Positions 1 to 64,000 of a stretch of DNA of 64,000 nt are shown piece by piece. Below the pieces are notes generated by a model that was not told the DNA's origin, searched no databases, and saw nothing but the letters and a program-made list of their open reading frames with translations. A program made the position numbers and the translations under genes. Positions within the stretch are counted from its first letter, which is position 1. Every line of letters begins with the position of its first letter. Source of the DNA: Salinicola acroporae (GTDB lineage Bacteria > Pseudomonadota > Gammaproteobacteria > Pseudomonadales > Halomonadaceae); the NCBI RefSeq assembly GCF_003206615.1, contig NZ_PZJW01000006.1:372001-436000 (forward strand), given 5' to 3'.

Positions 1-221
1 CACAGTCACAGCTCGATCAAGCCGCCGATGCGTTCGATACGGTCATCAGCGACTATCCTCAAAGCAACAAGGTGCCGGATGCGCTGTACAAGCTGGGCCT
101 GCTGAAGGCGCGTCAGGGCGATGCGGAAGGCAGTCGGCAATTGCTGCAGCGGGTGCGCAGCGACTATCCCGATAGCAACGCCGCGCAGATGGCGGGCGAT
201 TTTCTCAATCAGATGGGCTGA
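1..221 (+). CDS. cpoB: CpoB/YbgF TPR protein, C-terminal end (partial)
   Basis: The reading frame is open from the window edge (first full codon at base 3) to a TGA at 219-221 and gives about 72 residues. These form two tetratricopeptide-like helical pairs: one around AFDTVISDYPQS followed by KVPDALYKLG, and one ending in QLLQRVRSDYPDS and AAQMAGDFL. This is the typical C-terminus of CpoB (YbgF), the periplasmic protein that links the Tol-Pal system to peptidoglycan synthesis during constriction. The N-terminal coiled coil and signal peptide lie outside the window. Another TPR protein of the YfiO/BamD type is possible, but ending just after the DYPxS repeat is usual for CpoB. Confidence 0.7.
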   Translation, partial: QSQLDQAADAFDTVISDYPQSNKVPDALYKLGLLKARQGDAEGSRQLLQRVRSDYPDSNAAQMAGDFLNQMG

Positions 222-269
222 CCGGATCGTTTAACGATCCGCCGGCGCCGCGACTCAGGATCTCCCCTT

Positions 270-1028
270 ATGACCTGCCATATCGATTACCAGGCGCCTG
301 CGGATCTGCTCGCCGGAAAGGTCGTGCTGGTGTCCGGCGCCAGCGCCGGCATCGGCAGGTCTGCGGCAATGACATACGCCCGCCACGGCGCCACGGTTAT
401 TCTGCTCGGGCGTAGCGTCAGCCGGCTCGAGGTGGTCTACGACGCCATCGAAGCCGTGGGGGCTCCGCAGCCGGCGATCTTCCCTCTCAATCTGGAAAGC
501 GCGACTGCCCAGGATCATCTGGCGGTGGCGACCAAGCTCGAGAAGGAGTTCGGACGCCTGGACGGATTGCTGCACAATGCGAGCATTCTGGGAGATCGGG
601 TGGCGGTGGCATCCTATGACCTGGAACTCTGGGCCAAGGTGATGCAGGTCAATTTCACCGCGACACTGGGGTTGACCCAGGCCCTGCTGCCGCTACTGGG
701 GCAATCCGCCAGTTCGTCGGTGGTGTTCACTTCCTCCAGCGTCGGACGACGGGGGCGGGCGAACTGGGGCGCCTATTCGACCTCGAAGTTCGCCACCGAG
801 GGACTGATGGAGATTCTGGCCGATGAGCACCACGAGTCGGCCATCCGTTTCAATTCTCTCAATCCCGGTGCCACGCGCACGGCCATGCGTCAGGCGGCCT
901 ATCCCGACGAGGATCCTCAGCGTCTTCGTACACCGGAAGAGATCATGCCGACTTATCTATGGCTGATGGGCCGGGATAGCGAAGGAATCAGTGGCGAGGC
1001 CTTCGACGCCCAGCCGCCGAAGCGCTGA
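270..1028 (+). CDS. yciK: Short-chain dehydrogenase/reductase, YciK family
   Basis: This 252-residue classical SDR has a cofactor motif of the TGxxxGIG type (SGASAGIG, residues 22-29), an NAS motif near residue 103, and the catalytic Ser155-157/Tyr169/Lys173 set in a YSTSK box. Length and motifs match YciK, a cytoplasmic NAD(P)-dependent oxidoreductase of unknown substrate. In Pseudomonas yciK sits beside ubiG and the MupP phosphatase. Here the same three genes are adjacent, but yciK faces the other two and the stops are only 6 bp apart. The ATG at 270 is the first in-frame start after the cpoB stop and leaves the N-terminus at family length. Confidence 0.85.
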   Translation: MTCHIDYQAPADLLAGKVVLVSGASAGIGRSAAMTYARHGATVILLGRSVSRLEVVYDAIEAVGAPQPAIFPLNLESATAQDHLAVATKLEKEFGRLDGLLHNASILGDRVAVASYDLELWAKVMQVNFTATLGLTQALLPLLGQSASSSVVFTSSSVGRRGRANWGAYSTSKFATEGLMEILADEHHESAIRFNSLNPGATRTAMRQAAYPDEDPQRLRTPEEIMPTYLWLMGRDSEGISGEAFDAQPPKR

Positions 1029-1034
1029 GTCCGG

Positions 1035-1712
1035 CTAGCGGGACGCCAGTAACGCCAGCAGTTCGTCGGCCAGGGACTCCGAGGTGTCGAACCAACGCTG
1101 CGCCGGCCAGTCGCCGAGCGGCTCCTCGGCCGGGATATAGCCGTAACGAACGGCAATTGCCGTCATCCCGGCCCGCTCCGCAGCTTCCATGTCCCGGCGG
1201 TGGTCCCCGACATACCAGCACTCTTCCGGTTTCACGTCCAGTCGACGAGCGGCGAACCACAGCGGTTCCGGTTCGGGTTTTCTGACAGCCAGATCGTCGG
1301 CACAGACCAGCACCCCAGGACGCAACGAGAGCGCCTCGATCAGCGGTTCCGCATAGGCCCTGGGCTTGTTGGTGACGATCCCCCAACCCCGCGTTTCCGC
1401 TTCCCAGCGCGCGATGAGGTCTGCCAACCCCGGATAGACGCGACTGTTGTCGGCCACGACTTCCGCATAGCGATCCAGCAGATATTGACGGGCGCCAGCG
1501 TGTTGCGGGTGATCGCTGGCGAGGTCCAGTGCCAGGGTCACCAGGGCGCTCCCGCCATTGGAGACCTGGGCCCGGATGACGGGATAGGGAAGCCGCTCCA
1601 TGCCATGATGCTCCCTCAATCGGTTGGTGGCTTCGGCCAGGTCGGGAGCGGTGTCGACCAGGGTGCCGTCGAGGTCGAACAGCAGCGCTTTCGGGAGGGT
1701 ATACGGGGTCAT
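1035..1712 (-). CDS. mupP: HAD-family phosphatase, MupP/Gph type
   Basis: This 225-residue HAD hydrolase carries motif I LFDLDGTL (Asp13, Asp15), motif II around VTNKP (Thr114-Asn115), the motif III lysine at 145 (RKPEPEP) and motif [14 protein letters not shown] (Asp170, Asp174). Automatic annotation would say phosphoglycolate phosphatase. However, the GDHxRDxEAA form of motif IV and the neighbours ubiG and yciK match Pseudomonas MupP, which dephosphorylates N-acetylmuramate 6-phosphate in the cell-wall recycling route that bypasses de novo UDP-MurNAc synthesis. Its ATG overlaps the ubiG stop by 4 bp (ATGA), so the pair is probably translationally coupled. The Gph role remains possible. Confidence 0.7.
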
Positions 1713-2464
1713 TTGTCGTTGCCGCTACCGGTCCACTCGGGGCGCACATGCACCATGTAGTTGACCGAGACATCGTTGGGGGTCAGCCGGTAGCGTCGGG
1801 ACAGTGGGTTGTAGGTCAGCCCGGTCTGGTCTTGCAGTCGCAGGCCCGACTGCCGACACCAGCCGGAAAGCTCGGAGGGACGGATCAGCTTGCGGTAGTC
1901 GTGAGTGCCCTTCGGCAGCAGGCCCAGCACGTATTCGGCACCGACAATCGCGAAGGCGTAGGATTTCGGATTGCGATTGATCGTCGAGAAGAACAGATGG
2001 CCGCCGGGTTTGACCAGCTTGGCACAGGCCGCGACGACCGACGCCGGATCCGGCACATGCTCGAGCATCTCGAGGCAGGTCACCACGTCGAATTCACCAC
2101 TGTGCGCCTCCGCCATCGCTTCCACGCTGACGCAGCGATAATCGACCTCCACGCCGCTCTCCTGCTGGTGCAGCCTTGCGACCGCCAGGGGGGCCTCTCC
2201 CAGATCGATCCCGGTAACCTCGGCGCCGCGCATCGCCATGGCTTCACTCAGGATCCCGCCTCCGCAACCGACATCGATGACCCGCTTGCCGGCCAGAGGG
2301 ACATGGGCGTCGATGAAGCCCAGGCGCAGCGGGTTGATATCGTGCAACGGCTTGAAATCGCCTTCCCGATCCCACCAGCGGCTGGCGAGCGCATCGAATT
2401 TGGCGATTTCGGCATGGTCGACGTTGTGATGCAAGGAGGTGGCGTCGTGAGGTGATGATGTCAT
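1709..2464 (-). CDS. ubiG: Ubiquinone biosynthesis O-methyltransferase UbiG
   Basis: UbiG performs both SAM-dependent O-methylations in ubiquinone synthesis, acting on membrane-bound polyprenyl intermediates. The 251-residue product has methyltransferase motif [10 protein letters not shown] at residues 62-70, followed by the acidic motif [17 protein letters not shown] and the [10 protein letters not shown] block typical of UbiG. The ATG at 2464 is preferred over an upstream in-frame start (2527) because GGAAAGGAAAT lies at ribosome-binding distance and the E. coli protein is about 240 residues. Its stop overlaps the start of the downstream phosphatase. The 270-bp gap to galU should hold divergent promoters. 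Confidence 0.93.
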
Positions 2465-2737
2465 GAACGGATTTCCTTTCCGGGAATGTCGGTACACCGT
2501 CAGGCGGGGACGGCCGGCCAAGCGCATGGCGGTGCATCGCTTTACGATATTCTACTATGGACGGTAGCTTGTCTGGAGGCCATGTCGGCGAAAAGCGAAT
2601 CGGTAGGGCAGTGTCTCGAGTTGTCGCTTTTCTGCGACTGTGCTTTCGGCTTCTCGCCCGCTAAGCTAGCAGAAGGATACGCTGTCGGGACACCGGCAAT
2701 CGTTGATTTCATACCCAGGAAGGGAAGGACCTAAAAG

Positions 2738-3625
2738 ATGATTCGCAAGGCCGTACTGCCCGTCGCCGGATTCGGCACCCGCTGTTTACCCGCTTCCAAG
2801 GCGATCCCCAAAGAGATGATCACCATCGTCGACAAACCGGTGATTCAGTACGTGGTCACCGAGGCAGTCAAGGCGGGCATCAAGGAGATCGTCCTGGTCA
2901 CTCACTCCTCGAAGAGCGCCATCGAGAACCATTTCGACAAGCACTTCGAACTCGAGACCCAGCTCGAGGCCAAGGGCAAGAACGAACTGCTCGAAGAGCT
3001 TCGCAACATCATCCCGGACGACGTCAATATCATCAGCGTACGCCAGCCGGAGGCGCTGGGGTTGGGACACGCCATCCTGTGCGCCCGCCCGGTCATCGGC
3101 AATGACCCGTTCGCCGTGCTGTTGCCCGATGTGGTCATCGATGACGACGGCATGGCCAGTAACGATCTCACCGGCATGATCAAGGCATTCGACGAGACCG
3201 GCAAAGCCCAGATCATGGTCGAAACCGTTCCCAAGGAGCTGACGTACAAGTACGGCATCGTGGCTCTCGAGGGTGACGAGCCCGCCGCCGGCAAGAGCGC
3301 GCCGCTGACCGGCATGGTCGAGAAGCCGAAGGTCGAGGAGGCACCCTCCACGCTGGCCGTGATTGGCCGCTACCTGCTGCCGGGCGAGATCTTTCCGATC
3401 CTGGCCGAGACACCCCCGGGTGCGGGTAACGAGATTCAACTGACCGATGCCATCGAGACCCTGCGCAAGAACAGCGGTGCGGCGGCCTATCGCATGCAGG
3501 GCCAGACCTACGACTGCGGCAGCCAGCTCGGCTACCTCGAAGCGACCCTGGCGCTGGGGCGGAAACATCCGACCCTCGGTGAGGGCTTCCGTCAGTTGAT
3601 CCAGCAATACGCGGCCGAGGACTAA
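2738..3625 (+). CDS. galU: UTP--glucose-1-phosphate uridylyltransferase GalU
   Basis: GalU makes UDP-glucose from UTP and glucose 1-phosphate in the cytoplasm and feeds envelope polysaccharide and osmoadaptation pathways. The 295-residue sequence starts with the nucleotidyltransferase signature AVLPVAGFGTRCLPASKAIPKEM (quoted in part: GFGTRCLPASK), then DKPVIQYVV, the metal-binding LLPDVVIDDD region and the VEKPKVEEAPS sugar-nucleotide loop. All are standard for bacterial GalU of about 290-300 residues. A purine-rich stretch (AGGAAGGGAAGGACC) precedes the ATG. The downstream UDP-glucose dehydrogenase homologue begins 4 bp after the stop, so the two form an operon. Confidence 0.95.
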   Translation: MIRKAVLPVAGFGTRCLPASKAIPKEMITIVDKPVIQYVVTEAVKAGIKEIVLVTHSSKSAIENHFDKHFELETQLEAKGKNELLEELRNIIPDDVNIISVRQPEALGLGHAILCARPVIGNDPFAVLLPDVVIDDDGMASNDLTGMIKAFDETGKAQIMVETVPKELTYKYGIVALEGDEPAAGKSAPLTGMVEKPKVEEAPSTLAVIGRYLLPGEIFPILAETPPGAGNEIQLTDAIETLRKNSGAAAYRMQGQTYDCGSQLGYLEATLALGRKHPTLGEGFRQLIQQYAAED

Positions 3626-3629
3626 GTCG

Positions 3630-4910
3630 ATGCGCGTGGTCGTACATGGTAGCGAACTGGCCGCGGCAACCGCCGCCGCCGCATTGTGCTCGGTTGGGCA
3701 TCAGGTTACCTGGATGCCACATGCCGAATTTCGCTGGGACAGCCTGGCGCGTGCCGACTGGCTGATCAGCGAGCCCGGACTGAAGGACCAGATTCTGGTG
3801 GGCGAGGAGTCCGGCCAGTTGGCGATCGTGGACGAGGTGCCGGCGGACGCCGACGCCGACGTCCATTGGCTGGCACTCTCCCCGGATCAACGCGAGTCGG
3901 CGGAAAGCTACGTCCGGCAGGTGCCGGGGCGCCAGAGCACACCTCTGATCATCGTCAACAACTCCACGTTCCCGGTAGGACAAACGGAGAAACTCGAAGC
4001 ATTACTGGGTCACGCCGGCCAAGTGGCCGTGGCGCTGCCCGACCGCATCGAGGAGGGGCGTGCCTGGGAAACGTTCACCCGACCCGCGCACTGGCTGCTG
4101 GGGAGCGAGGACGAGTGGGGAACCCAGCAGATTCGCGAGCTGCTGCGAGCCTTCAATCGGCGCCACGAGGTGTTCCAATTGATGCCCCGGCGTGCCGCCG
4201 AACTGACCAAGCTGGCCATCAACGGCATGCTGGCGACGCGGATCAGCTTCATGAACGAGCTGGCAGGCCTTGCCGACTCGCTCGCCGTGGACGTGGAGTA
4301 TGTGCGCCAGGGGATGGGGGCCGATACCCGCATCGGCTTCGAATATCTCTATCCCGGCTGTGGCTTCGGCGGCCCCAACTTTTCGCGGGACCTGATGCGT
4401 CTGGCCGACGTCCAGCACTCGACCGGGCGGGAATCCCATCTGCTGGAGCACGTCCTCGACATCAACGAGAGCAAGAAAGAGACGCTGTTCCGCAAGCTCT
4501 GGAACCACTTCAAGGGGGAACTGGAAGGCCGCACCGTGGCCATCTGGGGCGCCGCCTTCAAACCGGGAACGGCGCGGATCGATCATGCGCCGGTCCTGAC
4601 GCTGCTGGAAGCGCTGTGGGCGCAGGGCGTCACGGTCAAGGTCCACGATCCGGCGGCACTGCATGCGCTGGGTGAACTCTATCCCGACCATCCGCAACTG
4701 ATCTTGTGCGAGGGCGATTTCTACAGCGCTTGCGAGGATGCAGATGCCCTGATGCTGGTGACGGAGTGGAAGTGCTACTGGAATCCGGACTGGCGTCGGC
4801 TGCTGCAATCGCTGAAGACGCCGCTGATCCTGGATGGCCGCAACATCTACGACCCCGCTTACGTGGCTTCCCGCGGACTGGTCTATCGCGGGATCGGCCG
4901 CCGCGCCTAG
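3630..4910 (+). CDS. UDP-glucose 6-dehydrogenase homologue lacking catalytic Cys
   Basis: The 426-residue protein has the overall UDP-glucose/GDP-mannose dehydrogenase layout: an N-terminal nucleotide-binding half, a central helix with AAELTKLAINGMLATRISFMNELA-like sequence (Lys194 and Asn198 kept) and a C-terminal UDP-binding domain (AIWGAAFKPGTARIDHAP). The hallmark GGSCFPKD motif is replaced by GGPNFSRD at 247-254, so the catalytic cysteine is Asn250 and the lysine is Arg253. The N-terminal GxGYVG NAD loop is also absent (VVVHGSELAAATAAA). Cys244, six residues upstream, is unlikely to substitute. It is cotranscribed with galU. It may be a pseudo-enzyme or have another role; oxidation of UDP-glucose is doubtful. 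Confidence 0.8.
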   Translation: MRVVVHGSELAAATAAAALCSVGHQVTWMPHAEFRWDSLARADWLISEPGLKDQILVGEESGQLAIVDEVPADADADVHWLALSPDQRESAESYVRQVPGRQSTPLIIVNNSTFPVGQTEKLEALLGHAGQVAVALPDRIEEGRAWETFTRPAHWLLGSEDEWGTQQIRELLRAFNRRHEVFQLMPRRAAELTKLAINGMLATRISFMNELAGLADSLAVDVEYVRQGMGADTRIGFEYLYPGCGFGGPNFSRDLMRLADVQHSTGRESHLLEHVLDINESKKETLFRKLWNHFKGELEGRTVAIWGAAFKPGTARIDHAPVLTLLEALWAQGVTVKVHDPAALHALGELYPDHPQLILCEGDFYSACEDADALMLVTEWKCYWNPDWRRLLQSLKTPLILDGRNIYDPAYVASRGLVYRGIGRRA

Positions 4911-4920
4911 TCCCGCCTCC

Positions 4921-4967
4921 GGCGAGCGCCTGAATCCTGGCCCGTGGCCGGGGTTTAGACGCTCGCC
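4921..4967. terminator. Long hairpin between convergent genes
   Basis: Bases 4921-4942 pair with 4946-4967 around a 3-base CGT loop. The outer GGCGAGCG/CGCTCGCC arm is perfect, and most of the few internal mismatches are G-U type. There is no clear T-run. It lies just after the galU operon and overlaps the stop codon of the opposite-strand SOD-like gene, so a bidirectional terminator or RNA-stabilising role is likely. Confidence 0.5.
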
Positions 4968-5548
4968 TCGATGTTGAGTTGCGCGTATTCCCAGTTCAAG
5001 TGGGGCCACAACGCATCGAAATATTCGCCTCGGCGTTGAGGGTAATCGATTCGGTAGGCGTCCTCGTTCAGGGCAATGGCCAGCAGCGGTGCCACTTCGG
5101 GGGGGCGCGCTCCAGTGGGCGAATGCCGCAGTTCCAGCTTGCCGTCGGCATCGACCGCCAGCCAGGACCACCCCTCCGAGACGTCTTGAATGCTGGCCCG
5201 CCATCGATGTTGCAGCGCCCCGGGACCGCCAAAAGCCTGATCGATTCTTCGCGCCAGGCCGTCGGGCATCGCGACGCCGACGCCACTGAGTCCGTGCCAG
5301 AAGAACACCAGATTCCAGGCCTCCTGCGCGGATCGGCGAATCTCGTCCTCGTCGTGTTCGGCAAGGCTTGCTAAAGAGCGCCCGGGTAGCCTTGGCTCTC
5401 GAGCGTTGAGTGCATCGATATGGCGGCGATGGTAATGGCTATAGAGCAGGTCGACTTGAGCCCGTGATACCTCGGGCTCCAGCGAATGGCGCTCGAATGG
5501 CAGGGCGGGCAACTCGAATCGGGTAGCAAATTCAGGCATCTGGCTCAT
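4955..5548 (-). CDS. Fe/Mn superoxide dismutase-like protein without metal ligands
   Basis: Almost the whole Fe/Mn-SOD framework is visible across 197 residues: FELPALPFERHSLEPE at the start, RSAQEAWNLVFFWHGL in the middle, then WSWLAVDADGKLEL, PLLAIALNEDAYRIDY and HLNWEYA at the end. Aligned with FeSOD, all four metal ligands are changed: the His of EPHIS is Glu26, the His of WNH is Leu80, and the Asp and His of DVWEHAY are Ala159 and Asp163. The equivalent of the Fe-type Gln69 (Gln75) remains. It therefore cannot bind iron or manganese in the usual way and should not be annotated as an active SOD. Metal-less SOD-fold proteins are known elsewhere, such as mitochondrial ribosomal proteins. 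Its function here is unknown. Confidence 0.85.
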   Translation of the reverse strand: MSQMPEFATRFELPALPFERHSLEPEVSRAQVDLLYSHYHRRHIDALNAREPRLPGRSLASLAEHDEDEIRRSAQEAWNLVFFWHGLSGVGVAMPDGLARRIDQAFGGPGALQHRWRASIQDVSEGWSWLAVDADGKLELRHSPTGARPPEVAPLLAIALNEDAYRIDYPQRRGEYFDALWPHLNWEYAQLNIEASV

Positions 5549-5867
5549 CGACGAGTGTGGTTGGAGAGGGCTACATTACGGCCCATCGGAAGCGGGCATG
5601 CTACCGCGATCGCGCCCGCCATCGCCAACTCGGCGACGACGGGCCTTCAGTGTTCAGTATTGCGCGAGCCGGCTGCGACCAAGTATGGGCTTTGCACCGG
5701 CTTTCACGTAACGTGATCCCGTCAGCCGCTCGAGCCCCTTTTCGTGGCATAGTGGCATCCATGGCCGAGGCGTCGGAACCGACTTCCGGGCTCCAGGACC
5801 TGGAGGTCGAGCGCAGTTCCTGTGTTACGCACCATCCGCATCACTATTGGCAAGGTATACGACGGCA
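5549..5867. other. Intergenic stretch, no gene seen
   Basis: About 320 bp separate the SOD-like gene from the coiled-coil gene. No reading frame here has a family signature or a convincing ribosome-binding site. It must carry divergent promoters. The only regular structure noticed is a 13-bp palindrome at 5704-5716. Confidence 0.6.
5704..5716. promoter_or_regulatory. 13-bp palindrome TCACGT-A-ACGTGA
   Basis: This is a perfect inverted repeat with a one-base centre, lying between the divergent SOD-like and coiled-coil genes. It could be an operator, but a repeat this short in a GC-rich genome may be chance. No regulator was matched to it. Confidence 0.25.
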
Positions 5868-6872
5868 ATGCCATCACAATCGGACGAGCATCGCGCATCC
5901 CCAACCATCGTTCCTGATCGAGACGACATGACGACACGCCGCTCGAGAGCGGTTCATTATCAAGGTTCTCCCGGACGCGGCCGCGCCCGGGTATGGCCAT
6001 TGTGGTTTCTCATTCTGCTGCTCATTGCCGGCGCGCTCGCGGGAGGCTGGCTGCTCTGGCAGCGGCTGGACGTGCAGCACGCCCAGATCGACCGGCTCAA
6101 CCAGCGTCTGGATGCGACCGGTTCGACCCTGGACGCTTCCGGAGAAAGCTTGAGGGCCGAGTTCGATCGCCTACGTGACCAGTTGGAGGCCACGCGAGCG
6201 GCGGTGGGGAGCCTGGAGACGCGGGTGGCGGATTCCCGGTCGAACGACCAGACGACTCAGCAGATCCAGAAACTGCAGGACACCGATCAGAATCTCCAGG
6301 GATTGGTCGACACGCTGCGATCCTCGCTCGACGCCCTCGAGAGCACCGGCAAGGATGAGCGCGGCGCGCTGGCTGCCAAGCTGGCCTCGCTCGAGAGTGG
6401 CCAGGATCAGCAGGGAGGTCGCCTCGATTCGATGTCCAACTCGCTCGATCAGCAGCAGCAGGAGCGCCAGGCACTATCGAAGCAACTCACCACCTCGCTC
6501 GAGGAGTTGCGTCAGTCCCAACAGGCGCTCTCTCGCCAGGTCGAAGGAAACGACTCGACTGACCTGGGTGCCGCCATCGCGAATCTCGAATCCCGGGTCG
6601 AGACGCTTGCCCAGCAGGACGTGCCATCGACGGACGCCGTGAATCAGCTTCGTAGCTCGGTGACGGAACTTCGCCAGGGCCAGACGGCTCTCAATGCCGG
6701 TCTCGAATCGCTGCAGTCGCGGGTCAATGCGCTGCCAACGGGGGCGAGTGCGAACCAGATTCGCGAACTCAAGGAACGGCTGGGGTCCCTCGAGGCCAGC
6801 CGTTCGCAACTGACGAGCCGCGTGGCCTCGTTGATCACGGACGTTTCCAACCTGCAGCGCGGCGGAGGTTGA
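5868..6872 (+). CDS. Membrane-anchored coiled-coil protein upstream of tamAB
   Basis: The product (334 residues from ATG 5868; 314 from ATG 5928) has a basic cytoplasmic head, one strong transmembrane segment (WPLWFLILLLIAGALAGGWLLW) and then about 270 residues of near-continuous heptads rich in Leu, Gln, Ser, Asp and Arg. It is therefore an inner-membrane protein with a long periplasmic coiled coil. Its stop lies 4 bp before tamA, so the three genes probably form an operon and the product may work with the TamA-TamB assembly module. I recognise no named family. The start is uncertain: a TTG at 5847 and ATGs at 5868 and 5928 are all in frame, and 5868 has CAAGG upstream. Confidence 0.75.
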   Translation: MPSQSDEHRASPTIVPDRDDMTTRRSRAVHYQGSPGRGRARVWPLWFLILLLIAGALAGGWLLWQRLDVQHAQIDRLNQRLDATGSTLDASGESLRAEFDRLRDQLEATRAAVGSLETRVADSRSNDQTTQQIQKLQDTDQNLQGLVDTLRSSLDALESTGKDERGALAAKLASLESGQDQQGGRLDSMSNSLDQQQQERQALSKQLTTSLEELRQSQQALSRQVEGNDSTDLGAAIANLESRVETLAQQDVPSTDAVNQLRSSVTELRQGQTALNAGLESLQSRVNALPTGASANQIRELKERLGSLEASRSQLTSRVASLITDVSNLQRGGG

Positions 6873-6876
6873 TCTC

Positions 6877-8718
6877 ATGCGGCAAGTCAAGGTCCTACGG
6901 ATGGGACTCATTTGTCTGGCGCTGCCCGCCGCGGGCCATGCCTGGGCACTCGGTGTAACGGTCAAGGGATTGAGCGGACCTCCGGCGGAGAATGTGGTCA
7001 ACATCCTGTCCGAGCTCGAGCCCGACAGCCAGGCGACCCGGGCACGTCTGGACGGGGTGGTGAGGAATCGTGCCGAGCAGGCGCTACAGGCCTTTGGCTA
7101 CTACAACGCCAAGCTGGCCACCCATTACCCCGACGCGGACAATCGGCGGGTCGTGATCGATGTCGAGCCGGGCGAGCGTACCAGGATCACCCAGGTCGAC
7201 GTTTCGCTGGAGGGCGACGCCAGGCAGGATGAGGCTTTCGAGAAGGTGATGCGCTCGAACCCGCTCAAGGTCGGCGACCCGCTACTGCATTCTCGTTACG
7301 ACGGTTTCAAGAGCAAGATGTCGACCCTGGCGCTGGAACGCGGCTACTTCAACTCCCGTTTCCGTCAACAACGGATCGAGGTTCGGCCTTGGGAGGAGAG
7401 TGCCCGCATTTTTCTCGATCTCGATAGTGGCCCGCGCTATCGGTTCGGACACGTGCACTTCCAAGGGAGCCAGATCGAACCGCACCGGCTGCAAAACATG
7501 GTTCCCTTCGAGCCTGGCGATCCGTATCTCGCGGGCGACCTCGCCACGCTCAACCAGAACCTCGGCCAGACCGACTGGTTTGCCGGCGTAGCGGTGCGCC
7601 CAAGAGTGAACGAGGAGGCCGCATCCACGGCCCCCAGCCAGTGGTGGAGCGAGTCGACCGGGCGCGACACCACCGCCGACCCGTCCAGCGTGCTCGGCGG
7701 CCCGGGACTAAGCATGGCTCGCGAGTTGACCGATAGCCGGCCCACCGTAGTACCTGTCGATATCGAGCTGACCCCGGCCGACCGCCATCAGTTCGAGGTC
7801 GGTGTCGGCTACGCCACCGACGTGGGTCCGCGGACCCAGTTCTCCTGGACCATGCCCTGGCTCAATCGCTATGGGCACAGCCTGACCAACTCGCTCTATC
7901 TCTCGGCCCCGGAGCAGCGCTTTTCGGGGGAGTACAGGATCCCGCTGGAGAACCCGCTGAGAGACAGCTACCGGGTTCGCTACGGCCTGCAGAATGTCGA
8001 TAACGAGGACACCAAGAGTTTCGAGAGCTCGGTGCAGTTGGCTCGCCACTGGGAGTTTTCCAACGGCTGGATCCAGGATCTCTACTGGCAGACCACCTAC
8101 GAGGATTTCACCCAGGCCGATCAGGACGACGCGGTGCTGCTGCTCTATCCCGGCATCAGCTGGTCGCGAACGCGCAAACGCAACCCGATCTTCCCGAGCT
8201 GGGGCGACAAGCAGGAACTCACCCTGGAATGGTCCGACCCTTCGTGGGGATCGGATGCCCGCTTCGTGCGTACCACCTTCAACTCCCAGTGGGTGCGGAT
8301 GCTCGGCAGCGAGAACCGCTTCGTCGGGCGTATCGGTGGTGGTGCCATGGCGACCAACACCTTCGACAAGATCCCTCCCTCGCTGCGCTTCTTCGCCGGT
8401 GGCGATCAGAGCATACGCGGCTACTCCTACGAGAGCCTGTCACCGGAAAACGACGATGGCGAGCTGCTTGGCGGGCAGCACATGCTGACCAGCAGCATCG
8501 AGTATCAACGCCATCTGACCGGCAATTTCTGGAGCGCGACCTTCGTCGACACCGGCAACGCCTTCGACGAGTGGTGGCCCGATGAACTCAAGACCGGCGC
8601 CGGCGTCGGCGTGCGCTGGATTTCACCCGTTGGGCCGATCCGTTTCGATATCGCCCACCCGTTTGACGACGAGGAGGACTCTTGGCGTCTTCATTTCTCC
8701 ATCGGACCGGAGTTCTGA
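6877..8718 (+). CDS. tamA: TamA, outer-membrane assembly factor (Omp85 family)
   Basis: TamA is the outer-membrane barrel of the translocation and assembly module. The 613-residue sequence begins with a signal peptide (MRQVKVLRMGLICLALPAAGHAWA, hydrophobic core 7-20), followed by POTRA-like domains (VVIDVEPGERTRI; GPRYRFGHVHFQG) and a C-terminal Omp85 barrel from about residue 300. The barrel contains FFAGGDQSIRGYSYESLSP, the conserved RGY lid motif, and ends in LHFSIGPEF with a terminal Phe as expected for outer-membrane insertion. GGAGG precedes the ATG. The end of tamA overlaps the tamB start by 37 bp and encodes its ribosome-binding site. Confidence 0.93.
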   Translation: MRQVKVLRMGLICLALPAAGHAWALGVTVKGLSGPPAENVVNILSELEPDSQATRARLDGVVRNRAEQALQAFGYYNAKLATHYPDADNRRVVIDVEPGERTRITQVDVSLEGDARQDEAFEKVMRSNPLKVGDPLLHSRYDGFKSKMSTLALERGYFNSRFRQQRIEVRPWEESARIFLDLDSGPRYRFGHVHFQGSQIEPHRLQNMVPFEPGDPYLAGDLATLNQNLGQTDWFAGVAVRPRVNEEAASTAPSQWWSESTGRDTTADPSSVLGGPGLSMARELTDSRPTVVPVDIELTPADRHQFEVGVGYATDVGPRTQFSWTMPWLNRYGHSLTNSLYLSAPEQRFSGEYRIPLENPLRDSYRVRYGLQNVDNEDTKSFESSVQLARHWEFSNGWIQDLYWQTTYEDFTQADQDDAVLLLYPGISWSRTRKRNPIFPSWGDKQELTLEWSDPSWGSDARFVRTTFNSQWVRMLGSENRFVGRIGGGAMATNTFDKIPPSLRFFAGGDQSIRGYSYESLSPENDDGELLGGQHMLTSSIEYQRHLTGNFWSATFVDTGNAFDEWWPDELKTGAGVGVRWISPVGPIRFDIAHPFDDEEDSWRLHFSIGPEF

Positions 8719-11700
8719 TTCGGCTACTGCTGTTCCTGATCCTGTGGCTGCTGGGTCTGGTTCTGACGCTGGCCGGGCTGGGATTGTCCCCCTGGGGTAG
8801 CCAATGGCTGTTCGAGCAGGCCCAGTCTCGAGGCTGGGTCGAGGCACAACATTTCGAAGGTGCGCCGCTCGATGAGCTGACCATCGAAGGTCTGCGCCTG
8901 TCTGCCGGCGCACTGGACCTGTCCGTGGATCATTTCCACCTGGCCTGGGCGGATGACTGCCTGCTCAAGGGGCGGGTCTGCCTGGATGATCTTGCGATCA
9001 CGGGGGCGCGAATTCGACTGGACGAGAGCGCATCGCAGCCGCCCCCCGAGCCGGAAGCGGCCGAAGGGGGTGGCATGCCGTCGATCTCCGTGCCGCTGCC
9101 CATCGAGATTCGCCAGGTGCGCCTGGACGATGTCGGCATTCAGCTCGCCGACGGTACCAACGTGCACTGGGATCATTTCCAGACCGGTGCCGAGATGGCC
9201 GGCAATCACCTGAAACTGCTGCCAACGACCCTGGAGCGGACTCGCATTGCACTTCCCGAGACGCCGGGCCGGGCGCTGGCAATGCCCGACCTGGGCAGCG
9301 GCGTCTTGAGCCCGGATGCCATCGATCTGTCGGTCGCCATCAACACGGCCAATGGCGAGGGCGGCAATGACGGCAAGGCCAAGGTCTCCACGCCGCTGAC
9401 GGATGCCGCAGCGCTGGCCGCCGTCCCCGATACCCCGGTCGCCATCGCGCTGACGCCAATGACCCTGGCGGCGGCGGCCAACGTCGCCGACGGCAGTGCC
9501 GAGCGGACCGATGCGCGGGTCCAGCGTATCGAGCAGAGTCTCGGGGAGATCCGGGATCGGTTGCCCGATATCCAGCTGCCGCTGGAGGTCGAGATACCGG
9601 ATCTGACGGTCAGCGACCTGCGGCTCGAAGGGCCGAGCCCGCAGCGCCTCGACCGGTTGACGCTGTCGGCCTCCGCGGTCGACCGCCGGATCGAGATTCG
9701 CCGGTTGATGGTGGAGGCGCCCGATGGCCACGCCGAACTCACCGCCAGTGCCGAGCTACAGGGGGACGTTCCGCTCTCGCTGTCGCTGCAGGGGCGCGTT
9801 ACCCGAGCACCGGTCTATGGCCAGACACTATCGCTTGACGCCAACGGTACCCTGGCCGACCTGGATATCCGGCTACGCACGGCCGGCAACGCCGAGGCGG
9901 CGGTCGATGGGCGACTCCAGGCGTTCGCGCCAGGGTTGCCGTTTTCGGTGGACGTCAACGCCGGGCGGCTGCGCTGGCCGTTGGCCGCGCGGCCTTTCGC
10001 GCCGCTCACCGACGTGGAAGGCGGGCTCGATGAGGTCGCGATCCTGAGTGCCCGCGAGCTGCACGGCATCAAGGAGATCGAGCAGCCCCCCGCGCAGTAC
10101 CAGCTTGACCACCTGACGCTGGCTGTCGAGGGCCGACTCGACGACTACCGCGCCAGCGTCGATCTCGCTGGTCAGGGCCAGGGGCTGCCCCCGGTGACAC
10201 TAAGTGTCGCCGGCGAAGGGGACCTCGATCACTTCCGCTGGCAACCGATGCGGTTGGCAGCCGAGGGCGGCCAGCTCAACAGCCAGGGCACGTTACGCTG
10301 GACCCCGGCTCTCTCGGCCAGCGTGAACCTGGATTTCAAGCAGCTTCCGCTGGAGGCGTTCACCCAGGCCGTGACGGGGCAATTGAACGGCCAGGCCCGT
10401 GCGGCCTTCGCCATGCGCGACGACGGCGGCTGGCAGCTATCGGTGCCGCAACTGGCGATCGATGGCCGGCTGCAGCAGCGCGCACTCAAGCTGAATGCGC
10501 GCCTCGACGGCAACAGTGATAACCAGTGGAACATCCGGGCACTCGACTTTCGCCAGGGTGACAATCGCGTGACCGCCAGCGGTCGCGTCGACGATCATCT
10601 CGCGATCGATGGCCGGATCGATGCGCCGGCGTTGGGCACGATTTTGCCGGACCTCTCGGGCGCGCTGCGCGGCCAGTTCCAAGGGCGCGGCACGCTGGCG
10701 AGGCCGCAGATCGCGGTCGACCTGCAAGGCAGCAATGTGGGATACGCGGAGAACCGTCTCGAGCAGTTGGTGCTGAAGGCCAACTCCGCCGGTACGCAGG
10801 ACCCGCAGTTCGACGTCAACTTGAACGCCAGCGGCGTCCAGGCCGGCGGACAGCAACTTCGGAGCGTCGATCTGGACCTCCAGGGGCGACTGTCGCGACA
10901 TCAACTGGCACTCGACGTCAGTGGCGGCGAGGGCCTGCCGGTCTCGCAGGCCTCGGTGAGATTGCAGGGCGGCCTGGACAGCGCGTTCCAGAACTATCGG
11001 GGGGCATTCTCCCGGCTCTCGGCATCGACCGACTACGGCGACATCGCCCTGCGCGACTCGCTGGACTTCAGCGCCAACCTGACCAACGCCAGTGCGACGA
11101 TCTCGCCGTTCTGTCTCGATCGCCACCAGGGCGGCGCGCTCTGCCTGACCGAGCGCATGAACGCGTCGGCCGCGCAGGGACGCGCTGCGCTCTCGATCGA
11201 TGACGTCCCGATGGCGCTGCTCGACGATTTCATGCCGAGCGGGTGGCAAGTCGATGGCCAGACCGGCGGTAACGTGGTTGCCAGCTGGTCACGCGGCGGT
11301 CAGGCCTGGGCCGCCACGGCCGATATCGATAGCCGCATCGATGTCAGCGGTGTCGACGCGAGGGGGGCGCCCTGGCAGGTGCCGGCGGCGACGATCTCCC
11401 TGTCACTGGACGCCGACCAGCAGCGCGCCCAGACGCAACTCGACCTTCAGTTGGAGGATGCCGGAAAGGTGCAGCTGCAGGCCCGGATCGACGACCCGGC
11501 GGGGCAAGGCAACCTGCAGGGGCGCCTGCAGATGAGCGATCTTCGTTTCAGCCCCTATCGGCCACTGATATCCGGGATCGACCAGTTGGAAGGTGCCATC
11601 AATGGCGACGTTTCGCTGGGAGGTAAGGTGGCGATGCCGGCCTTGAATGGCAACGTCACGATCGACGGCGTCAGGGTCAGGGGGGGTGTGTCTCCGGTGG

Positions 11701-12860
11701 CGGTGACCGATGGCCAACTGACGCTGGCACTGCAGGGCCAGTCATCGACACTGCAGGGGTTCGTCCAGAGTGAGGATGGTCGGCTTGACCTGACCGGGGA
11801 TGCCAACTGGCAGCAGCCCGACGAGTGGAGAGCCAATGTCGATATCGATGGCACCCAGGCCCCGCTCATGGTCGCGATGCCGGCCTACGGGCGTCTGCGG
11901 ATAGCGCCGGACCTGCAGATCCGGGCGATGCCGCAGCGCCTGCAGGTCCGGGGCGACGTGAGTGTGCCTTGGGCCCGCCTGGAGATTGGCCAGATTCCCT
12001 CGTCCGCCCAGGCGCCCAGCAGCGACACCGTCGTGATTACCGAAGAGGAGGACCGCCAGCAGCAGGCTGCCGCCGCCGCTCGTCAGAACGACGAGGGCGC
12101 CGGCACCGCCCAGGCCCTGGCCGATGCAGGGATGCAGCTCGACGTTCGCGTCAATCTGCACCTGGGGCCCGACATGAAGCTGGAGGCCTATGGGCTGGAA
12201 GCCGGCCTGCGGGGCGAACTTCAGGTTCGCCAGGGCACCGGCCCGGTTCAATTGTATGGCGACGTGAACCTGGTCGATGGCACCTACACCTCCTTCGGCC
12301 AGGATCTCATCATCCGGCAGGGGCAGGTGCTGTTCAGCGGACCGGCGTCGCAGCCCAGCCTGCAGTTCGAAGCCATTCGCAACCCGGACACCACCGAAGA
12401 CGATGTGATCGCGGGCTTGCGGGTGACGGGCTCCGCTTCCGCGCCGCGCCTGACGATCTTCTCCGAGCCGGCGATGACCGAGAGTCGGGCGCTCTCCTAC
12501 ATCTTGAGAGGCCGGGCACCCGAGGACTCGGGTAGTGGAGACGACGCCCTGACCTCGGCGCTGATCGGACTCTCGCTCTCGCAGACCGGCAGCGCGGTGG
12601 GCCAGGTAGGCCAGGCGTTCGGCGTTCAGGACCTGAGCCTCGAAGCCTCGGGATCGGGCGATGACAGCCAGGTCGTGGTCAGCGGCTACGTCTTCGACGA
12701 CTTGAAGGTAAGCTATGGTGTCGGCATATTCTCTCCCATTGCCGAGCTGACCCTGCGTTACCGCCTGATCCAGAATCTGTACCTGCAGGCCGTTTCCGGG
12801 GCGGCGCAGGCCGTCGATCTGATCTACACCTTTAGCCTGGGTCGCGCCAACAGCCGCTGA
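8682..12860 (+). CDS. tamB: TamB, translocation and assembly module inner-membrane component
   Basis: TamB is a very long periplasm-spanning protein that partners TamA and is linked to outer-membrane protein assembly and lipid transport. The 1392-residue product has an N-terminal membrane anchor ([22 protein letters not shown]), a long AsmA-like beta-repeat body and the DUF490 C-terminus ([41 protein letters not shown]). A TTG at 8682 is the likely start: it follows GAGGAGGA at 8671-8678 inside tamA and places the anchor correctly, and no ATG lies nearby. The tamA-tamB overlap suggests coupled translation. The length is close to the E. coli protein (about 1260) with extra repeat material. Confidence 0.93.
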
Positions 12861-12878
12861 CCCGCTCAATCGACACTT

Positions 12879-12905
12879 CCGGCGTGCGCCCTCAGCGCAC
12901 GCCGG
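12879..12905. terminator. Hairpin between tamB and msrA
   Basis: CCGGCGTGCGC (12879-12889) and GCGCACGCCGG (12895-12905) form a perfect 11-bp stem with a 5-base loop. No T-run follows, so termination is plausible but not shown. It ends 24 bp before the msrA start. Confidence 0.5.
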
Positions 12906-12928
12906 CCTCGATCATTCGGAGGCAAGCC

Positions 12929-13567
12929 ATGTTTCAACGACGTTCCGATTCACTGCCGACCGCGGAGACGGCGCTGCCGGGCCGCGATACCCCCCTCGAG
13001 ATCAGCGGAAAACATCTGCTGACAGGCGCCTCGATGTTGCCGCCTTTCCCGGCCGGCACCGAACAGATCGTGCTGGGGCTCGGATGCTTCTGGGGCGCCG
13101 AGCGGCTGTTCTGGGAACTGGATGGCGTGACCGTCACCGCGGTGGGCTACGCCGGCGGCATCACCCCCAATCCGACCTACGAAGAGACCTGTACCGGGAA
13201 GACCGGGCATGCCGAGGTCGTAATGGTCGTCTACGATCCGGCACGGATCACCCTCGAGTCGCTGCTGGGCACGTTCTGGGAGGCCCATGATCCGACCCAG
13301 GGCATGCGTCAGGGCAACGATCTCGGCACCCAGTACCGTTCGGCGATCTACTCCACCAACGAGTCGCAGCGGGCGACCGCGGAGCAGAGCCGAGACGAAT
13401 ACCAGGCGGCGCTGCGGTCGCAGGGGCTCGGAACGATCACCACCGAGATCCGACCGCTGGAGACGTTCTACTATGCCGAGGAGTATCACCAGCAGTATCT
13501 GGCCAAGAACCCCAATGGCTATTGCGGCCTGAAGGGGACCGGGGTCAGTTGCCCGATCCCGGCTTGA
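12929..13567 (+). CDS. msrA: Peptide-methionine (S)-S-oxide reductase MsrA
   Basis: MsrA repairs oxidised methionine in proteins. The 212-residue product (the same length as E. coli MsrA) has the catalytic GCFWG motif with Cys53, the VGYAGG and TGHAEVV blocks, and two C-terminal resolving cysteines, Cys199 and Cys208 ([12 protein letters not shown]). The start at 12929 follows CGGAGGCAAGCC at proper distance; a possible in-frame start at 12884 lies inside the preceding hairpin and has no such site. It stands alone after tamB and faces the yheT gene. Confidence 0.95.
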
Positions 13568-13615
13568 TCGGGACCGGGCGCCAGCGCCAGCCTTCGGCGC
13601 CGCTATTCACCCGGT

Positions 13616-14644
13616 CTACGGGTAGGGCAGGTGAGAGGGCGCCGCCCGTGCGAGCTGGCGTGGCGCCCACTGACGCAATTGCCCCTCGATGCGGCGCGTC
13701 AACCAGGAGCGAAGGCGTCCACCGCGTCGCTCCACGTAACCGACATGTCCGCCATGGCGGGCGATCTCGACCCGGATCGATGGCGAGGGTGGCGGTAGTC
13801 GCGAGAACAGGTCCGCCGGCATGAATGGGTCGTCTGCCGCATGCAGGATCAACGTCGGCAGCTCGATCTCGCCCAGCAGCGGGCCCGCCGATGCCCGGCG
13901 GTAGTAGTCGCTCGCGGAACGAAATCCATGCAGCGGGGCGGTAACGTCATTGTCGTAGGCCCAGAAACTGTTCAGTCGACGGATCTGGCCCGCGTTGATC
14001 TTGAGCGGCAGCGGCGTCGTCTGCAGTCGGGTCAGTACCTTGTGCTTGAGCTGGCGCAGTAGATAGCGTTGATAGAGACGGGAGATGCCGCGGTTGAGGG
14101 TGTCCGCGCTCGCCGCCAGATCCAGCGGCGCATTGATTGCGATGGCCCCTGCCAGCGGCAGGCCGTCGCCGCCCTGTTCGGCGACCAGTTTCAGCAACAT
14201 ATTGGCGCCCAGCGAAACGCCGGCGGCCACCATCAGCGCTTGGGGATAGCGCTGTGCCAGTTGCCCCACGATCCAGTAGGCATCAGCGGTATCGCCCGAA
14301 TGGTAGGCCCGCGGCAGCCGATTGGGTGTCTGACCGCAACCGCGAAAATGCATCAGCACGGCGCGCCATCCCATTGCCGCCGCCGCGTGGAGCAGTTCGC
14401 GGGCATAGGGCGAGTCGAAGGATCCCTCCAGGCCGTGAAACAGCAGGAATATCGGGGCATCGTCTCGCGGCGGGGCCGGTCGGGCCCAGGCCAGCTCCAC
14501 GAAATCGCCATCCGGCAGATCGACGATTTCGGTCTCGCGCGCCAGCGTCTGCCCGGGCAGGATCCGGGGCAGCAGCGTCTGGATGTGGGCGTTTCGCAAT
14601 CCCGCCGGCGCCCGGAAGTCAGCCGCTACGATCGTGCTTGCCAT
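13616..14644 (-). CDS. yheT: YheT-family alpha/beta hydrolase
   Basis: This 342-residue alpha/beta hydrolase matches the YheT/ABHD1-3 family, cytoplasmic esterases of unclear substrate. Visible features are the GLRNAHIQTLLPRI opening, the HGLEGSFDSPYA oxyanion region, the nucleophile elbow GVSLGAN (GxSxG), a late Asp in HAADDPFMPADLF and a His in RHGGHVGYV. It is the last gene of a minus-strand run, 7 bp after pepQ, and may be cotranscribed with it. Nothing ties it functionally to the peptide genes beyond position. Confidence 0.85.
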   Translation of the reverse strand: MASTIVAADFRAPAGLRNAHIQTLLPRILPGQTLARETEIVDLPDGDFVELAWARPAPPRDDAPIFLLFHGLEGSFDSPYARELLHAAAAMGWRAVLMHFRGCGQTPNRLPRAYHSGDTADAYWIVGQLAQRYPQALMVAAGVSLGANMLLKLVAEQGGDGLPLAGAIAINAPLDLAASADTLNRGISRLYQRYLLRQLKHKVLTRLQTTPLPLKINAGQIRRLNSFWAYDNDVTAPLHGFRSASDYYRRASAGPLLGEIELPTLILHAADDPFMPADLFSRLPPPSPSIRVEIARHGGHVGYVERRGGRLRSWLTRRIEGQLRQWAPRQLARAAPSHLPYP

Positions 14645-14651
14645 GGCGAGC

Positions 14652-15989
14652 TCAGCCCTCGACGACGGGTTTGCCCTGGGTCAGGTTGTCGTGACCATCG
14701 GCAGTGATGATCACATTGTCCTCGATACGGATGCCGCCATGATCCTGCAGGCGATCGATGGCCGACCAGTCGACCGCATCTCGCTGGGCGCCATGCCGGA
14801 ACGGCTCCAGCAGCATCGGGATCACGTAGAGCCCGGGCTCGATGGTCACGACCATGCCGGTGTCGAGCGTTCGTGTCAGGCGCAGGGCGGGATCCTCCGC
14901 CGGTGGTGGTAGCGACGTTCCCCGGTCATCGCTCTGGCGCCCAGCCACGTCGTGGACCTGAATCCCCAGGCTGTGCCCCAGTCCATGGGGGCAGAACGCC
15001 CGGGTCAGTCCGCACGCTATCGCCGCTTCGGCGCTAACTGTTACCAGCCTTGTCTCCACCAGCAGCTCGGCCAGATGACGATGCATCTCCCGATGTAGAT
15101 CGACGAACGCCAGGCCTGGAGAGAGGCGGGCAATGAGGCGCTGTTGATAGTCGATGACGCCCTCGACGAGGCGCTCGAATAGTGGGTCGGCGTGGGCGGA
15201 TGCCCAGGTACGGGTGATATCCGCCGCGTAACCGGCATGGGCGTGTCCTGCGTCGACCAGCAGCGACCGCGGCACGTCGGGGGCTTCCAGGTCGTAGTGC
15301 TGATAGTGGAGGGTACCGGCGTGGTGATTGATGCCAATGATGTTCTGGTAGGGGAGCTGGGATTCGCGCTGACGGGTCGCGGCAAGGTAGGCGAGCTGGA
15401 CGTCGAGCTCGCCGGCGCCATCGGCGAAGGCAGCGCGGGCCGCCTCATGGCCCGCCAAGGCCCACTGGTTGGCGACGAACAGGCAGTGGCGCTCGTGATC
15501 GTCCTTGCGCATGCGGAGGTCATCCAGTGCCGCCAGCAGTGCCGGTGGGTTGAGTTCGGCGCCCAGTGGCATCGCCGAGGCATCCAGATTGCCGATCACC
15601 GCCAGTCGCCGCGCGGAAATCTGGCGTGGCGGCGGCCAGCCGGTGTCACGTAACGGCTCCAGCGTCATCATCTGCGCCAGCACGCCCGTCGGCGCTGGCG
15701 TCGAGAGATGCCAGAAGTCCGCCGGGGCGTAGTAATACCAGCGGGGCTTGCTGCCTGGCTGGATCAACAGCCAGTCATGCTGGTGGTGGCTCGCGCCGGT
15801 CCAGTGGACGAAGTGTCCATAGCTCCTGAAGGACGTCTCTTGATCGTCGGCAAAATGAACGCCGGCATGGCCACTGTAGATGAGCACGGCGTCGAACCCC
15901 TGGGTGGCCAGGATATTGGCGTAGGCAGCCTCCAGGCGTTCCAGATGGGCGCGTTGGCGCGTCTCGGCGCTAGCGGTTTGAGAGCTCAT
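14652..15989 (-). CDS. pepQ: Xaa-Pro dipeptidase (prolidase) PepQ
   Basis: PepQ hydrolyses dipeptides with C-terminal proline and some organophosphate-like esters, using two metal ions in a pita-bread fold. The 445-residue length equals E. coli PepQ (443). The C-terminal half carries the metal ligands: LLVDAGHAHAGYAADITRTW (two Asp), FCPHGLGHSLGIQVHD (His), VVTIEPGLY (Glu) and GGIRIEDNVI (Glu). Its ATG overlaps the LysR-regulator stop by 4 bp, so the two are coupled. Together with the dipeptide importer upstream this forms a peptide uptake and cleavage set. Confidence 0.92.
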   Translation of the reverse strand: MSSQTASAETRQRAHLERLEAAYANILATQGFDAVLIYSGHAGVHFADDQETSFRSYGHFVHWTGASHHQHDWLLIQPGSKPRWYYYAPADFWHLSTPAPTGVLAQMMTLEPLRDTGWPPPRQISARRLAVIGNLDASAMPLGAELNPPALLAALDDLRMRKDDHERHCLFVANQWALAGHEAARAAFADGAGELDVQLAYLAATRQRESQLPYQNIIGINHHAGTLHYQHYDLEAPDVPRSLLVDAGHAHAGYAADITRTWASAHADPLFERLVEGVIDYQQRLIARLSPGLAFVDLHREMHRHLAELLVETRLVTVSAEAAIACGLTRAFCPHGLGHSLGIQVHDVAGRQSDDRGTSLPPPAEDPALRLTRTLDTGMVVTIEPGLYVIPMLLEPFRHGAQRDAVDWSAIDRLQDHGGIRIEDNVIITADGHDNLTQGKPVVEG

Positions 15990-16924
15990 GGCGCGTATCC
16001 TGTCGTTGACGTTGCGGTCGAGCCGGTGGCGAGCTGCTGCAGCAGCCCCGGCAGTGAGGGGTGTCGGCTATCGTGACGAAAATAGAGGCGCAGCGACAGC
16101 GGCACATCCCAGCGCTGATCGCCGGCCCGAGTCAGCTCGCCGGCCTCGAGTAGGTGGCGAACCGTGCGCCAGGGTAGCCATCCGAGCCCATAGCCTTGCT
16201 GTACCAGTTCGCGAATGTTGGATGTCTGGATGTTCTCGTTGAGCGTGGCCAGGTGGACTTCCTGTCGCGAACGTCCCCAATGTGCCTGCAGCGCCGCCGC
16301 AATCAGACCGCTAGGGTGGTAGGCGATATGCGGTACCGGCTCACGCTTGCTGCCCGGCAGCATGAAGCGCGGTTGGCCGTCGAGATTGGCCAGGCTGACG
16401 GGCACGAGGCGCTCTTCGCCGATCTCGAGATAGCGTACGCCGCCGAGGTCGAGCTCCAGCGCCGTACGGCCCTCCGGCCAGTAGCACAGCGCCAGATCCA
16501 CCTCGCCGCGTTCGAGCGCCTGGAAATATTCCCCGATCAACCAGCTCGTGGCTCGCAGATACGGTTCCACTTGGGCATGAAGGGCATGCGCCTCCAGCCA
16601 GCCCGGGACGAAATGCGTGATCAGGCTCTGCGGCGCAGCAAGCTTGACGCGGCGTGCGTCTTCATGGCCGAGGTTCTTCAGTCGCTCCCGTGTCACCCGC
16701 ACCCGCTCGGTGATCTGCTGGCACAGGATCAGGAACTCCTCGCCGGCCGGGGTCAGACTGAGCGGCAGCGTCTGGCGGTTGATCAGCGTGGTCCCCATCG
16801 ACTCCTCGAGCAGTTTGATGCGTCGCGAGAAGGTCGGCTGGGTGACGTTCTGCTGATCGGCAGCGCGGGAGAAATGACGCGTTTCGGCCAGGACGATGAA
16901 ATCCTCTAGCCAACGTAGTTCCAT
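15986..16924 (-). CDS. LysR-family transcriptional regulator
   Basis: This 312-residue LysR-type regulator has an N-terminal winged helix-turn-helix (ELRWLEDFIVLAETRHFS, then NVTQPTFSRRIKLLEESMG) and a periplasmic-binding-protein-like effector domain. The start region resembles YjiE/HypT-like members, but I cannot assign the effector. It lies between the dipeptide ABC operon (118 bp upstream) and pepQ (4-bp overlap) on the same strand. This makes it a likely regulator of the peptide genes, although LysR genes are more often divergent from their targets. Confidence 0.88.
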   Translation of the reverse strand: MELRWLEDFIVLAETRHFSRAADQQNVTQPTFSRRIKLLEESMGTTLINRQTLPLSLTPAGEEFLILCQQITERVRVTRERLKNLGHEDARRVKLAAPQSLITHFVPGWLEAHALHAQVEPYLRATSWLIGEYFQALERGEVDLALCYWPEGRTALELDLGGVRYLEIGEERLVPVSLANLDGQPRFMLPGSKREPVPHIAYHPSGLIAAALQAHWGRSRQEVHLATLNENIQTSNIRELVQQGYGLGWLPWRTVRHLLEAGELTRAGDQRWDVPLSLRLYFRHDSRHPSLPGLLQQLATGSTATSTTGYAP

Positions 16925-17042
16925 GGCTTTCTCTATCGTGGATCCTGCTGTTGCGAGGCATCGGGCGGCGAGTTGCTGTCGCGTAGCGTCGATCCGGGAC
17001 AGCCTACCCGATGGGCCCGAGGCCGCCTATTGGGGACCACCA

Positions 17043-18098
17043 TCAGATTCGACCCTCCTCGACGGCATGACAGGCGATCCGATGACCCTCGGAGAGCCTC
17101 TGCGGCAATGGCCGCTCGCGCTGGCAGCGGCTATTGGCATGCGGACAGCGGGCACGAAACACACAACCGCTCGGCGGTTCGATCGGCATCGAGGTTTCGC
17201 CGTTCAGGCGCAGTGGCGGGGCGTGCCCATCCTGCAGCCTGGGGCTAGCCGCCAATAGCGCTCGGGAGTAGGGGTGCCGGGGATTGGCGAACAGCGTATC
17301 GGCGTCCGCCAGCTCGCAGATCGTGCCCAGATACATCACCGCGACTCGGGTGGCGAAGTGCTCGACGACCGCCAGATCGTGGGTGATCAATAGATAGGTC
17401 AGGCGACGTTCCACCTGGGCATCCATGAGCAGGTTCAGGATCTGGGCCTGCACGGAGACGTCCAGGGCGGAGACGGGCTCGTCGGCGACAATGAACTCCG
17501 GGTCCACGCTGAGAGCCCGGGCGATGGCGATACGTTGCCGTTGGCCGCCGGAGAACTCGTGCGCAAAGCGCTCGCTCCAGCCAAGGTCGATTCCCACGTC
17601 GGTCATCAGCGCATCGGCGCTGTCGCGCACCCGGGCACGCGGCCAGTCGCCGTGATGAAGGCGAATGGGCTCCTCGAGCGCCTGCCGCACCGTCAAGCGA
17701 GGGTTGAGCGAGGCAAAGGGATTCTGGAAGATCATCTGCAAGCGTCGACGATAGGGGCGCCACTGACTCGCTGTCAGATGATCGACACGCTGGCCGTCGT
17801 AATGCACTTCGCCACTGCAGGGAGTCAGCAGCCCCGTGATCAGGCGCGCCAGAGTCGATTTGCCGCATCCTGATTCGCCCACTACACAGAGCGCGTCGCC
17901 ACGCTGAATCTCCAGGTCTACACCGTTGACCGCATGAATTCGCTGACGTCGCCAGGCACGGGAGCGCTTGTCGAACCGCCACGGCAGCAGGCGTTCCGGA
18001 TGCAGCGCGAAACGCTTACTGAGCCCTTGGACCCTGAGCAGCGGCGTCGGCGTATCGGCGGCACGACCCAGCGTCTGCAACGAATCGGCCGGTGTCAT
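17043..18098 (-). CDS. dppF: Dipeptide/oligopeptide ABC transporter ATPase, DppF type
   Basis: This is the second ATPase of a DppABCDF-like importer. The 351-residue product has Walker A GESGCGKS at 74-81, the signature FSGGQRQRIAIARAL, Walker B FIVADEPVSALDVS and the oligopeptide-family C-terminal extension with cysteines in PSGCVFRARCPHANSRC, typical of OppF/DppF. Its start overlaps the dppD stop by 4 bp. Substrate (dipeptide, oligopeptide, nickel or similar) cannot be fixed from the ATPase. The dipeptide call follows the neighbouring prolidase. Confidence 0.88.
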   Translation of the reverse strand: MTPADSLQTLGRAADTPTPLLRVQGLSKRFALHPERLLPWRFDKRSRAWRRQRIHAVNGVDLEIQRGDALCVVGESGCGKSTLARLITGLLTPCSGEVHYDGQRVDHLTASQWRPYRRRLQMIFQNPFASLNPRLTVRQALEEPIRLHHGDWPRARVRDSADALMTDVGIDLGWSERFAHEFSGGQRQRIAIARALSVDPEFIVADEPVSALDVSVQAQILNLLMDAQVERRLTYLLITHDLAVVEHFATRVAVMYLGTICELADADTLFANPRHPYSRALLAASPRLQDGHAPPLRLNGETSMPIEPPSGCVFRARCPHANSRCQRERPLPQRLSEGHRIACHAVEEGRI

Positions 18099-19111
18099 GT
18101 CGTCTCCTTCTCGATGGGCAGGGTGGCTATCAGTTCCCGCACCCAGTGACAGGCGACCTGGCTATCGCCCGACACGACGGCCTCGGGAACCCGTTCGCTG
18201 CAATCCCGGCGAGGCTGGCCCTGAGGCGTGAAACGGTAGCGACAACGCGGATGGAAGGCGCACCCTCCCGGCACCTGGGAAAGACTCGGCATGTTGCCGG
18301 GAATCTGTGCCAGTGGTTGCCGCGGCAGTGCCATCTGGGGCAGGGCGTTGATCAAGCCCTGGGTATAGGGGTGCTGGGCGTCGTTGATGATCTCTCGCGT
18401 CGGTCCCTGCTCGACGATGCGGCCCGCGTACATCACCAGCAGCCGCTGAGTCAGCCTACCGATGACCCCCAGGTCATGGGAGATCACGATCAGGCCGACA
18501 TTGTGCTTCTCGCACAGCTGTTTGAGCAGGGCGATGATCTCCGCCTGGATGGTGACATCGAGCGCGGTGGTGGGTTCGTCGGCAATGATGATGTCGGGGT
18601 CGAGCAGCAGTGCGATGGCGATGACGACCCGCTGACAAAGGCCGCCGGACAGCTGATGCGGATACTGCGCCAGGCGCTGCTCGGGAGACGAGACCTGGAC
18701 CTGGCGCAGCTTGTGCAGGGCCACGCTCCTGGCGCGACGGGAGGAGATCCGACGGTGCGCCTTCAGGCTTTCGATCATCTGCTGGCCGATGGTCAGCACC
18801 GGATTGAGCGTCGTCAGCGGATCCTGAAAGATCATTGCCACCCGGTTGCCCCGGATCCGGCGCAACTGGCGATCGGACAGCTGGGTCAGTTCCTGCCCTT
18901 CGAAGCGAACCTGGCCCCGGGCGATGCGCCCCGGGCGGGAGAGCAGTCTCAACAGGCTGAAGGCGAGCACCGACTTGCCGGCGCCGGATTCGCCCACGAT
19001 CCCCAGCCGCTCACCGCGATCGAGCGCGAAGCTTACGTCGCGTACCGCGCGGATCTCACCATGTCTCAACGGGAAACGCACATCGAGATGCTCCACTTCC
19101 AGCAGCGCCAT
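18095..19111 (-). CDS. dppD: Dipeptide/oligopeptide ABC transporter ATPase, DppD type
   Basis: This is the first ATPase of the importer, 338 residues long. Walker A is GESGAGKS (40-47), the signature is LSGGLCQRVVIAIAL, and Walker B is IIIADEPTTALDVT. The DppD/OppD C-terminal cysteine region follows (GGCAFHPRCRYRF). It lies 4 bp downstream of the DppC-type permease and overlaps dppF. The signature has GGLCQR in place of the more common GGMRQR, a mild variation that should not prevent ATP hydrolysis. Confidence 0.88.
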   Translation of the reverse strand: MALLEVEHLDVRFPLRHGEIRAVRDVSFALDRGERLGIVGESGAGKSVLAFSLLRLLSRPGRIARGQVRFEGQELTQLSDRQLRRIRGNRVAMIFQDPLTTLNPVLTIGQQMIESLKAHRRISSRRARSVALHKLRQVQVSSPEQRLAQYPHQLSGGLCQRVVIAIALLLDPDIIIADEPTTALDVTIQAEIIALLKQLCEKHNVGLIVISHDLGVIGRLTQRLLVMYAGRIVEQGPTREIINDAQHPYTQGLINALPQMALPRQPLAQIPGNMPSLSQVPGGCAFHPRCRYRFTPQGQPRRDCSERVPEAVVSGDSQVACHWVRELIATLPIEKETT

Positions 19112-19115
19112 GCCA

Positions 19116-20057
19116 TCAACCCTTGTAAACGCGGGGATTCATCGTATCGCGCAACCAGTCCCCCAGCAGGTTGACGACCAGCACCAGCATCACCAGAAAC
19201 AGGCCGGGTAGCAGCGTGATCCACCAGGAGCCGGACTGCAGGTAGTCGAACCCAGACTTGATCAGCGACCCCAGCGACGGTTCGGTCTCGGGCATGCCCA
19301 GGCCGAGAAACGACAGCGCCCCTTCGGCCATGATGGCATTGGCGATCTGGACCGTGGAGAGCACCAGGATCGGTGACAGGGTATTGGGCAGAATGTGCCG
19401 CCACATGATGCGGTAGCTGGAGAAACCCAGTACCCGAGCAGCGTCGACGTACTCCTTGCGCTTCTCCGCCAGCACGCTGGCTCTCACCGTGCGGGCATAC
19501 TGCGGCCACTCGCTCAGGCCGATGATCGTGACCAGGATCGCGATGCCATAGTCGCCGTAGAACGCGCTGCCGAAGGCCGCCTTGACCACGGCGCCGATGA
19601 CGATTGCCATCATCAGGGTCGAGAAGGATAGCTGGATATCGGCCATCCGCATCAGCAGTGCATCGACGATCCCCCCCCGATAACCCGCGAGCAGGCCTAG
19701 CGCCGTCCCCAGCAGTGATTGGACGAGCACCGCCCCGAAGCCGATCGCCAGCGAGACGCGAGCGCCGTATAGCATGGTCGACAGCAGATCCCGCCCTTGG
19801 GCATCGGTCCCCAGCAGATGGCCAGGCTCGCTGCCGTCGATCCAGAACGGGGGCAGCTCGGAATCGAGTAGATTGATCTGGGCGAGGTCGTAGGGGTTGC
19901 TCGGGGCGATCCACGGGGTCAGCAACAATCCGATCATCAGCAACCCGAACAGCAGGAGACAGACCTGGGCACGCCGGTCTCGCTGCAGCCGGTAGAAAAA
20001 ATGGGAGTCGCGGAAGCGTCGCCATGCCGTGGATGAGGAGCCGTTTTCGAAACTCAT
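19116..20057 (-). CDS. dppC: Peptide ABC transporter permease, DppC type
   Basis: This 313-residue inner-membrane permease has an N-terminal cytoplasmic/TM segment (RRAQVCLLLFGLLMIGLLLTP), the DppC/OppC motif HLLGTDAQGRDLLS, about six membrane spans and the EAA loop EYVDAARVLGFSSYRIMWRHILPN. The ATG at 20057 follows GGGAGGTC and overlaps the dppB stop by 4 bp. The frame stays open upstream within dppB, but that extension is not coding. Confidence 0.9.
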   Translation of the reverse strand: MSFENGSSSTAWRRFRDSHFFYRLQRDRRAQVCLLLFGLLMIGLLLTPWIAPSNPYDLAQINLLDSELPPFWIDGSEPGHLLGTDAQGRDLLSTMLYGARVSLAIGFGAVLVQSLLGTALGLLAGYRGGIVDALLMRMADIQLSFSTLMMAIVIGAVVKAAFGSAFYGDYGIAILVTIIGLSEWPQYARTVRASVLAEKRKEYVDAARVLGFSSYRIMWRHILPNTLSPILVLSTVQIANAIMAEGALSFLGLGMPETEPSLGSLIKSGFDYLQSGSWWITLLPGLFLVMLVLVVNLLGDWLRDTMNPRVYKG

Positions 20058-21100
20058 GCCGACCTCCCGCTCAACGTTATCCGTGGATTCAGGACCCGAT
20101 AGAGCAGGTCGACGAGGGTATTGGTCACCACGAACATCAGCCCGACCACCATCAGGTAGGCGACGATCAGCGGCATGTCTGCCCGTTCGATGGCATCGAG
20201 GAACATCAGTCCGGCGCCGGGCCACTGGAACACGGTCTCCGTCAACAGGGTGTAGGCCACCAGCGTGCCGATCTGGACCCCGCCGAGGGTTACCACGGGC
20301 AGGAGAGTGTTCTTGAGCGCGTGCAGGAAGTAGATCCGCGACGGCCGCAATCCTCTGGCCTTGGCGTATTTGACGTAGTCCGACTCCAGCACTTCCAGCA
20401 TCTCGGCATGAATGAGACGGACGAACAGCGGCAGCATGACGAACGCCAGGGAGAGGGCAGGAAGCAGCAGATAGAGAAGTCCCTGCCACGAGGCGAAGTT
20501 GGTGTACCAGACACCCCAGACATGGACGGGGTTGCCACGACCATAGGCCGGCATCCCGCCCTGAATGGAGAGCAACTGGTTGAGCCACTGCCCCCAGCCG
20601 GTGCCCGTGGGGAACAGCGTCACCTGGATACCGATCGAGAAGAGCTGGATCAGTACCATGGCGCTCAGGAAGACCGGTACCGAGATACCGAGCAGCGATA
20701 GTCCCATCAATCCTCGCGCCAGCCAACTGCGAGGCCGGATCGCGCAGAAGATGCCCATCGGCACCGACAGCAGCAGGGTGATCACCGCACTGGCCGCAAC
20801 CAGTTCCAGGGTGGCTGGAAGGTAGCGTGCGATGACATCGAGCGCGGGCTCGTGGAAGAAATAGGAGTCGCCGAAGTTCAACTCCACAGCGTCGCCGGCG
20901 AAATGCAGGTACTGCATCCACAGCGGACGATCCAGGCCGAGCGAGTGCCGCAGCCCCGTCGACTCGGCGTCGGTCGCCGTCGGCCCCAGCATCTGTCGGA
21001 CGGGATCTCCCAAGCCGTCCTGAATGGCGAATCCGACCACGCTGATGACGAACATCACCGCCACGGCCTGCAATAGCCGGCGCATCAAGAAGAGTATCAT
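20054..21100 (-). CDS. dppB: Peptide ABC transporter permease, DppB type
   Basis: This 348-residue inner-membrane permease has an N-terminal span (LLQAVAVMFVISVVGFAIQ), the periplasmic loop common to DppB/OppB, and the EAA motif SDYVKYAKARGLRPSRIYFLHALKN. It then has LLTETVFQWPGAG, the typical segment after the EAA loop. It overlaps the binding-protein gene by 4 bp and dppC by 4 bp, so the whole operon is tightly packed. Confidence 0.9.
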   Translation of the reverse strand: MILFLMRRLLQAVAVMFVISVVGFAIQDGLGDPVRQMLGPTATDAESTGLRHSLGLDRPLWMQYLHFAGDAVELNFGDSYFFHEPALDVIARYLPATLELVAASAVITLLLSVPMGIFCAIRPRSWLARGLMGLSLLGISVPVFLSAMVLIQLFSIGIQVTLFPTGTGWGQWLNQLLSIQGGMPAYGRGNPVHVWGVWYTNFASWQGLLYLLLPALSLAFVMLPLFVRLIHAEMLEVLESDYVKYAKARGLRPSRIYFLHALKNTLLPVVTLGGVQIGTLVAYTLLTETVFQWPGAGLMFLDAIERADMPLIVAYLMVVGLMFVVTNTLVDLLYRVLNPRITLSGRSA

Positions 21101-22686
21101 CGGGGATGGACCACCACGTCACCCAGGTAAGGCATGTTCATCACGTTGAGCACCGGGGTGATATCGACGCGATCGGCCGCCGCCCAGGCGAGATTCTGCC
21201 AGTACAGGGGGATAAACGGGGCTTCGTCGTGAATCTCCAGCTCGGCCTGCTGCAGCAGGCCGGCTCGCGCCGCCGGCTGCATGGTGAGGTTTGCCCGCGC
21301 CACCAGCGCATCGATCCGTGGATTGCAGTATTCGCTGGCATTGTACTGACCCGCGCCGGTCTCGGCGTCGGGGCAGAAGGTCAGGTACTCGAAGAAGTTG
21401 GCGGAGTCACCGGTATCCGAATACCACCCCATCATCATCATGTCGGCCGCGCGGTTGTCGTATTCGGCCCAGTACTGGTTCTTGGGTAAGGTCTCGAACT
21501 CGACGGTGACGTTGATCTTGGCCAGCATCGCGGCGATCGCCAGCGCCACCTGGGCGGTCTGGGCATCGTTGACGTAGCGATTGTTGGGCGCCATCAGGGT
21601 GACCGAGAATCCGTCGCCGTAGCCGGCTTCGCGCATCAGCTCGCGAGCCTTGGCGAGATCGTGACGCGGGGTCAGCGTCGGAACATGACTCGCGTATCCC
21701 TGGGGCGACATCTGAGCCGCGGGGGTCGCAAACCCCTTCAGCAGGCGCTGGGCAATGGCGGTCTGGTTGACCGCGTAGGCGAAGGCGAGGCGCACGCGCC
21801 GGTCGCGAAAAGCCGCTACCCGCTGCTCGTTGAGCTGCAGCATGGTGATACGGGTGCCGGGCATGGTAACCAGCTTGACCCCTTTGGCGTGACGAAGTCG
21901 CTGGACCGCGTTGAACGGGACCGGGGAGATGAAATCGACGTCGCCGGAGAGCAGGGCGGCAACGCGGGTGGCGTTCTCGGCGATGGGCGTCATCACCAGA
22001 CGCTCGACATTACCGGGGGAGCCGGTGTCCCAGTAGTCCGGAAACCGCTCGAACTCGATCCTGGCGCCGGGCTGGCGTTTCACGACCTCGAAGGGGCCGG
22101 TGCCCGACAGGTGGCGCGAGGCGAATGAATTGCCGTTCTTGACGATATCGCTCTTGTCGAGACCTTCGGCCGAGGTGCCGGAGTAGAACTGGCTATCCAT
22201 CGGAAAGATATAGGTCGCAAGGTTGAGCAACAGCGGGTAAGGCTGGCGCGTTTCCAGATCCACGGTGAACGCGTCCACGGCCTCTATCCGGCTTATCGGC
22301 GCGAAGATGGCCCGGAAGTCCGGGCTTCGTTGCAGTCGGTGCAGCGTCCAGACGACATCCTTGGCGGTGAACGCATTGCCGCTGTGGAAGGTGACGCCGT
22401 GTCGTAGATGGAAGCGCATCGTCGTATCGTCGAGCTGCTCCCAGCGGGTGGCGAGGCGAGGTTCGAAATCGAGTTCGCGATTCCAGCGAACCAGCGGATC
22501 GAAGGCCAGGTGCGACAGCTGAAGCATGCCAATGGAGAGCTGTTCGTGGATGTCCAGCGATACCGGGTCGGTATCGTAGGCGACCCTGAGCGTGATGGGG
22601 CTGTCGTCGGCCAGGGCGGCCCCCATCGAAAGAGGCATCAGCAGCCCCCCGACCATCAGGCCGAGCAGGAACGTTGTGAGACGCAT
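21097..22686 (-). CDS. dppA: Peptide ABC transporter substrate-binding protein (family 5)
   Basis: This 529-residue periplasmic binding protein has a signal peptide (LLGLMVGGLLMPLSMGAALA, cleavage near ALA-DD). It then shows family-5 marks: TLRVAYDTDPVSLDIH, DPLVRWNRELDFEPRLATRWE, and FHLRHGVTFHSGNAFTAKDVVWTLHR. It is the first gene of a five-gene importer. In Halomonadaceae this family includes dipeptide, oligopeptide and glutathione binders. The dipeptide assignment is inferred from the prolidase nearby. The 180-bp gap to the carbonic anhydrase gene should hold the operon promoter. Confidence 0.88.
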   Translation of the reverse strand: MRLTTFLLGLMVGGLLMPLSMGAALADDSPITLRVAYDTDPVSLDIHEQLSIGMLQLSHLAFDPLVRWNRELDFEPRLATRWEQLDDTTMRFHLRHGVTFHSGNAFTAKDVVWTLHRLQRSPDFRAIFAPISRIEAVDAFTVDLETRQPYPLLLNLATYIFPMDSQFYSGTSAEGLDKSDIVKNGNSFASRHLSGTGPFEVVKRQPGARIEFERFPDYWDTGSPGNVERLVMTPIAENATRVAALLSGDVDFISPVPFNAVQRLRHAKGVKLVTMPGTRITMLQLNEQRVAAFRDRRVRLAFAYAVNQTAIAQRLLKGFATPAAQMSPQGYASHVPTLTPRHDLAKARELMREAGYGDGFSVTLMAPNNRYVNDAQTAQVALAIAAMLAKINVTVEFETLPKNQYWAEYDNRAADMMMMGWYSDTGDSANFFEYLTFCPDAETGAGQYNASEYCNPRIDALVARANLTMQPAARAGLLQQAELEIHDEAPFIPLYWQNLAWAAADRVDITPVLNVMNMPYLGDVVVHPR

Positions 22687-22865
22687 TGCGGGTTCCGCTA
22701 TTGTTATTGAACGTCGTTACCGGATCGATCGGGCTGAAGCCGAGCCTGTCGATCACCACCTTACTGATGGATGGTCGGCCAGCCCAATCGAAATGTTGTT
22801 ACGCGCCATTCAGTGGATGAATAGCGGCAATGAACGGCGCGCCACGCCGGCCCGGCAGGGAGCGA

Positions 22866-23510
22866 TCAGCCCTGGGCGGGAATGGTTGGCTGGATACGGA
22901 TGGTCCCGGTCTGATCGGCACGGGATACGGTGCAACCCAGGTCGTTGACGCGGCCATCCTTGAGCCCGTAGACCCAGCCATGCACCGACAACGGCTGCTC
23001 TCGCTCCCACGCCCGCTGGATGATCTTGGTGCGGCACAAGTTGGCGACCTGAAGCCGCACGTTGTGCTCGCAAAGTCGGTCGACCCGCTCGTCCAGTGAG
23101 AGCTGCTCCATCTCCGGCCCAAGTTGCTGGTAGAGTTCGCTGACGCTGTTGAGCCAGTAATCGACGATGCCATGCTCGCCACCGGTGATCGCGGCCTTGA
23201 CGCCGCCACAGCCATAATGGCCGACAACCATGATGTGCTTGACCTTGAGCACGTCGACGGCGAACTGGATGACCGACAATGCATTCATGTCATTGTGATA
23301 GATCAGGTTGGCGACATTGCGGTGCACGAACACCTCGCCGGGCGGCAAGTCCACGATCTGATTGGCGGGGACCCGGCTGTCGGAGCAACCGATCCAGAGA
23401 TAGTCGGGGTTCTGCTGTTGAGAGAGTCGAGCGAAAAAGTTCGGATCGCGCAGCTGAATCCCGTCGGCCCAGCGCCGGTTCTGCTCGAGAAGAGTCTGGA
23501 TATCGTTCAT
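22866..23510 (-). CDS. can: Beta-class carbonic anhydrase
   Basis: This enzyme interconverts carbon dioxide and bicarbonate for carboxylation reactions. The 214-residue product has zinc ligands at the same positions as E. coli Can: Cys42 and Asp44 (CSDSR), then His98 and Cys101 (VGHYGCGG). Arg46 of the Asp-Arg dyad is also present. The ATG at 23510 gives an N-terminus that matches Can (MNDIQTLLEQNRRWA). An upstream start at 23642 would add a poorly conserved stretch. A 15-bp palindrome lies 28 bp upstream. Confidence 0.93.
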   Translation of the reverse strand: MNDIQTLLEQNRRWADGIQLRDPNFFARLSQQQNPDYLWIGCSDSRVPANQIVDLPPGEVFVHRNVANLIYHNDMNALSVIQFAVDVLKVKHIMVVGHYGCGGVKAAITGGEHGIVDYWLNSVSELYQQLGPEMEQLSLDERVDRLCEHNVRLQVANLCRTKIIQRAWEREQPLSVHGWVYGLKDGRVNDLGCTVSRADQTGTIRIQPTIPAQG

Positions 23511-23537
23511 GACGGTAACCTGATAATGGGGGGGGGA

Positions 23538-23552
23538 CGAACCACTGGTTCG
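23538..23552. promoter_or_regulatory. 15-bp palindrome upstream of carbonic anhydrase
   Basis: CGAACCA-C-TGGTTCG is a perfect inverted repeat 28-42 bp upstream of the can start codon and next to a run of nine G residues. It could be an operator or a leader hairpin. No regulator is assigned. Confidence 0.3.
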
Positions 23553-23731
23553 CGATCGAATCAGCGATTCTAGGCCATCCGCCGCCATTTTCGAAGTCGC
23601 CCGGTCGACCACGCGAGCGCTAGCCCCATAACACCAAAGCATTTTCTATATCACACCGATAGCCTTGGGCTTTTCCGACGTCGACGCCGGGCTGGTATCA
23701 TCGCCCCACTATTTTCTCGAGGAGTCTCACA

Positions 23732-25093
23732 GTGGCGAATTACGATTACGACCTTTTCGTGATAGGAGCCGGATCGGGTGGCGTCCGCGCCGCGCGTACG
23801 GCTGCAGCGACCGGCGCCAGGGTTGCCGTTGCCGAGGACCGCTATCTCGGCGGCACCTGCGTCAACGTGGGTTGCGTGCCGAAGAAGCTGTACTCCTACG
23901 CCGCGCATTTCCACGATGCCTTCGAGGATAGCCGCGGTTTCGGCTGGACGATTCCCGAGGCGCCGCAGTTCGACTGGGCCACGCTGCGCGACAACAAGAT
24001 CGAAGAAATCAAGCGTCTCAACGGCATCTACGGCCGCTTGCTGGACGGTGCCGGCGTCAAGCTCATCAACGGTCGCGCCAAGGTCGTCGATACCAACGCC
24101 GTCGAGGTCAACGGCGAGCGTATCACCGCCGAGAAGATACTGGTCGCGGTCGGTGGCTGGCCGTGGACACCGGAGTTCGAGGGAAGCGAACTCACCGTCA
24201 ACTCCAACCAGGTGTTCGATCTCGACAGTTTCCCCCGACGCTTCCTGGTGTTGGGCGGTGGCTATATCGCCGTCGAATTCGCCAGCATCTTCAACGGGCT
24301 GGGTGCGGATACCCACCTTATCTATCGCGGCGAGCTGTTCCTGCGGGGATTCGACCAGGAGGTGCGCGAGTTCACCCGTGACGAGATGGCGAAAAAAGGC
24401 GTCAATCTGCACTTCGAGACCAACATCGAACGCATTCGCCGGGTCGAGGGCGGGCTCGAAGTGACATTGACCAACGGCGAACGGCTCGAGGTGGACGCGG
24501 TGCTGGCCGCCACGGGTCGCCGGCCGCATCTCGAAGGTCTGGGGTTGGAAGCGCTCGGTGTCCAGCTCGACACCGACGGCACGCTCAAGGTCAACGAGCG
24601 TTTCGAGTCCTCCGTACCCTCGATTCTCGCGCTGGGGGATGTCACAGGGGGACCCGAGTTGACGCCAGTCGCTCTGGCCGAAGCGATGCACCTGGTTCAA
24701 CACCATTTCGGTGACAAGACGCCGCCGCCGCTCGACTACGAGAACATCGCGACAGCGGTGTTCTGCCATCCCAACATCGGTACCGTCGGCCTCTCCGAAG
24801 AGGAGGCGCGGGCCCGGTTCGATGCAATTCGCGTCTACAGCGCCGATTTTCGCCCGATGAAGCATACGCTCTCCGGCAGCGACGAGCGTTGCCTGATGAA
24901 GCTGGTGGTCGATGACGCCAGCGATCGCGTCGTCGGGGCCCATATGGTTGGCGACGAGGCAGGGGAGACCATTCAAGGTATCGCGATTGCCGTGCGCGCC
25001 CGACTGACCAAGGCAGACTTCGATGCCACGGTGGGTATTCACCCGACCGCGGCGGAGGAGTTCGTCACCATGCGAAGCGTGACGCGACGCTGA
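23732..25093 (+). CDS. gor: Glutathione-disulfide reductase
   Basis: This flavoprotein reduces oxidised glutathione with NADPH. Over 453 residues it has the FAD loop GAGSGGVRAAR, the redox disulfide Cys43/Cys48 in GGTCVNVGCVPKK, an NAD(P)H loop GGGYIAVEFASIF, the second FAD motif ILALGDVTGG and the C-terminal HPTAAEEFVT with the catalytic His. Arginine in VRAAR and in the second domain fits glutathione rather than lipoamide. GTG at 23732 is the start and follows GAGGAG. A long antisense frame exists but lacks homology features. Confidence 0.95.
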   Translation: MANYDYDLFVIGAGSGGVRAARTAAATGARVAVAEDRYLGGTCVNVGCVPKKLYSYAAHFHDAFEDSRGFGWTIPEAPQFDWATLRDNKIEEIKRLNGIYGRLLDGAGVKLINGRAKVVDTNAVEVNGERITAEKILVAVGGWPWTPEFEGSELTVNSNQVFDLDSFPRRFLVLGGGYIAVEFASIFNGLGADTHLIYRGELFLRGFDQEVREFTRDEMAKKGVNLHFETNIERIRRVEGGLEVTLTNGERLEVDAVLAATGRRPHLEGLGLEALGVQLDTDGTLKVNERFESSVPSILALGDVTGGPELTPVALAEAMHLVQHHFGDKTPPPLDYENIATAVFCHPNIGTVGLSEEEARARFDAIRVYSADFRPMKHTLSGSDERCLMKLVVDDASDRVVGAHMVGDEAGETIQGIAIAVRARLTKADFDATVGIHPTAAEEFVTMRSVTRR

Positions 25094-25116
25094 TCGTCTC
25101 GAATCGGCTGCCTTTC

Positions 25117-25141
25117 AATGACCGCCGCTGAGGCGGTCATT
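25117..25141. terminator. Hairpin after gor
   Basis: AATGACCGCC (25117-25126) and GGCGGTCATT (25132-25141) form a perfect 10-bp stem with a GCTGA loop, 24 bp after the gor stop. It lacks a T-run. A terminator for gor is the likeliest role. Confidence 0.6.
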
Positions 25142-25159
25142 GTCGTTCCACGGCAGGAC

Positions 25160-25400
25160 TGCCTGCCGCTCCTCCCCGGAGTTGGTGCCAAAACCCGCTT
25201 TTCCGCACCCTTTCCGTCGCTCGTATCGTTCTCATCGAAGGGCCATCTGCCGGATCGCTCCCGCAGCGTTGGCACCAGAACCCGCATGACCGCGCCCTTT
25301 GTCGCCGCTCAGGTCGTCCTCACCGATGTGCCGTCTGTCGGATCGCTCCCCCTCTTTGGCACCGAGACCCGCTTTACCGCACCTTTTTTCAGCTTCTCGT
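25160..25400. repeat. Exact-period 87-bp tandem repeat, about 2.5 imperfect copies
   Basis: The segment TTGGYRCC.ARACCCGCWT recurs at 25182, 25269 and 25356, a spacing of exactly 87 bp both times. Other shared blocks are the ACCGC-CCTTT stretch and the CTGNCGGATCGCTCCC stretch before each unit. The first two copies are full length and the third ends near 25400. The first unit has a partial block before it near 25160. The period is a multiple of three, and a frame on the plus strand stays open across all units, giving repeated VGxxTRxxAPF peptides. No ribosome-binding site or known family was seen. It fills the space between gor and the ectABC promoter region. Confidence 0.75.
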
Positions 25401-25417
25401 CTAGACTCAGTAGCGAG

Positions 25418-25460
25418 AGGGCTAGAATCACCCGTATAAATAATATTTATTGATTCAGTG
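25418..25460 (+). promoter_or_regulatory. AT-rich candidate promoter region for ectABC
   Basis: The GC-rich background breaks into an AT-rich stretch with GCTAGAAT (near 25421) and TATAAATAATATTTATTG (near 25435), about 80-120 bp before the ectA start. Related halophiles use several sigma-factor promoters upstream of ectA. The -10-like elements here fit that, but no convincing -35 partner was found, so exact promoters are not assigned. Confidence 0.35.
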
Positions 25461-25539
25461 CTGAAAAATAACCTGCCGTTTGAAGCATTTCCGGCGCGCT
25501 GTTATCCTTGTTCCCAATTTCGCCATAACGATGATGACG

Positions 25540-27434
<1,895 letters not shown>

Positions 27435-27518
27435 GTCTCGATTATCGACGTTACGGAGCGGCTCCTGGGCCGCTCTCCCATTTTTCAGCAGCAATCACCC
27501 ACCAAGGAGTCGTTATCG

Positions 27519-27914
27519 ATGATTGTACGTAATCTCGAGGAATGCCGGAAAACCGATCGTTTCGTCAAGGCGGAGAACGGCAACTGGGACAGCACTCGGA
27601 TGATGCTGGCCGATGATAATTGCGGTTTCTCGTTCAATATCACCCGCATTCATCCGGGTACGGAAACCCACATCCACTACAAGAACCATATCGAGGCGGT
27701 GTTCTGCTACGAGGGTGAAGGTGAGGTGGAAACCATTGCCGATGGCAAGATCCACAAGATCAAGGCGGGCGACATGTACCTGCTGGATCAGCATGACGAG
27801 CACTGGCTGCGTGGCAAGGAGAAGGGCATGACCGTGGCTTGCGTCTTCAGCCCGGCTCTGACCGGCCGCGAAGTCCACCGCGAAGACGGTTCCTACGCGC
27901 CGGCCGACGATTGA
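27519..27914 (+). CDS. ectC: Ectoine synthase EctC
   Basis: EctC cyclises N-acetyl-diaminobutyrate to ectoine. The 131-residue cupin has [24 protein letters not shown] (metal-binding cupin motif 1 and Glu), [18 protein letters not shown] (motif 2) and a conserved start [22 protein letters not shown] precedes the ATG. It lies 84 bp after ectB and is followed by a strong terminator. There is no ectD hydroxylase or dedicated ask gene next to it, so hydroxyectoine synthesis is not shown here. Confidence 0.96.
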
Positions 27915-27954
27915 CAGTGACAGCGAGCCGATGGGCCTGCGTACCCGCAGAAGA

Positions 27955-27980
27955 AAAAAGACCGCCGAAGCGGTCTTTTT
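27955..27980. terminator. Bidirectional intrinsic terminator after ectC
   Basis: AAAAAGACCGC (27955-27965), loop CGAA, and GCGGTCTTTTT (27970-27980) form a perfect stem with a T-run on one strand and an A-run on the other. It can end both the ectABC transcript and the opposing cyo operon transcript. Confidence 0.9.
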
Positions 27981-27999
27981 TTGGCTCGAGACTGCCTTG

Positions 28000-28893
28000 T
28001 CAGCGCAAGGCGAACGAGACCAGCGATTCGGTCATCGGCATACGGCTGTCTACTGACATCATCACGCTCAGGGCCGTCACCACCAGGATCGAGATACCGA
28101 ACACCTTGCGAGCCCAGGCTCCATCGTTGGTGGCGCGATATCCCTTGAGGGTAATGCCGAACCAGTAGGCCCCGACGGCGACGGCGACGATGGCGTAAGC
28201 CCAGCCGGTATAGCCGGATACCGACAGCATCACCGACGCAATCACGAACAGCGCCGTGTAGATCACGATATGCCGCTTGGCCACGGCGATGCCGCATTTC
28301 ACCGGTAGAACCGGAATCGATGCCGACGCGTAGTCGTCGAATCGGAAAATGGCAATCGCGTAGGAGTGCGGCATCTGCCACATGCTGAAGATGATCAGCA
28401 GCAGCAGGGCGCCCAGGTCGAACTGCCCCGTTACCGCGCAATAACCGATCACCGGCGGTGAGGCGCCGGAGAGGCTTCCGATCAGGGTGCTGTAGACCGA
28501 GTGCCGTTTGAGATAGAGGCTGTAGGCACCGACGTAGATGGCGAACCCGAACGCGGCGAAGCCCGTCGCCAAAGGGGTCGTCATCCACGCCAGTAAACCG
28601 AATCCGACGAGACCCAGCATGCAGCCGAGCAGCAGGGCGATCGGAATCGATATCTCGCCGGTCACCATGGCGCGGGACTGCGTTCTGGCCATATGCCCGT
28701 CGATATCGCGATCGATCACGTTATTGAAGACGCATCCCGAGGCGACCACGAGCGATGTGCCAAGCACCGCTGCCAGAAACAACCACGGCTCGAAACGGCC
28801 ACCGGCGGCCAGAAAGTAGCCGCCGATGACTGTGACGAGGTTACCGAAGATGATGCCGGGCTTGGTAAGCAGCAAATAGGGCTTCAAGGCCAT
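28000..28893 (-). CDS. cyoE: Protoheme IX farnesyltransferase (heme O synthase)
   Basis: CyoE adds a farnesyl tail to heme b, making the heme O needed by the bo3 oxidase. The 297-residue protein has the UbiA-type site N-x(3)-D-x(3)-D ([18 protein letters not shown]), the second Asp-rich loop ([15 protein letters not shown]) and about seven to nine transmembrane segments. The N-terminus [12 protein letters not shown] is typical of CyoE/CtaB. It is the last gene of cyoABCDE and lies 7 bp after cyoD, which supports cyoE over ctaB. Confidence 0.94.
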
Positions 28894-28900
28894 TTGCAGG

Positions 28901-29233
28901 CTAGCCCAACATCATGTTGACGTGGATGTTGTGCATGATCCAAAGCGAACCACCAACGATCAGCGTCAAGATGCCGATGGTGAACACGAAGGAGATCACG
29001 TTCCAGCCGCCTTCGGCCTTGGTATTCAGGTGCATGAAGAGGACCAGCTGCACCAGCACCTGGATCACGGCGGTGACCACCACTGTCACCATCATGACCG
29101 GAAGGCTGAAGCTGCCGGTCATGACGACACCGAACGCAATCAGTGTCAGCACGATCGAGAGAACCAGCCCGATGGTGTATGACTTGTAGCTGCCGTGACT
29201 GGCGCCGTCGTGCGAAGTATGAATGTCGCTCAT
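28901..29233 (-). CDS. cyoD: Cytochrome bo3 quinol oxidase subunit IV
   Basis: CyoD is a small accessory subunit of cytochrome bo3. The 110-residue product has three membrane spans ([61 protein letters not shown]) and the conserved motifs SIVLTxxAF and QLVLFMHLN. It lies between cyoC (1 bp) and cyoE (7 bp). The length matches E. coli CyoD (109). Confidence 0.95.
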
Positions 29234-29234
29234 A

Positions 29235-29852
29235 TCACATGGCTCCCATCAGGTAGACGAAGGAGAAGACACAGATCCAGACGATGTCCAGGAAGTGCCA
29301 GAACAGGCTCAGGCACAGCATGCGCGGCTTGGTCACGCTGTCCAGACCCTGCTTGGAGATCTGGAAGAACATGATCGCGATCCAGATCAGACCGAACGTC
29401 ACGTGCAGGCCGTGGGTACCGACCAGAGTGAAGAAGGCCGACAGGAAGGCGCTGCGATCCGGACCATAGCCCTCGGCGATGAGGTGATGAAACTCGTACA
29501 CCTCCATCGCGATGAAGCCGAAGCCGAGCAGGAAGGTGACGGCCAGCCACTTGAGCACCGCACCGCGATCGCCGGCATTCTGCGCCAGGACGGCTAGACC
29601 GAAGGTGAAACTACTGATCAACAGCAGGAAAGTTTCGACCAGCACGAAGGGCAGTTCGAAGATTTCCTGGGACGTGGGGCCACCGGCGGTGGCCGTGGCC
29701 AGCACGCCGAAGGTCGCGAACAGGGTGCCGAAGATCACCAGGTCGCTCATCAGGTAGATCCAGAACCCGAAGACCTTCATTGCACCAGCGTCGTGGTGCT
29801 CATGCCCGTCGTGGGCATGAGCGTCGTGCTGCTTGAGTGTGTCGGTTGCCAT
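29235..29852 (-). CDS. cyoC: Cytochrome bo3 quinol oxidase subunit III
   Basis: CyoC is the five-span subunit III of the bo3 oxidase. The 205-residue product has [49 protein letters not shown] and [15 protein letters not shown], all family landmarks, and the [18 protein letters not shown] end. A His-rich N-terminus ([13 protein letters not shown]) is a small peculiarity that might bind metals. It is 2 bp from cyoB and 1 bp from cyoD. Confidence 0.95.
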
Positions 29853-29854
29853 GA

Positions 29855-31837
29855 TTAAGCCTGCATCTCCAACCGTTTGTGGTATTCACGCTCGGTCTCT
29901 TCGACCTCGGCAGCGCTGACGTGGTAGTCGGTATCCTTGTTGAAGATACGGAACATGAACGTCACGAACATGCCGATCGCGCCCAGGCCGACCAGCCACC
30001 AGATATGCCAGATCAGCGCGAAGCCGAAGAATAGGCTGAACAGCGACATGATCGGCCCTTCCGCGGTGTTCTTGGGCATGTGAACGTCCTCGAACTTGGT
30101 CGCGAGCTCCCGTTTGAAGCCACCCGGCTGCTGCTTCATCTCCCAGTAGCTGTCGATGGAATCGACCTTGGGCAGATAGGCGAAGTTGTAGTTCGGGGGC
30201 GGAGAAGAGGTCGACCACTCCAGCGTGCGACCATCCCACGGGTCACCGGTCAGATCGCGATTTTTCTCACGGTCGCGAATACTGACGATCAGTTGGATCA
30301 CCATGCAGGCGATACCGGCGGCAATGATCACGGCGCCTACCCAGGCGACGATCATCAACGGCTGCCACTCGGACTGCTCGTAGGACTGCATGCGACGCAT
30401 GGCGCCAAAGAAGCTCAAGGCATAGAGCGGCATGAAGGCCATGTAGAAACCGATCAGCCAGCACCAGAAGGAGCGCTTGCCCCATTTCTCGCTCAGCGTG
30501 AAGCCGAACGCCTTCGGGAACCAGTAGGACAAGCCGGCCATCATGCCGAACACCACGCCGCCGATGATGACGTTATGGAAGTGGGCGATGACGAAAAGGC
30601 TGTTGTGGAGCACGAAGTTGGCACCCGGCACGGCCAGCATGACGCCGGTCATGCCACCCAGGGTAAAGGTGATGATGAAACCGATGGTCCACAACACCGG
30701 GGTCGTGAACTGGATACGACCACGATACATCGTGAACAGCCAGTTGAAGATCTTCACCCCGGTCGGGATGGCGATGATCATCGTCATGATGCCGAAGAAC
30801 GCATTGACGTTGGCGCCAGCGCCCATGGTGAAGAAGTGGTGCAGCCAGACGATGAAGGAGAGCACGGTGATCGCGGCCGTCGCCCAGACCATGGTCTTGT
30901 AGCCGAACAGGCGCTTCTTGGTGAAGGTCGCGATGACCTCGGAGAAGACGCCGAAGGCCGGCAGGATCAGGATGTAGACTTCCGGATGGCCCCAGGCCCA
31001 GATGAGATTGACGTACATCATCTGGCTGCCGCCCATGTCATTGGTGAAGAAGTGCATGCCCAGATAGCGATCCAGGGTCAGCATGGCAATGGTGGCGGTC
31101 AGGATCGGGAACGACAGGATGATCAGGACGTTGGTGCAGAGCGCTGTCCAGGTGAAGATCGGCATGCGAAACAGCGTCATGCCCTGGGTGCGCATCTTGA
31201 GGATGGTGACGAAGAAGTTGATACCCGTCAGCGTCGTCCCGATTCCCGATAGCTGTAACGCCCATATCCAGTAATCGACACCGACGTCCGGACTGTACTG
31301 GAGTTCAGACAGTGGCGCATAGGCCAGCCACCCGGTCTTGGCGAATTCACCGACGACCAGCGACACGTTGACCAGGATCATGCCCGCCGCGAACAGCCAG
31401 AAGCTCAGGTTGTTCATGAACGGGAAGGCGACGTCGCGGGCACCAATCTGCAGCGGTACGACCAGGTTCATCAAACCGATGACCATGGGCATGGCGACGA
31501 AGAAGATCATGATCACACCGTGAGCGGTGAAGATCTGATCATAGTGGTGGGGCGGCAGGAACCCTTCGGCACCGCCGGCCGCGATGGCTTGCTGAGACCG
31601 CATCATGATGGCGTCGGCGAAACCGCGGATCAGCATCACCAGCGCGACCAGGAAGTACATCACACCGATTTTCTTGTGATCGATGGACGTGACCCACTCG
31701 GTCCAGAGATAACCCCACTTGCGATAGTAGGTGATCAGGCCGAGGACCAGGGCACCGACGATACCGATGACCGCCGCGGTGACCATGATGATCGGCTCAT
31801 GGTATGGAATCGAATCTAAACTGAGTTTTCCGAACAT
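29855..31837 (-). CDS. cyoB: Cytochrome bo3 quinol oxidase subunit I
   Basis: CyoB carries heme b, heme o3 and CuB and pumps protons while reducing oxygen. The 660-residue protein has many membrane spans, the low-spin heme His in [11 protein letters not shown], the CuB/Tyr crosslink region [17 protein letters not shown], the Cu[10 protein letters not shown] and the double-His HFHNVIIGG. The start at 31837 follows GGAG and gives [15 protein letters not shown], matching the E. coli start. An earlier in-frame start has no support. It begins 4 bp after cyoA. Confidence 0.96.
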
Positions 31838-31841
31838 GACG

Positions 31842-32771
31842 TTACTCCGCTGCCTGCGCACTCATGGGCATTGAAGACTCCCGTGCTTCGTTGTGCTCGC
31901 CATGGCTATCGGTACCGCCGTGACCAGCTTTATAACTTTTGATCAGATCGCCGTAGAAGTCGGGCGAGACCTGCGAGAAGTATTCCACCGGATTGGCAAT
32001 GGAGGGTTTGGCGATCTGGTCATAGTCAGCCGGGAACATCATGCTCTTGGGGGACTGCTTGACCTTGTCGACCCACGCCTGGAAATCCGCATCCGACGTC
32101 ACGTGCGCGTCGAAGAGCATCTCCGAGAAACCTTCGCCGCTGTAGTGCGTCGAGCGACCACGGAAAGTGCCCACTTCGTTGCCTTCCAGATAGACGTCGT
32201 TGTCCATGCCGGCCATGGCGTAGATCTGGCTCCCGAGGTTCGGGATCATGAACGAGTTCATGACCGTGCCCGAGGTGACCCGAAAGTGAATCGGGGTGTC
32301 CACCGGAATGGCCAGCTCGTTGACCGTGGCGATACCTTCGTCGGGATAGATGAACAGCCACTTCCAGTCGAGCGAGATCGCGTCGACCGTCATGGTTTCA
32401 TCTTCGCTGGCGATAGGCTTGTGTGGGTCGAAAGAGTGCGACGTCTGCCATGTCAGGATGGCGAGGAAGAAGATGATGACGCACGGAATTGCCCAGACGA
32501 ATACCTCGATGATATTCGAGTGTTCCCAGTTCGGCGTGTATTTGGCCGCGAGATTGGTCCCGCGATATTTCCACGCAAACAGGATGGTCATCACGATGAC
32601 CGGGATTACCACGATCAACATCAAGCCAAAGGCCGTGATGATCAACGACTTCAGACCCTGGCCAATCTGGCCGGATGGATCCATGAGTGCTGATCCACAA
32701 CCACTCAACAGCAGTGGCGTGGTTAGCCACGTCATCACACTCAAATACTTGAGGGAGTTCCTTTTTCTCAT
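31842..32771 (-). CDS. cyoA: Cytochrome bo3 quinol oxidase subunit II (lipoprotein)
   Basis: CyoA is the two-span subunit II with a periplasmic cupredoxin fold that has lost the CuA site. The 309-residue product has a lipoprotein signal ending LLLSGC, a second span ([20 protein letters not shown]), a third ([17 protein letters not shown]) and quinol-oxidase motifs [20 protein letters not shown] and [16 protein letters not shown]. CuA Cys residues are absent, as expected for a quinol oxidase. The start at 32771 gives MRKRNSLKY and a proper signal. It is the first gene of cyoABCDE, and the 470-bp region upstream should carry oxygen-responsive promoters. Confidence 0.94.
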
Positions 32772-33244
32772 CTCACGACCCCAGTGGAGGAAAGCTTTTC
32801 GGCCCTGCAACAATCGGTTAGCGGCCTGCATCATACGCCGCTAGCCAGGGCTGACAACTCTGACACGACGCGCAATGGCGTACCGAGCATCCGACGTCGC
32901 CAACGAAGTAGGGATTTCGCGGTCGGCATTGTACCGAAAAATTGGCTTCTGATCAGAGGGTGGCGGGAAACTCTCCGCCTGTGTGGCGATTTGTCGCAGA
33001 TCGTCGCGACCCGTTTTTGGCCATCTGGATCAGCGTAGCCCAACTCGGTGGCGATCTCAGAATTTTCGTCCTGCACGTGCGCGCCGTGGCGCACTCCAAT
33101 CATTCGCATAATATATATTATGTTAAATAGGCTATCTCAAGCCGACGCTGGCGAATACCCAGGCCCTGCCGGCCAGCCTCGCCGGTGGCTCCGTGCCACG
33201 CGAGCGCGTAGAATGTGCTGCTGTCGATGAAAACGGGAAATTCG
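32772..33244. other. Long intergenic region between cyoA and zur
   Basis: About 470 bp divide the divergent cyo operon and zur. Open frames here are short and show no family features. The region must carry the cyo promoter on the minus strand and a zur promoter on the plus strand. The clearest element is the AT-rich palindrome at 33107-33122. Confidence 0.6.
33107..33122. promoter_or_regulatory. Zur-box-like perfect palindrome upstream of zur
   Basis: CATAATATATATTATG is a perfect 16-bp palindrome in an otherwise GC-rich stretch, about 122 bp before the zur start. Its AT-rich core flanked by short dyad arms resembles the gammaproteobacterial Zur box, and the flanking TTCG and TTAAA partly extend the match. 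Self-regulation by Zur is the inference. No znuABC lies in the window. Confidence 0.5.
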
Positions 33245-33703
33245 ATGCTCGATTCGGATGTGCTGCTGAGACAGGCAGATCAACAGTGTCAGGAACGTGG
33301 CGTCCGGTTTACGCCGATTCGCCGCCGCGTGTTGGAGATGATATCCAGCACGCCGGGAGGCCTGAAAGCCTACGATCTGCTCGATCGGCTATCGGATGAG
33401 CACGCTTCCGCGCGCCCACCGACTGTCTATCGGGCGCTGGACTTCCTGATCGAGCAAGGCCTGGTTCATCGAATCGAATCGCTCAACGCCTATATCGCCT
33501 GCCCGTGTCCCGAACACGTGCACCGCTTCCAGCTGTTGATCTGTCGGCACTGCGGCCGTGTCGAAGAGCTTCACCAGGAAGTCGTCGGCGATATGCTGTC
33601 GCGGACCGCAAGGGAGCGCGGATTCACGATCCAGCGCCAGACCATCGAGCTGCTCGGCGCTTGTGATGCCTGCCTCGAGAAAGACTCATCCTCGTCTGAC
33701 TGA
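33245..33703 (+). CDS. zur: Zinc uptake regulator Zur (Fur family)
   Basis: Zur represses zinc import genes when zinc is plentiful. The 152-residue product matches E. coli Zur in RFTPIRRRVLEMIS, the segment LKAYDLLDRLSDE and the recognition-helix region RPPTVYRALDFLIEQGLVHRIES, which is typical of Zur and not Fur. Structural zinc cysteines are present as ICRHC and CDAC. The start at 33245 follows GGGAAA. In-frame GTG at 33215 and ATG at 33227 are alternatives that add only a few residues. A Zur-box-like palindrome lies upstream. Confidence 0.9.
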   Translation: MLDSDVLLRQADQQCQERGVRFTPIRRRVLEMISSTPGGLKAYDLLDRLSDEHASARPPTVYRALDFLIEQGLVHRIESLNAYIACPCPEHVHRFQLLICRHCGRVEELHQEVVGDMLSRTARERGFTIQRQTIELLGACDACLEKDSSSSD

Positions 33704-33724
33704 TTTCAACCTACGGTGACACCC

Positions 33725-34168
33725 ATGTCCGGCCTTTTCCACGATCTCGAGCGTTCTTCATCTGGCGCTCGCGTCGCTATCGGCGATCTACTTTCGGCGG
33801 TCAAATGGAATGCCGACGGACTGATTCCCGCCATCGCGCAGCAGCACGATAGCGGCGAGGTCCTGATGATGGCATGGATGAATCGCGCTGCACTGGAAGA
33901 GACGCTTGCCACCGGACGTGTCTGCTACTGGTCTCGCTCCCGACAGGCGTTCTGGCGCAAAGGCGAGACATCGGGCCAGCAGCAACATCTCGTCGAGGCC
34001 CGCCTCGACTGCGATGGCGATACGTTATTGCTCAAGGTAGACCAGTCGGGACCGGCTTGTCATACCGGCCGACGTCACTGCTTCTATCTGCGTCTGACCC
34101 CGGAGTTCGGCGAGGTCGACAGCGACCCCCTGGTTTCACCGGAAACGCTATACGGCCAGAAGCGCTGA
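33725..34168 (+). CDS. hisI: Phosphoribosyl-AMP cyclohydrolase HisI
   Basis: HisI opens the purine ring of phosphoribosyl-AMP in histidine synthesis. The 147-residue product has [43 protein letters not shown], the metal-binding Asp cluster [12 protein letters not shown] and the zinc cysteines of [14 protein letters not shown]. It is a stand-alone hydrolase without a fused HisE domain, as is common in Pseudomonas and relatives. Other his genes are not nearby. The ATG at 33725 is favoured; a GTG at 33716 is in frame. Confidence 0.93.
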
Positions 34169-34176
34169 GACCCATC

Positions 34177-34449
34177 GTGATCGCCAAGATAGCCACATGG
34201 CTGTTTATCGGGCTGATACAGCTATACCGTTATGGCATCAGCCCGGTGATCGGACCACGTTGCCGATTCTGGCCAACCTGCTCGAATTACGCGCTGGAGG
34301 CCATCAACCTGCATGGACCCTGGCGCGGGACGTGGCTGGCCATTCGCCGACTGCTCAAATGCCACCCTTTTCATCCAGGCGGCGTTGACCCGGTGCCCGC
34401 CTCCCATCACCGGAAATGCCCATGTCATCAGGCAAATCACCAGAAGTAG
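34177..34449 (+). CDS. yidD: Membrane protein insertion efficiency factor YidD
   Basis: The 90-residue product has the whole YidD signature: [36 protein letters not shown] and [17 protein letters not shown]. YidD is a small membrane-associated protein that aids YidC-dependent insertion. A GTG start at 34177, 8 bp after the hisI stop, fits the family N-terminus. The open frame runs further upstream through hisI in another phase, which is why it is easily missed. It is normally between rnpA and yidC; here it sits beside hisI and faces sufE. Confidence 0.9.
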
Positions 34450-34465
34450 GAGCCGGGTCGCCCGG

Positions 34466-34894
34466 TCAGTGAACCGATCGGCTCCCCTGGGTCTCGCGGG
34501 CAATGGCGTAGATGCTTTCGATCATGGCATGCAGTCCATTGCTGCGTGTCGGCGACAAATGCTTGTCCAGCCCCAGCTCTGCCAGAAACCTTGGTTCCCC
34601 ATTCAGAATTTCTTCGGGTTCGCGATTATCATAGATCCGCATCAGGATCGCGATCAGCCCGCTGACGATAGCGGCATCCGATGTCGCGCGGAATCTCAAC
34701 CGCCCCGCTTCTTCCGTGGCGCGCAACCAGACGTTGGACTGACAGCCCTCGATCTTGTAATCCGCCACCTTGTCTTCTTCCGGATATTCCGGCAACTGGC
34801 GTCCCATATCGATGATGTACTGGTAGCGATCCATCCAGTTGTCGAAGATCGAGAATTCATCCAGTAGCTCGGCCTGGGCCTGCTCAATACTCAT
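34466..34894 (-). CDS. sufE: Cysteine desulfuration protein SufE
   Basis: SufE accepts sulfur from a cysteine desulfurase and passes it to Fe-S cluster assembly. The 142-residue product matches the family, with the active cysteine Cys51 in KIEGCQSNVWL at the same position as E. coli SufE, and the RFRATSDAAIVSGLIAIL helix and LSPTRSNGLHAMIESI C-terminus. No suf operon lies next to it, so it may serve IscS or CsdA (a CsdE-like role). Its promoter region is shared with the divergent KfrA-like gene. Confidence 0.92.
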   Translation of the reverse strand: MSIEQAQAELLDEFSIFDNWMDRYQYIIDMGRQLPEYPEEDKVADYKIEGCQSNVWLRATEEAGRLRFRATSDAAIVSGLIAILMRIYDNREPEEILNGEPRFLAELGLDKHLSPTRSNGLHAMIESIYAIARETQGSRSVH

Positions 34895-34979
34895 TAGCGT
34901 CTCCCTAGTCTCTGGTTCGTATTATAAAGGTTGCAGGATCCGATCCCCAGAGTCTGATTCCTTTCATTACATACAGATT

Positions 34980-35002
34980 TTTACGTATACACCTTACGTA
35001 AA
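34980..35002. promoter_or_regulatory. Inverted repeat TTTACGTA-N7-TACGTAAA
   Basis: Two perfect 8-bp arms separated by 7 bp lie 85 bp upstream of sufE and 67 bp upstream of the KfrA-like gene. KfrA proteins are known to bind such sites and repress their own genes, so this is a good operator candidate for the adjacent gene, with possible effect on sufE. Confidence 0.55.
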
Positions 35003-35014
35003 TCGCCTATGCTG

Positions 35015-35045
35015 GATACCAGGAGCCACCAGAAGCTCCGGTATC
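35015..35045 (+). other. Leader hairpin before the KfrA-like gene
   Basis: GATACC-(A)-GGAGC at 35015-35026 pairs with GCTCCGGTATC at 35035-35045 around an 8-base loop, with one bulged A. It ends 12 bp before the AAGGGAA ribosome-binding region. It could be a leader mRNA structure or a second operator. Confidence 0.4.
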
Positions 35046-35069
35046 ATTGGCAACGCAAGGGAATCAGAC

Positions 35070-36041
35070 ATGGCACGCAATGGAATCCGCTACGATGACG
35101 TCTGTCGTGCGATCGATACACTCCAGCAGCGTGGAGAAGCGATCAGCGTCCAGAAGGTCCGGGAATTTCTCGGTACCGGCAGCTACACCACCATCAGCGA
35201 CCATCTGCGCGAATGGAGACTGCGCCAGAGCGGAGACTCGGTACAGGCCATTCCGCGCAACCTCGAGCGCCCCGAGGGACTCGATGCCTGGGTCTCCGAT
35301 ATCTGGGACAAGGCGCAGCGAGCCGCCTACGAGAAACTGGCCGTCTACCGTCAGGAAGCTGACGAGCAGATCCGCGAGGCCGACGACGCCAGCCACCAGG
35401 CAAGACGCCAGTGCGAGGATGCCGAACAGCGGCTGCAGGCGCTCAACGAGCATATGCTCCGCGTCCAGGAGCGTCTCGAGAACAAGACCACGGAAGCCGC
35501 CCATCTCCAGGCAGAACTGCAATCGCTGCAATCCGCCCAGAGCCAGCAACAGAAGCGTATCGTCCAGCTCGAGCAGACCTGCCAGCGCCATCAATCCAGT
35601 CTGGAGCAGGCGGAACAGCAGCATCGTGACGCCATGGCCAAGCAACACCAAGCCAACCAGACCAAACTCGCCCAGGAAGAGAAACGCCACGAATCCGCCG
35701 AGTCGCGGTTGATGGGCCTACTGGAGGATGCTCGTCAGGAGCGCTTGAAGCAGGAGAAGCAGTATGAGCAACGCCTGGCGTCGCTGGATCAACGCTGCGA
35801 ACGCCTGCAGCACGATCTTTCCGAGCAGCGCCGGCAGTATGGCCAACTCCAGGAGTCACTGCGCGCCGACAAGGTCCACATGGAGCAGGCCGAGAGCGAG
35901 AAGCGCGTCAGCGACGACCGGGTCAGGTCCATGCAGCAGGAGCGCCAGCGCCTGGAAAGCGAGCTCAAGAATCTCCGTGCCGCCAATCGTGAACTGCACG
36001 ACAGGCTGTCTCGCGCTGCCCTGCCCCCCACCGCCAGTTGA
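35070..36041 (+). CDS. KfrA N-terminal domain DNA-binding coiled-coil protein
   Basis: The 323-residue protein starts with a KfrA_N-type DNA-binding domain (GIRYDDVCRAIDTLQQRGEAISVQKVREFLGTGSYTTISDHLREWR in pattern; key block GTGSYTTISDHLREW) and continues with about 230 residues of charged, Gln/Glu/Arg-rich coiled coil. KfrA proteins are best known from broad-host-range plasmids, where they regulate and help segregate the plasmid; chromosomal copies are also common. The ATG at 35070 follows AAGGGAA. An in-frame extension back to 34839 overlaps sufE and is not supported. A TTTACGTA inverted repeat lies upstream. Confidence 0.85.
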   Translation: MARNGIRYDDVCRAIDTLQQRGEAISVQKVREFLGTGSYTTISDHLREWRLRQSGDSVQAIPRNLERPEGLDAWVSDIWDKAQRAAYEKLAVYRQEADEQIREADDASHQARRQCEDAEQRLQALNEHMLRVQERLENKTTEAAHLQAELQSLQSAQSQQQKRIVQLEQTCQRHQSSLEQAEQQHRDAMAKQHQANQTKLAQEEKRHESAESRLMGLLEDARQERLKQEKQYEQRLASLDQRCERLQHDLSEQRRQYGQLQESLRADKVHMEQAESEKRVSDDRVRSMQQERQRLESELKNLRAANRELHDRLSRAALPPTAS

Positions 36042-36054
36042 TATCGCACGCCGG

Positions 36055-37020
36055 TCAATTCTCGGCCGGCAGCAGTCCCACCTCTTCGTAGTAACGACGC
36101 GCTCCGGGATGGAGGGGCGCGGTCATTCCCTCGCCAACCATTCTGGCTGGTGCCAACTGCGCCAGTGACGGATGCGAGCGACGCAGTGCCCCCAGATGCT
36201 CGAACACCGCCTTGACCAGTCGATAGACATCGTCGTCATCGGCGTCCGAACGTGTCATCAGGGTCGCCCTGACGCCGAAGGTCGTCGTGTCATCGGGCGT
36301 GTTGGCATAGGTGCCGCCCGGAATGACAGTGACACTGTAATAAGGCGCGGCCTCGATCAGATGGGCGACGTCGGGCCCGGAAACGTCGACCAGATGGGCA
36401 CCGCAACGTTGGGTTGCCTCGTCGATGGCTTGCGAGGGATGGCCGACGACGTAGAAAAACGCGTCCAGCTTGCCACTGCACATGACCCGGGTCATGTCCT
36501 CGGGTTTCAGTTCACTGGCCAGAGCGAAGGCCCCTTCCGTCTTGCCTTTGACTGCCAGCAAGGCGTTCAGTGTGGCGCGGTGGCCGGATCCGGGATTGCC
36601 CACGTTGACACGCTTTCCCAGCAGGTCGTCGAACTCATGGATATCGGCTGACCTGGCGACGACCGTGAACGCTTCGGCATGCAGCGAGAACAGGGCTCTC
36701 AAATCGGGGCTGGGGCCGTTGTCGTAGAACTGGGCAATACCTTCGAAGGCCGCATACTGAATATCCGACTGGACGATGCCGAAATCTAGATCTCCATTGC
36801 GAACGCTATTGACGTTATAGAACGAGCCCCCGGTCGGCAGGGCCTGACATGTGGCGCCGGTCGCTTGCTGGTAGAGCTGGCAGATGGCGCGCCCAGTGGG
36901 GAAATAGACCCCGGATGCGCCCCCCGTGCCGATGACGATGGACGAGTTAGCCCATGTCGGAATAGACCAGAGCAGCGAGGCCAAGGCCAGAAAACCGAAG
37001 TAAAACCGCTTCGTGGGCAT
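36055..37020 (-). CDS. TAXI-family TRAP transporter solute-binding protein (orphan)
   Basis: This 321-residue periplasmic protein has a signal peptide (FYFGFLALASLLWSIPTWA) and TAXI-family marks: IVIGTGGASGVYFPTGRAICQ, SVRNGDLDFGIVQSDIQY, RVNVGNPGSGHRATL and a late VRATLMTRSDADDDDVYRL. Such proteins bring a solute (glutamate-like for the best known) to a fused TRAP permease. No TRAP permease is encoded nearby, so it is an orphan. The ATG at 37020 follows GGAGGCGCCC. Confidence 0.85.
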   Translation of the reverse strand: MPTKRFYFGFLALASLLWSIPTWANSSIVIGTGGASGVYFPTGRAICQLYQQATGATCQALPTGGSFYNVNSVRNGDLDFGIVQSDIQYAAFEGIAQFYDNGPSPDLRALFSLHAEAFTVVARSADIHEFDDLLGKRVNVGNPGSGHRATLNALLAVKGKTEGAFALASELKPEDMTRVMCSGKLDAFFYVVGHPSQAIDEATQRCGAHLVDVSGPDVAHLIEAAPYYSVTVIPGGTYANTPDDTTTFGVRATLMTRSDADDDDVYRLVKAVFEHLGALRRSHPSLAQLAPARMVGEGMTAPLHPGARRYYEEVGLLPAEN

Positions 37021-37148
37021 GGGCGCCTCCGCTCTTGTCACCGCAAAAACCGGCCAGCACAGGCAGGTTGCTGTCATCCAGGTTATCGGCTGCGGCGGCA
37101 GAAGCTGAAATCCGGGCAAGTCCGGTGGTTGCCGGGCGATCGCCAGAA

Positions 37149-37180
37149 CGCGAAGAGCGCCCTGATGAGCGCTCTTCGCG
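37149..37180. terminator. Hairpin downstream of nfuA
   Basis: CGCGAAGAGCGC (37149-37160) and GCGCTCTTCGCG (37169-37180) form a perfect 12-bp stem with an 8-base loop, 46 bp past the nfuA stop on the minus strand. There is no T-run, but position and strength fit a terminator. Confidence 0.6.
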
Positions 37181-37225
37181 GGGGCCGTGAGTCGCAAGCG
37201 TGCTGCTTGCAAGCCCTGGCCGGTT

Positions 37226-37813
37226 TCAGTAGTAGGCGTTGGTGGTATCGGTATGGTCGGTGACGTCGCGAATGCCGGCGAGCTCCGGGATGCGCTCCAT
37301 CAGGGTCTTCTCGACGCCATCCTTGAGGGTGAGATCGACCGCCGCGCAGCCCTGGCAGCCGCCACCGAACTGCAGCACCGCGACCTGCTCTTCGGTGAGC
37401 TGGATCAGGCGGATCTCGCCGCCATGCGATGCCAGGCCAGGATTGATCTCGCTATAGAGGATGTAGTTGACGCGATCCTCGAGCGGACTGTCGGCGTTGA
37501 CCTTCGGCATCTTGGCGTTGGGCGCCTTGATGGTGAGCTGGCCGCCCATGCGGTCGGCATTGAAATCGACCACCGCCTCTTCCAGGAACGGCACGCTGTT
37601 CTTGTCGAGATAGACGCTGAACTTCTCCAGCTCCACCCGCTCGTCGCTGGGCTCCTCCTCGCCAGGACGGCAGTAGGCAAGGCAGGTCTCCGCGTACGGG
37701 GTACCAGGCTGGGTGATGAAGACGCGCACGGCGATGTCGTCGACGTTCTGCTTGGCCAGCAACTCGGCCAGATATTCCTGGCCGCTTTCGGTGATCTGAA
37801 TCGGTTGGCTCAT
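37226..37813 (-). CDS. nfuA: Fe/S biogenesis protein NfuA
   Basis: NfuA carries 4Fe-4S clusters to target enzymes under stress. The 195-residue product has a degenerate A-type domain at the N-terminus and a C-terminal Nfu domain with the cluster-binding CxxC motif Cys153/Cys156 ([21 protein letters not shown]). Length and layout match E. coli NfuA (191). It stands alone and is divergent from metH, with a 185-bp gap between them. Confidence 0.94.
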
Positions 37814-37998
37814 GAGACTGGGGACTCTGCTTGAGATGTACCGTTATGGTAGGAAAAAGCGCGCGCCAAGACAATCCCGAGTGATTTAGTCAGGCTTGTC
37901 GTCCAAGTCCCGCCATTCGTGCCTTTCTGATACCATGCGGCCCCTCGGTGTCTCGCGAGGGACGCGACCTGTTTACCTGCCGTTGGAGAGTCACCGCC

Positions 37999-40900
37999 AT
38001 GACTGCCATTACCGCCTCTGCCTCGCTCGCCACGCTGAAGAAGACGCTGGGCGAGCGTATCGTGATCCTCGACGGCGGCATGGGGACGATGCTCCAGGAT
38101 TATGGCCTGGAAGAAGCCGACTTTCGCGGTCAGCGTTTTGCCGATTGGCCTAGCGAACTCAAGGGCAACAACGATCTGCTGACGCTGACGCGATCGGACA
38201 TCGTCGAATCGATCCACCGCGCCTACCTGGAGGCCGGGGCCGACATCGTCGAGACCAACACCTTCAACAGTACCCGGCTGTCCCAATCCGATTACGGCAT
38301 GGAGTCGCTGACCGTCGAGCTCAATCGCGAAGCAGCCAGACTGGCAAGGGAGGTCTGCGATGCCGTCGCCGAGGAGACCGGTGTCCCGCGCTATGTCGCA
38401 GGCGTGCTGGGTCCGACATCGCGCACCGCCTCGCTGTCACCGGACGTCAACGATCCGGCCAGGCGCAATGTCACCTTCGATCAACTGCGTGACAATTACA
38501 TCGAGGCCGCCACCGCGCTGATCGATGGCGGTGCCGACATCATCCTGATCGAGACGATCTTCGACACACTCAATGCCAAGGCTGCCATCTACGCCCTGGA
38601 GGCCCTGTTCGAGTCCCGCGGCGAACGTCTGCCGGTGATGATCTCCGGCACCATCACCGACGCTTCCGGCCGCACCCTCTCTGGCCAGACGACGGAAGCG
38701 TTCTGGAACGCAGTACGTCACGCCCGTCCGCTCTCCGTCGGCTTGAACTGCGCACTCGGCGCCCAGGAGCTTCGGCCCTATCTCGAGGAGCTTTCGAACA
38801 AGGCCGACACCTTCGTCTCCGCCCATCCCAACGCGGGGCTACCCAACGAATTCGGCGAGTACGACCAGACCGCCGAAGAGATGGCGGCCATCGTCCGGGA
38901 GTTTGCCGACAGCGGATTGATCAACGTCATCGGTGGCTGCTGCGGCACGACGCCGGAGCATATCGCCGCGGTCAAGCGCGCCGTCGACGGCGTTTCGCCC
39001 CGGCCCGTACCCGAGCGTCCCGCCGCCTGCCGGCTGTCCGGTCTCGAACCCTTCAACATCGAAGCCGATTCACTGTTCGTCAACGTCGGCGAGCGAACCA
39101 ACGTCACCGGTTCGGCCCGTTTCAAGCGCCTGATCCAGGAAGAGGACTACACCACCGCGCTTGAAGTCGCCCTGGAGCAGGTCGAGAACGGTGCCCAGGT
39201 GATCGACATCAACATGGACGAGGGCATGCTGGAGTCCGAGGAGGCGATGGTGCGCTTCCTCAACCTGATCGCCGGCGAACCCGATATCGCCCGGGTGCCG
39301 ATCATGGTCGACTCCTCCAAGTGGGAGATCATCGAAGCCGGTCTCAAGTGCATTCAGGGCAAGGCGATCGTCAATTCGATTTCGCTGAAGGAAGGCGAAG
39401 CGTCGTTTCGCCACCAGGCCAACGAGTGTCGGCGCCACGGCGCCGCCATCGTGGTCATGGCGTTCGACGAGCAGGGCCAGGCCGACACCTTCGCCCGCAA
39501 GACCGAAATCTGCCAGCGCGCCTACCGTCTGCTGGTCGATGAGATCGGCTTCCCCGCCGAGGACATTATCTTCGACCCCAATATCTTCGCCATCGCCACC
39601 GGGATCGAGGAGCACAACAACTACGCCGTCGATTTCATCGAGGCCACCCAGTGGATCCACCAGAACCTGCCTCATGCGATGATCTCGGGCGGGGTCTCCA
39701 ACGTCTCGTTCTCGTTTCGCGGCAACAATCCGGTGCGCGAGGCGATCCACTCGGTGTTTCTCTATCACGCGGTCAAGGCCGGCATGTCGATGGGCATCGT
39801 CAACGCCGGCCAGCTGGCGGTCTACGACGATCTGCCGAGCGAGCTGCGCGAGGCGGTCGAGGACGTGGTGCTCAATCGCCGCGACGACGGCACCGAACGG
39901 CTGCTGGAGATTGCCGAGCAGTACCGTGGGGACGGCAGCGGCGCGGCAAAGAAAGAAGATCTCGAATGGCGAGGATGGGAAGTCAACAAGCGGATCGAGC
40001 ACGCCCTGGTCAAGGGGGTCACCGCCTATATCGAAGCTGACACCGAGGAGGCCCGGGCGGCCGCCGCGCGCCCCATCGAGGTGATCGAGGGTCCCCTGAT
40101 GGACGGCATGAACGTGGTCGGCGACCTGTTCGGCGCCGGCAAGATGTTTCTGCCGCAGGTGGTCAAGTCGGCGCGGGTGATGAAGCAGGCCGTCGCCTAC
40201 CTGATCCCCTACATCGAAGCGGAGAAATCCGGCGATGTGCAGTCCAAGGGCAAGATCGTGATGGCCACGGTCAAGGGGGATGTTCACGATATCGGCAAGA
40301 ACATCGTCGGCGTGGTGCTCCAGTGCAACAACTATGAGGTGATCGACCTCGGCGTGATGGTACCGACGGAAAAGATCCTCAAGACCGCGCGAGACGAGAA
40401 CGCCGATATCATCGGTCTCTCCGGCCTGATCACGCCGTCGCTGGACGAGATGGTCCACGTCGCCAAGGAGATGAAGCGTCAGGGCTTTCAGCTCCCGCTT
40501 CTGATCGGTGGCGCTACCACCTCGAAGGCGCATACGGCGGTGAAGATCGCGCCCCAGTACGACGAGCCGGTGATCTACGTCAGCGATGCCTCCCGCGCCG
40601 TCGGCGTTGCCAGCCGACTGCTCTCGCCGACCCAGAAACCCACCTACTTCGCCGAGATCCGGCAGGAGTACGACCAGGTCCGCGAGCGCAACGCCAAACG
40701 CCGCCCCAAGGCGTCCGATCTACCTTACAGCTCGGCTCGGGAGCGGCGCTTCAAGGTGGACTGGAACCACTTCCAACCGGTCAGGCCTATCCAGCCGGGG
40801 ATCACCGTGTTCGACGACTACGATCTCGACGAGCTCGTCGAGTTCATCGACTGGACGCCCTTCTTCATGACCTGGCAGCTCTCGGGCAAGTATCCGCGGA

Positions 40901-41754
40901 TACTCGAGGACGAGGTCGTCGGCGAAGCGGCGCGCAATCTGTTTCGCGATGCCCAGGCCATGCTGCGCAAGCTGATCGACGAGCGCCACATTCATGCGCG
41001 CGGCGTGATCGGGCTGTGGCCGGCCAACAGCGTCGACGACGATGTGATCGAGGTCTACGCTGACGACAGTCGCGAAACGGTGATCGAACGCCTCCACCAT
41101 ATTCGCCAGCAGAGTACCAAGGGGCGCGACGGCGTGTGCCATAGCCTGGCCGACTTCATCGCTCCGAGGGCAAGTGGCAAGCTCGACTGGATCGGCGGTT
41201 TCGCCGTGACTTCCGGCCATGGTGCCGACGAGTTGGCCAAGCGCTACGAGGCCGCCGGCGACGATTACAACGCTATCCTGGTTCAGGCGCTGTCCGATCG
41301 TCTGGCGGAAGCCTTTGCCGAGCGCCTCCACGAGCGCGTACGCAAGGAGTTCTGGGGCTACGTGCCAGAGGAGGCGCTGGACAACGACGCCCTGATCGCC
41401 GAAAAATATCAGGGGATCCGCCCGGCTCCCGGTTACCCGGCCTGCCCCGATCACACCGAGAAAGCCACACTGTTCCGCCTGTTGGAGGCCACCGCACGCA
41501 CCGGCATTTCGCTGACCGACAGTTTTGCCATGTGGCCGGCGGCGGCGGTCTCCGGCTGGTATTTCGCCCACCCGTCAGCGAAATATTTCTCCACCGGCAA
41601 GATCGGTCGGGACCAGGTCGAGGCGCTGGCCCGGCACAAGGCGATGCCGCTCGCGGAACTGGAGCGCTGGTTGTCGCCCGTGCTCTCCTATGATCCGGAG
41701 CGACCAGCAGCCGCTGACGGCGAACGCGACTCCGGATCCGCGCTGGCCTCGTGA
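37999..41754 (+). CDS. metH: Cobalamin-dependent methionine synthase MetH
   Basis: MetH methylates homocysteine using methyltetrahydrofolate and cobalamin. The 1251-residue product has all four modules: a homocysteine domain with zinc cysteines Cys314/Cys315 ([10 protein letters not shown]), a pterin domain ([24 protein letters not shown]), a B12 domain with the lower axial ligand His763 in [12 protein letters not shown], and an activation domain with [12 protein letters not shown]. The start at 37999 follows GGAGAG; an earlier in-frame start would add 17 unsupported residues. It lies just before the sulfite reductase genes. I looked for a cobalamin riboswitch in the 185-bp leader and saw none. 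Confidence 0.96.
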
Positions 41755-41796
41755 TGGCGCGGTCGTCATAACGATAAAGCAAGAAATTATGAGTAT

Positions 41797-41815
41797 TTAT
41801 TCTTTTGTAGAATAA
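41797..41815. promoter_or_regulatory. 19-bp inverted repeat upstream of cysI
   Basis: TTATTCT-TTTGT-AGAATAA is a perfect 7+5+7 inverted repeat in an AT-rich pocket, 56 bp before the cysI start. Its size fits a LysR-type operator such as CysB. The CysB link is inferred from the sulfite-reductase context, not from a match to a site I can verify. Confidence 0.45.
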
Positions 41816-41871
41816 AGCGCACGCGGTAAGGTGCTCTCATTGGCAATCCATGACTAGCAGGATCAGGCCCG

Positions 41872-43527
41872 ATGTATCGCTACGACTCTTATGACCAGAC
41901 GCTCGTCGACGAGCGCGTTGCGCAGTTTCGCGACCAGATGGATCGCTATCTCGCCGGCAAGCTCGGCGAAGAGGAGTTTCGTCCGGTCAGACTCCAGAAT
42001 GGTCTTTATATCCAGCGCCATGCGCCGATGCTGCGCATCGCCATTCCCTACGGCATGTTGAGCAGTGATCAGTTGCGCGCGTTGGCAACTATCACCCGGC
42101 GCTACGACCGCGGCTACGGCCACTTCACCACTCGCCAGAATCTCCAGCTCAACTGGCCGGCGCAGGAAGACGTGCCCGATATCCTAGCTGACCTGGCCAA
42201 GGTCCAGATGCACGCCATCCAGACCAGCGGCAACTGCATTCGCAATACCACCAGCGACCAGTTCGCAGGCATCGCCAAGGATGAAGTGGTCGACCCGCGC
42301 CCCTGGTGCGAGCTGATTCGCCAGTGGTCCACGCTGCATCCGGAATTCGCCTATCTGCCGCGCAAGTTCAAGATCGCGGTCACCGGCGCCACCGAAGATC
42401 GCGCCGCGATCCACGTCCACGACATCGGCCTGCGACTGTTTTTGAACGACGCTGGCGAGTTGCGCTTCCGCGTTCTCGCTGGCGGCGGCATGGGACGTAC
42501 GCCGATGATCGGCGAGGTGGTGCGCGCGGACCTGCCCTGGCAGCATCTGCTGACCTACCTCGAAGCCATCGTCCGGGTCTACAACCAGTTCGGTCGCCGT
42601 GACAACAAGTTCAAGGCGCGGATCAAGATTCTGGTCAAGGCGCTGGGCGTCGAGGAGTTCGCCCGTCGCGTCGAAGCCGAGTGGGCCCATCTCAAGGATG
42701 GCCCGCAGACCTTGAACGAAGGGGCGGTGGACGAAGCCAAGACGCACTTCCCCGAACCGGCGCGTCGCCCGGTCGCCGAATCCGCGATCGTCGCCTACGA
42801 GACACTTCGCCAGGAAAATCGCGCCTTCGCCCGCTTCGTGACCAACAATGTCATGGATCACAAGGTGCCTGGCTACAAGGCGGTCACGCTGTCGTTGAAA
42901 CGTCGCGAGGCAGCCCCGGGCGATATCACCGCAGATCAGATGGACGCCGTGGCGGATCTCGCGGAGACCTTCGGCTTCGGCGAGCTACGCGTCACCCACG
43001 AGCAGAACCTGGTGCTGTCGGACGTACCCGTCGACGAGATCGAGGCGCTGTGGCAGCAGCTCGATGCGCTGGGCATGGCCAATCCCACCGTGGGCACCTT
43101 GAATGACATCATCTGCTGCCCGGGCGGTGATTTCTGCTCGCTGGCCAACGCGGTCTCGATCCCCATCGCCCAGGCGATTCAGGAGCGCTTCGAGGACCTC
43201 GATTTCCTGTATGACCTGGGTCCGATCGATCTCAACATTTCCGGCTGCATGAACGCCTGCGGGCATCACCATGTCGGCAATATCGGCATCCTCGGCGTCG
43301 ACAAGAAAGGTGAGGAGTACTATCAGATCTCGCTGGGCGGCAACGCCGACGACGACGTGTCGTTGGGCAAGATCCTGGGCCCCTCCTTCTATCGCGAGGA
43401 TGTCCCGGACGTCATCGACAAGGTTCTGCAGGTCTACGTCGAAAAGCGCCTCGACGAAGAGCGCTTCCTCGATACCTATCGTCGTGTCGGTCACCAGGCT
43501 TTCAAGGAGCGGGTCTATGCAGCCTGA
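41872..43527 (+). CDS. cysI: Sulfite reductase hemoprotein (nitrite/sulfite reductase family)
   Basis: This enzyme reduces sulfite to sulfide with a siroheme-4Fe-4S centre. The 551-residue product has the cluster cysteines Cys416-x5-Cys422 (CCPGGDFC) and Cys459-x3-Cys463 (SGCMNACG), the substrate arginines in RRYDRGYGHFTTRQNLQLNW, and the TSGNCIRNTTSDQFAG block. The CysI plus DUF934 pair is the Pseudomonas-type arrangement (PA1838-PA1837), which uses no CysJ flavoprotein in the same operon. Assimilation for cysteine and methionine is likely, helped by metH upstream. Confidence 0.92.
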   Translation: MYRYDSYDQTLVDERVAQFRDQMDRYLAGKLGEEEFRPVRLQNGLYIQRHAPMLRIAIPYGMLSSDQLRALATITRRYDRGYGHFTTRQNLQLNWPAQEDVPDILADLAKVQMHAIQTSGNCIRNTTSDQFAGIAKDEVVDPRPWCELIRQWSTLHPEFAYLPRKFKIAVTGATEDRAAIHVHDIGLRLFLNDAGELRFRVLAGGGMGRTPMIGEVVRADLPWQHLLTYLEAIVRVYNQFGRRDNKFKARIKILVKALGVEEFARRVEAEWAHLKDGPQTLNEGAVDEAKTHFPEPARRPVAESAIVAYETLRQENRAFARFVTNNVMDHKVPGYKAVTLSLKRREAAPGDITADQMDAVADLAETFGFGELRVTHEQNLVLSDVPVDEIEALWQQLDALGMANPTVGTLNDIICCPGGDFCSLANAVSIPIAQAIQERFEDLDFLYDLGPIDLNISGCMNACGHHHVGNIGILGVDKKGEEYYQISLGGNADDDVSLGKILGPSFYREDVPDVIDKVLQVYVEKRLDEERFLDTYRRVGHQAFKERVYAA

Positions 43528-44050
43528 ACAGGAATTTCAAGAAACGCCGGAGGCCGCGACCGCCACGAGTACGCTGATCAAGCTCGGCAAACCGGTCACC
43601 GATACCTGGGGGCTCTCCCGCGACGCGGAGAGCCTGCCCGAGGCTCGCCCCGCCATCGTGCCGCTCGCCTTATGGCAGCGGCATGCGGATCAGGACGGGC
43701 TGTCGCCCTGGCTGCCAAGCGACACCGAGTTGACCCCGGAACTGGCGGCGACGCTGGAGAAGTCCCCGCTGGTGGCGATCGACTTCCCCGCATTCACCGA
43801 TGGCCGAGGCTATACGCTGGCGCGATTGCTGCGGGAACGTTTCGGTTATGCCGGCGAAGTGCGAGCGATCGGCGACGTCCTGATCGACCAGCTCTACTAC
43901 ATGACGCGCTGCGGCTTCGACGCCCTGGCACTGCGCGAGGATCAGGAACTCGAGCCGGCCCTCAAGGCGCTCGCCGCCTTCAGCGTCAGCTACCAGCCCG
44001 CCGTGGACCTGAATGAACCCTTGTTCGCCCGCCGCCTGCGGGAGCGCTGA
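43517..44050 (+). CDS. DUF934 protein, sulfite-reductase partner
   Basis: This 177-residue cytoplasmic protein of the DUF934 family follows cysI with an 11-bp overlap, as in Pseudomonas. Landmarks are DFPAFTDGRGYTLARLLRERFGY, EVRAIGDVLIDQLYYMTRCGFDALAL and the C-terminal SVSYQPAVD. The family is thought to help sulfite reduction, perhaps by supporting electron supply or assembly, but its chemistry is not firmly known to me. The ATG at 43517 lies inside the cysI end. A strong hairpin follows. Confidence 0.88.
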   Translation: MQPEQEFQETPEAATATSTLIKLGKPVTDTWGLSRDAESLPEARPAIVPLALWQRHADQDGLSPWLPSDTELTPELAATLEKSPLVAIDFPAFTDGRGYTLARLLRERFGYAGEVRAIGDVLIDQLYYMTRCGFDALALREDQELEPALKALAAFSVSYQPAVDLNEPLFARRLRER

Positions 44051-44073
44051 TATCGGCTCGGAGCCGGTTTTCC

Positions 44074-44109
44074 ACGCAATGACCCCAGCCAAGGCTGGGG
44101 TCATTGCGT
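44074..44109. terminator. Long bidirectional hairpin
   Basis: ACGCAATGACCCCAGCC (44074-44090) is followed by AA and then its exact reverse complement (44093-44109), with the tip opening to a CAAG loop. It separates the DUF934 gene from the convergent smr gene. T-runs are weak, but the stem is very stable. Confidence 0.75.
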
Positions 44110-44152
44110 TGGGCCAACGATCTCAGTGCTTGTGTACCCGGCACTAGGCAAC

Positions 44153-44752
44153 TCAACCGCGCCGCTTCTGCTGGCGCTCCCGATTGCGCGACCTGGCGCG
44201 CTCCGACTTGCGCAGCATCACGAAAGTCGCCCCGATTCCCCCTTGCTGGGCTGGCGCCGAGCTGAAGGCCTGGACCTGCTCGAACTGTTGGAGCCAGTGG
44301 CCGAGGTAGGAGCGCACGACGTTGGGGTGACCGTCGTCCTCGCGCGAGCGGCCGTGGACGATGAGCACACTGCGCAGGTCGTGTTCATAGGCATCGCGGA
44401 GAAAACCGAACACGGCGCGGCGACACTCTATGACCGGCATGCGCATGATGTGCAATCGCGCCTCGGCGGGATAGCCGCCATGACGCAACCGCTCGAGCAC
44501 GCCGACCTGGATGCCGTCGCGACGAAACTCGATCGGATCGTGGGCACCGACCAGGTCGACGAATTGGTCGGACAGGAAGTCCCGTTCGTCGTCGCGGGCC
44601 TGCTGGGCACTCTCGCGACGCGCGAGCTGGGCGTCGGAGGGTGGCGTCTGGGGCCTGGCAACCGCAGCCTTGTCCCGCCCCTTGCTGATCGGCCGTACAT
44701 CGGTGCCCAAGGCTTCGCGGAATGCCTGGAAGTCGTTGGCGGCGTGACTCAT
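44153..44752 (-). CDS. smrA: Smr domain protein (SmrA-like)
   Basis: This 199-residue protein has a charged linker N-terminus and a C-terminal Smr domain: ARLHIMRMPVIECRRAVFGFLRDAY, the SVLIVHGRS turn and LQAFSSAPAQQGGIGATFVMLRK. Smr domains are endonucleases acting on DNA or RNA, in some cases on stalled ribosomes. The conserved His of the HGxG/HGRS turn is present, while the typical LDLHG at the start reads LHIMR here. Usual Smr proteins start LDLHG, so catalytic competence is less sure. GGAGGAGC precedes the ATG at 44752. Confidence 0.8.
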   Translation of the reverse strand: MSHAANDFQAFREALGTDVRPISKGRDKAAVARPQTPPSDAQLARRESAQQARDDERDFLSDQFVDLVGAHDPIEFRRDGIQVGVLERLRHGGYPAEARLHIMRMPVIECRRAVFGFLRDAYEHDLRSVLIVHGRSREDDGHPNVVRSYLGHWLQQFEQVQAFSSAPAQQGGIGATFVMLRKSERARSRNRERQQKRRG

Positions 44753-44925
44753 GATGGCGCTCCTCCGTCGCTGACATCGTTGACGCTTCGACTTCGAATG
44801 CTAGCACGGGGTACAGGAGACGCCTCAATGGCCTCTTCGGAACCCGTGCCTGCGTGCGACGCCCGCGCCTGAGGTAAGCTGACGGGCATGTTTCTCGAAT
44901 TCCATGACGCAGAGCAAGGTTGTCA

Positions 44926-45354
44926 ATGATGCGACGATTCGCCAAGTGGCTGTCGATTCTGCTGGTCGCCGCGGTGATTTTCGCCGGCGGCGGCTTCTGG
45001 TACATCTTCATGAGCCCCTACGGCTATCATCCCGCCGAGCCCGCCATCATCGATGAGCGAATTGCCGAGCAGGACGTGTTCGTCTACGGGACACTGCGTC
45101 ACGACGGCTTGCGCTGGATCATCATGGGAACGCCGATCGAGACGCGGAAGGCGACGCTGAAGGGCTATCGAAAACGGGATCTGGACATTCACCCGCAGCC
45201 GGATGGGGAGGTGCACGGCGAGGTGTTGACCGTCGGCCCTGCCGCACTCAGGGCGCTGGATCGCTACGAGCGCCTGGGCGTTCGTTACACGCGGGAGAGC
45301 GTCAAGCTGGAAGATGGCACGACGGCCTGGGTCTACAAGCGGTTGCCGGAATAA
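44926..45354 (+). CDS. Membrane-anchored gamma-glutamylcyclotransferase-like (YtfP/AIG2) protein
   Basis: The product (142 residues) has one N-terminal membrane span (WLSILLVAAVIFAGGGFWYIFM) followed by a GGCT/AIG2 domain: VFVYGTLRHDGLRWIIMG, LKGYRKRDLDIHP, GEVLTVGPAALRALDRYE. The family catalyses cyclotransfer of gamma-glutamyl groups, or lacks known function (YtfP). A membrane anchor is unusual for it. A glutamate expected in the active loop appears in the ALDRYER block. The ATG at 44926 follows AAGG; the neighbouring TTG and second ATG cannot be excluded. Confidence 0.75.
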   Translation: MMRRFAKWLSILLVAAVIFAGGGFWYIFMSPYGYHPAEPAIIDERIAEQDVFVYGTLRHDGLRWIIMGTPIETRKATLKGYRKRDLDIHPQPDGEVHGEVLTVGPAALRALDRYERLGVRYTRESVKLEDGTTAWVYKRLPE

Positions 45355-45503
45355 ACCCGACGGTGCTTGCCGTCGTCGGCGGCGATTGAGACCTTCGCTG
45401 ATCAGCCGCTACAATACCGCTTCCACCCCGTTGCGCTGCCCCGCGTCGATCGATGGCCAGCAACACCTCGCGTCGCACAGCCATAGAAGGTTCCGCCATA
45501 CCG

Positions 45504-45846
45504 ATGTCAACGCTCACGCTTTACCACAATCCGCGCTGCTCCAAGTCACGCGAGGCCCTGGCGCTCCTGGCGTCGCGGGGGGTCGAGTTCGCCGAACGCC
45601 GCTATCTCGATGACCCGCTGTCTCGCCAACAGCTGGAAGGCCTATCCAGGCGACTGGGCGACGACGCCGACCAGATGCTGCGCCGCGAAGAGCCCGAATG
45701 GCGGGCGCGAGGCATCGTTGACCCGACCCAAGCGCAAATCATCGACGCTATCGTCGAGCATCCCCGCCTGATGCAGAGACCGATCGCCGATGACGGCGAG
45801 TACGCGGTCATCGGGCGCCCGCCGCAGGCTGTCCTGCAACTGATCT

Positions 45847-45848
<2 letters not shown>
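45504..45848 (+). CDS. ArsC-family (glutaredoxin-dependent) arsenate reductase-like protein
   Basis: This 114-residue thioredoxin-fold protein has the ArsC active site Cys12 in YHNPRCSKSREALALL, the LDDPLSRQQLEGLSRRLG helix and MQRPIADDGEYAVIGRPPQAV, matching the ArsC/YfgD family. Arsenate reduction is possible, but no ars operon is nearby, and the arrangement with wrbA and DUF2069 is conserved in Pseudomonas (PA0950-PA0948), where the function is unproven. A short element with terminal inverted repeats begins at its stop codon. Confidence 0.88.
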
Positions 45849-47070
<1,222 letters not shown>

Positions 47071-47074
<4 letters not shown>

Positions 47075-48321
47075 GACCTTCCAGCGTCCTCATTCTGGCC
47101 ATGCTGGCCCTGAGCGTGGCCAGCAACCTGTTTGGCTGGCCGATCTGGCCAGCCGCGATACTGGCTTGGCTGGCGACATTGCGGTTGTTCCGCACCCTGC
47201 CCCGGACCTCTCGCCGCCAGGCAGGAACGCTGTTTGCGGCCGGTTCGTTGCTGTGGGCGGCAGCGCTGGTGCGCGGCACTCCCTATTCGCCGTTGAACGC
47301 GCTGACCATCAATCAGTCGTTGCTGATGATGTTTGCCGGCGTCAGCTTCCTGACCATGGCCACGCCGCAGGCCAGAGCCGACCGCCAGCAGTCGGGCAGT
47401 ATGCTCGGGACCATGCTGGGTGCGCATCTGTTCGGCGCCGCCATCAATCTTTCCGTGGTCTTCCTTTTCGGCGAACGAATGCAGCGCGAGGGAAGGCTCT
47501 CCCGCGCCCAGGCACTCATCGTCGGCCGGGGATTCACCGCCGCCGCGGCCTGGTCGCCGTTCTTCGTCGCGATGGGTGTGGCCTTGACCTACGCGCCGGG
47601 CCTCGACTATCTCGGCCTGCTGCCCTGGGGGCTGCTGGCGGCAGCGGCGCTGCTGGCGCTCAACTGGCTTGACGTCCGGCGGCTGAACGCGCCATTCATC
47701 GGTTACCCCATCGAAAAGAGTGCGCTGTTGATGCCATGCACGCTGGCGATCGTGGTGATCGGGCTGCACCTGGTCTCACCCGGCCTTTCGATCCCGCTGA
47801 TCATCGCCATCGTCGCGCCTCTCTTCTCCTTTCTGCTGATGCCTCGCGACAACCGGCGCGAGCGCATGCACCACCAGTTCACCCAGGGTCTACAGCGCCT
47901 GGCCCCCCAGTTTGCCCTGTTCCTGGGAGCTGGCGTCATCTCGACGGGGTTGGCGGCACTCCTGGCCAGCCTGCCGGACGGGCTCGACCTGCCGATAGAT
48001 CACTTCGGCCACTGGCAAGCATGGTTCGCCCTTGGCATCATCGTGGTCGTCTCCTTTACCGGCATTCACCCCCTGATCGGTATCGCCACGTTGGCACCGT
48101 TGGTCGCGCCGCTCCACCCCGACCCGACCCTGCTCGGCATGCTGTTTCTCATGAGCTGGGCACTGGGGACCGGCAGCAGCCCCCTTTCCGGCAGCAACCT
48201 GGCGATCTGTGTGCGCTACCGGATTGCCGTGCGCGACATGCTGCGCTGGAATCTCCCCTATGCCGTTCTCGGCTGGGGCTGCTGCGGCCTGGTGCTGGCG
48301 CTTCACGCGGGCTCGGTCTGA
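47071..48321 (+). CDS. Uncharacterised multi-span membrane protein, possible permease
   Basis: The product has 416 residues and about eleven to twelve membrane spans, organised in two halves. A loop GTGSSPLSGSNLAICVRYRIAVRDMLRW near the C-terminus, with a Gly/Ser-rich turn and Asn, and HPLIGIATLAPLVAPLHP before it, resemble re-entrant loops of ion-transporter superfamily carriers such as ArsB or citrate transporters. I cannot name a family. The ATG at 47071 overlaps the DUF2069 stop (ATGA), so it belongs to the arsC-wrbA-DUF2069 operon. The frame stays open further upstream, but those residues are not real. Confidence 0.7.
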
Positions 48322-48473
48322 CCCGATTCCGCATCAGGGGTGGTTGAGTGTCCAGCGCGGCCAGGCGGGAGAGGTCGATACCCTAGGCTAATGACTGAGA
48401 GAGGGTTGACCATCACACTGGCCTGGCGCGCTACAATGATGGCCATTCATCGCATTCGCATGGAGAACAACTG

Positions 48474-49121
48474 ATGAGCGATCTCGCCGGTATGCGACGG
48501 GACTACGAAGGTGACGCCCTGGCCCCGGAGAACACGCCCGACTCACCGCTTCCCCTGTTCGAGGGCTGGCTGAAAAAGGCGATCGAGACCGAGGGGTTGG
48601 ATGCCAATGCCATGACACTGGCAACGGTCGACAGTGCGGGCCATCCCCACGCCCGCATCGTCCTGCTGAAGGGATTCGATCACAGCGGCTTCCGCTTCTA
48701 CACCAACTACCAGAGCCAGAAAGGCAACGAACTGGCCCACGTTCCCAACGCCGCCGTGGTGTTCTGGTGGCCGGCGCTGCAGCGCCAGATTCGCGTCGAG
48801 GGAAGCGTTTCGAAGGTGGACTCCCACCAGTCCGACGACTACTTTGCCAGCCGGCCCCGCCAGAGCCAGCTAGCGGCTTGGGTCTCCCAGCAGAGCGTCG
48901 AGATTCCCAATCGCGACTGGATGAAAGAGCGGCTGTCGCGCTTCGAACAGGTCTATTCGGATCAGGATGTCGAACGGCCACCGCACTGGGGCGGCTATCT
49001 TCTGGCGCCGCTGGCGGTGGAGTTCTGGCAGGGACAACGCAGCCGGTTGCATGATCGCGTGCGCTACACCCGCCGCGACGAACACGCCCAGGAGTGGCAT
49101 CGCACCCGCCTGGCGCCTTGA
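48474..49121 (+). CDS. pdxH: Pyridoxamine 5'-phosphate oxidase PdxH
   Basis: PdxH oxidises pyridoxine or pyridoxamine phosphate to pyridoxal phosphate using FMN. The 215-residue product matches the E. coli enzyme (218) with MTLATVDSAGHPHARIVLLKGFDHSGFRFYTNY, the RQIRVEGSVSKV block, SRPRQSQLAAWVSQQS and the C-terminal WQGQRSRLHDRVRYTR with PLP-binding arginines. It stands alone, preceded by a TACAAT -10-like element. Confidence 0.95.
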   Translation: MSDLAGMRRDYEGDALAPENTPDSPLPLFEGWLKKAIETEGLDANAMTLATVDSAGHPHARIVLLKGFDHSGFRFYTNYQSQKGNELAHVPNAAVVFWWPALQRQIRVEGSVSKVDSHQSDDYFASRPRQSQLAAWVSQQSVEIPNRDWMKERLSRFEQVYSDQDVERPPHWGGYLLAPLAVEFWQGQRSRLHDRVRYTRRDEHAQEWHRTRLAP

Positions 49122-49163
49122 ACAGCCACATCGGCTGATCCGCCCGCGGGCTTTTCGCCCAAT

Positions 49164-49197
49164 GCAAAGCGCCCGGTCAGATGACCGGGCGCTTTGC
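49164..49197. terminator. Bidirectional terminator between pdxH and proX
   Basis: GCAAAGCGCCCGGTCA (49164-49179) and TGACCGGGCGCTTTGC (49182-49197) form a perfect stem ending in GC/AAA arms. It serves pdxH on one strand and the proVWX operon on the other. Short A/T runs flank the stem. Confidence 0.8.
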
Positions 49198-49218
49198 CAT
49201 GAACTCCAATGAGCGGCG

Positions 49219-50109
49219 TTACTGGGCCGTGCCGTCGGTCCACTCGGCGACGACATCAGGGTTCTCCTCGACCCACTTCTTGGCATTCTCGTACGGATCC
49301 GAACCGTCTTCCTGGTTCATGAGCATGACCTCGCCCATCTGGTCCGGCGTCCAGTGGAAATTATCCAGAATGGCGTAGGCTCCCGGCAATCTCTCCTTCA
49401 ACCCCTTGTGCACGACCGTATCGATGTGTTCGGCATCACCGTAGGCTTTCTTCGGATCGTCGAGATACTTGAGATCCCAGCGCGCGAACATCCAGTGCGG
49501 CGTCCAGCCGGTGACCACGATGTCCGCTTTGTCATCAATGGCACTCGCCAGTGCCGACGTCATGGCGGGACCGCTGCTCGACTGCAGCTGCATGTCGTCG
49601 AGGCCGTACTCGTCGATGGCATCTTCGGTCTGCGCCATCAGGCCGGCACCGGGGTCGATACCCACGATCTTGTCGTCGAACAGGTCGGCGTTGGCGTTGA
49701 GATCGGCGATCGATGAGACCTTCTCATAGGTATACGCGGGGACGACCAACCCCAGCTTGGTGCCGTTGAGATTGGGGCCGAGGTCCTCGACCTGATCCTT
49801 TACCTTGGCCATGTAGTCGCCATGCGTGGTCGGCAGCCAGGCGGCGACGATGGCATCGGCATCACCGGTACCCACCGCCTGCCACATCACCGCGGCGCCC
49901 AGCGAGTCCATTTCGACGTCGTAACCCTGCTGCTCGAGCACGGCGCGCACCACGTTGGTGGAGGCGACTTCCGAGGCCCACTCGACATAGGCCAGCTTGA
50001 CGGTGCCCTTGCTGTCCTGCGCCTGGGCGACACCGGCGGTCATGCTGAGGCCGGCGGCCATCATCAAGGCACCATAGCGAACGGCTTGCGACATTGCGTT
50101 GCGTGTCAT
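49219..50109 (-). CDS. proX: Glycine betaine/choline-type ABC binding protein (ProX/OpuAC)
   Basis: This 296-residue periplasmic protein binds quaternary amine solutes for the ProVW importer. A signal peptide ends VAQA-QD near residue 32. The OpuAC family pattern is clear: VKLAYVEWASEVASTNVVRAVLEQQGY, LGAAVMWQAVGTGDADAIVAAWLP, TGWTPHWMFARWDLKYLDDPK and a Trp-rich ligand box. It is the last gene of proVWX, with a strong stem-loop between proW and proX. AGGGGAAAG precedes the start at 50109; an internal ATG is 15 bp later. Confidence 0.92.
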   Translation of the reverse strand: MTRNAMSQAVRYGALMMAAGLSMTAGVAQAQDSKGTVKLAYVEWASEVASTNVVRAVLEQQGYDVEMDSLGAAVMWQAVGTGDADAIVAAWLPTTHGDYMAKVKDQVEDLGPNLNGTKLGLVVPAYTYEKVSSIADLNANADLFDDKIVGIDPGAGLMAQTEDAIDEYGLDDMQLQSSSGPAMTSALASAIDDKADIVVTGWTPHWMFARWDLKYLDDPKKAYGDAEHIDTVVHKGLKERLPGAYAILDNFHWTPDQMGEVMLMNQEDGSDPYENAKKWVEENPDVVAEWTDGTAQ

Positions 50110-50141
50110 CGACTTTCCCCTTCTTGTGGTTTACGTACCGC

Positions 50142-50180
50142 GAGCCTGCTGTCGACGAGCGCTTCGACGACAGCAGGCTC
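50142..50180. other. Intercistronic stem-loop between proW and proX
   Basis: GAGCCTGCTGTCG (50142-50154) and CGACAGCAGGCTC (50168-50180) form a perfect 13-bp stem with a 13-base loop that can itself pair (CGA/TCG). It occupies most of the 80-bp gap between proW and proX on the minus strand. It may stabilise the proX end of the mRNA or reduce read-through. Confidence 0.55.
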
Positions 50181-50189
50181 CACCCTGCT

Positions 50190-51032
50190 TCACTTCGTCT
50201 TCTTGCCCCCGCTGAGGGACTGTGTCAGCCGGTCGAGCAGCATCGCCATGATGACCACCGCAATGCCGGCCTCGAAGCCCTCGCCGGGGCGCAGGCGTTG
50301 AATGGCTCGCCAGACCTCGCTGCCCAGGCCGTTGGCACCGATCATCGCCGCGATGACGACCATCGACAGCGCCAGCATGATGGTCTGGTTGATCCCGCCC
50401 ATCAGGGTCGGCAGCGACAGTGGCAACTGGACCTTGATCAGTTTCTGACTGCGTGTCGAACCGTAGGCGTCCGCCGCTTCGATCAGGTCCTTCGGCACCT
50501 GCCGAATGCCCAGCGTGGTGAAGCGGATCGCCGGCGGCATCGAGAAGATCACGGTGGCGAAAATGCCGGAGACCGAGCCGATGCCGAAAAACGGGATCGC
50601 CGGAATCAGATAGACGAACGCCGGCATCGTCTGCATGAAGTCGAGTATCGGCATGATTACCCGATAGAACCGATCGGATACCGCCGCCAGAATACCCAGT
50701 GGCAACGCGATCACGATCGCTACCAGTGTGGCGATGACCACCAGCGTCAGGGTCTGGATCATCGGATTCCACAGGCCCAGATTCCAGATCAGCGCCAGGC
50801 CGGCCAAGCCGCCGATCGCCAGACGCCGTCCGCTGAGTTTCCAGCACAACAGTACGATTAGGGCAATCAGCGCCCATTCAGGCAACCACATCAGCCCGTC
50901 GTTGAGCAAATTGATGCCGCTTTGCGTCCCTCGCGAGATCGCCCGGGTGACACCGGAAAACTCGGTGGTCAGGAAATCGAGCCCGCTCTCGATCCAGTCG
51001 CCCAGCGGGATTCTCGGAATATCGAAATCCAT
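50190..51032 (-). CDS. proW: Glycine betaine/choline-type ABC permease (ProW)
   Basis: This 280-residue permease has around six membrane spans (ALIALIVLLCWKL; IGGLAGLALIWNLGLW; LVVIATLVAIVIALPLGILAAV) and the BPD/EAA loop EAADAYGSTRSQKLIKVQLPLSLPTLMGGINQTIM, typical of ProW/OpuAB. Start and proV stop share one base (TAATG). It imports osmoprotectants such as glycine betaine together with ProV and ProX. Substrate preference is not visible in the sequence. Confidence 0.93.
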   Translation of the reverse strand: MDFDIPRIPLGDWIESGLDFLTTEFSGVTRAISRGTQSGINLLNDGLMWLPEWALIALIVLLCWKLSGRRLAIGGLAGLALIWNLGLWNPMIQTLTLVVIATLVAIVIALPLGILAAVSDRFYRVIMPILDFMQTMPAFVYLIPAIPFFGIGSVSGIFATVIFSMPPAIRFTTLGIRQVPKDLIEAADAYGSTRSQKLIKVQLPLSLPTLMGGINQTIMLALSMVVIAAMIGANGLGSEVWRAIQRLRPGEGFEAGIAVVIMAMLLDRLTQSLSGGKKTK

Positions 51033-52234
51033 TATTGTTCTCCCGTCTGAGCCAGTTGTTCGAGTACGGCACCCTTGACGATCACGCCCAGCAGGCGTTG
51101 CTGGTCATCGATGACTGCCACCGGATAACTCTTACCCTGGAACATGGGGTAGAGCGTCGCCAGCGGCTCATCGGGCCCGATGTGGGGAAAGTCCGTGATC
51201 ACAAGCTCGTGTATCGAATCCTTGCCAGCCCTCGCCGCCTCATCGACATCATCGACTTCGACGATGCCCAGCAGCTTGCGTTCGCGGTCGACGACGTAGA
51301 TGGAGTCCAGCGTATTCTCGCTCATCTTGCGCAGCACGGTACGCGGACCGTCGTCGTAGTGGGCGGTGGCACGGACCGGACGCATCACCCGGCGGGAGGT
51401 GACGACCCGGGAGCGGTCCACGCCCTCGGTGAAACGAGCGACGTAATCATCCGCCGGGCACGTCAATACCTCTTCAGGAGTGCCGATCTGCACGATCTCG
51501 CCGTCACGGAGCAGAATGATGCGGTCGCCGATGTTGAGGGCTTCATCGAGATCGTGGGTGATGAAGATCGTGGTCTTCTTCATCCGGTGCTGCAGTTCGA
51601 TCAATTCCTGCTGCATGTCCCGCCGGATTAGCGGATCGAGGGCGGAGAACGCCTCGTCCATCAGCAGCACGCTGGCATCGTTGGCCAGCGCGCGAGCCAG
51701 CCCGACCCGCTGCTGCATGCCACCGGAAAGCTGGTTGGGATAGGCATGCTCCCACCCCTCCAGTCCGACCTGCTTGAGAGAGTTCTTGGCTTTTTCGGCT
51801 CGCTCGGCCTTGTCGACGCCGCGAATTTCGAGACCGTATTCGGCATTCATCTGTACGGTCCGGTGTGGAAACAGCGCGAAGTTCTGGAACACCATCGAGA
51901 AGTGCCGGCGACGGCATTGCAGCAGTGCCTTGTCACCGAGCTGAGGAATGTTCTCGCCGCCGATGATGATGTCGCCCTCGGTGGGCTCGATCAGGCGATT
52001 GAGGCAACGGATCAGCGTCGACTTGCCCGAGCCGGAGAGCCCCATGATGACGAGAAGCTCTCCCTCCCGGACATCGAAATTGATGTTGGAGAGACCGAGT
52101 GTCTGCCCGGTCTTTTCGAGGATCTGGGCACGATTGAGGCCCTCGTCGCGTAGTTTGAGTGCTTTCTTGGCGTCGTCGCCGAACACCTTGCTCAAGTTCC
52201 GCACTTGAATCTTGGTTTGCTGTGTGTCGGTCAT
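51032..52234 (-). CDS. proV: Glycine betaine/choline-type ABC ATPase with CBS domains (ProV)
   Basis: This 400-residue ATPase starts with the ProV-specific helix KALKLRDEGLNRAQILEKTG, then Walker A GLSGSGKS (65-72), LSGGMQQRVGLARALAND, Walker B VLLMDEAFSALDP and a C-terminal pair of CBS-type domains (SENTLDSIYVVDRERKLLGIVEVDD; YPVAVIDDQQRLLGVIVKG). The CBS tail senses ionic strength in the related OpuA. It is the first gene of proVWX, transcribed from the 180-bp gap next to the acetyltransferase gene. Confidence 0.95.
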   Translation of the reverse strand: MTDTQQTKIQVRNLSKVFGDDAKKALKLRDEGLNRAQILEKTGQTLGLSNINFDVREGELLVIMGLSGSGKSTLIRCLNRLIEPTEGDIIIGGENIPQLGDKALLQCRRRHFSMVFQNFALFPHRTVQMNAEYGLEIRGVDKAERAEKAKNSLKQVGLEGWEHAYPNQLSGGMQQRVGLARALANDASVLLMDEAFSALDPLIRRDMQQELIELQHRMKKTTIFITHDLDEALNIGDRIILLRDGEIVQIGTPEEVLTCPADDYVARFTEGVDRSRVVTSRRVMRPVRATAHYDDGPRTVLRKMSENTLDSIYVVDRERKLLGIVEVDDVDEAARAGKDSIHELVITDFPHIGPDEPLATLYPMFQGKSYPVAVIDDQQRLLGVIVKGAVLEQLAQTGEQ

Positions 52235-52415
52235 GTCAGGCCTAGGTTGGCAAAGCAGAAAATGTTCTTCACGCCGTCGTCAGGATACGTGTCGAACGGT
52301 ATCTGTTGGTGTTGTTAGGTTTCGTATCATACGGTTTTATCGATATCCCTTCAAACGACAATATCCTATAATTGAATGGGCGTTCAAATCACTCCCGTCC
52401 CCCCCTCTTCACGGG

Positions 52416-55199
52416 TCAATCCATCGCCGCATCGAGACGATGACGTTGCCAGTCGCTCTGCGGCTCGTTCAATTTCAGCGTGGCTTCCACGGCGCCCTCC
52501 TCGACATTGGTGCGCAACTCGAAACCCAGCGAGACCAGTAGCCGGCGCATCGGCAGGTTGTCGCTGAGGATCGTGCCCACCATGACCAGTGTCCCCACCT
52601 GCCGGCTGTAGTCGATCATCTTCCGCATCAGTCGGCGTCCCAGGCCGCTTCCGTGAAGATCGTCCCGAACGATGATCGAGAATTCGGTGCGGATGTTGTC
52701 GGAGTCGTTCCATACCCTCACCACGCCAAGCATCTCTTCCGAGGGCGAAGCGGGGCCGGCTGCCCTGCTCTCCTGTCCAGCGGACTGCTCGACACCACGA
52801 ACCGCGATGAACGCCATCTGGCGGTCGTAGTTGATCTGGCTCAGTTGTGACAGCTCCCGGGGTGACAGCACGGCCTTGTGGTGGAAGTAGCGGTAACGGA
52901 TGCTCTGCTCGGACAGGAAGGTATGGAAATGGGTGATCAACGGCGCATCCTCGCCACGGATCGGCCGGATCTCGATCTCCATGCCGCTCAATGTCACGGT
53001 TTCCCGCAGTTGCTCCGGGTAGGGCATGATCGCCTGGGTCGACGCCGGGCCCAGGTCGAGCGCGAAGTCGACCGCCATCACCCCCTCGTGATTGAGCAGC
53101 AACGGGTTGATCTCCAGGCCCTTGAGGCGCGGCAGATCCGAAGCCATCTGAGACAGCTTGACCAGCAGCCGGGCGACCCAGTCGACGGCGCTGGCCGGGT
53201 CCTCGCTGTGCTCCCGGATCAAGCGGCCCGCCCGAGTACGGTCCATCAGCTCCTCCGCCAGGCGCATGTTGAGTGGCGGCAGTGCCGTCTGGCGGTCGGC
53301 CATGACGTCGACCTTGTAGCCTCCCATACCGAACACGATGACCGGGCCGAACTCCGCATCCCGCGTGATGCCCGCGCATAGCTGCAGCGACCCCTTGCCG
53401 CGCTGCATGGTCTGGAGGCAGTAGCTATAGATGGGGCTGTCAGGCAGCGTCTCGCCGACGCGTGCCTCCAGCCGTACGACGGCGTCCACGACGCTGCCCG
53501 GCTGCTCCAGATCCTGGATCAGCGAGGCCGCCTGCCGCCGCGACTCGCCCCAGTAGCGAAACGGCTCGCAGTTGTCGCGATGGATGATCTTGACGGCCCA
53601 GGGGCCCCGCAGTCGCGCGGTGGCCCGCTCCGCCTGCTCCAGATCGAACACGTACTCGCTGGGCGCGCATTCGATGCCGTAGGCGGCCAGCACCTCGCCG
53701 GTCTCCTGGTGCGTCAGCCGGTCTCGCTGGCGGCCCAGGGCGTCGTCGATAAGCGCATGGCAGCGCTGCCGGCTTCCCGTACTGGAGTCGAACGGCAGCG
53801 AGGGAGGCGTCTCCTGCAGGAGATGCTGAACCTGGCGATAGCGCACCAGGTGGAGGAAGGCCCTGACGGCCTTTTCCGGCGACACGTAGCTGGGAATGCC
53901 GGCGCGATTGCAGGCCGCACGTGCCTCGAGCGCCTCTTTCAGGCCCATCCAACTCACCAGCAGGCGGTGGCGAAAGCGCTGGCGTGCATCGATCAAGGCG
54001 TTGGCCGTATCCAGCGATGGCGCTAGCCGCGTCGGCGCGTGAAGCACCAGAACCGCGTCGACATTGGGATCCCGGGTCACGATCTCCAGCGCGCTCAGAT
54101 AGTCGTCCGGGGTCGCCCTCCCGCCCAGGTCAACCGGGTTGCGTCCCGGTCTACTGACATCCAGCCGGCGCTCCATCAACGCGTCGGCAGCCGCCTCGCC
54201 GAGCTCTGCCAGCCGCCCCCCGCCATCGATCAACCTATCGATCGCCAGCAGCGCAGGGCCCACACCGTTCGAGACGATCGCCAGCCGGTCGCCTTTCGGC
54301 GGCTTGAGCCGCGACAGCGTCTCCAGGGCGTCGAACAACTCGTCGGAATCACCGACCCGTACGACCCCGGCCCGGGCCAGTGCGGCATCGACGATGGCGT
54401 CTCGGCGATCGACACCCGCCGTCGGCGGCACCGGCCTGAGCGTTGCCTCGGCGGTACGCCCGCTCTTGATCGCCAGCACCAGTCGATTGCGCGACGATTC
54501 CCGTAGCGCCGTCATGAAGTGACGAGCATTGCCGAAGGCTTCCAGGTGAAGCAGTAGCGCCCGGCAGCGACCGGACTGGTTCAGATAGTCGATAAGGTCG
54601 GGCAACTGCACGTCGAGGCTGTCGCCCAGCGTGACAAGGTGGGAAAAACCCACCTCGCGACCGGCTGCCCAATCGATCATCGCGTTCCCCAGCATCCCCG
54701 ACTGGCCAAGGTAGGCCACGCTGCCATCGCCGATCGGCTGGCTGGCATAGGTCGCATTGAGCTTCATGGAGGGGACCGCGACGCCCAGGCATTCCGGCCC
54801 GAGCACGCGCATGCCGGAGCGCAATGTCGCCCGTTCCAGTCGCGCGCGCAATGCCTTGCCGTCGCGGGAATCGTCTTCCAGTGATGCGCCACCCGAGACA
54901 ATCAGTGCGGCCCTGACCTGCTGGCGCCCCAGCCGCTCCAGCACCGCCGGGACCCCGCTCAGCGGAGAGCAGACGACGGCGAGATCGGGAATCTCGGGAA
55001 GATCGGCGATGCGCCGGAAGCAAGTCACACCATGAACCTCCTGGTATCCCCGGGGATTGATCGCCCATACCGGCCCTGCAAAGCCGGCCTGCAGCAGATT
55101 CTGCAGGACGATTCCCCCCATCGATTCCGGTTTGGGGGAGGCGCCGATCACCACCAGTGATCTCGGCGCGAAAAAACGGCGCAGGAATTGTGTGGCCAC
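52416..55199 (-). CDS. pat: GNAT protein acetyltransferase with NDP-forming acyl-CoA-synthetase-like region (Pat type)
   Basis: The product (927 residues) combines an N-terminal CoA-binding region (RSLVVIGASPKPESMGGIVLQNLLQAGFAGPVW), a central synthetase/ATP-grasp-like half and a C-terminal GNAT domain (IRYRYFHHKAVLSPREL; FSIIVRDDLHGSGLGRRLMRKMIDY). This is the layout of Pat/YfiQ, which acetylates lysines of metabolic enzymes such as acetyl-CoA synthetase. The His that is phosphorylated in true NDP-forming synthetases (SHTG) reads PPTAG here, consistent with acetyltransferase rather than synthetase. GTG at 55199 is preferred for its AGG spacing and E. coli-like start; GTG at 55211 is in frame. 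Confidence 0.88.
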   Translation of the reverse strand: MATQFLRRFFAPRSLVVIGASPKPESMGGIVLQNLLQAGFAGPVWAINPRGYQEVHGVTCFRRIADLPEIPDLAVVCSPLSGVPAVLERLGRQQVRAALIVSGGASLEDDSRDGKALRARLERATLRSGMRVLGPECLGVAVPSMKLNATYASQPIGDGSVAYLGQSGMLGNAMIDWAAGREVGFSHLVTLGDSLDVQLPDLIDYLNQSGRCRALLLHLEAFGNARHFMTALRESSRNRLVLAIKSGRTAEATLRPVPPTAGVDRRDAIVDAALARAGVVRVGDSDELFDALETLSRLKPPKGDRLAIVSNGVGPALLAIDRLIDGGGRLAELGEAAADALMERRLDVSRPGRNPVDLGGRATPDDYLSALEIVTRDPNVDAVLVLHAPTRLAPSLDTANALIDARQRFRHRLLVSWMGLKEALEARAACNRAGIPSYVSPEKAVRAFLHLVRYRQVQHLLQETPPSLPFDSSTGSRQRCHALIDDALGRQRDRLTHQETGEVLAAYGIECAPSEYVFDLEQAERATARLRGPWAVKIIHRDNCEPFRYWGESRRQAASLIQDLEQPGSVVDAVVRLEARVGETLPDSPIYSYCLQTMQRGKGSLQLCAGITRDAEFGPVIVFGMGGYKVDVMADRQTALPPLNMRLAEELMDRTRAGRLIREHSEDPASAVDWVARLLVKLSQMASDLPRLKGLEINPLLLNHEGVMAVDFALDLGPASTQAIMPYPEQLRETVTLSGMEIEIRPIRGEDAPLITHFHTFLSEQSIRYRYFHHKAVLSPRELSQLSQINYDRQMAFIAVRGVEQSAGQESRAAGPASPSEEMLGVVRVWNDSDNIRTEFSIIVRDDLHGSGLGRRLMRKMIDYSRQVGTLVMVGTILSDNLPMRRLLVSLGFELRTNVEEGAVEATLKLNEPQSDWQRHRLDAAMD

Positions 55200-55353
55200 C
55201 GTGAACCTCACGACGTCGACAAGGATGCGTTCAACCCTACACGGTCACGTCATCGAGGTTCAGACCCTAGACCAAAGTCGAGGCGAGACAATGTGACTTG
55301 TTGCGCCGGCCTCGCTCAGAATGGAGCTACCTCGAACCGGCCGGCGAGTCTCA

Positions 55354-56289
55354 ATGATCACCTCGTATCTCACTCACCCCGATATCACGCTGCACGACAT
55401 GGGCTCCCATCACCCGGAGTCTCCCATGCGGCTCGAGGCCATTCGCGCCAGACTCATGCTCAGCGGGGTGCTTCAGCAGACGATGCAGTCGGAACCCGGC
55501 CCGGTATCGTTGCTCCAGCTCGAGAGAGTGCACGCCCCAGATTACCTCAGCGCGCTTGACGCCCAGCAACCGCAAAGCGGCCTCCAGCAACTCGATAGCG
55601 ACACCCGCATGGGGCCTTACTCGCTGACTGCGGCATCGCTCGCGGCGGGCGCGGCGGTCCGCGGTGTCGATCTGGTCTGCGGCAACCGCGCCGACAACGT
55701 GTTCTGTGCTGTTCGGCCACCTGGCCATCACGCCGAGCGTGCGCTGGCGATGGGTTTCTGCTTCTACAACAATGTTGCCGTGGCGGCCGCCCACGCCAGA
55801 GCCGCCCATGGCATCGAGCGGATCGCCGTTCTCGATTTCGATGTCCATCAGGGCAACGGCACGCTGGATATCTTTCATGACGATCCGGCGGTGTTGGTCT
55901 GCAGCAGTTACCAGGAATCATTCTACCCTTGGCGTTACCTGACCGGGGCGTGGCCCAACATCGTCAATACCCCCTTGCCTGCCGGCACCGGCAGCCTGGG
56001 TTTCCGAGCCGCCGTCGAGCGGAACTGGCTACCGGCGCTGGAGCGTCATCGCCCCCAACTGGTGCTCCTCTCCAGCGGGTTCGATGCTCACCGCGACGAC
56101 CCGCTGGGCCAGTTGACCCTCGATCACGAGGATTTCCACTGGGTAACCACGCTGGCCATGGATGTCGCTCGCCGTCACGCCGGCGGCAAGCTGGTCTCGG
56201 TGCTGGAGGGTGGCTATCACCTCAAGACCTTGCCACTGAGCGTCGAGGCGCACCTGATCGCGCTGCTGGGCCACGGCTATTCGGTCTGA
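55354..56289 (+). CDS. HDAC-family (AcuC-like) deacetylase
   Basis: This 311-residue class II HDAC-like protein has the active-site His pair His125-His126 (RPPGHHAERA), zinc ligands Asp163 and His165 (DFDVHQGNGT) and Asp244 (SGFDAHRDDPLG), and the ending GGYHL. Family members deacetylate lysine or acetylpolyamines. It is divergent from the Pat-type acetyltransferase (154 bp apart), so a reversible lysine-acetylation pair is likely. The ATG at 55354 gives the HDAC-like start; an upstream ATG at 55321 adds 11 residues. Confidence 0.9.
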   Translation: MITSYLTHPDITLHDMGSHHPESPMRLEAIRARLMLSGVLQQTMQSEPGPVSLLQLERVHAPDYLSALDAQQPQSGLQQLDSDTRMGPYSLTAASLAAGAAVRGVDLVCGNRADNVFCAVRPPGHHAERALAMGFCFYNNVAVAAAHARAAHGIERIAVLDFDVHQGNGTLDIFHDDPAVLVCSSYQESFYPWRYLTGAWPNIVNTPLPAGTGSLGFRAAVERNWLPALERHRPQLVLLSSGFDAHRDDPLGQLTLDHEDFHWVTTLAMDVARRHAGGKLVSVLEGGYHLKTLPLSVEAHLIALLGHGYSV

Positions 56290-56399
56290 GGTGTCGGAGA
56301 GGTCGTTCTGGACGCAGAGCCGCCGCCTCACGCTGTGATATTCTTGCACTACGACACGAGACAACGACTCGACACTCCACGCTCCCGACAGAGAGTTTC

Positions 56400-57032
56400 A
56401 TGGCCGCCAGTAACGATCAGGATGCCGCACTGCGAATCGCCGCCGGTCGCAAAGCCTTCGTCGAGCCCCTGCGCCTGGGCGAGCGGCTCAAGGAGATACG
56501 GCTCTCGAACCAGTGGACACTTGGCGACGTCAGCACGCGTACCGGCCTGGCCCGATCGACGCTGTCCAAGATCGAAAACGATCAGATCTCGCCGACGTTC
56601 ACCGCTGTCCAGAAGCTGATTACCGGCTTGGGCATCGATCTCCCCCAACTTCTCAAGCCGACCAAACCCAGGCGCCAGTCCAGCGGACGACGCGATATCA
56701 CCCCGCGTGGCGATGGCAAGCGCCACCCCACACCGACTTATGAGCACGAACTGCTCTCATGCCAGTTGGCGCAGAAGCGCATGATCCCGTTCAAAACCAT
56801 CGTGCGGGCGCGTCACTTCGAGGAGTTCCAGGAGTGGGTTCGTCACGACGGCGAAGAGTTCCTGATGATTCTCGAAGGGGAGATTCTGATCTACTCGGAA
56901 CTCTACGAACCCCTGGCGATGGCGGCCGGCGACTCGCTCTATTTCGACAGCGACATGGGCCACGCCCTGGTCTCCACGAGTCCGAACGATGCCGTGGTGC
57001 TCTCCGTCTGCACGCCCGGCGATGGCGATTGA
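56400..57032 (+). CDS. XRE-family regulator with cupin domain
   Basis: This 210-residue protein has an N-terminal helix-turn-helix (RLGERLKEIRLSNQWTLGDVSTRTGLARSTLSKIENDQISPTF in pattern, key block TGLARSTLSKIEN) and a C-terminal cupin (EFLMILEGEILIYSELYEPLAMAAGDSLYFDSDMGHAL). Regulators of this kind control genes for amines, polyamines and glutathione or sulfur compounds. The target is not evident here. It follows the deacetylase gene by 110 bp and precedes DUF1244. The ATG at 56400 lies inside an open frame that extends upstream with no coding sense. Confidence 0.88.
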   Translation: MAASNDQDAALRIAAGRKAFVEPLRLGERLKEIRLSNQWTLGDVSTRTGLARSTLSKIENDQISPTFTAVQKLITGLGIDLPQLLKPTKPRRQSSGRRDITPRGDGKRHPTPTYEHELLSCQLAQKRMIPFKTIVRARHFEEFQEWVRHDGEEFLMILEGEILIYSELYEPLAMAAGDSLYFDSDMGHALVSTSPNDAVVLSVCTPGDGD

Positions 57033-57095
57033 CCGAAACGGCACCGGCCATCCGGTCCTGAATGCCACTCATCTTCCACGACAGGAGTTTCTGCT

Positions 57096-57431
57096 ATGCA
57101 ACACCTTGATGAGCAGACCCGCACCGAACTGGAAGCGGCCGCCTTTCGCCGGCTGCTTCGTCATCTGGACGCGAACAAGGATGTCCAGAACATCGATCTG
57201 ATGATCCTGGCGGATTTCTGCCGCAACTGTCTCTCTAAATGGCTGGTCAGCGCGGCCAAGACGCGAGGCGCCGAGCTCGACTATGAAACGGCACGCGAGC
57301 ACGTCTACGGCATGCCCTACGCCGAATGGAAGGCTCACCACCAGGCACCGGCGACCGACGAGCAGCTCGCCGCGCTGGAAGCGCGTCAGGCACGCAAGGC
57401 CGGAGCCGACGGCAGCCGGGAAGGATCATGA
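57096..57431 (+). CDS. DUF1244 protein
   Basis: This 111-residue cytoplasmic protein has the DUF1244 signature FRRLLRHLDANKDVQNIDLMILADFCRNCLSKWL with CRNC cysteines and the YGMPYAEWKAHHQ tail. Function is unknown. An ACAGGAG element precedes the ATG. Its stop overlaps the moaB start by 4 bp, which places it with molybdenum cofactor genes, although a link is not shown. Confidence 0.9.
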   Translation: MQHLDEQTRTELEAAAFRRLLRHLDANKDVQNIDLMILADFCRNCLSKWLVSAAKTRGAELDYETAREHVYGMPYAEWKAHHQAPATDEQLAALEARQARKAGADGSREGS

Positions 57432-57958
57432 GCGACTCGTCCTTGATTCCACTGTCGATCGCGGTACTGACGATCTCGGATACCCGGGACGACGCTAGCG
57501 ATCGCTCCGGGCAGACCCTCGTCGACCGCCTCGAAGCGGCGGGACATCGCCTCGCCGAGAAACGCATCGTGCCTGACGACGTCTATCGGATTCGGGCCGT
57601 GGTCGCGGGATGGATCGCCGATGATGACGTACAGGTCGTGCTGACGACCGGCGGCACCGGGTTCACCGGCCGGGACTCCACGCCCGAAGCCGTCGCCCCG
57701 CTGCTCGACAAGCATATCGAAGGGTTCGGCGAGTTGTTCCGGCAGCTCTCGTTCGAGGAGATCGGCAGCTCGACCGTGCAGAGTCGCTGCCTGGGCGGGC
57801 TGTCCAACGCGACCGTGATCTTCTGCCTGCCGGGTTCAACCGGTGCCTGCCGCACCGGTTGGGACCGGATTCTCCAAGAGCAGCTGGATAGCCGTCACCG
57901 CCCCTGTAACTTCGCCAATCTGGTGATCCCGGGACGAGGCACGCAGGATCATGGCTGA
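57428..57958 (+). CDS. moaB: Molybdenum cofactor biosynthesis protein MoaB
   Basis: MoaB binds molybdopterin and resembles MogA, the adenylyltransferase. The 176-residue product shows LSIAVLTISDTRDDASDRSGQTLVD, VVLTTGGTGFTGRDSTPEAV and FCLPGSTGACRTGW, matching MoaB/Mog. The family can be active or not in different species. It is followed by moeA with an 8-bp overlap. Confidence 0.93.
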   Translation: MSDSSLIPLSIAVLTISDTRDDASDRSGQTLVDRLEAAGHRLAEKRIVPDDVYRIRAVVAGWIADDDVQVVLTTGGTGFTGRDSTPEAVAPLLDKHIEGFGELFRQLSFEEIGSSTVQSRCLGGLSNATVIFCLPGSTGACRTGWDRILQEQLDSRHRPCNFANLVIPGRGTQDHG

Positions 57959-59153
57959 GAGAAACCAGAGTGGACTCCAAAGCGTCGAACGTGCCCTGGA
58001 AGCACTGCTTGAGGGTGTCACACGGCTCGAAAGCGAACGCATCGACTGTTCGGACGCCGATGGCCGCGTGCTGGTGGGCAACGTTCTTGCCGCCATTGAC
58101 GTGCCGCCGGCGGACAACAGCGCCATGGATGGATTCGCGTTGGCCAGCGCGGACAGTGGTAGGCAACTGCCGATCTCCCAGCGCATTCCCGCCGGCCAGC
58201 CAGCGCAGCCGCTGGCGCCCGGCACCTGCGCGCGGATCTTTACCGGCAGCGAGATACCGGCCGGGGCCGACTGCGTGGCGATCCAGGAAAATGTCGAACG
58301 GGTCGGTGACACCGCGATCGTTCCGGTAACCCAGGTTGGACAGAACGTGAGGCGTCGTGGGCTGGACGTGACCATGGGGCAGCCCCTGCTCGGCGCCGGC
58401 ACGCGCCTGGGCGCAGCCGCGCTGGGACTGCTCGCTGGCCAGGGCTACTCGACGGTCGACGTGGTCAGGCGGCCGAGAGTGGCGCTGCTGCTCACCGGCG
58501 ACGAGATCGTCGAGCCCGGCCAGTCCCTGGCCCGCGGACAGATCTACAATAGCAACGGCCCGATGCTGGCCACGCTGATCCGACGCTTCGGTGGCGAGCT
58601 GGTCAGCCAGGTTCAGGTTGCCGACGATTTCGGCGCTACCCTGGCACGCCTGGAGGAAGCCGCGTCCGTTGCCGATGTCATCGTGACCACGGGCGGTGTC
58701 AGCGTCGGCGAGGAAGATCACGTCAAGCCGGCGCTGGAACGGCTCGGAACGCTCTCGCTGTGGCGACTGGCGATGCGACCGGGCAAGCCACTGGCGCTGG
58801 GGACGATCGGCTCCACGCGCCTGGTGGGGTTGCCCGGCAACCCGGTATCGAGCTATGTCGGTGCCTGGCTCTACCTGCGGCCACTGTTGGGCAGGCTCCA
58901 GGGTTGTTCCGACCAGGAGTCGCTTCCGGTGATCAGCGCCGAGGCGCAGTTCGAGACCCGCGCCCAGGGTCGACGTCACTACATGCGCGCCAATCTCGAG
59001 TTTCACGGTGAGCGCATCCTTGCCACGCCCTACCCCGAACAGAGCTCGGCGGTCCTGACCTCCTGCGCCGAGACGAATGCCTTTGCCGTCATCCCGGCCG
59101 ACAGCCATATTCGTCCCGGTGACCGGGTCGACTGCCTTTGGCTGCCAGGCTAG
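57951..59153 (+). CDS. moeA: Molybdopterin molybdotransferase MoeA
   Basis: MoeA inserts molybdate into adenylated molybdopterin. The 400-residue product has the domains in order: PPADNSAMDGFALAS, ARIFTGSEIPAGADCVAIQENV, the MPT-binding VALLLTGDEIVEPGQ, IVTTGGVSVGEEDHVKPAL (substrate loop), and LVGLPGNPVSSYVG. The stop is 7 bp from that of acpH on the other strand. No other mo genes lie in the window. Confidence 0.94.
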   Translation: MAERNQSGLQSVERALEALLEGVTRLESERIDCSDADGRVLVGNVLAAIDVPPADNSAMDGFALASADSGRQLPISQRIPAGQPAQPLAPGTCARIFTGSEIPAGADCVAIQENVERVGDTAIVPVTQVGQNVRRRGLDVTMGQPLLGAGTRLGAAALGLLAGQGYSTVDVVRRPRVALLLTGDEIVEPGQSLARGQIYNSNGPMLATLIRRFGGELVSQVQVADDFGATLARLEEAASVADVIVTTGGVSVGEEDHVKPALERLGTLSLWRLAMRPGKPLALGTIGSTRLVGLPGNPVSSYVGAWLYLRPLLGRLQGCSDQESLPVISAEAQFETRAQGRRHYMRANLEFHGERILATPYPEQSSAVLTSCAETNAFAVIPADSHIRPGDRVDCLWLPG

Positions 59154-59160
59154 GGCCGAT

Positions 59161-59709
59161 TTACTCGCGGAAGCGCTGCTGCATGTCGGGCCAGAGCGCG
59201 ACGAAAGCGGCCTCGAGACTGGCGTACTCGTCGCGCAACCAAGGCGTCAACGCAGCGAGTTGATTAGGGCCGCGCAGCCGCTGGCCGATGCCGGCGATGG
59301 CACGGCAGGTGAAGTCGAAGTCGGCGTAGCGCTGCAGCCAGTTGCCATCGATCATCGCCGGCACCAGGCCCTCGAGCCGCGAGGGCGCCGGCCGCGCTCC
59401 GAGCACCCGATAGCAGCGCTCGACCAGGCTGGCGTCAGGGTGACGGCTGGCCAGGAAGTGGTCCCAGACCAGATCCAGCGCAATTCCGGCAAAACGCCGC
59501 TGGGCCTGCGGCGCCATCCGCAGCAGGTGCAGTACCTCCGCATGACGATCGATGGCGGCATCCACCTGGCGATGGTGACGGATGCCCGCGGCCACGGCCG
59601 GCGGCCATGACGCCAGGTGCGCGCCCTTGATCCCGTCGGCAACCAGGTTGCCGTAGAGGAAATCGTCACTGCCTTGACGTGAGAGCCAGGCGTGGGCAAG
59701 AAAGTTCAT
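59161..59709 (-). CDS. acpH: ACP phosphodiesterase AcpH
   Basis: AcpH removes the phosphopantetheine arm from acyl carrier protein. The 182-residue product starts MNFLAHAWLSRQGSDDFLYGNLVAD and continues with GIRHHRQVDAAIDRHAEVLHL and DLVWDHFLASRH, the HD-like metal site typical of AcpH. It lies 25 bp downstream of the tus genes on the minus strand. Confidence 0.9.
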   Translation of the reverse strand: MNFLAHAWLSRQGSDDFLYGNLVADGIKGAHLASWPPAVAAGIRHHRQVDAAIDRHAEVLHLLRMAPQAQRRFAGIALDLVWDHFLASRHPDASLVERCYRVLGARPAPSRLEGLVPAMIDGNWLQRYADFDFTCRAIAGIGQRLRGPNQLAALTPWLRDEYASLEAAFVALWPDMQQRFRE

Positions 59710-59734
59710 GGCGGGAACCGTTGGCGATCAAGCA

Positions 59735-60085
59735 CTAGAGACAGTTGGTCGGCTTGGGCAGGCCGGCCAGGCGGGCACCGACCTTGGCCGGGCTGTCGGG
59801 AAACAGCCGCATTAGATAGATCGAGTTGCCCTTCTCTTCACCCAGGGCCTGTTTCACCGCCTTGACCAGCGGGCGCATGGCTGGCGCCGCCTCGAAGCGC
59901 TGGTAGAAATCACGCAGCACGCCGATGATCTCCCAATGGGCGGGTGTCAGCTCGCGTCCCTCGTCCGCGGCCAACGCTTCGGCGACGCGTTCCGACCAGT
60001 CGTCGAGCGAGACCAGATAGCCCTCGGGATCGAGAGCGACGGGATGCCCCTCCACCATCAAGGTTCTTGCCGTCCTGGTTGCCAT
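59735..60085 (-). CDS. tusE: TusE/DsrC sulfurtransferase
   Basis: TusE takes sulfur from TusBCD and passes it to MnmA for 2-thiouridine in tRNA. The 116-residue product has DPEGYLVSLDDWSERVAEALA, ELTPAHWEIIGVLRDFY and the C-terminal arm GLPKPTNCL with the active cysteine Cys115 at the penultimate position. The upstream cysteine of dissimilatory DsrC is absent, which supports TusE. It overlaps tusB by one base. Confidence 0.93.
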   Translation of the reverse strand: MATRTARTLMVEGHPVALDPEGYLVSLDDWSERVAEALAADEGRELTPAHWEIIGVLRDFYQRFEAAPAMRPLVKAVKQALGEEKGNSIYLMRLFPDSPAKVGARLAGLPKPTNCL

Positions 60086-60375
60086 CAGAACCAGCTCACG
60101 CAGCGTTCGTGGGTCTCCGTCAGCGCCAGGAAGCCGTTCATGTCGACGACTTCGACGGAAGGATCGACCCGCTTGGCCAGCCCTCGGGCAACCAGATCCT
60201 CTTGGAGCACGGATACCCGCCCGCCAAAGGGTTCGAGCGCAGCGCCGGCCGAAGGCTGCGCCGCGTAGCAGGCATCCTCGATCAGCAGCAGGTGATCGTC
60301 CGAGCCGAAAGCCTCACTCACATCTTGGTAGGTGGCGGTCGAACGAGGGGACCGGTTGAGCAGATGCAGCATCAT
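60085..60375 (-). CDS. tusB: TusB sulfur relay protein
   Basis: This is the smallest of the TusBCD hexamer subunits in the 2-thiouridine pathway, 96 residues. It starts MMLHLLNRSPRSTATYQDVSEAF and contains HLLLIEDACYAAQP, typical of TusB/DsrH. It sits between tusC (16 bp) and tusE. Confidence 0.88.
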   Translation of the reverse strand: MMLHLLNRSPRSTATYQDVSEAFGSDDHLLLIEDACYAAQPSAGAALEPFGGRVSVLQEDLVARGLAKRVDPSVEVVDMNGFLALTETHERCVSWF

Positions 60376-60391
60376 GAACGTCGTTCCGAGC

Positions 60392-60778
60392 CTAGAAAAT
60401 CAAGGTGTGGGGATGGCGCTGGAGGAGCTCCACCATGGCGCTGGCTTCCAAGGGTACCACCGGCAACATCAGGTCGTCCGCCGAGAGACCGCGTTCGTTC
60501 AGCCCCCTGGCGCTAACCCACAGCGTGTCGATGTCATACATCTCCAGCATGGCGAGCTGCGGATGGGTGCCCTTCTGGCCCAGGGGGCCGGCCTGTTGCC
60601 CCTTCAACAGCGCGTAGATGCCATCCCCCTGAAACAGCAGACCGACGCGCTGGCCGAACGCCGCCGCAACCAGCGCCACATCCAGACCCTCGCGCAGCCA
60701 ATGGGTACCGTGGGGCGGATGGCGCAGCACCACCAGCAGATCCTGCGGTACGGGGCGGGAGTCAGAAACGTCGATCAT
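60392..60778 (-). CDS. tusC: TusC sulfur relay protein
   Basis: This 128-residue subunit of the TusBCD complex contains LLVVLRHPPHGTHWLREGLDVALVAAAFGQRVGLLFQGDGIYALL and MYDIDTLWVSARGL, typical of TusC/DsrF. It overlaps tusD by 4 bp, and the full set forms an operon with tusE and probably acpH. Confidence 0.9.
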   Translation of the reverse strand: MIDVSDSRPVPQDLLVVLRHPPHGTHWLREGLDVALVAAAFGQRVGLLFQGDGIYALLKGQQAGPLGQKGTHPQLAMLEMYDIDTLWVSARGLNERGLSADDLMLPVVPLEASAMVELLQRHPHTLIF

Positions 60779-61170
60779 GGCGCGAATGTGATCATTCGAT
60801 CACTGGTCAGCATGGCATCGACCAGTTGGCCGACCCCCGTCAACTCGAAGGGCGCTTCGAGGCTATGCGACATCACACCATGGCGGCTGGCTTCGCTGAC
60901 GTCCAGCAGCCCACGGCGCAACCCGGCTGCCACGCAGACCAGCAGTTCCGTGCCATGTTCTTGATGAAGCCGCTTCCAGCCATCGGCCAGGTGGACCTCG
61001 TCCTGCGGCGGCGCCATCAGGGCCGATGCGTTGTGGACGCCATCGTGATAGAAAAAGATCGTTTTCATTCGATGACCATTCGCCACGACGGTATCGGCGA
61101 AGCGTAGCGCCGACAACGCCGCCTGGTGACTGTAAGGCGCGGCATGTAGCAGTAATGCGTAATTGAGCAT
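60775..61170 (-). CDS. tusD: TusD sulfur relay protein
   Basis: TusD carries the active cysteine of the TusBCD complex. The 131-residue product has LLLHAAPYSHQAALSALRFADTVV, IFFYHDGVHNASAL, and Cys79 in ELLVCVAAGLRRGLLD, the position of the E. coli active cysteine. The ATG at 61170 is the family start; an open upstream extension overlaps nothing coding. yccA and the tRNA follow in the opposite direction of the map. Confidence 0.91.
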   Translation of the reverse strand: MLNYALLLHAAPYSHQAALSALRFADTVVANGHRMKTIFFYHDGVHNASALMAPPQDEVHLADGWKRLHQEHGTELLVCVAAGLRRGLLDVSEASRHGVMSHSLEAPFELTGVGQLVDAMLTSDRMITFAP

Positions 61171-61285
61171 GACAACCGATGATTCCGTGCAAGCTGCCGG
61201 GAGAAGTCTGTCAATGCTCATGGTATCAAACGGCGAGGCCCCACCGTAGTGGGGCCTCGTCTGCGTCGGTACCACGCCATGGAGA

Positions 61286-61957
61286 TCAGTCGCGAGACAT
61301 GACGCCCAGGATCGACAGCAGGCTGATGAACAGATTGTAGATCGAGACGTAGAGCGTGACGGTTGCCAGGATATAGTTGGTCTCCCCGGCGCGATTCACG
61401 ATCTCGCTGGTCTGGTACAGAATCGCCGCCGACGAGAACAGCACGAAACCGGCGGAGACTGCCAGCGCCAGGCCCGGGATGTTGAAGATCAGCGCGGCGA
61501 CCATGGCCAGTACCAGCACGATGGCGCCCGCCATCATGAAGTTACCCAGGAAGCTGAAGTCCTTGCGCGTGATCAGCGCCACGGCCGACAGCCCCAGGAA
61601 GGTGGCCGCGGTCATGCCCAGCGCCGTCATCACCAGCTGCGCCCCGTTGGGGATCGACAGGTAGAGGTCGATGATCGGTCCCAGCGTGAACCCCATGAAA
61701 CCGGTGAAGGCGAAGATCGCCGCGATGCCGGCACCGGAGTTGGCGGTCTTGTGGACCAGGAACATCAGGCCATAGGCACCGATGAAGAACACGAAGATGT
61801 TGAGCTGCGTGACGCCCATCGCCATGGCGGCGCCGGCGGTCACGGCGGAGAATAGCAGTGTCATGGCCAGCAACATGTAGGTGTTGCGCAACACCTTGTT
61901 GGTGCTGACCGCACTCGATCGGCGATCGGTGATGTCGTGCGACGTTCGGTAATCCAT
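61286..61957 (-). CDS. yccA: Bax inhibitor-1/YccA family membrane protein
   Basis: This 223-residue inner-membrane protein has seven spans, starting with NTYMLLAMTLLFSAVTAGAAMAMG and ending with NYILATVTLYVSIYNLFISLLSILG, and the family loop around KTANSGAGIAAIFAFTGFMGFTLGP. YccA interacts with FtsH in E. coli. yccA next to tusDCBE is conserved in Pseudomonas. It may be cotranscribed with tusD, 115 bp away. Confidence 0.92.
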   Translation of the reverse strand: MDYRTSHDITDRRSSAVSTNKVLRNTYMLLAMTLLFSAVTAGAAMAMGVTQLNIFVFFIGAYGLMFLVHKTANSGAGIAAIFAFTGFMGFTLGPIIDLYLSIPNGAQLVMTALGMTAATFLGLSAVALITRKDFSFLGNFMMAGAIVLVLAMVAALIFNIPGLALAVSAGFVLFSSAAILYQTSEIVNRAGETNYILATVTLYVSIYNLFISLLSILGVMSRD

Positions 61958-62122
61958 TTGTCGTCCCCTCAGTTCTGTTGAAACTCACTCATAGACCAGA
62001 ATGCCCTTGCAAAGTTCCCCTGACAAGCGTTATACGCTCGCGGCAAAGCGAAATAACTCCTTGAAAGCTAAAGAACCTATTGACGCGCCCCAATAAGCTG
62101 GTAGTATTCCCCGCCGTAAGCC

Positions 62123-62213
62123 GGAGGGATGGCAGAGCGGTTGAATGCACCGGTCTTGAAAACCGGCGTAGGTTAATAGCCTACCCAGGGTTCGAATCCC
62201 TGTCCCTCCGCCA
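62123..62213 (+). tRNA. tRNA-Ser (UGA anticodon)
   Basis: The 91-base gene folds with acceptor GGAGGGA/TCCCTCC, discriminator G and an encoded CCA at 62211-62213. The anticodon stem CCGGT/ACCGG holds loop CTTGAAA with TGA at 62157-62159. A long variable arm (GCGTAGGTTAATAGCCTACC) is the mark of a class II serine tRNA, and the T arm is GGTTCGAATCC. Confidence 0.97.
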
Positions 62214-62224
62214 CCTTACATTCG

Positions 62225-62259
62225 AAAGCCCCGTCAGCTTTATCGCTGCGGGGCTTTTT
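62225..62259 (+). terminator. Intrinsic terminator after tRNA-Ser
   Basis: AAAGCCCCG (62225-62233) pairs with CGGGGCTTT (62249-62257), extended by CAGC/GCTG inside, and ends in a run of five Ts. It lies 12 bp after the tRNA and is convincing. Confidence 0.9.
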
Positions 62260-62827
62260 CGTTTCTGACCCCGTCAAACCGCCCCAGGCCAGTCGTCCTT
62301 GAAGGACCGGATCACGTGCGCTCCCTGAACCTTGTACCGTATAACGGCGCAGGATCAGCCCAGCTTCTCCGGGCCGTGGCAGAGAGACATCGGCGCCTAT
62401 TCACCTCGATCGTTAGTCGCTACTCTCGTGACTCCCAGGATCGCATCGGCAAGCAGGGAGGGAGGGGATGGAAGCTGTATTGACGGCGTTCGTGCCAACC
62501 GTCCTGGCCGGGTGTTAGAGCCAGGGTCGGGTCAGTACGCCTCGGTCACCTCGACGGACGCCTGTGGCAAGGTCGCTCGCTACGATATGCCTGCGCAGCG
62601 ATTTGACGAGACAGCCGGATCAATGGCATTCACGGGACGATGTCCATCCGTGAAGCGTTCGGGACGGCGATCCGAGGTACCAACCTGGAAATCGCCGATA
62701 GCGAACCAGGCATTATCCGTGTCGCGATAGCGCCATAGATCCTGGGAATGCCCCCTTCCCCGCCCCTATCTCGGGGTTTGGCGGAGACCGCAGCCCAGCT
62801 AGCTCAGTGAAGGAGATGCATCATCTG
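62260..62827. other. Gene-poor stretch after tRNA-Ser
   Basis: About 570 bp follow the tRNA terminator before the next credible gene. One 132-residue frame (62332-62730) is open but has no ribosome-binding site, family features or typical composition. A 32-residue frame at 62640-62738 is equally unsupported. tRNA-Ser ends are frequent attachment sites, so this may be a remnant of an integrated element, but no tRNA duplication was found within the window. Confidence 0.5.
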
Positions 62828-63196
62828 ATGAGCAATACCGACTTGAGTCACACCGCAAAACTCGCCGTTGCCGGACTACTGGCCATGGCCATCATGTCAG
62901 CGAGCGCCACGGCCGCGCCGTTCGAGTGTTCGTCGGATAACTTGATGAAGCACGTCAGCGAGCAGACTCGGGAAATCGACGCCTATATATCGAACAGCGA
63001 CAACCCGCAGCAAACGCAACAGGCGCTGACGAGCATGGCCAGAGGGCTGCGCGAGAGCGGCCAGGTCTCCAGCCATGATGATGAGATGAAGCAGCTGGCG
63101 AGCGGCGCGGCGTTCCAGCCCTCCCAGTCATTCTGCGACGACATGCAGACCACCATGACTGCCATTCAGTCGTACATGGAGAGCCATCCGCAATAG
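62828..63196 (+). CDS. Small secreted periplasmic protein of unknown function
   Basis: The 122-residue product has a signal peptide (LAVAGLLAMAIMSASATA, cleavage ATA-AP) and a mature part of about 95 residues with two cysteines (FECSS; SFCDD), mostly helical and rich in Gln, Ser and Met. No family recognised. AAGGAG lies 11 bp before the ATG at 62828; an ATG at 62816 would overlap it. Two cysteines suggest one disulfide in the periplasm. Confidence 0.65.
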   Translation: MSNTDLSHTAKLAVAGLLAMAIMSASATAAPFECSSDNLMKHVSEQTREIDAYISNSDNPQQTQQALTSMARGLRESGQVSSHDDEMKQLASGAAFQPSQSFCDDMQTTMTAIQSYMESHPQ

Positions 63197-63266
63197 GCCT
63201 AGAAACGCTCGCGGGATTCTTCTCTCGGCCCGATGACGGTTGTATTGATGCCATCTGTCGCGGATA

Positions 63267-63282
63267 CTGTATGTATGAACAG
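63267..63282. promoter_or_regulatory. LexA (SOS) box
   Basis: CTGTATGTATGAACAG fits the CTGT-N8-ACAG SOS consensus exactly at the outer bases, with T-A flanks (TACTGT...ACAGTT) that also match. It is 17 bp before the ATG of the small gene at 63300, so it probably covers the promoter. SOS control of that gene is a strong inference. Confidence 0.75.
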
Positions 63283-63299
63283 TTATTGCGGAGCGATCG

Positions 63300-63542
63300 A
63301 TGATCATCCCCTTCCCGACGCCCGAGAGACGGCTCGTCCGGCGTATCGAGCAGTTGATTTCGCAAGCGCACGCCAACCACTTCCACCAGGTCGCGATCAG
63401 CCGAGGCGTCCACGAACCCATCCGCGAATGGGAGCGTCTCGTAGAACAGTTCGACGACAGTGATCAGGTTCGGGTCATCCATATCACCCATCACGACATT
63501 CTGCTGAGCTGGCGACTCCCCACCACCGGACTGGCTTCGTGA
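63300..63542 (+). CDS. Small DUF1654-like protein under a LexA box
   Basis: The 80-residue cytoplasmic protein runs PTPERRLVRRIEQLISQAHANHFHQVAISR, then REWERLVEQFDDSDQV and a beta stretch ending LLSWRLP. The W-E-x-L-x-E/D-D-x-V-...-W pattern resembles DUF1654, a small Pseudomonas family of unknown function; the call is tentative. GCGGAG at 63288-63293 sets the ATG at 63300. The LexA box directly upstream marks it as a probable damage-induced gene. A role in cell division arrest or mutagenesis is conceivable but unproven. Confidence 0.6.
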   Translation: MIIPFPTPERRLVRRIEQLISQAHANHFHQVAISRGVHEPIREWERLVEQFDDSDQVRVIHITHHDILLSWRLPTTGLAS

Positions 63543-63640
63543 GCCAAGGTTGACGACCTTGATCAAGACGCGCGGCGAAATTTTCATCAAAGGGGCGGAT
63601 GCGTTCGCAAACAGTGCTACGCTGCATCTAGCTTTCAGTG

Positions 63641-63952
63641 ATGTCGACAATGCACCGAGCGTTAATCTATTTCGTCGCCCCCCTTGTCTTGGCTGGCTGT
63701 GTGTCGGCGACGCCACGACTGACGGCGACGAACTTTCTGCGAGACAGCAACACCTGTGAACGCCAGACGCACCAGATCGCCGGCGAGCCGGAGTATCAAT
63801 TGTGCATGGCACGTCTGGGATGGCCGGATCCTCAGACGCAGGCGTCGCTGGAACAGGCCGATGATGGCCGCGACAATCAGAATGCGGGTTTCATTGATGA
63901 AGCGATCAACGGCCTTCAGTTCGGTCTGCAGTGGGACCTGGACCCGGACTGA
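63641..63952 (+). CDS. Small lipoprotein of unknown function
   Basis: The product (103 residues) has a lipoprotein signal with lipobox LAGC (FVAPLVLAGCVSAT), then a Ser/Thr-rich part and two further cysteines (NTCERQ; LCMARLG). It is probably anchored to the outer membrane. No family recognised. ATG at 63641 or 63650 both keep the signal; neither has a strong ribosome-binding site. Confidence 0.6.
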   Translation: MSTMHRALIYFVAPLVLAGCVSATPRLTATNFLRDSNTCERQTHQIAGEPEYQLCMARLGWPDPQTQASLEQADDGRDNQNAGFIDEAINGLQFGLQWDLDPD

Positions 63953-64000
63953 CCTTTTTTCGCAATGAATAGCCCCATCCCTTGCCGTACCACGTCGGCA

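Follow-up and report, generated by a model that had tools for sequence, protein, structure and literature searches.

The question raised by this locus is what has become of a protein that is recognizably an iron superoxide dismutase (FeSOD) and has lost all four metal ligands. The gene lies in the window, that is, the whole stretch of 64,000 nucleotides that was analysed:

4955..5548, minus strand: ligand-less SodB orthologue (pseudo-SOD), 197 amino acids, characterized by Pfam, FeSOD structures, alignment and dN/dS

In the following, Salinicola refers to genus group g1 of the family Halomonadaceae, for which 18 genomes were searched (G000 and 17 others). The frame is open, and the 197-residue protein matches Pfam Sod_Fe_N with 36.3 bits (cut-off 27) and Sod_Fe_C with 54.7 bits (cut-off 20.9). 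Solved FeSODs are matched over residues 10–194, with E values of 7e-27 to 1e-26, and a profile-to-profile alignment of the 18 Salinicola copies with nine ligand-bearing SodB proteins covers 191 columns at 99.96% probability. The claim of an earlier, sequence-only reading that the protein aligns clearly to FeSOD along its full length is thus borne out, and the fold is probably intact as well, as that reading proposed, judging from its signature in the sequence profiles. Both Pfam domains were matched in 18/18 Salinicola members, which makes them Fe/Mn SOD homologues. That automatic pipelines would call the gene sodB, on the other hand, was not borne out: with NCBIfam, the protein reaches at most 102.5 bits for an FeSOD equivalog whose cut-off is 348, which an ordinary SodB of the family (321.2 bits) likewise misses. 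The Pfam domains would give the label Fe/Mn SOD.

The origin of the gene can be read from its surroundings, which consist of the following genes:

2738..3625, plus strand: galU-type nucleotidyltransferase, a conserved neighbour
3630..4910, plus strand: ugd-type UDP-glucose dehydrogenase, a conserved neighbour and the gene on which the neighbour-gene tree is built
5928..6872, plus strand: the divergent neighbour, here called coil, with a start chosen by us (the ORF list begins at 5847)
6877..8718, plus strand: tamA (Omp85 with TamA POTRA domain)
8682..12860, plus strand: tamB

The name coil reflects weak coiled-coil-like Pfam matches, none of them over the cut-off. The other Salinicola loci, 17/17, share the order galU, ugd, SOD (reversed), coil, tamA, tamB. 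In the family's other genera 43 SOD loci were read, including five of SodA type (L131–L133, L152 and L153). The SOD gene is flanked by ugd and tamA in 26 of them, and all 26 keep the ligands. L142 has coil and tamA on a contig that ends before ugd, L154 has ugd on a contig that ends before tamA, and in the remaining 15 no ugd or tamA flank could be found. The four ligands are kept in 42 of the 43. The exception, L146 (genome G234, genus group g10), belongs to the 15; it is a SodB-type protein reading HHGN, with two of the four ligands lost and neither ugd nor tamA in the stretch fetched.

Since the window gene occupies the same locus as the ligand-bearing SodB of other genera, by descent it is a SodB that changed at its original position. 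A recent SodA duplicate was also considered and rejected, as the window protein is only 24–27% identical to Salinicola SodA and sits at the SodB locus. The flanking genes are the same beside active and ligand-less SOD and therefore name no new job; no binding partner was found, and no neighbour points to a definite pathway.

We now come to the metal site. The ligand columns are those of E. coli H26, H73, D156 and H160 (E. coli numbering, ec below), placed by MAFFT alignment, and the corresponding residues of the window protein are Leu35, Leu80, Ala159 and Asp163. Their codons, and that of one second-sphere position, are:

5444..5446, minus strand: Leu35, in the column of ligand His26; Leu in 18/18 Salinicola
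5309..5311, minus strand: Leu80, in the column of ligand His73; Leu in 14 and Met in 4 of 18 Salinicola
5072..5074, minus strand: Ala159, in the column of ligand Asp156; Ala, Thr, Ser or Pro in 18/18 Salinicola
5060..5062, minus strand: Asp163, in the column of ligand His160; Glu in 10 and Asp in 8 of 18 Salinicola
5051..5053, minus strand: Arg166, in the column of Tyr163; Arg in 17/18 Salinicola

All four ligands are thus replaced in 18/18 Salinicola, and the three His and one Asp of an active SodFM2/SodB are absent. This confirms the loss of all four ligands that the sequence-only reading had claimed, with Leu80, Ala159 and Asp163 correctly named. Its Glu26, however, is residue 26 by raw numbering only and aligns nine positions ahead of the H26 ligand column, where the equivalent is Leu35. 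The second sphere has changed too, with Tyr, His, Glu, Asn and Arg in the window protein for E. coli H30, Y34, Q69, W158 and Y163. The window protein has Glu in place of the N-terminal water-coordinating Gln at ec69, as do 14/18 Salinicola, the other 4 having Gln; some ligand-bearing SodB proteins of the family also carry Glu there, and this Gln is therefore not a strict SodB feature.

A register slip or a shifted site that hides the ligands was considered and rejected after inspection of four positions on either side of each column in the 18 Salinicola proteins. Within these limits His occurs only at ec29 (17/18) and ec30 (4/18), there is none near ec73, and only acids are found near ec156 and ec160. 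The His at ec29, the Asp or Glu at ec160 in all 18 proteins and the invariant H40 and H85 could be taken as remains of a rebuilt metal site with some redox activity kept, but since ec73 has no His in its neighbourhood and the old site offers no group of three or four ligands, we regard this as most improbable.

The same genomes contain a second SOD, of SodA type, which in G000 is located as follows:

G000 contig 23, 241831–242445: SodA-type gene

This gene is present in 18/18 Salinicola genomes, 94–100% identical and with the ligands intact. It has a C-terminal Gln and a Gly two positions before the Asp ligand; in a SodFM survey, a C-terminal Gln is tied to SodFM1/5 and the residue two before the Asp is given as a determinant of metal preference (PMC10172142). 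In our own reading the Gly would go with Mn preference. The 19 SodA-type copies from the 18 genomes all keep HHDH, while the SodB orthologues of these congeneric genomes show the loss in 18/18, and the loss is thus not due to chance. The sequence-only reading had asked whether phylogeny would reveal a stable ligand-less form with an active paralogue elsewhere in the genome, and this appears to be the situation, with 18/18 Salinicola ligand-less at the SodB locus and each having a ligand-bearing SodA-type gene.

The ligand-less gene is found in 18/18 Salinicola genomes, 48–100% identical and with no internal stop. A single-strain artefact or a sequencing error can thus be rejected, and the single-strain pseudogene that the sequence-only reading had named as the outcome that would overturn it was looked for and not found. 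In the search of the family the Salinicola copies score 297–345 bits and the best hit outside Salinicola 164 bits. With a Salinicola profile against 390 genomes of the order, nothing outside Salinicola exceeds 153 bits, and two Salinicola rows score 338 and 340; outside the family the ligand state is known only for hits taken into the MAFFT alignment. In one Salinicola copy only, L012 (G016), about 15 residues are inserted ahead of the strand at around E. coli position 133.

To quantify the constraint, omega was obtained by pairwise codon likelihood with our own GY94-type script and F3x4 frequencies. In ten Salinicola pairs, which share sequences and are not independent tests, omega is 0.094–0.286, and each pair rejects omega=1 (likelihood-ratio statistic 8.9 to 105), with dS between Salinicola congeners of up to about 2.5. 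Five pairs from other ligand-less lineages, described below, give 0.119–0.409 (statistic 4.0–64) and five ligand-bearing SodB pairs 0.028–0.098. The constraint is thus real, but weaker than on the enzyme.

It is unevenly spread, with the most conserved stretch in Salinicola being:

5405..5518, minus strand: residues 11–48, which we take from FeSOD structures to be the N-terminal loop plus the first helix

This stretch holds 24 of the 51 invariant Salinicola columns, and relative to active SodB the residues R20 H21 S22, R29 A30 Q31, D33 L34 L35, S37 and R41 are newly fixed in it. Constraint at the nucleotide level in this part is not supported, as the invariant residues use a mean of 2.8 codons versus 3.0 elsewhere (24 and 21 columns, respectively). 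Upstream of the gene, no Shine-Dalgarno match of at least 4 bases precedes any candidate start tried in 12/18 Salinicola genes, while such a match is absent in 11/136 active SodB genes and 0/17 other ligand-less genes; the regions concerned are 5549–5600 of the window and those upstream of the other Salinicola copies. Expression of the Salinicola pseudo-SOD may therefore be low.

In the family as a whole, 172 SodB-type genes were read, each from a different genome among the 275 searched. They are not a random sample: they comprise all 18 Salinicola, 28/30 re-searched genomes (the hits of the other two being SodA-type), 87/90 further genomes (no whole SodB was obtained from G142, G160 and G245) and some loci that had been fetched before. 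Five rows of SodA type were left out, as were genomes in which SodB had no match. In G245 (contig 1, 1909327–1909916) the SOD match comes in two overlapping pieces, and a frame break is possible. HHDH is kept in 136/172, while 36/172 have at least two ligands gone or, in one case, a broken frame. These 36 loss genes are the 18 of Salinicola, 17 of genus group g20 and one (G234) of g10. Counted where all four columns have letters, all four ligands are gone in 30 (18 Salinicola and 12 others), and the loss is partial in five (G234, G164, G122, G123 and G134). The frame-broken SodB is that of G147, a genome rated 76% complete; the frame is open in the other 35/36. In several of the non-Salinicola rows the region around 156–166 is partly deleted, and these columns are therefore less certain there. 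At 16 of the 17 non-Salinicola g20 loci ugd and coil lie beside the SOD gene, and at L175 the contig is too short on the ugd side.

Some ligand-bearing SodB proteins have eroded second spheres, namely L126 (G058), L151 (G101), L116 (G116), L214 (G118) and L244 (G120), with W158 replaced by His, Arg or Cys and Y163 by Ala or Cys, for example. These copies are possible intermediates towards ligand loss.

The number of losses was counted on a tree of the neighbouring ugd, which is assumed to follow the genome tree. It has 79 rows; G234 and G134 lack a usable ugd, and near-identical active rows were dropped. On this tree the ligand state needs 5 changes (5–5 in bootstraps), of which at least 4 are forced by well-supported branches. 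A single loss common to all ligand-less forms is rejected, with an AU p of 2e-55 for one clade, and the 16 non-Salinicola rows taken alone give 8e-8. On the SOD tree some of the ligand-less forms group together with support, and 3 changes are enough, 1 of them forced by starred branches; long-branch joins are flagged there, and the losses were therefore not counted on it. Ligand loss is thus recurrent, with five changes most parsimonious and four forced, plus that of G234 outside the tree.

A SodA-type gene is present in all 36 loss genomes and missing from 29/136 ligand-bearing ones (Fisher p 8e-4), or 30 with G227, which has one match (best E 3.9e-41) and belongs among the SodA-less genomes. 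As the test ignores shared ancestry and there are about six independent changes, the association of SodA presence with SodB ligand loss is only suggestive. With a SodA-type gene in all 36 loss genomes, the pseudo-SOD could be a regulatory subunit that forms mixed oligomers with SodA, tuning or storing it. The dimer-contact residues are changed or deleted, however, and the low identity to Salinicola SodA given above also speaks against this. Mixed SodA/SodM dimers are reported from Staphylococcus aureus (PMC13008324), and on balance we find a regulatory subunit quite improbable.

A third fate of the locus is seen in g10. In 12 genomes of this group, chosen for having a SodA-type protein as their only SOD match, SodB has been deleted at 12/12 loci (L282–L293): ugd and tamA are close together with no SOD match between them, and coil is matched between them in 11 of the 12. 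Some of these g10 stretches do contain weak SOD matches (E 7e-5 to 9e-3), none of which falls between ugd and tamA. At L293 (G026) the ugd match covers two frames, with the break close to its 3' end.

These deletions, the SodA-type gene in every loss genome, the omega raised relative to active SodB, the broken frame of G147 and the 12 Salinicola genes lacking a Shine-Dalgarno match are all consistent with slow decay, in which SodB, redundant with SodA, drifts to loss and what constraint is left merely keeps the product from being toxic or misfolding. Such a course is difficult to reconcile with 18/18 Salinicola frames being open at the dS values reached between congeners, with omega well under 1 in all ten Salinicola pairs and with newly fixed residues that are invariant across the genus, and we consider it unlikely.

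The explanation that we favour is that the Salinicola SodB orthologue was converted at its own locus to a metal-free, conserved pseudo-SOD that serves in binding or as a scaffold, and on the sequence evidence we consider this probable. The protein has the sequence hallmarks of a pseudoenzyme, the catalytic residues being gone and the frame kept under purifying selection. Of the retained non-dismutase role put forward in the sequence-only reading, the retention is well supported, by presence in 18/18 genomes, purifying selection and the SodA-type paralogue, while the role itself stays at the level of a proposal. The SodA enzyme would cover dismutation, leaving the SodB metal site free to go, and the SOD fold would be kept for a metal-independent job. 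The working surface of such a binding or scaffold protein would be the N-terminal loop and first helix, where the entrance to the old site lay. Residues 30, 159, 160 and 163 are presumably at the site entrance and dimer face of FeSOD, and the co-conserved acid at 160 (18/18 Salinicola) and Arg at 163 (17/18) may form a rebuilt dimer or subunit contact in place of the old one. This contact cannot be general, since the 160–163 segment is partly deleted in several other loss lineages.

Another option is that SodB always was a moonlighting protein with a metal-independent contact, which the loss of dismutation uncovers in several lineages. It overlaps with the favoured explanation, for which it would supply the origin. 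The roughly five separate changes on the ugd tree, four of them forced, together with an open frame in 35/36 loss genes, fit this idea, as do 31 positions that show the same conservation in active SodB, the Salinicola form and the other ligand-less forms, including FELPALP, W78, W84-H85 and N185-W186. These shared residues may, however, simply be fold positions, and g10 deletes the gene, which leaves an always moonlighting SodB rather doubtful. Extending the favoured pseudo-SOD explanation to the family, one can tentatively suggest that SodB has a second, metal-independent function and that several conversions to a metal-free or metal-impaired pseudo-SOD followed a takeover by SodA, the Salinicola form having been remodelled furthest and having gained a new binding surface above the former active-site entrance; this is possible, though we would not yet call it likely.

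It is useful to compare the window protein with known systems. With E. coli SodB/SodFM2 it shares full-length homology, both Pfam SOD domains and the SodB locus of the family (26/43), and it differs in that all four ligands and several second-sphere residues are replaced. The plant plastid protein PAP9/FSD2 is a SOD-like subunit that is matched by the window protein in the structure of a complex, which we take to be the plastid RNA polymerase; unlike the window protein, PAP9/FSD2 keeps its metal site. Bacillus YojM is a SodC-like bacterial SOD homologue without some of the metal ligands, but its Cu/Zn SOD fold is unrelated to the Fe/Mn SOD of the window protein. The mitoribosomal proteins mS42/mS43 (yeast Rsm26/Mrp1) are SOD-fold proteins without metal that have a structural role. 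They stabilise rRNA, according to passages that are silent on the SOD fold (PMC9892005; see also PMC7050145). These are eukaryotic ribosomal proteins, whereas nothing in the analysis points to ribosome binding by the window protein.

Among the matches listed in our literature search there was no paper on a ligand-less bacterial Fe/Mn SOD; subscription journals were thinly covered, and absence from print is not claimed. The SodFM survey of about 3,000 genomes describes the four metal ligands of the Fe/Mn SODs as universally conserved (PMC10172142), to which Salinicola and the other lineages stand in contrast. Here, an Fe/Mn SOD is kept without some or all of its ligands in one bacterial genus and several separate lineages, and one locus has three outcomes in related genera, namely active enzyme, pseudoenzyme and deletion. 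The family thus amounts to an experiment replicated by nature: it asks why an enzyme fold is retained after its chemistry has become redundant, and it is open to testing in culturable bacteria.
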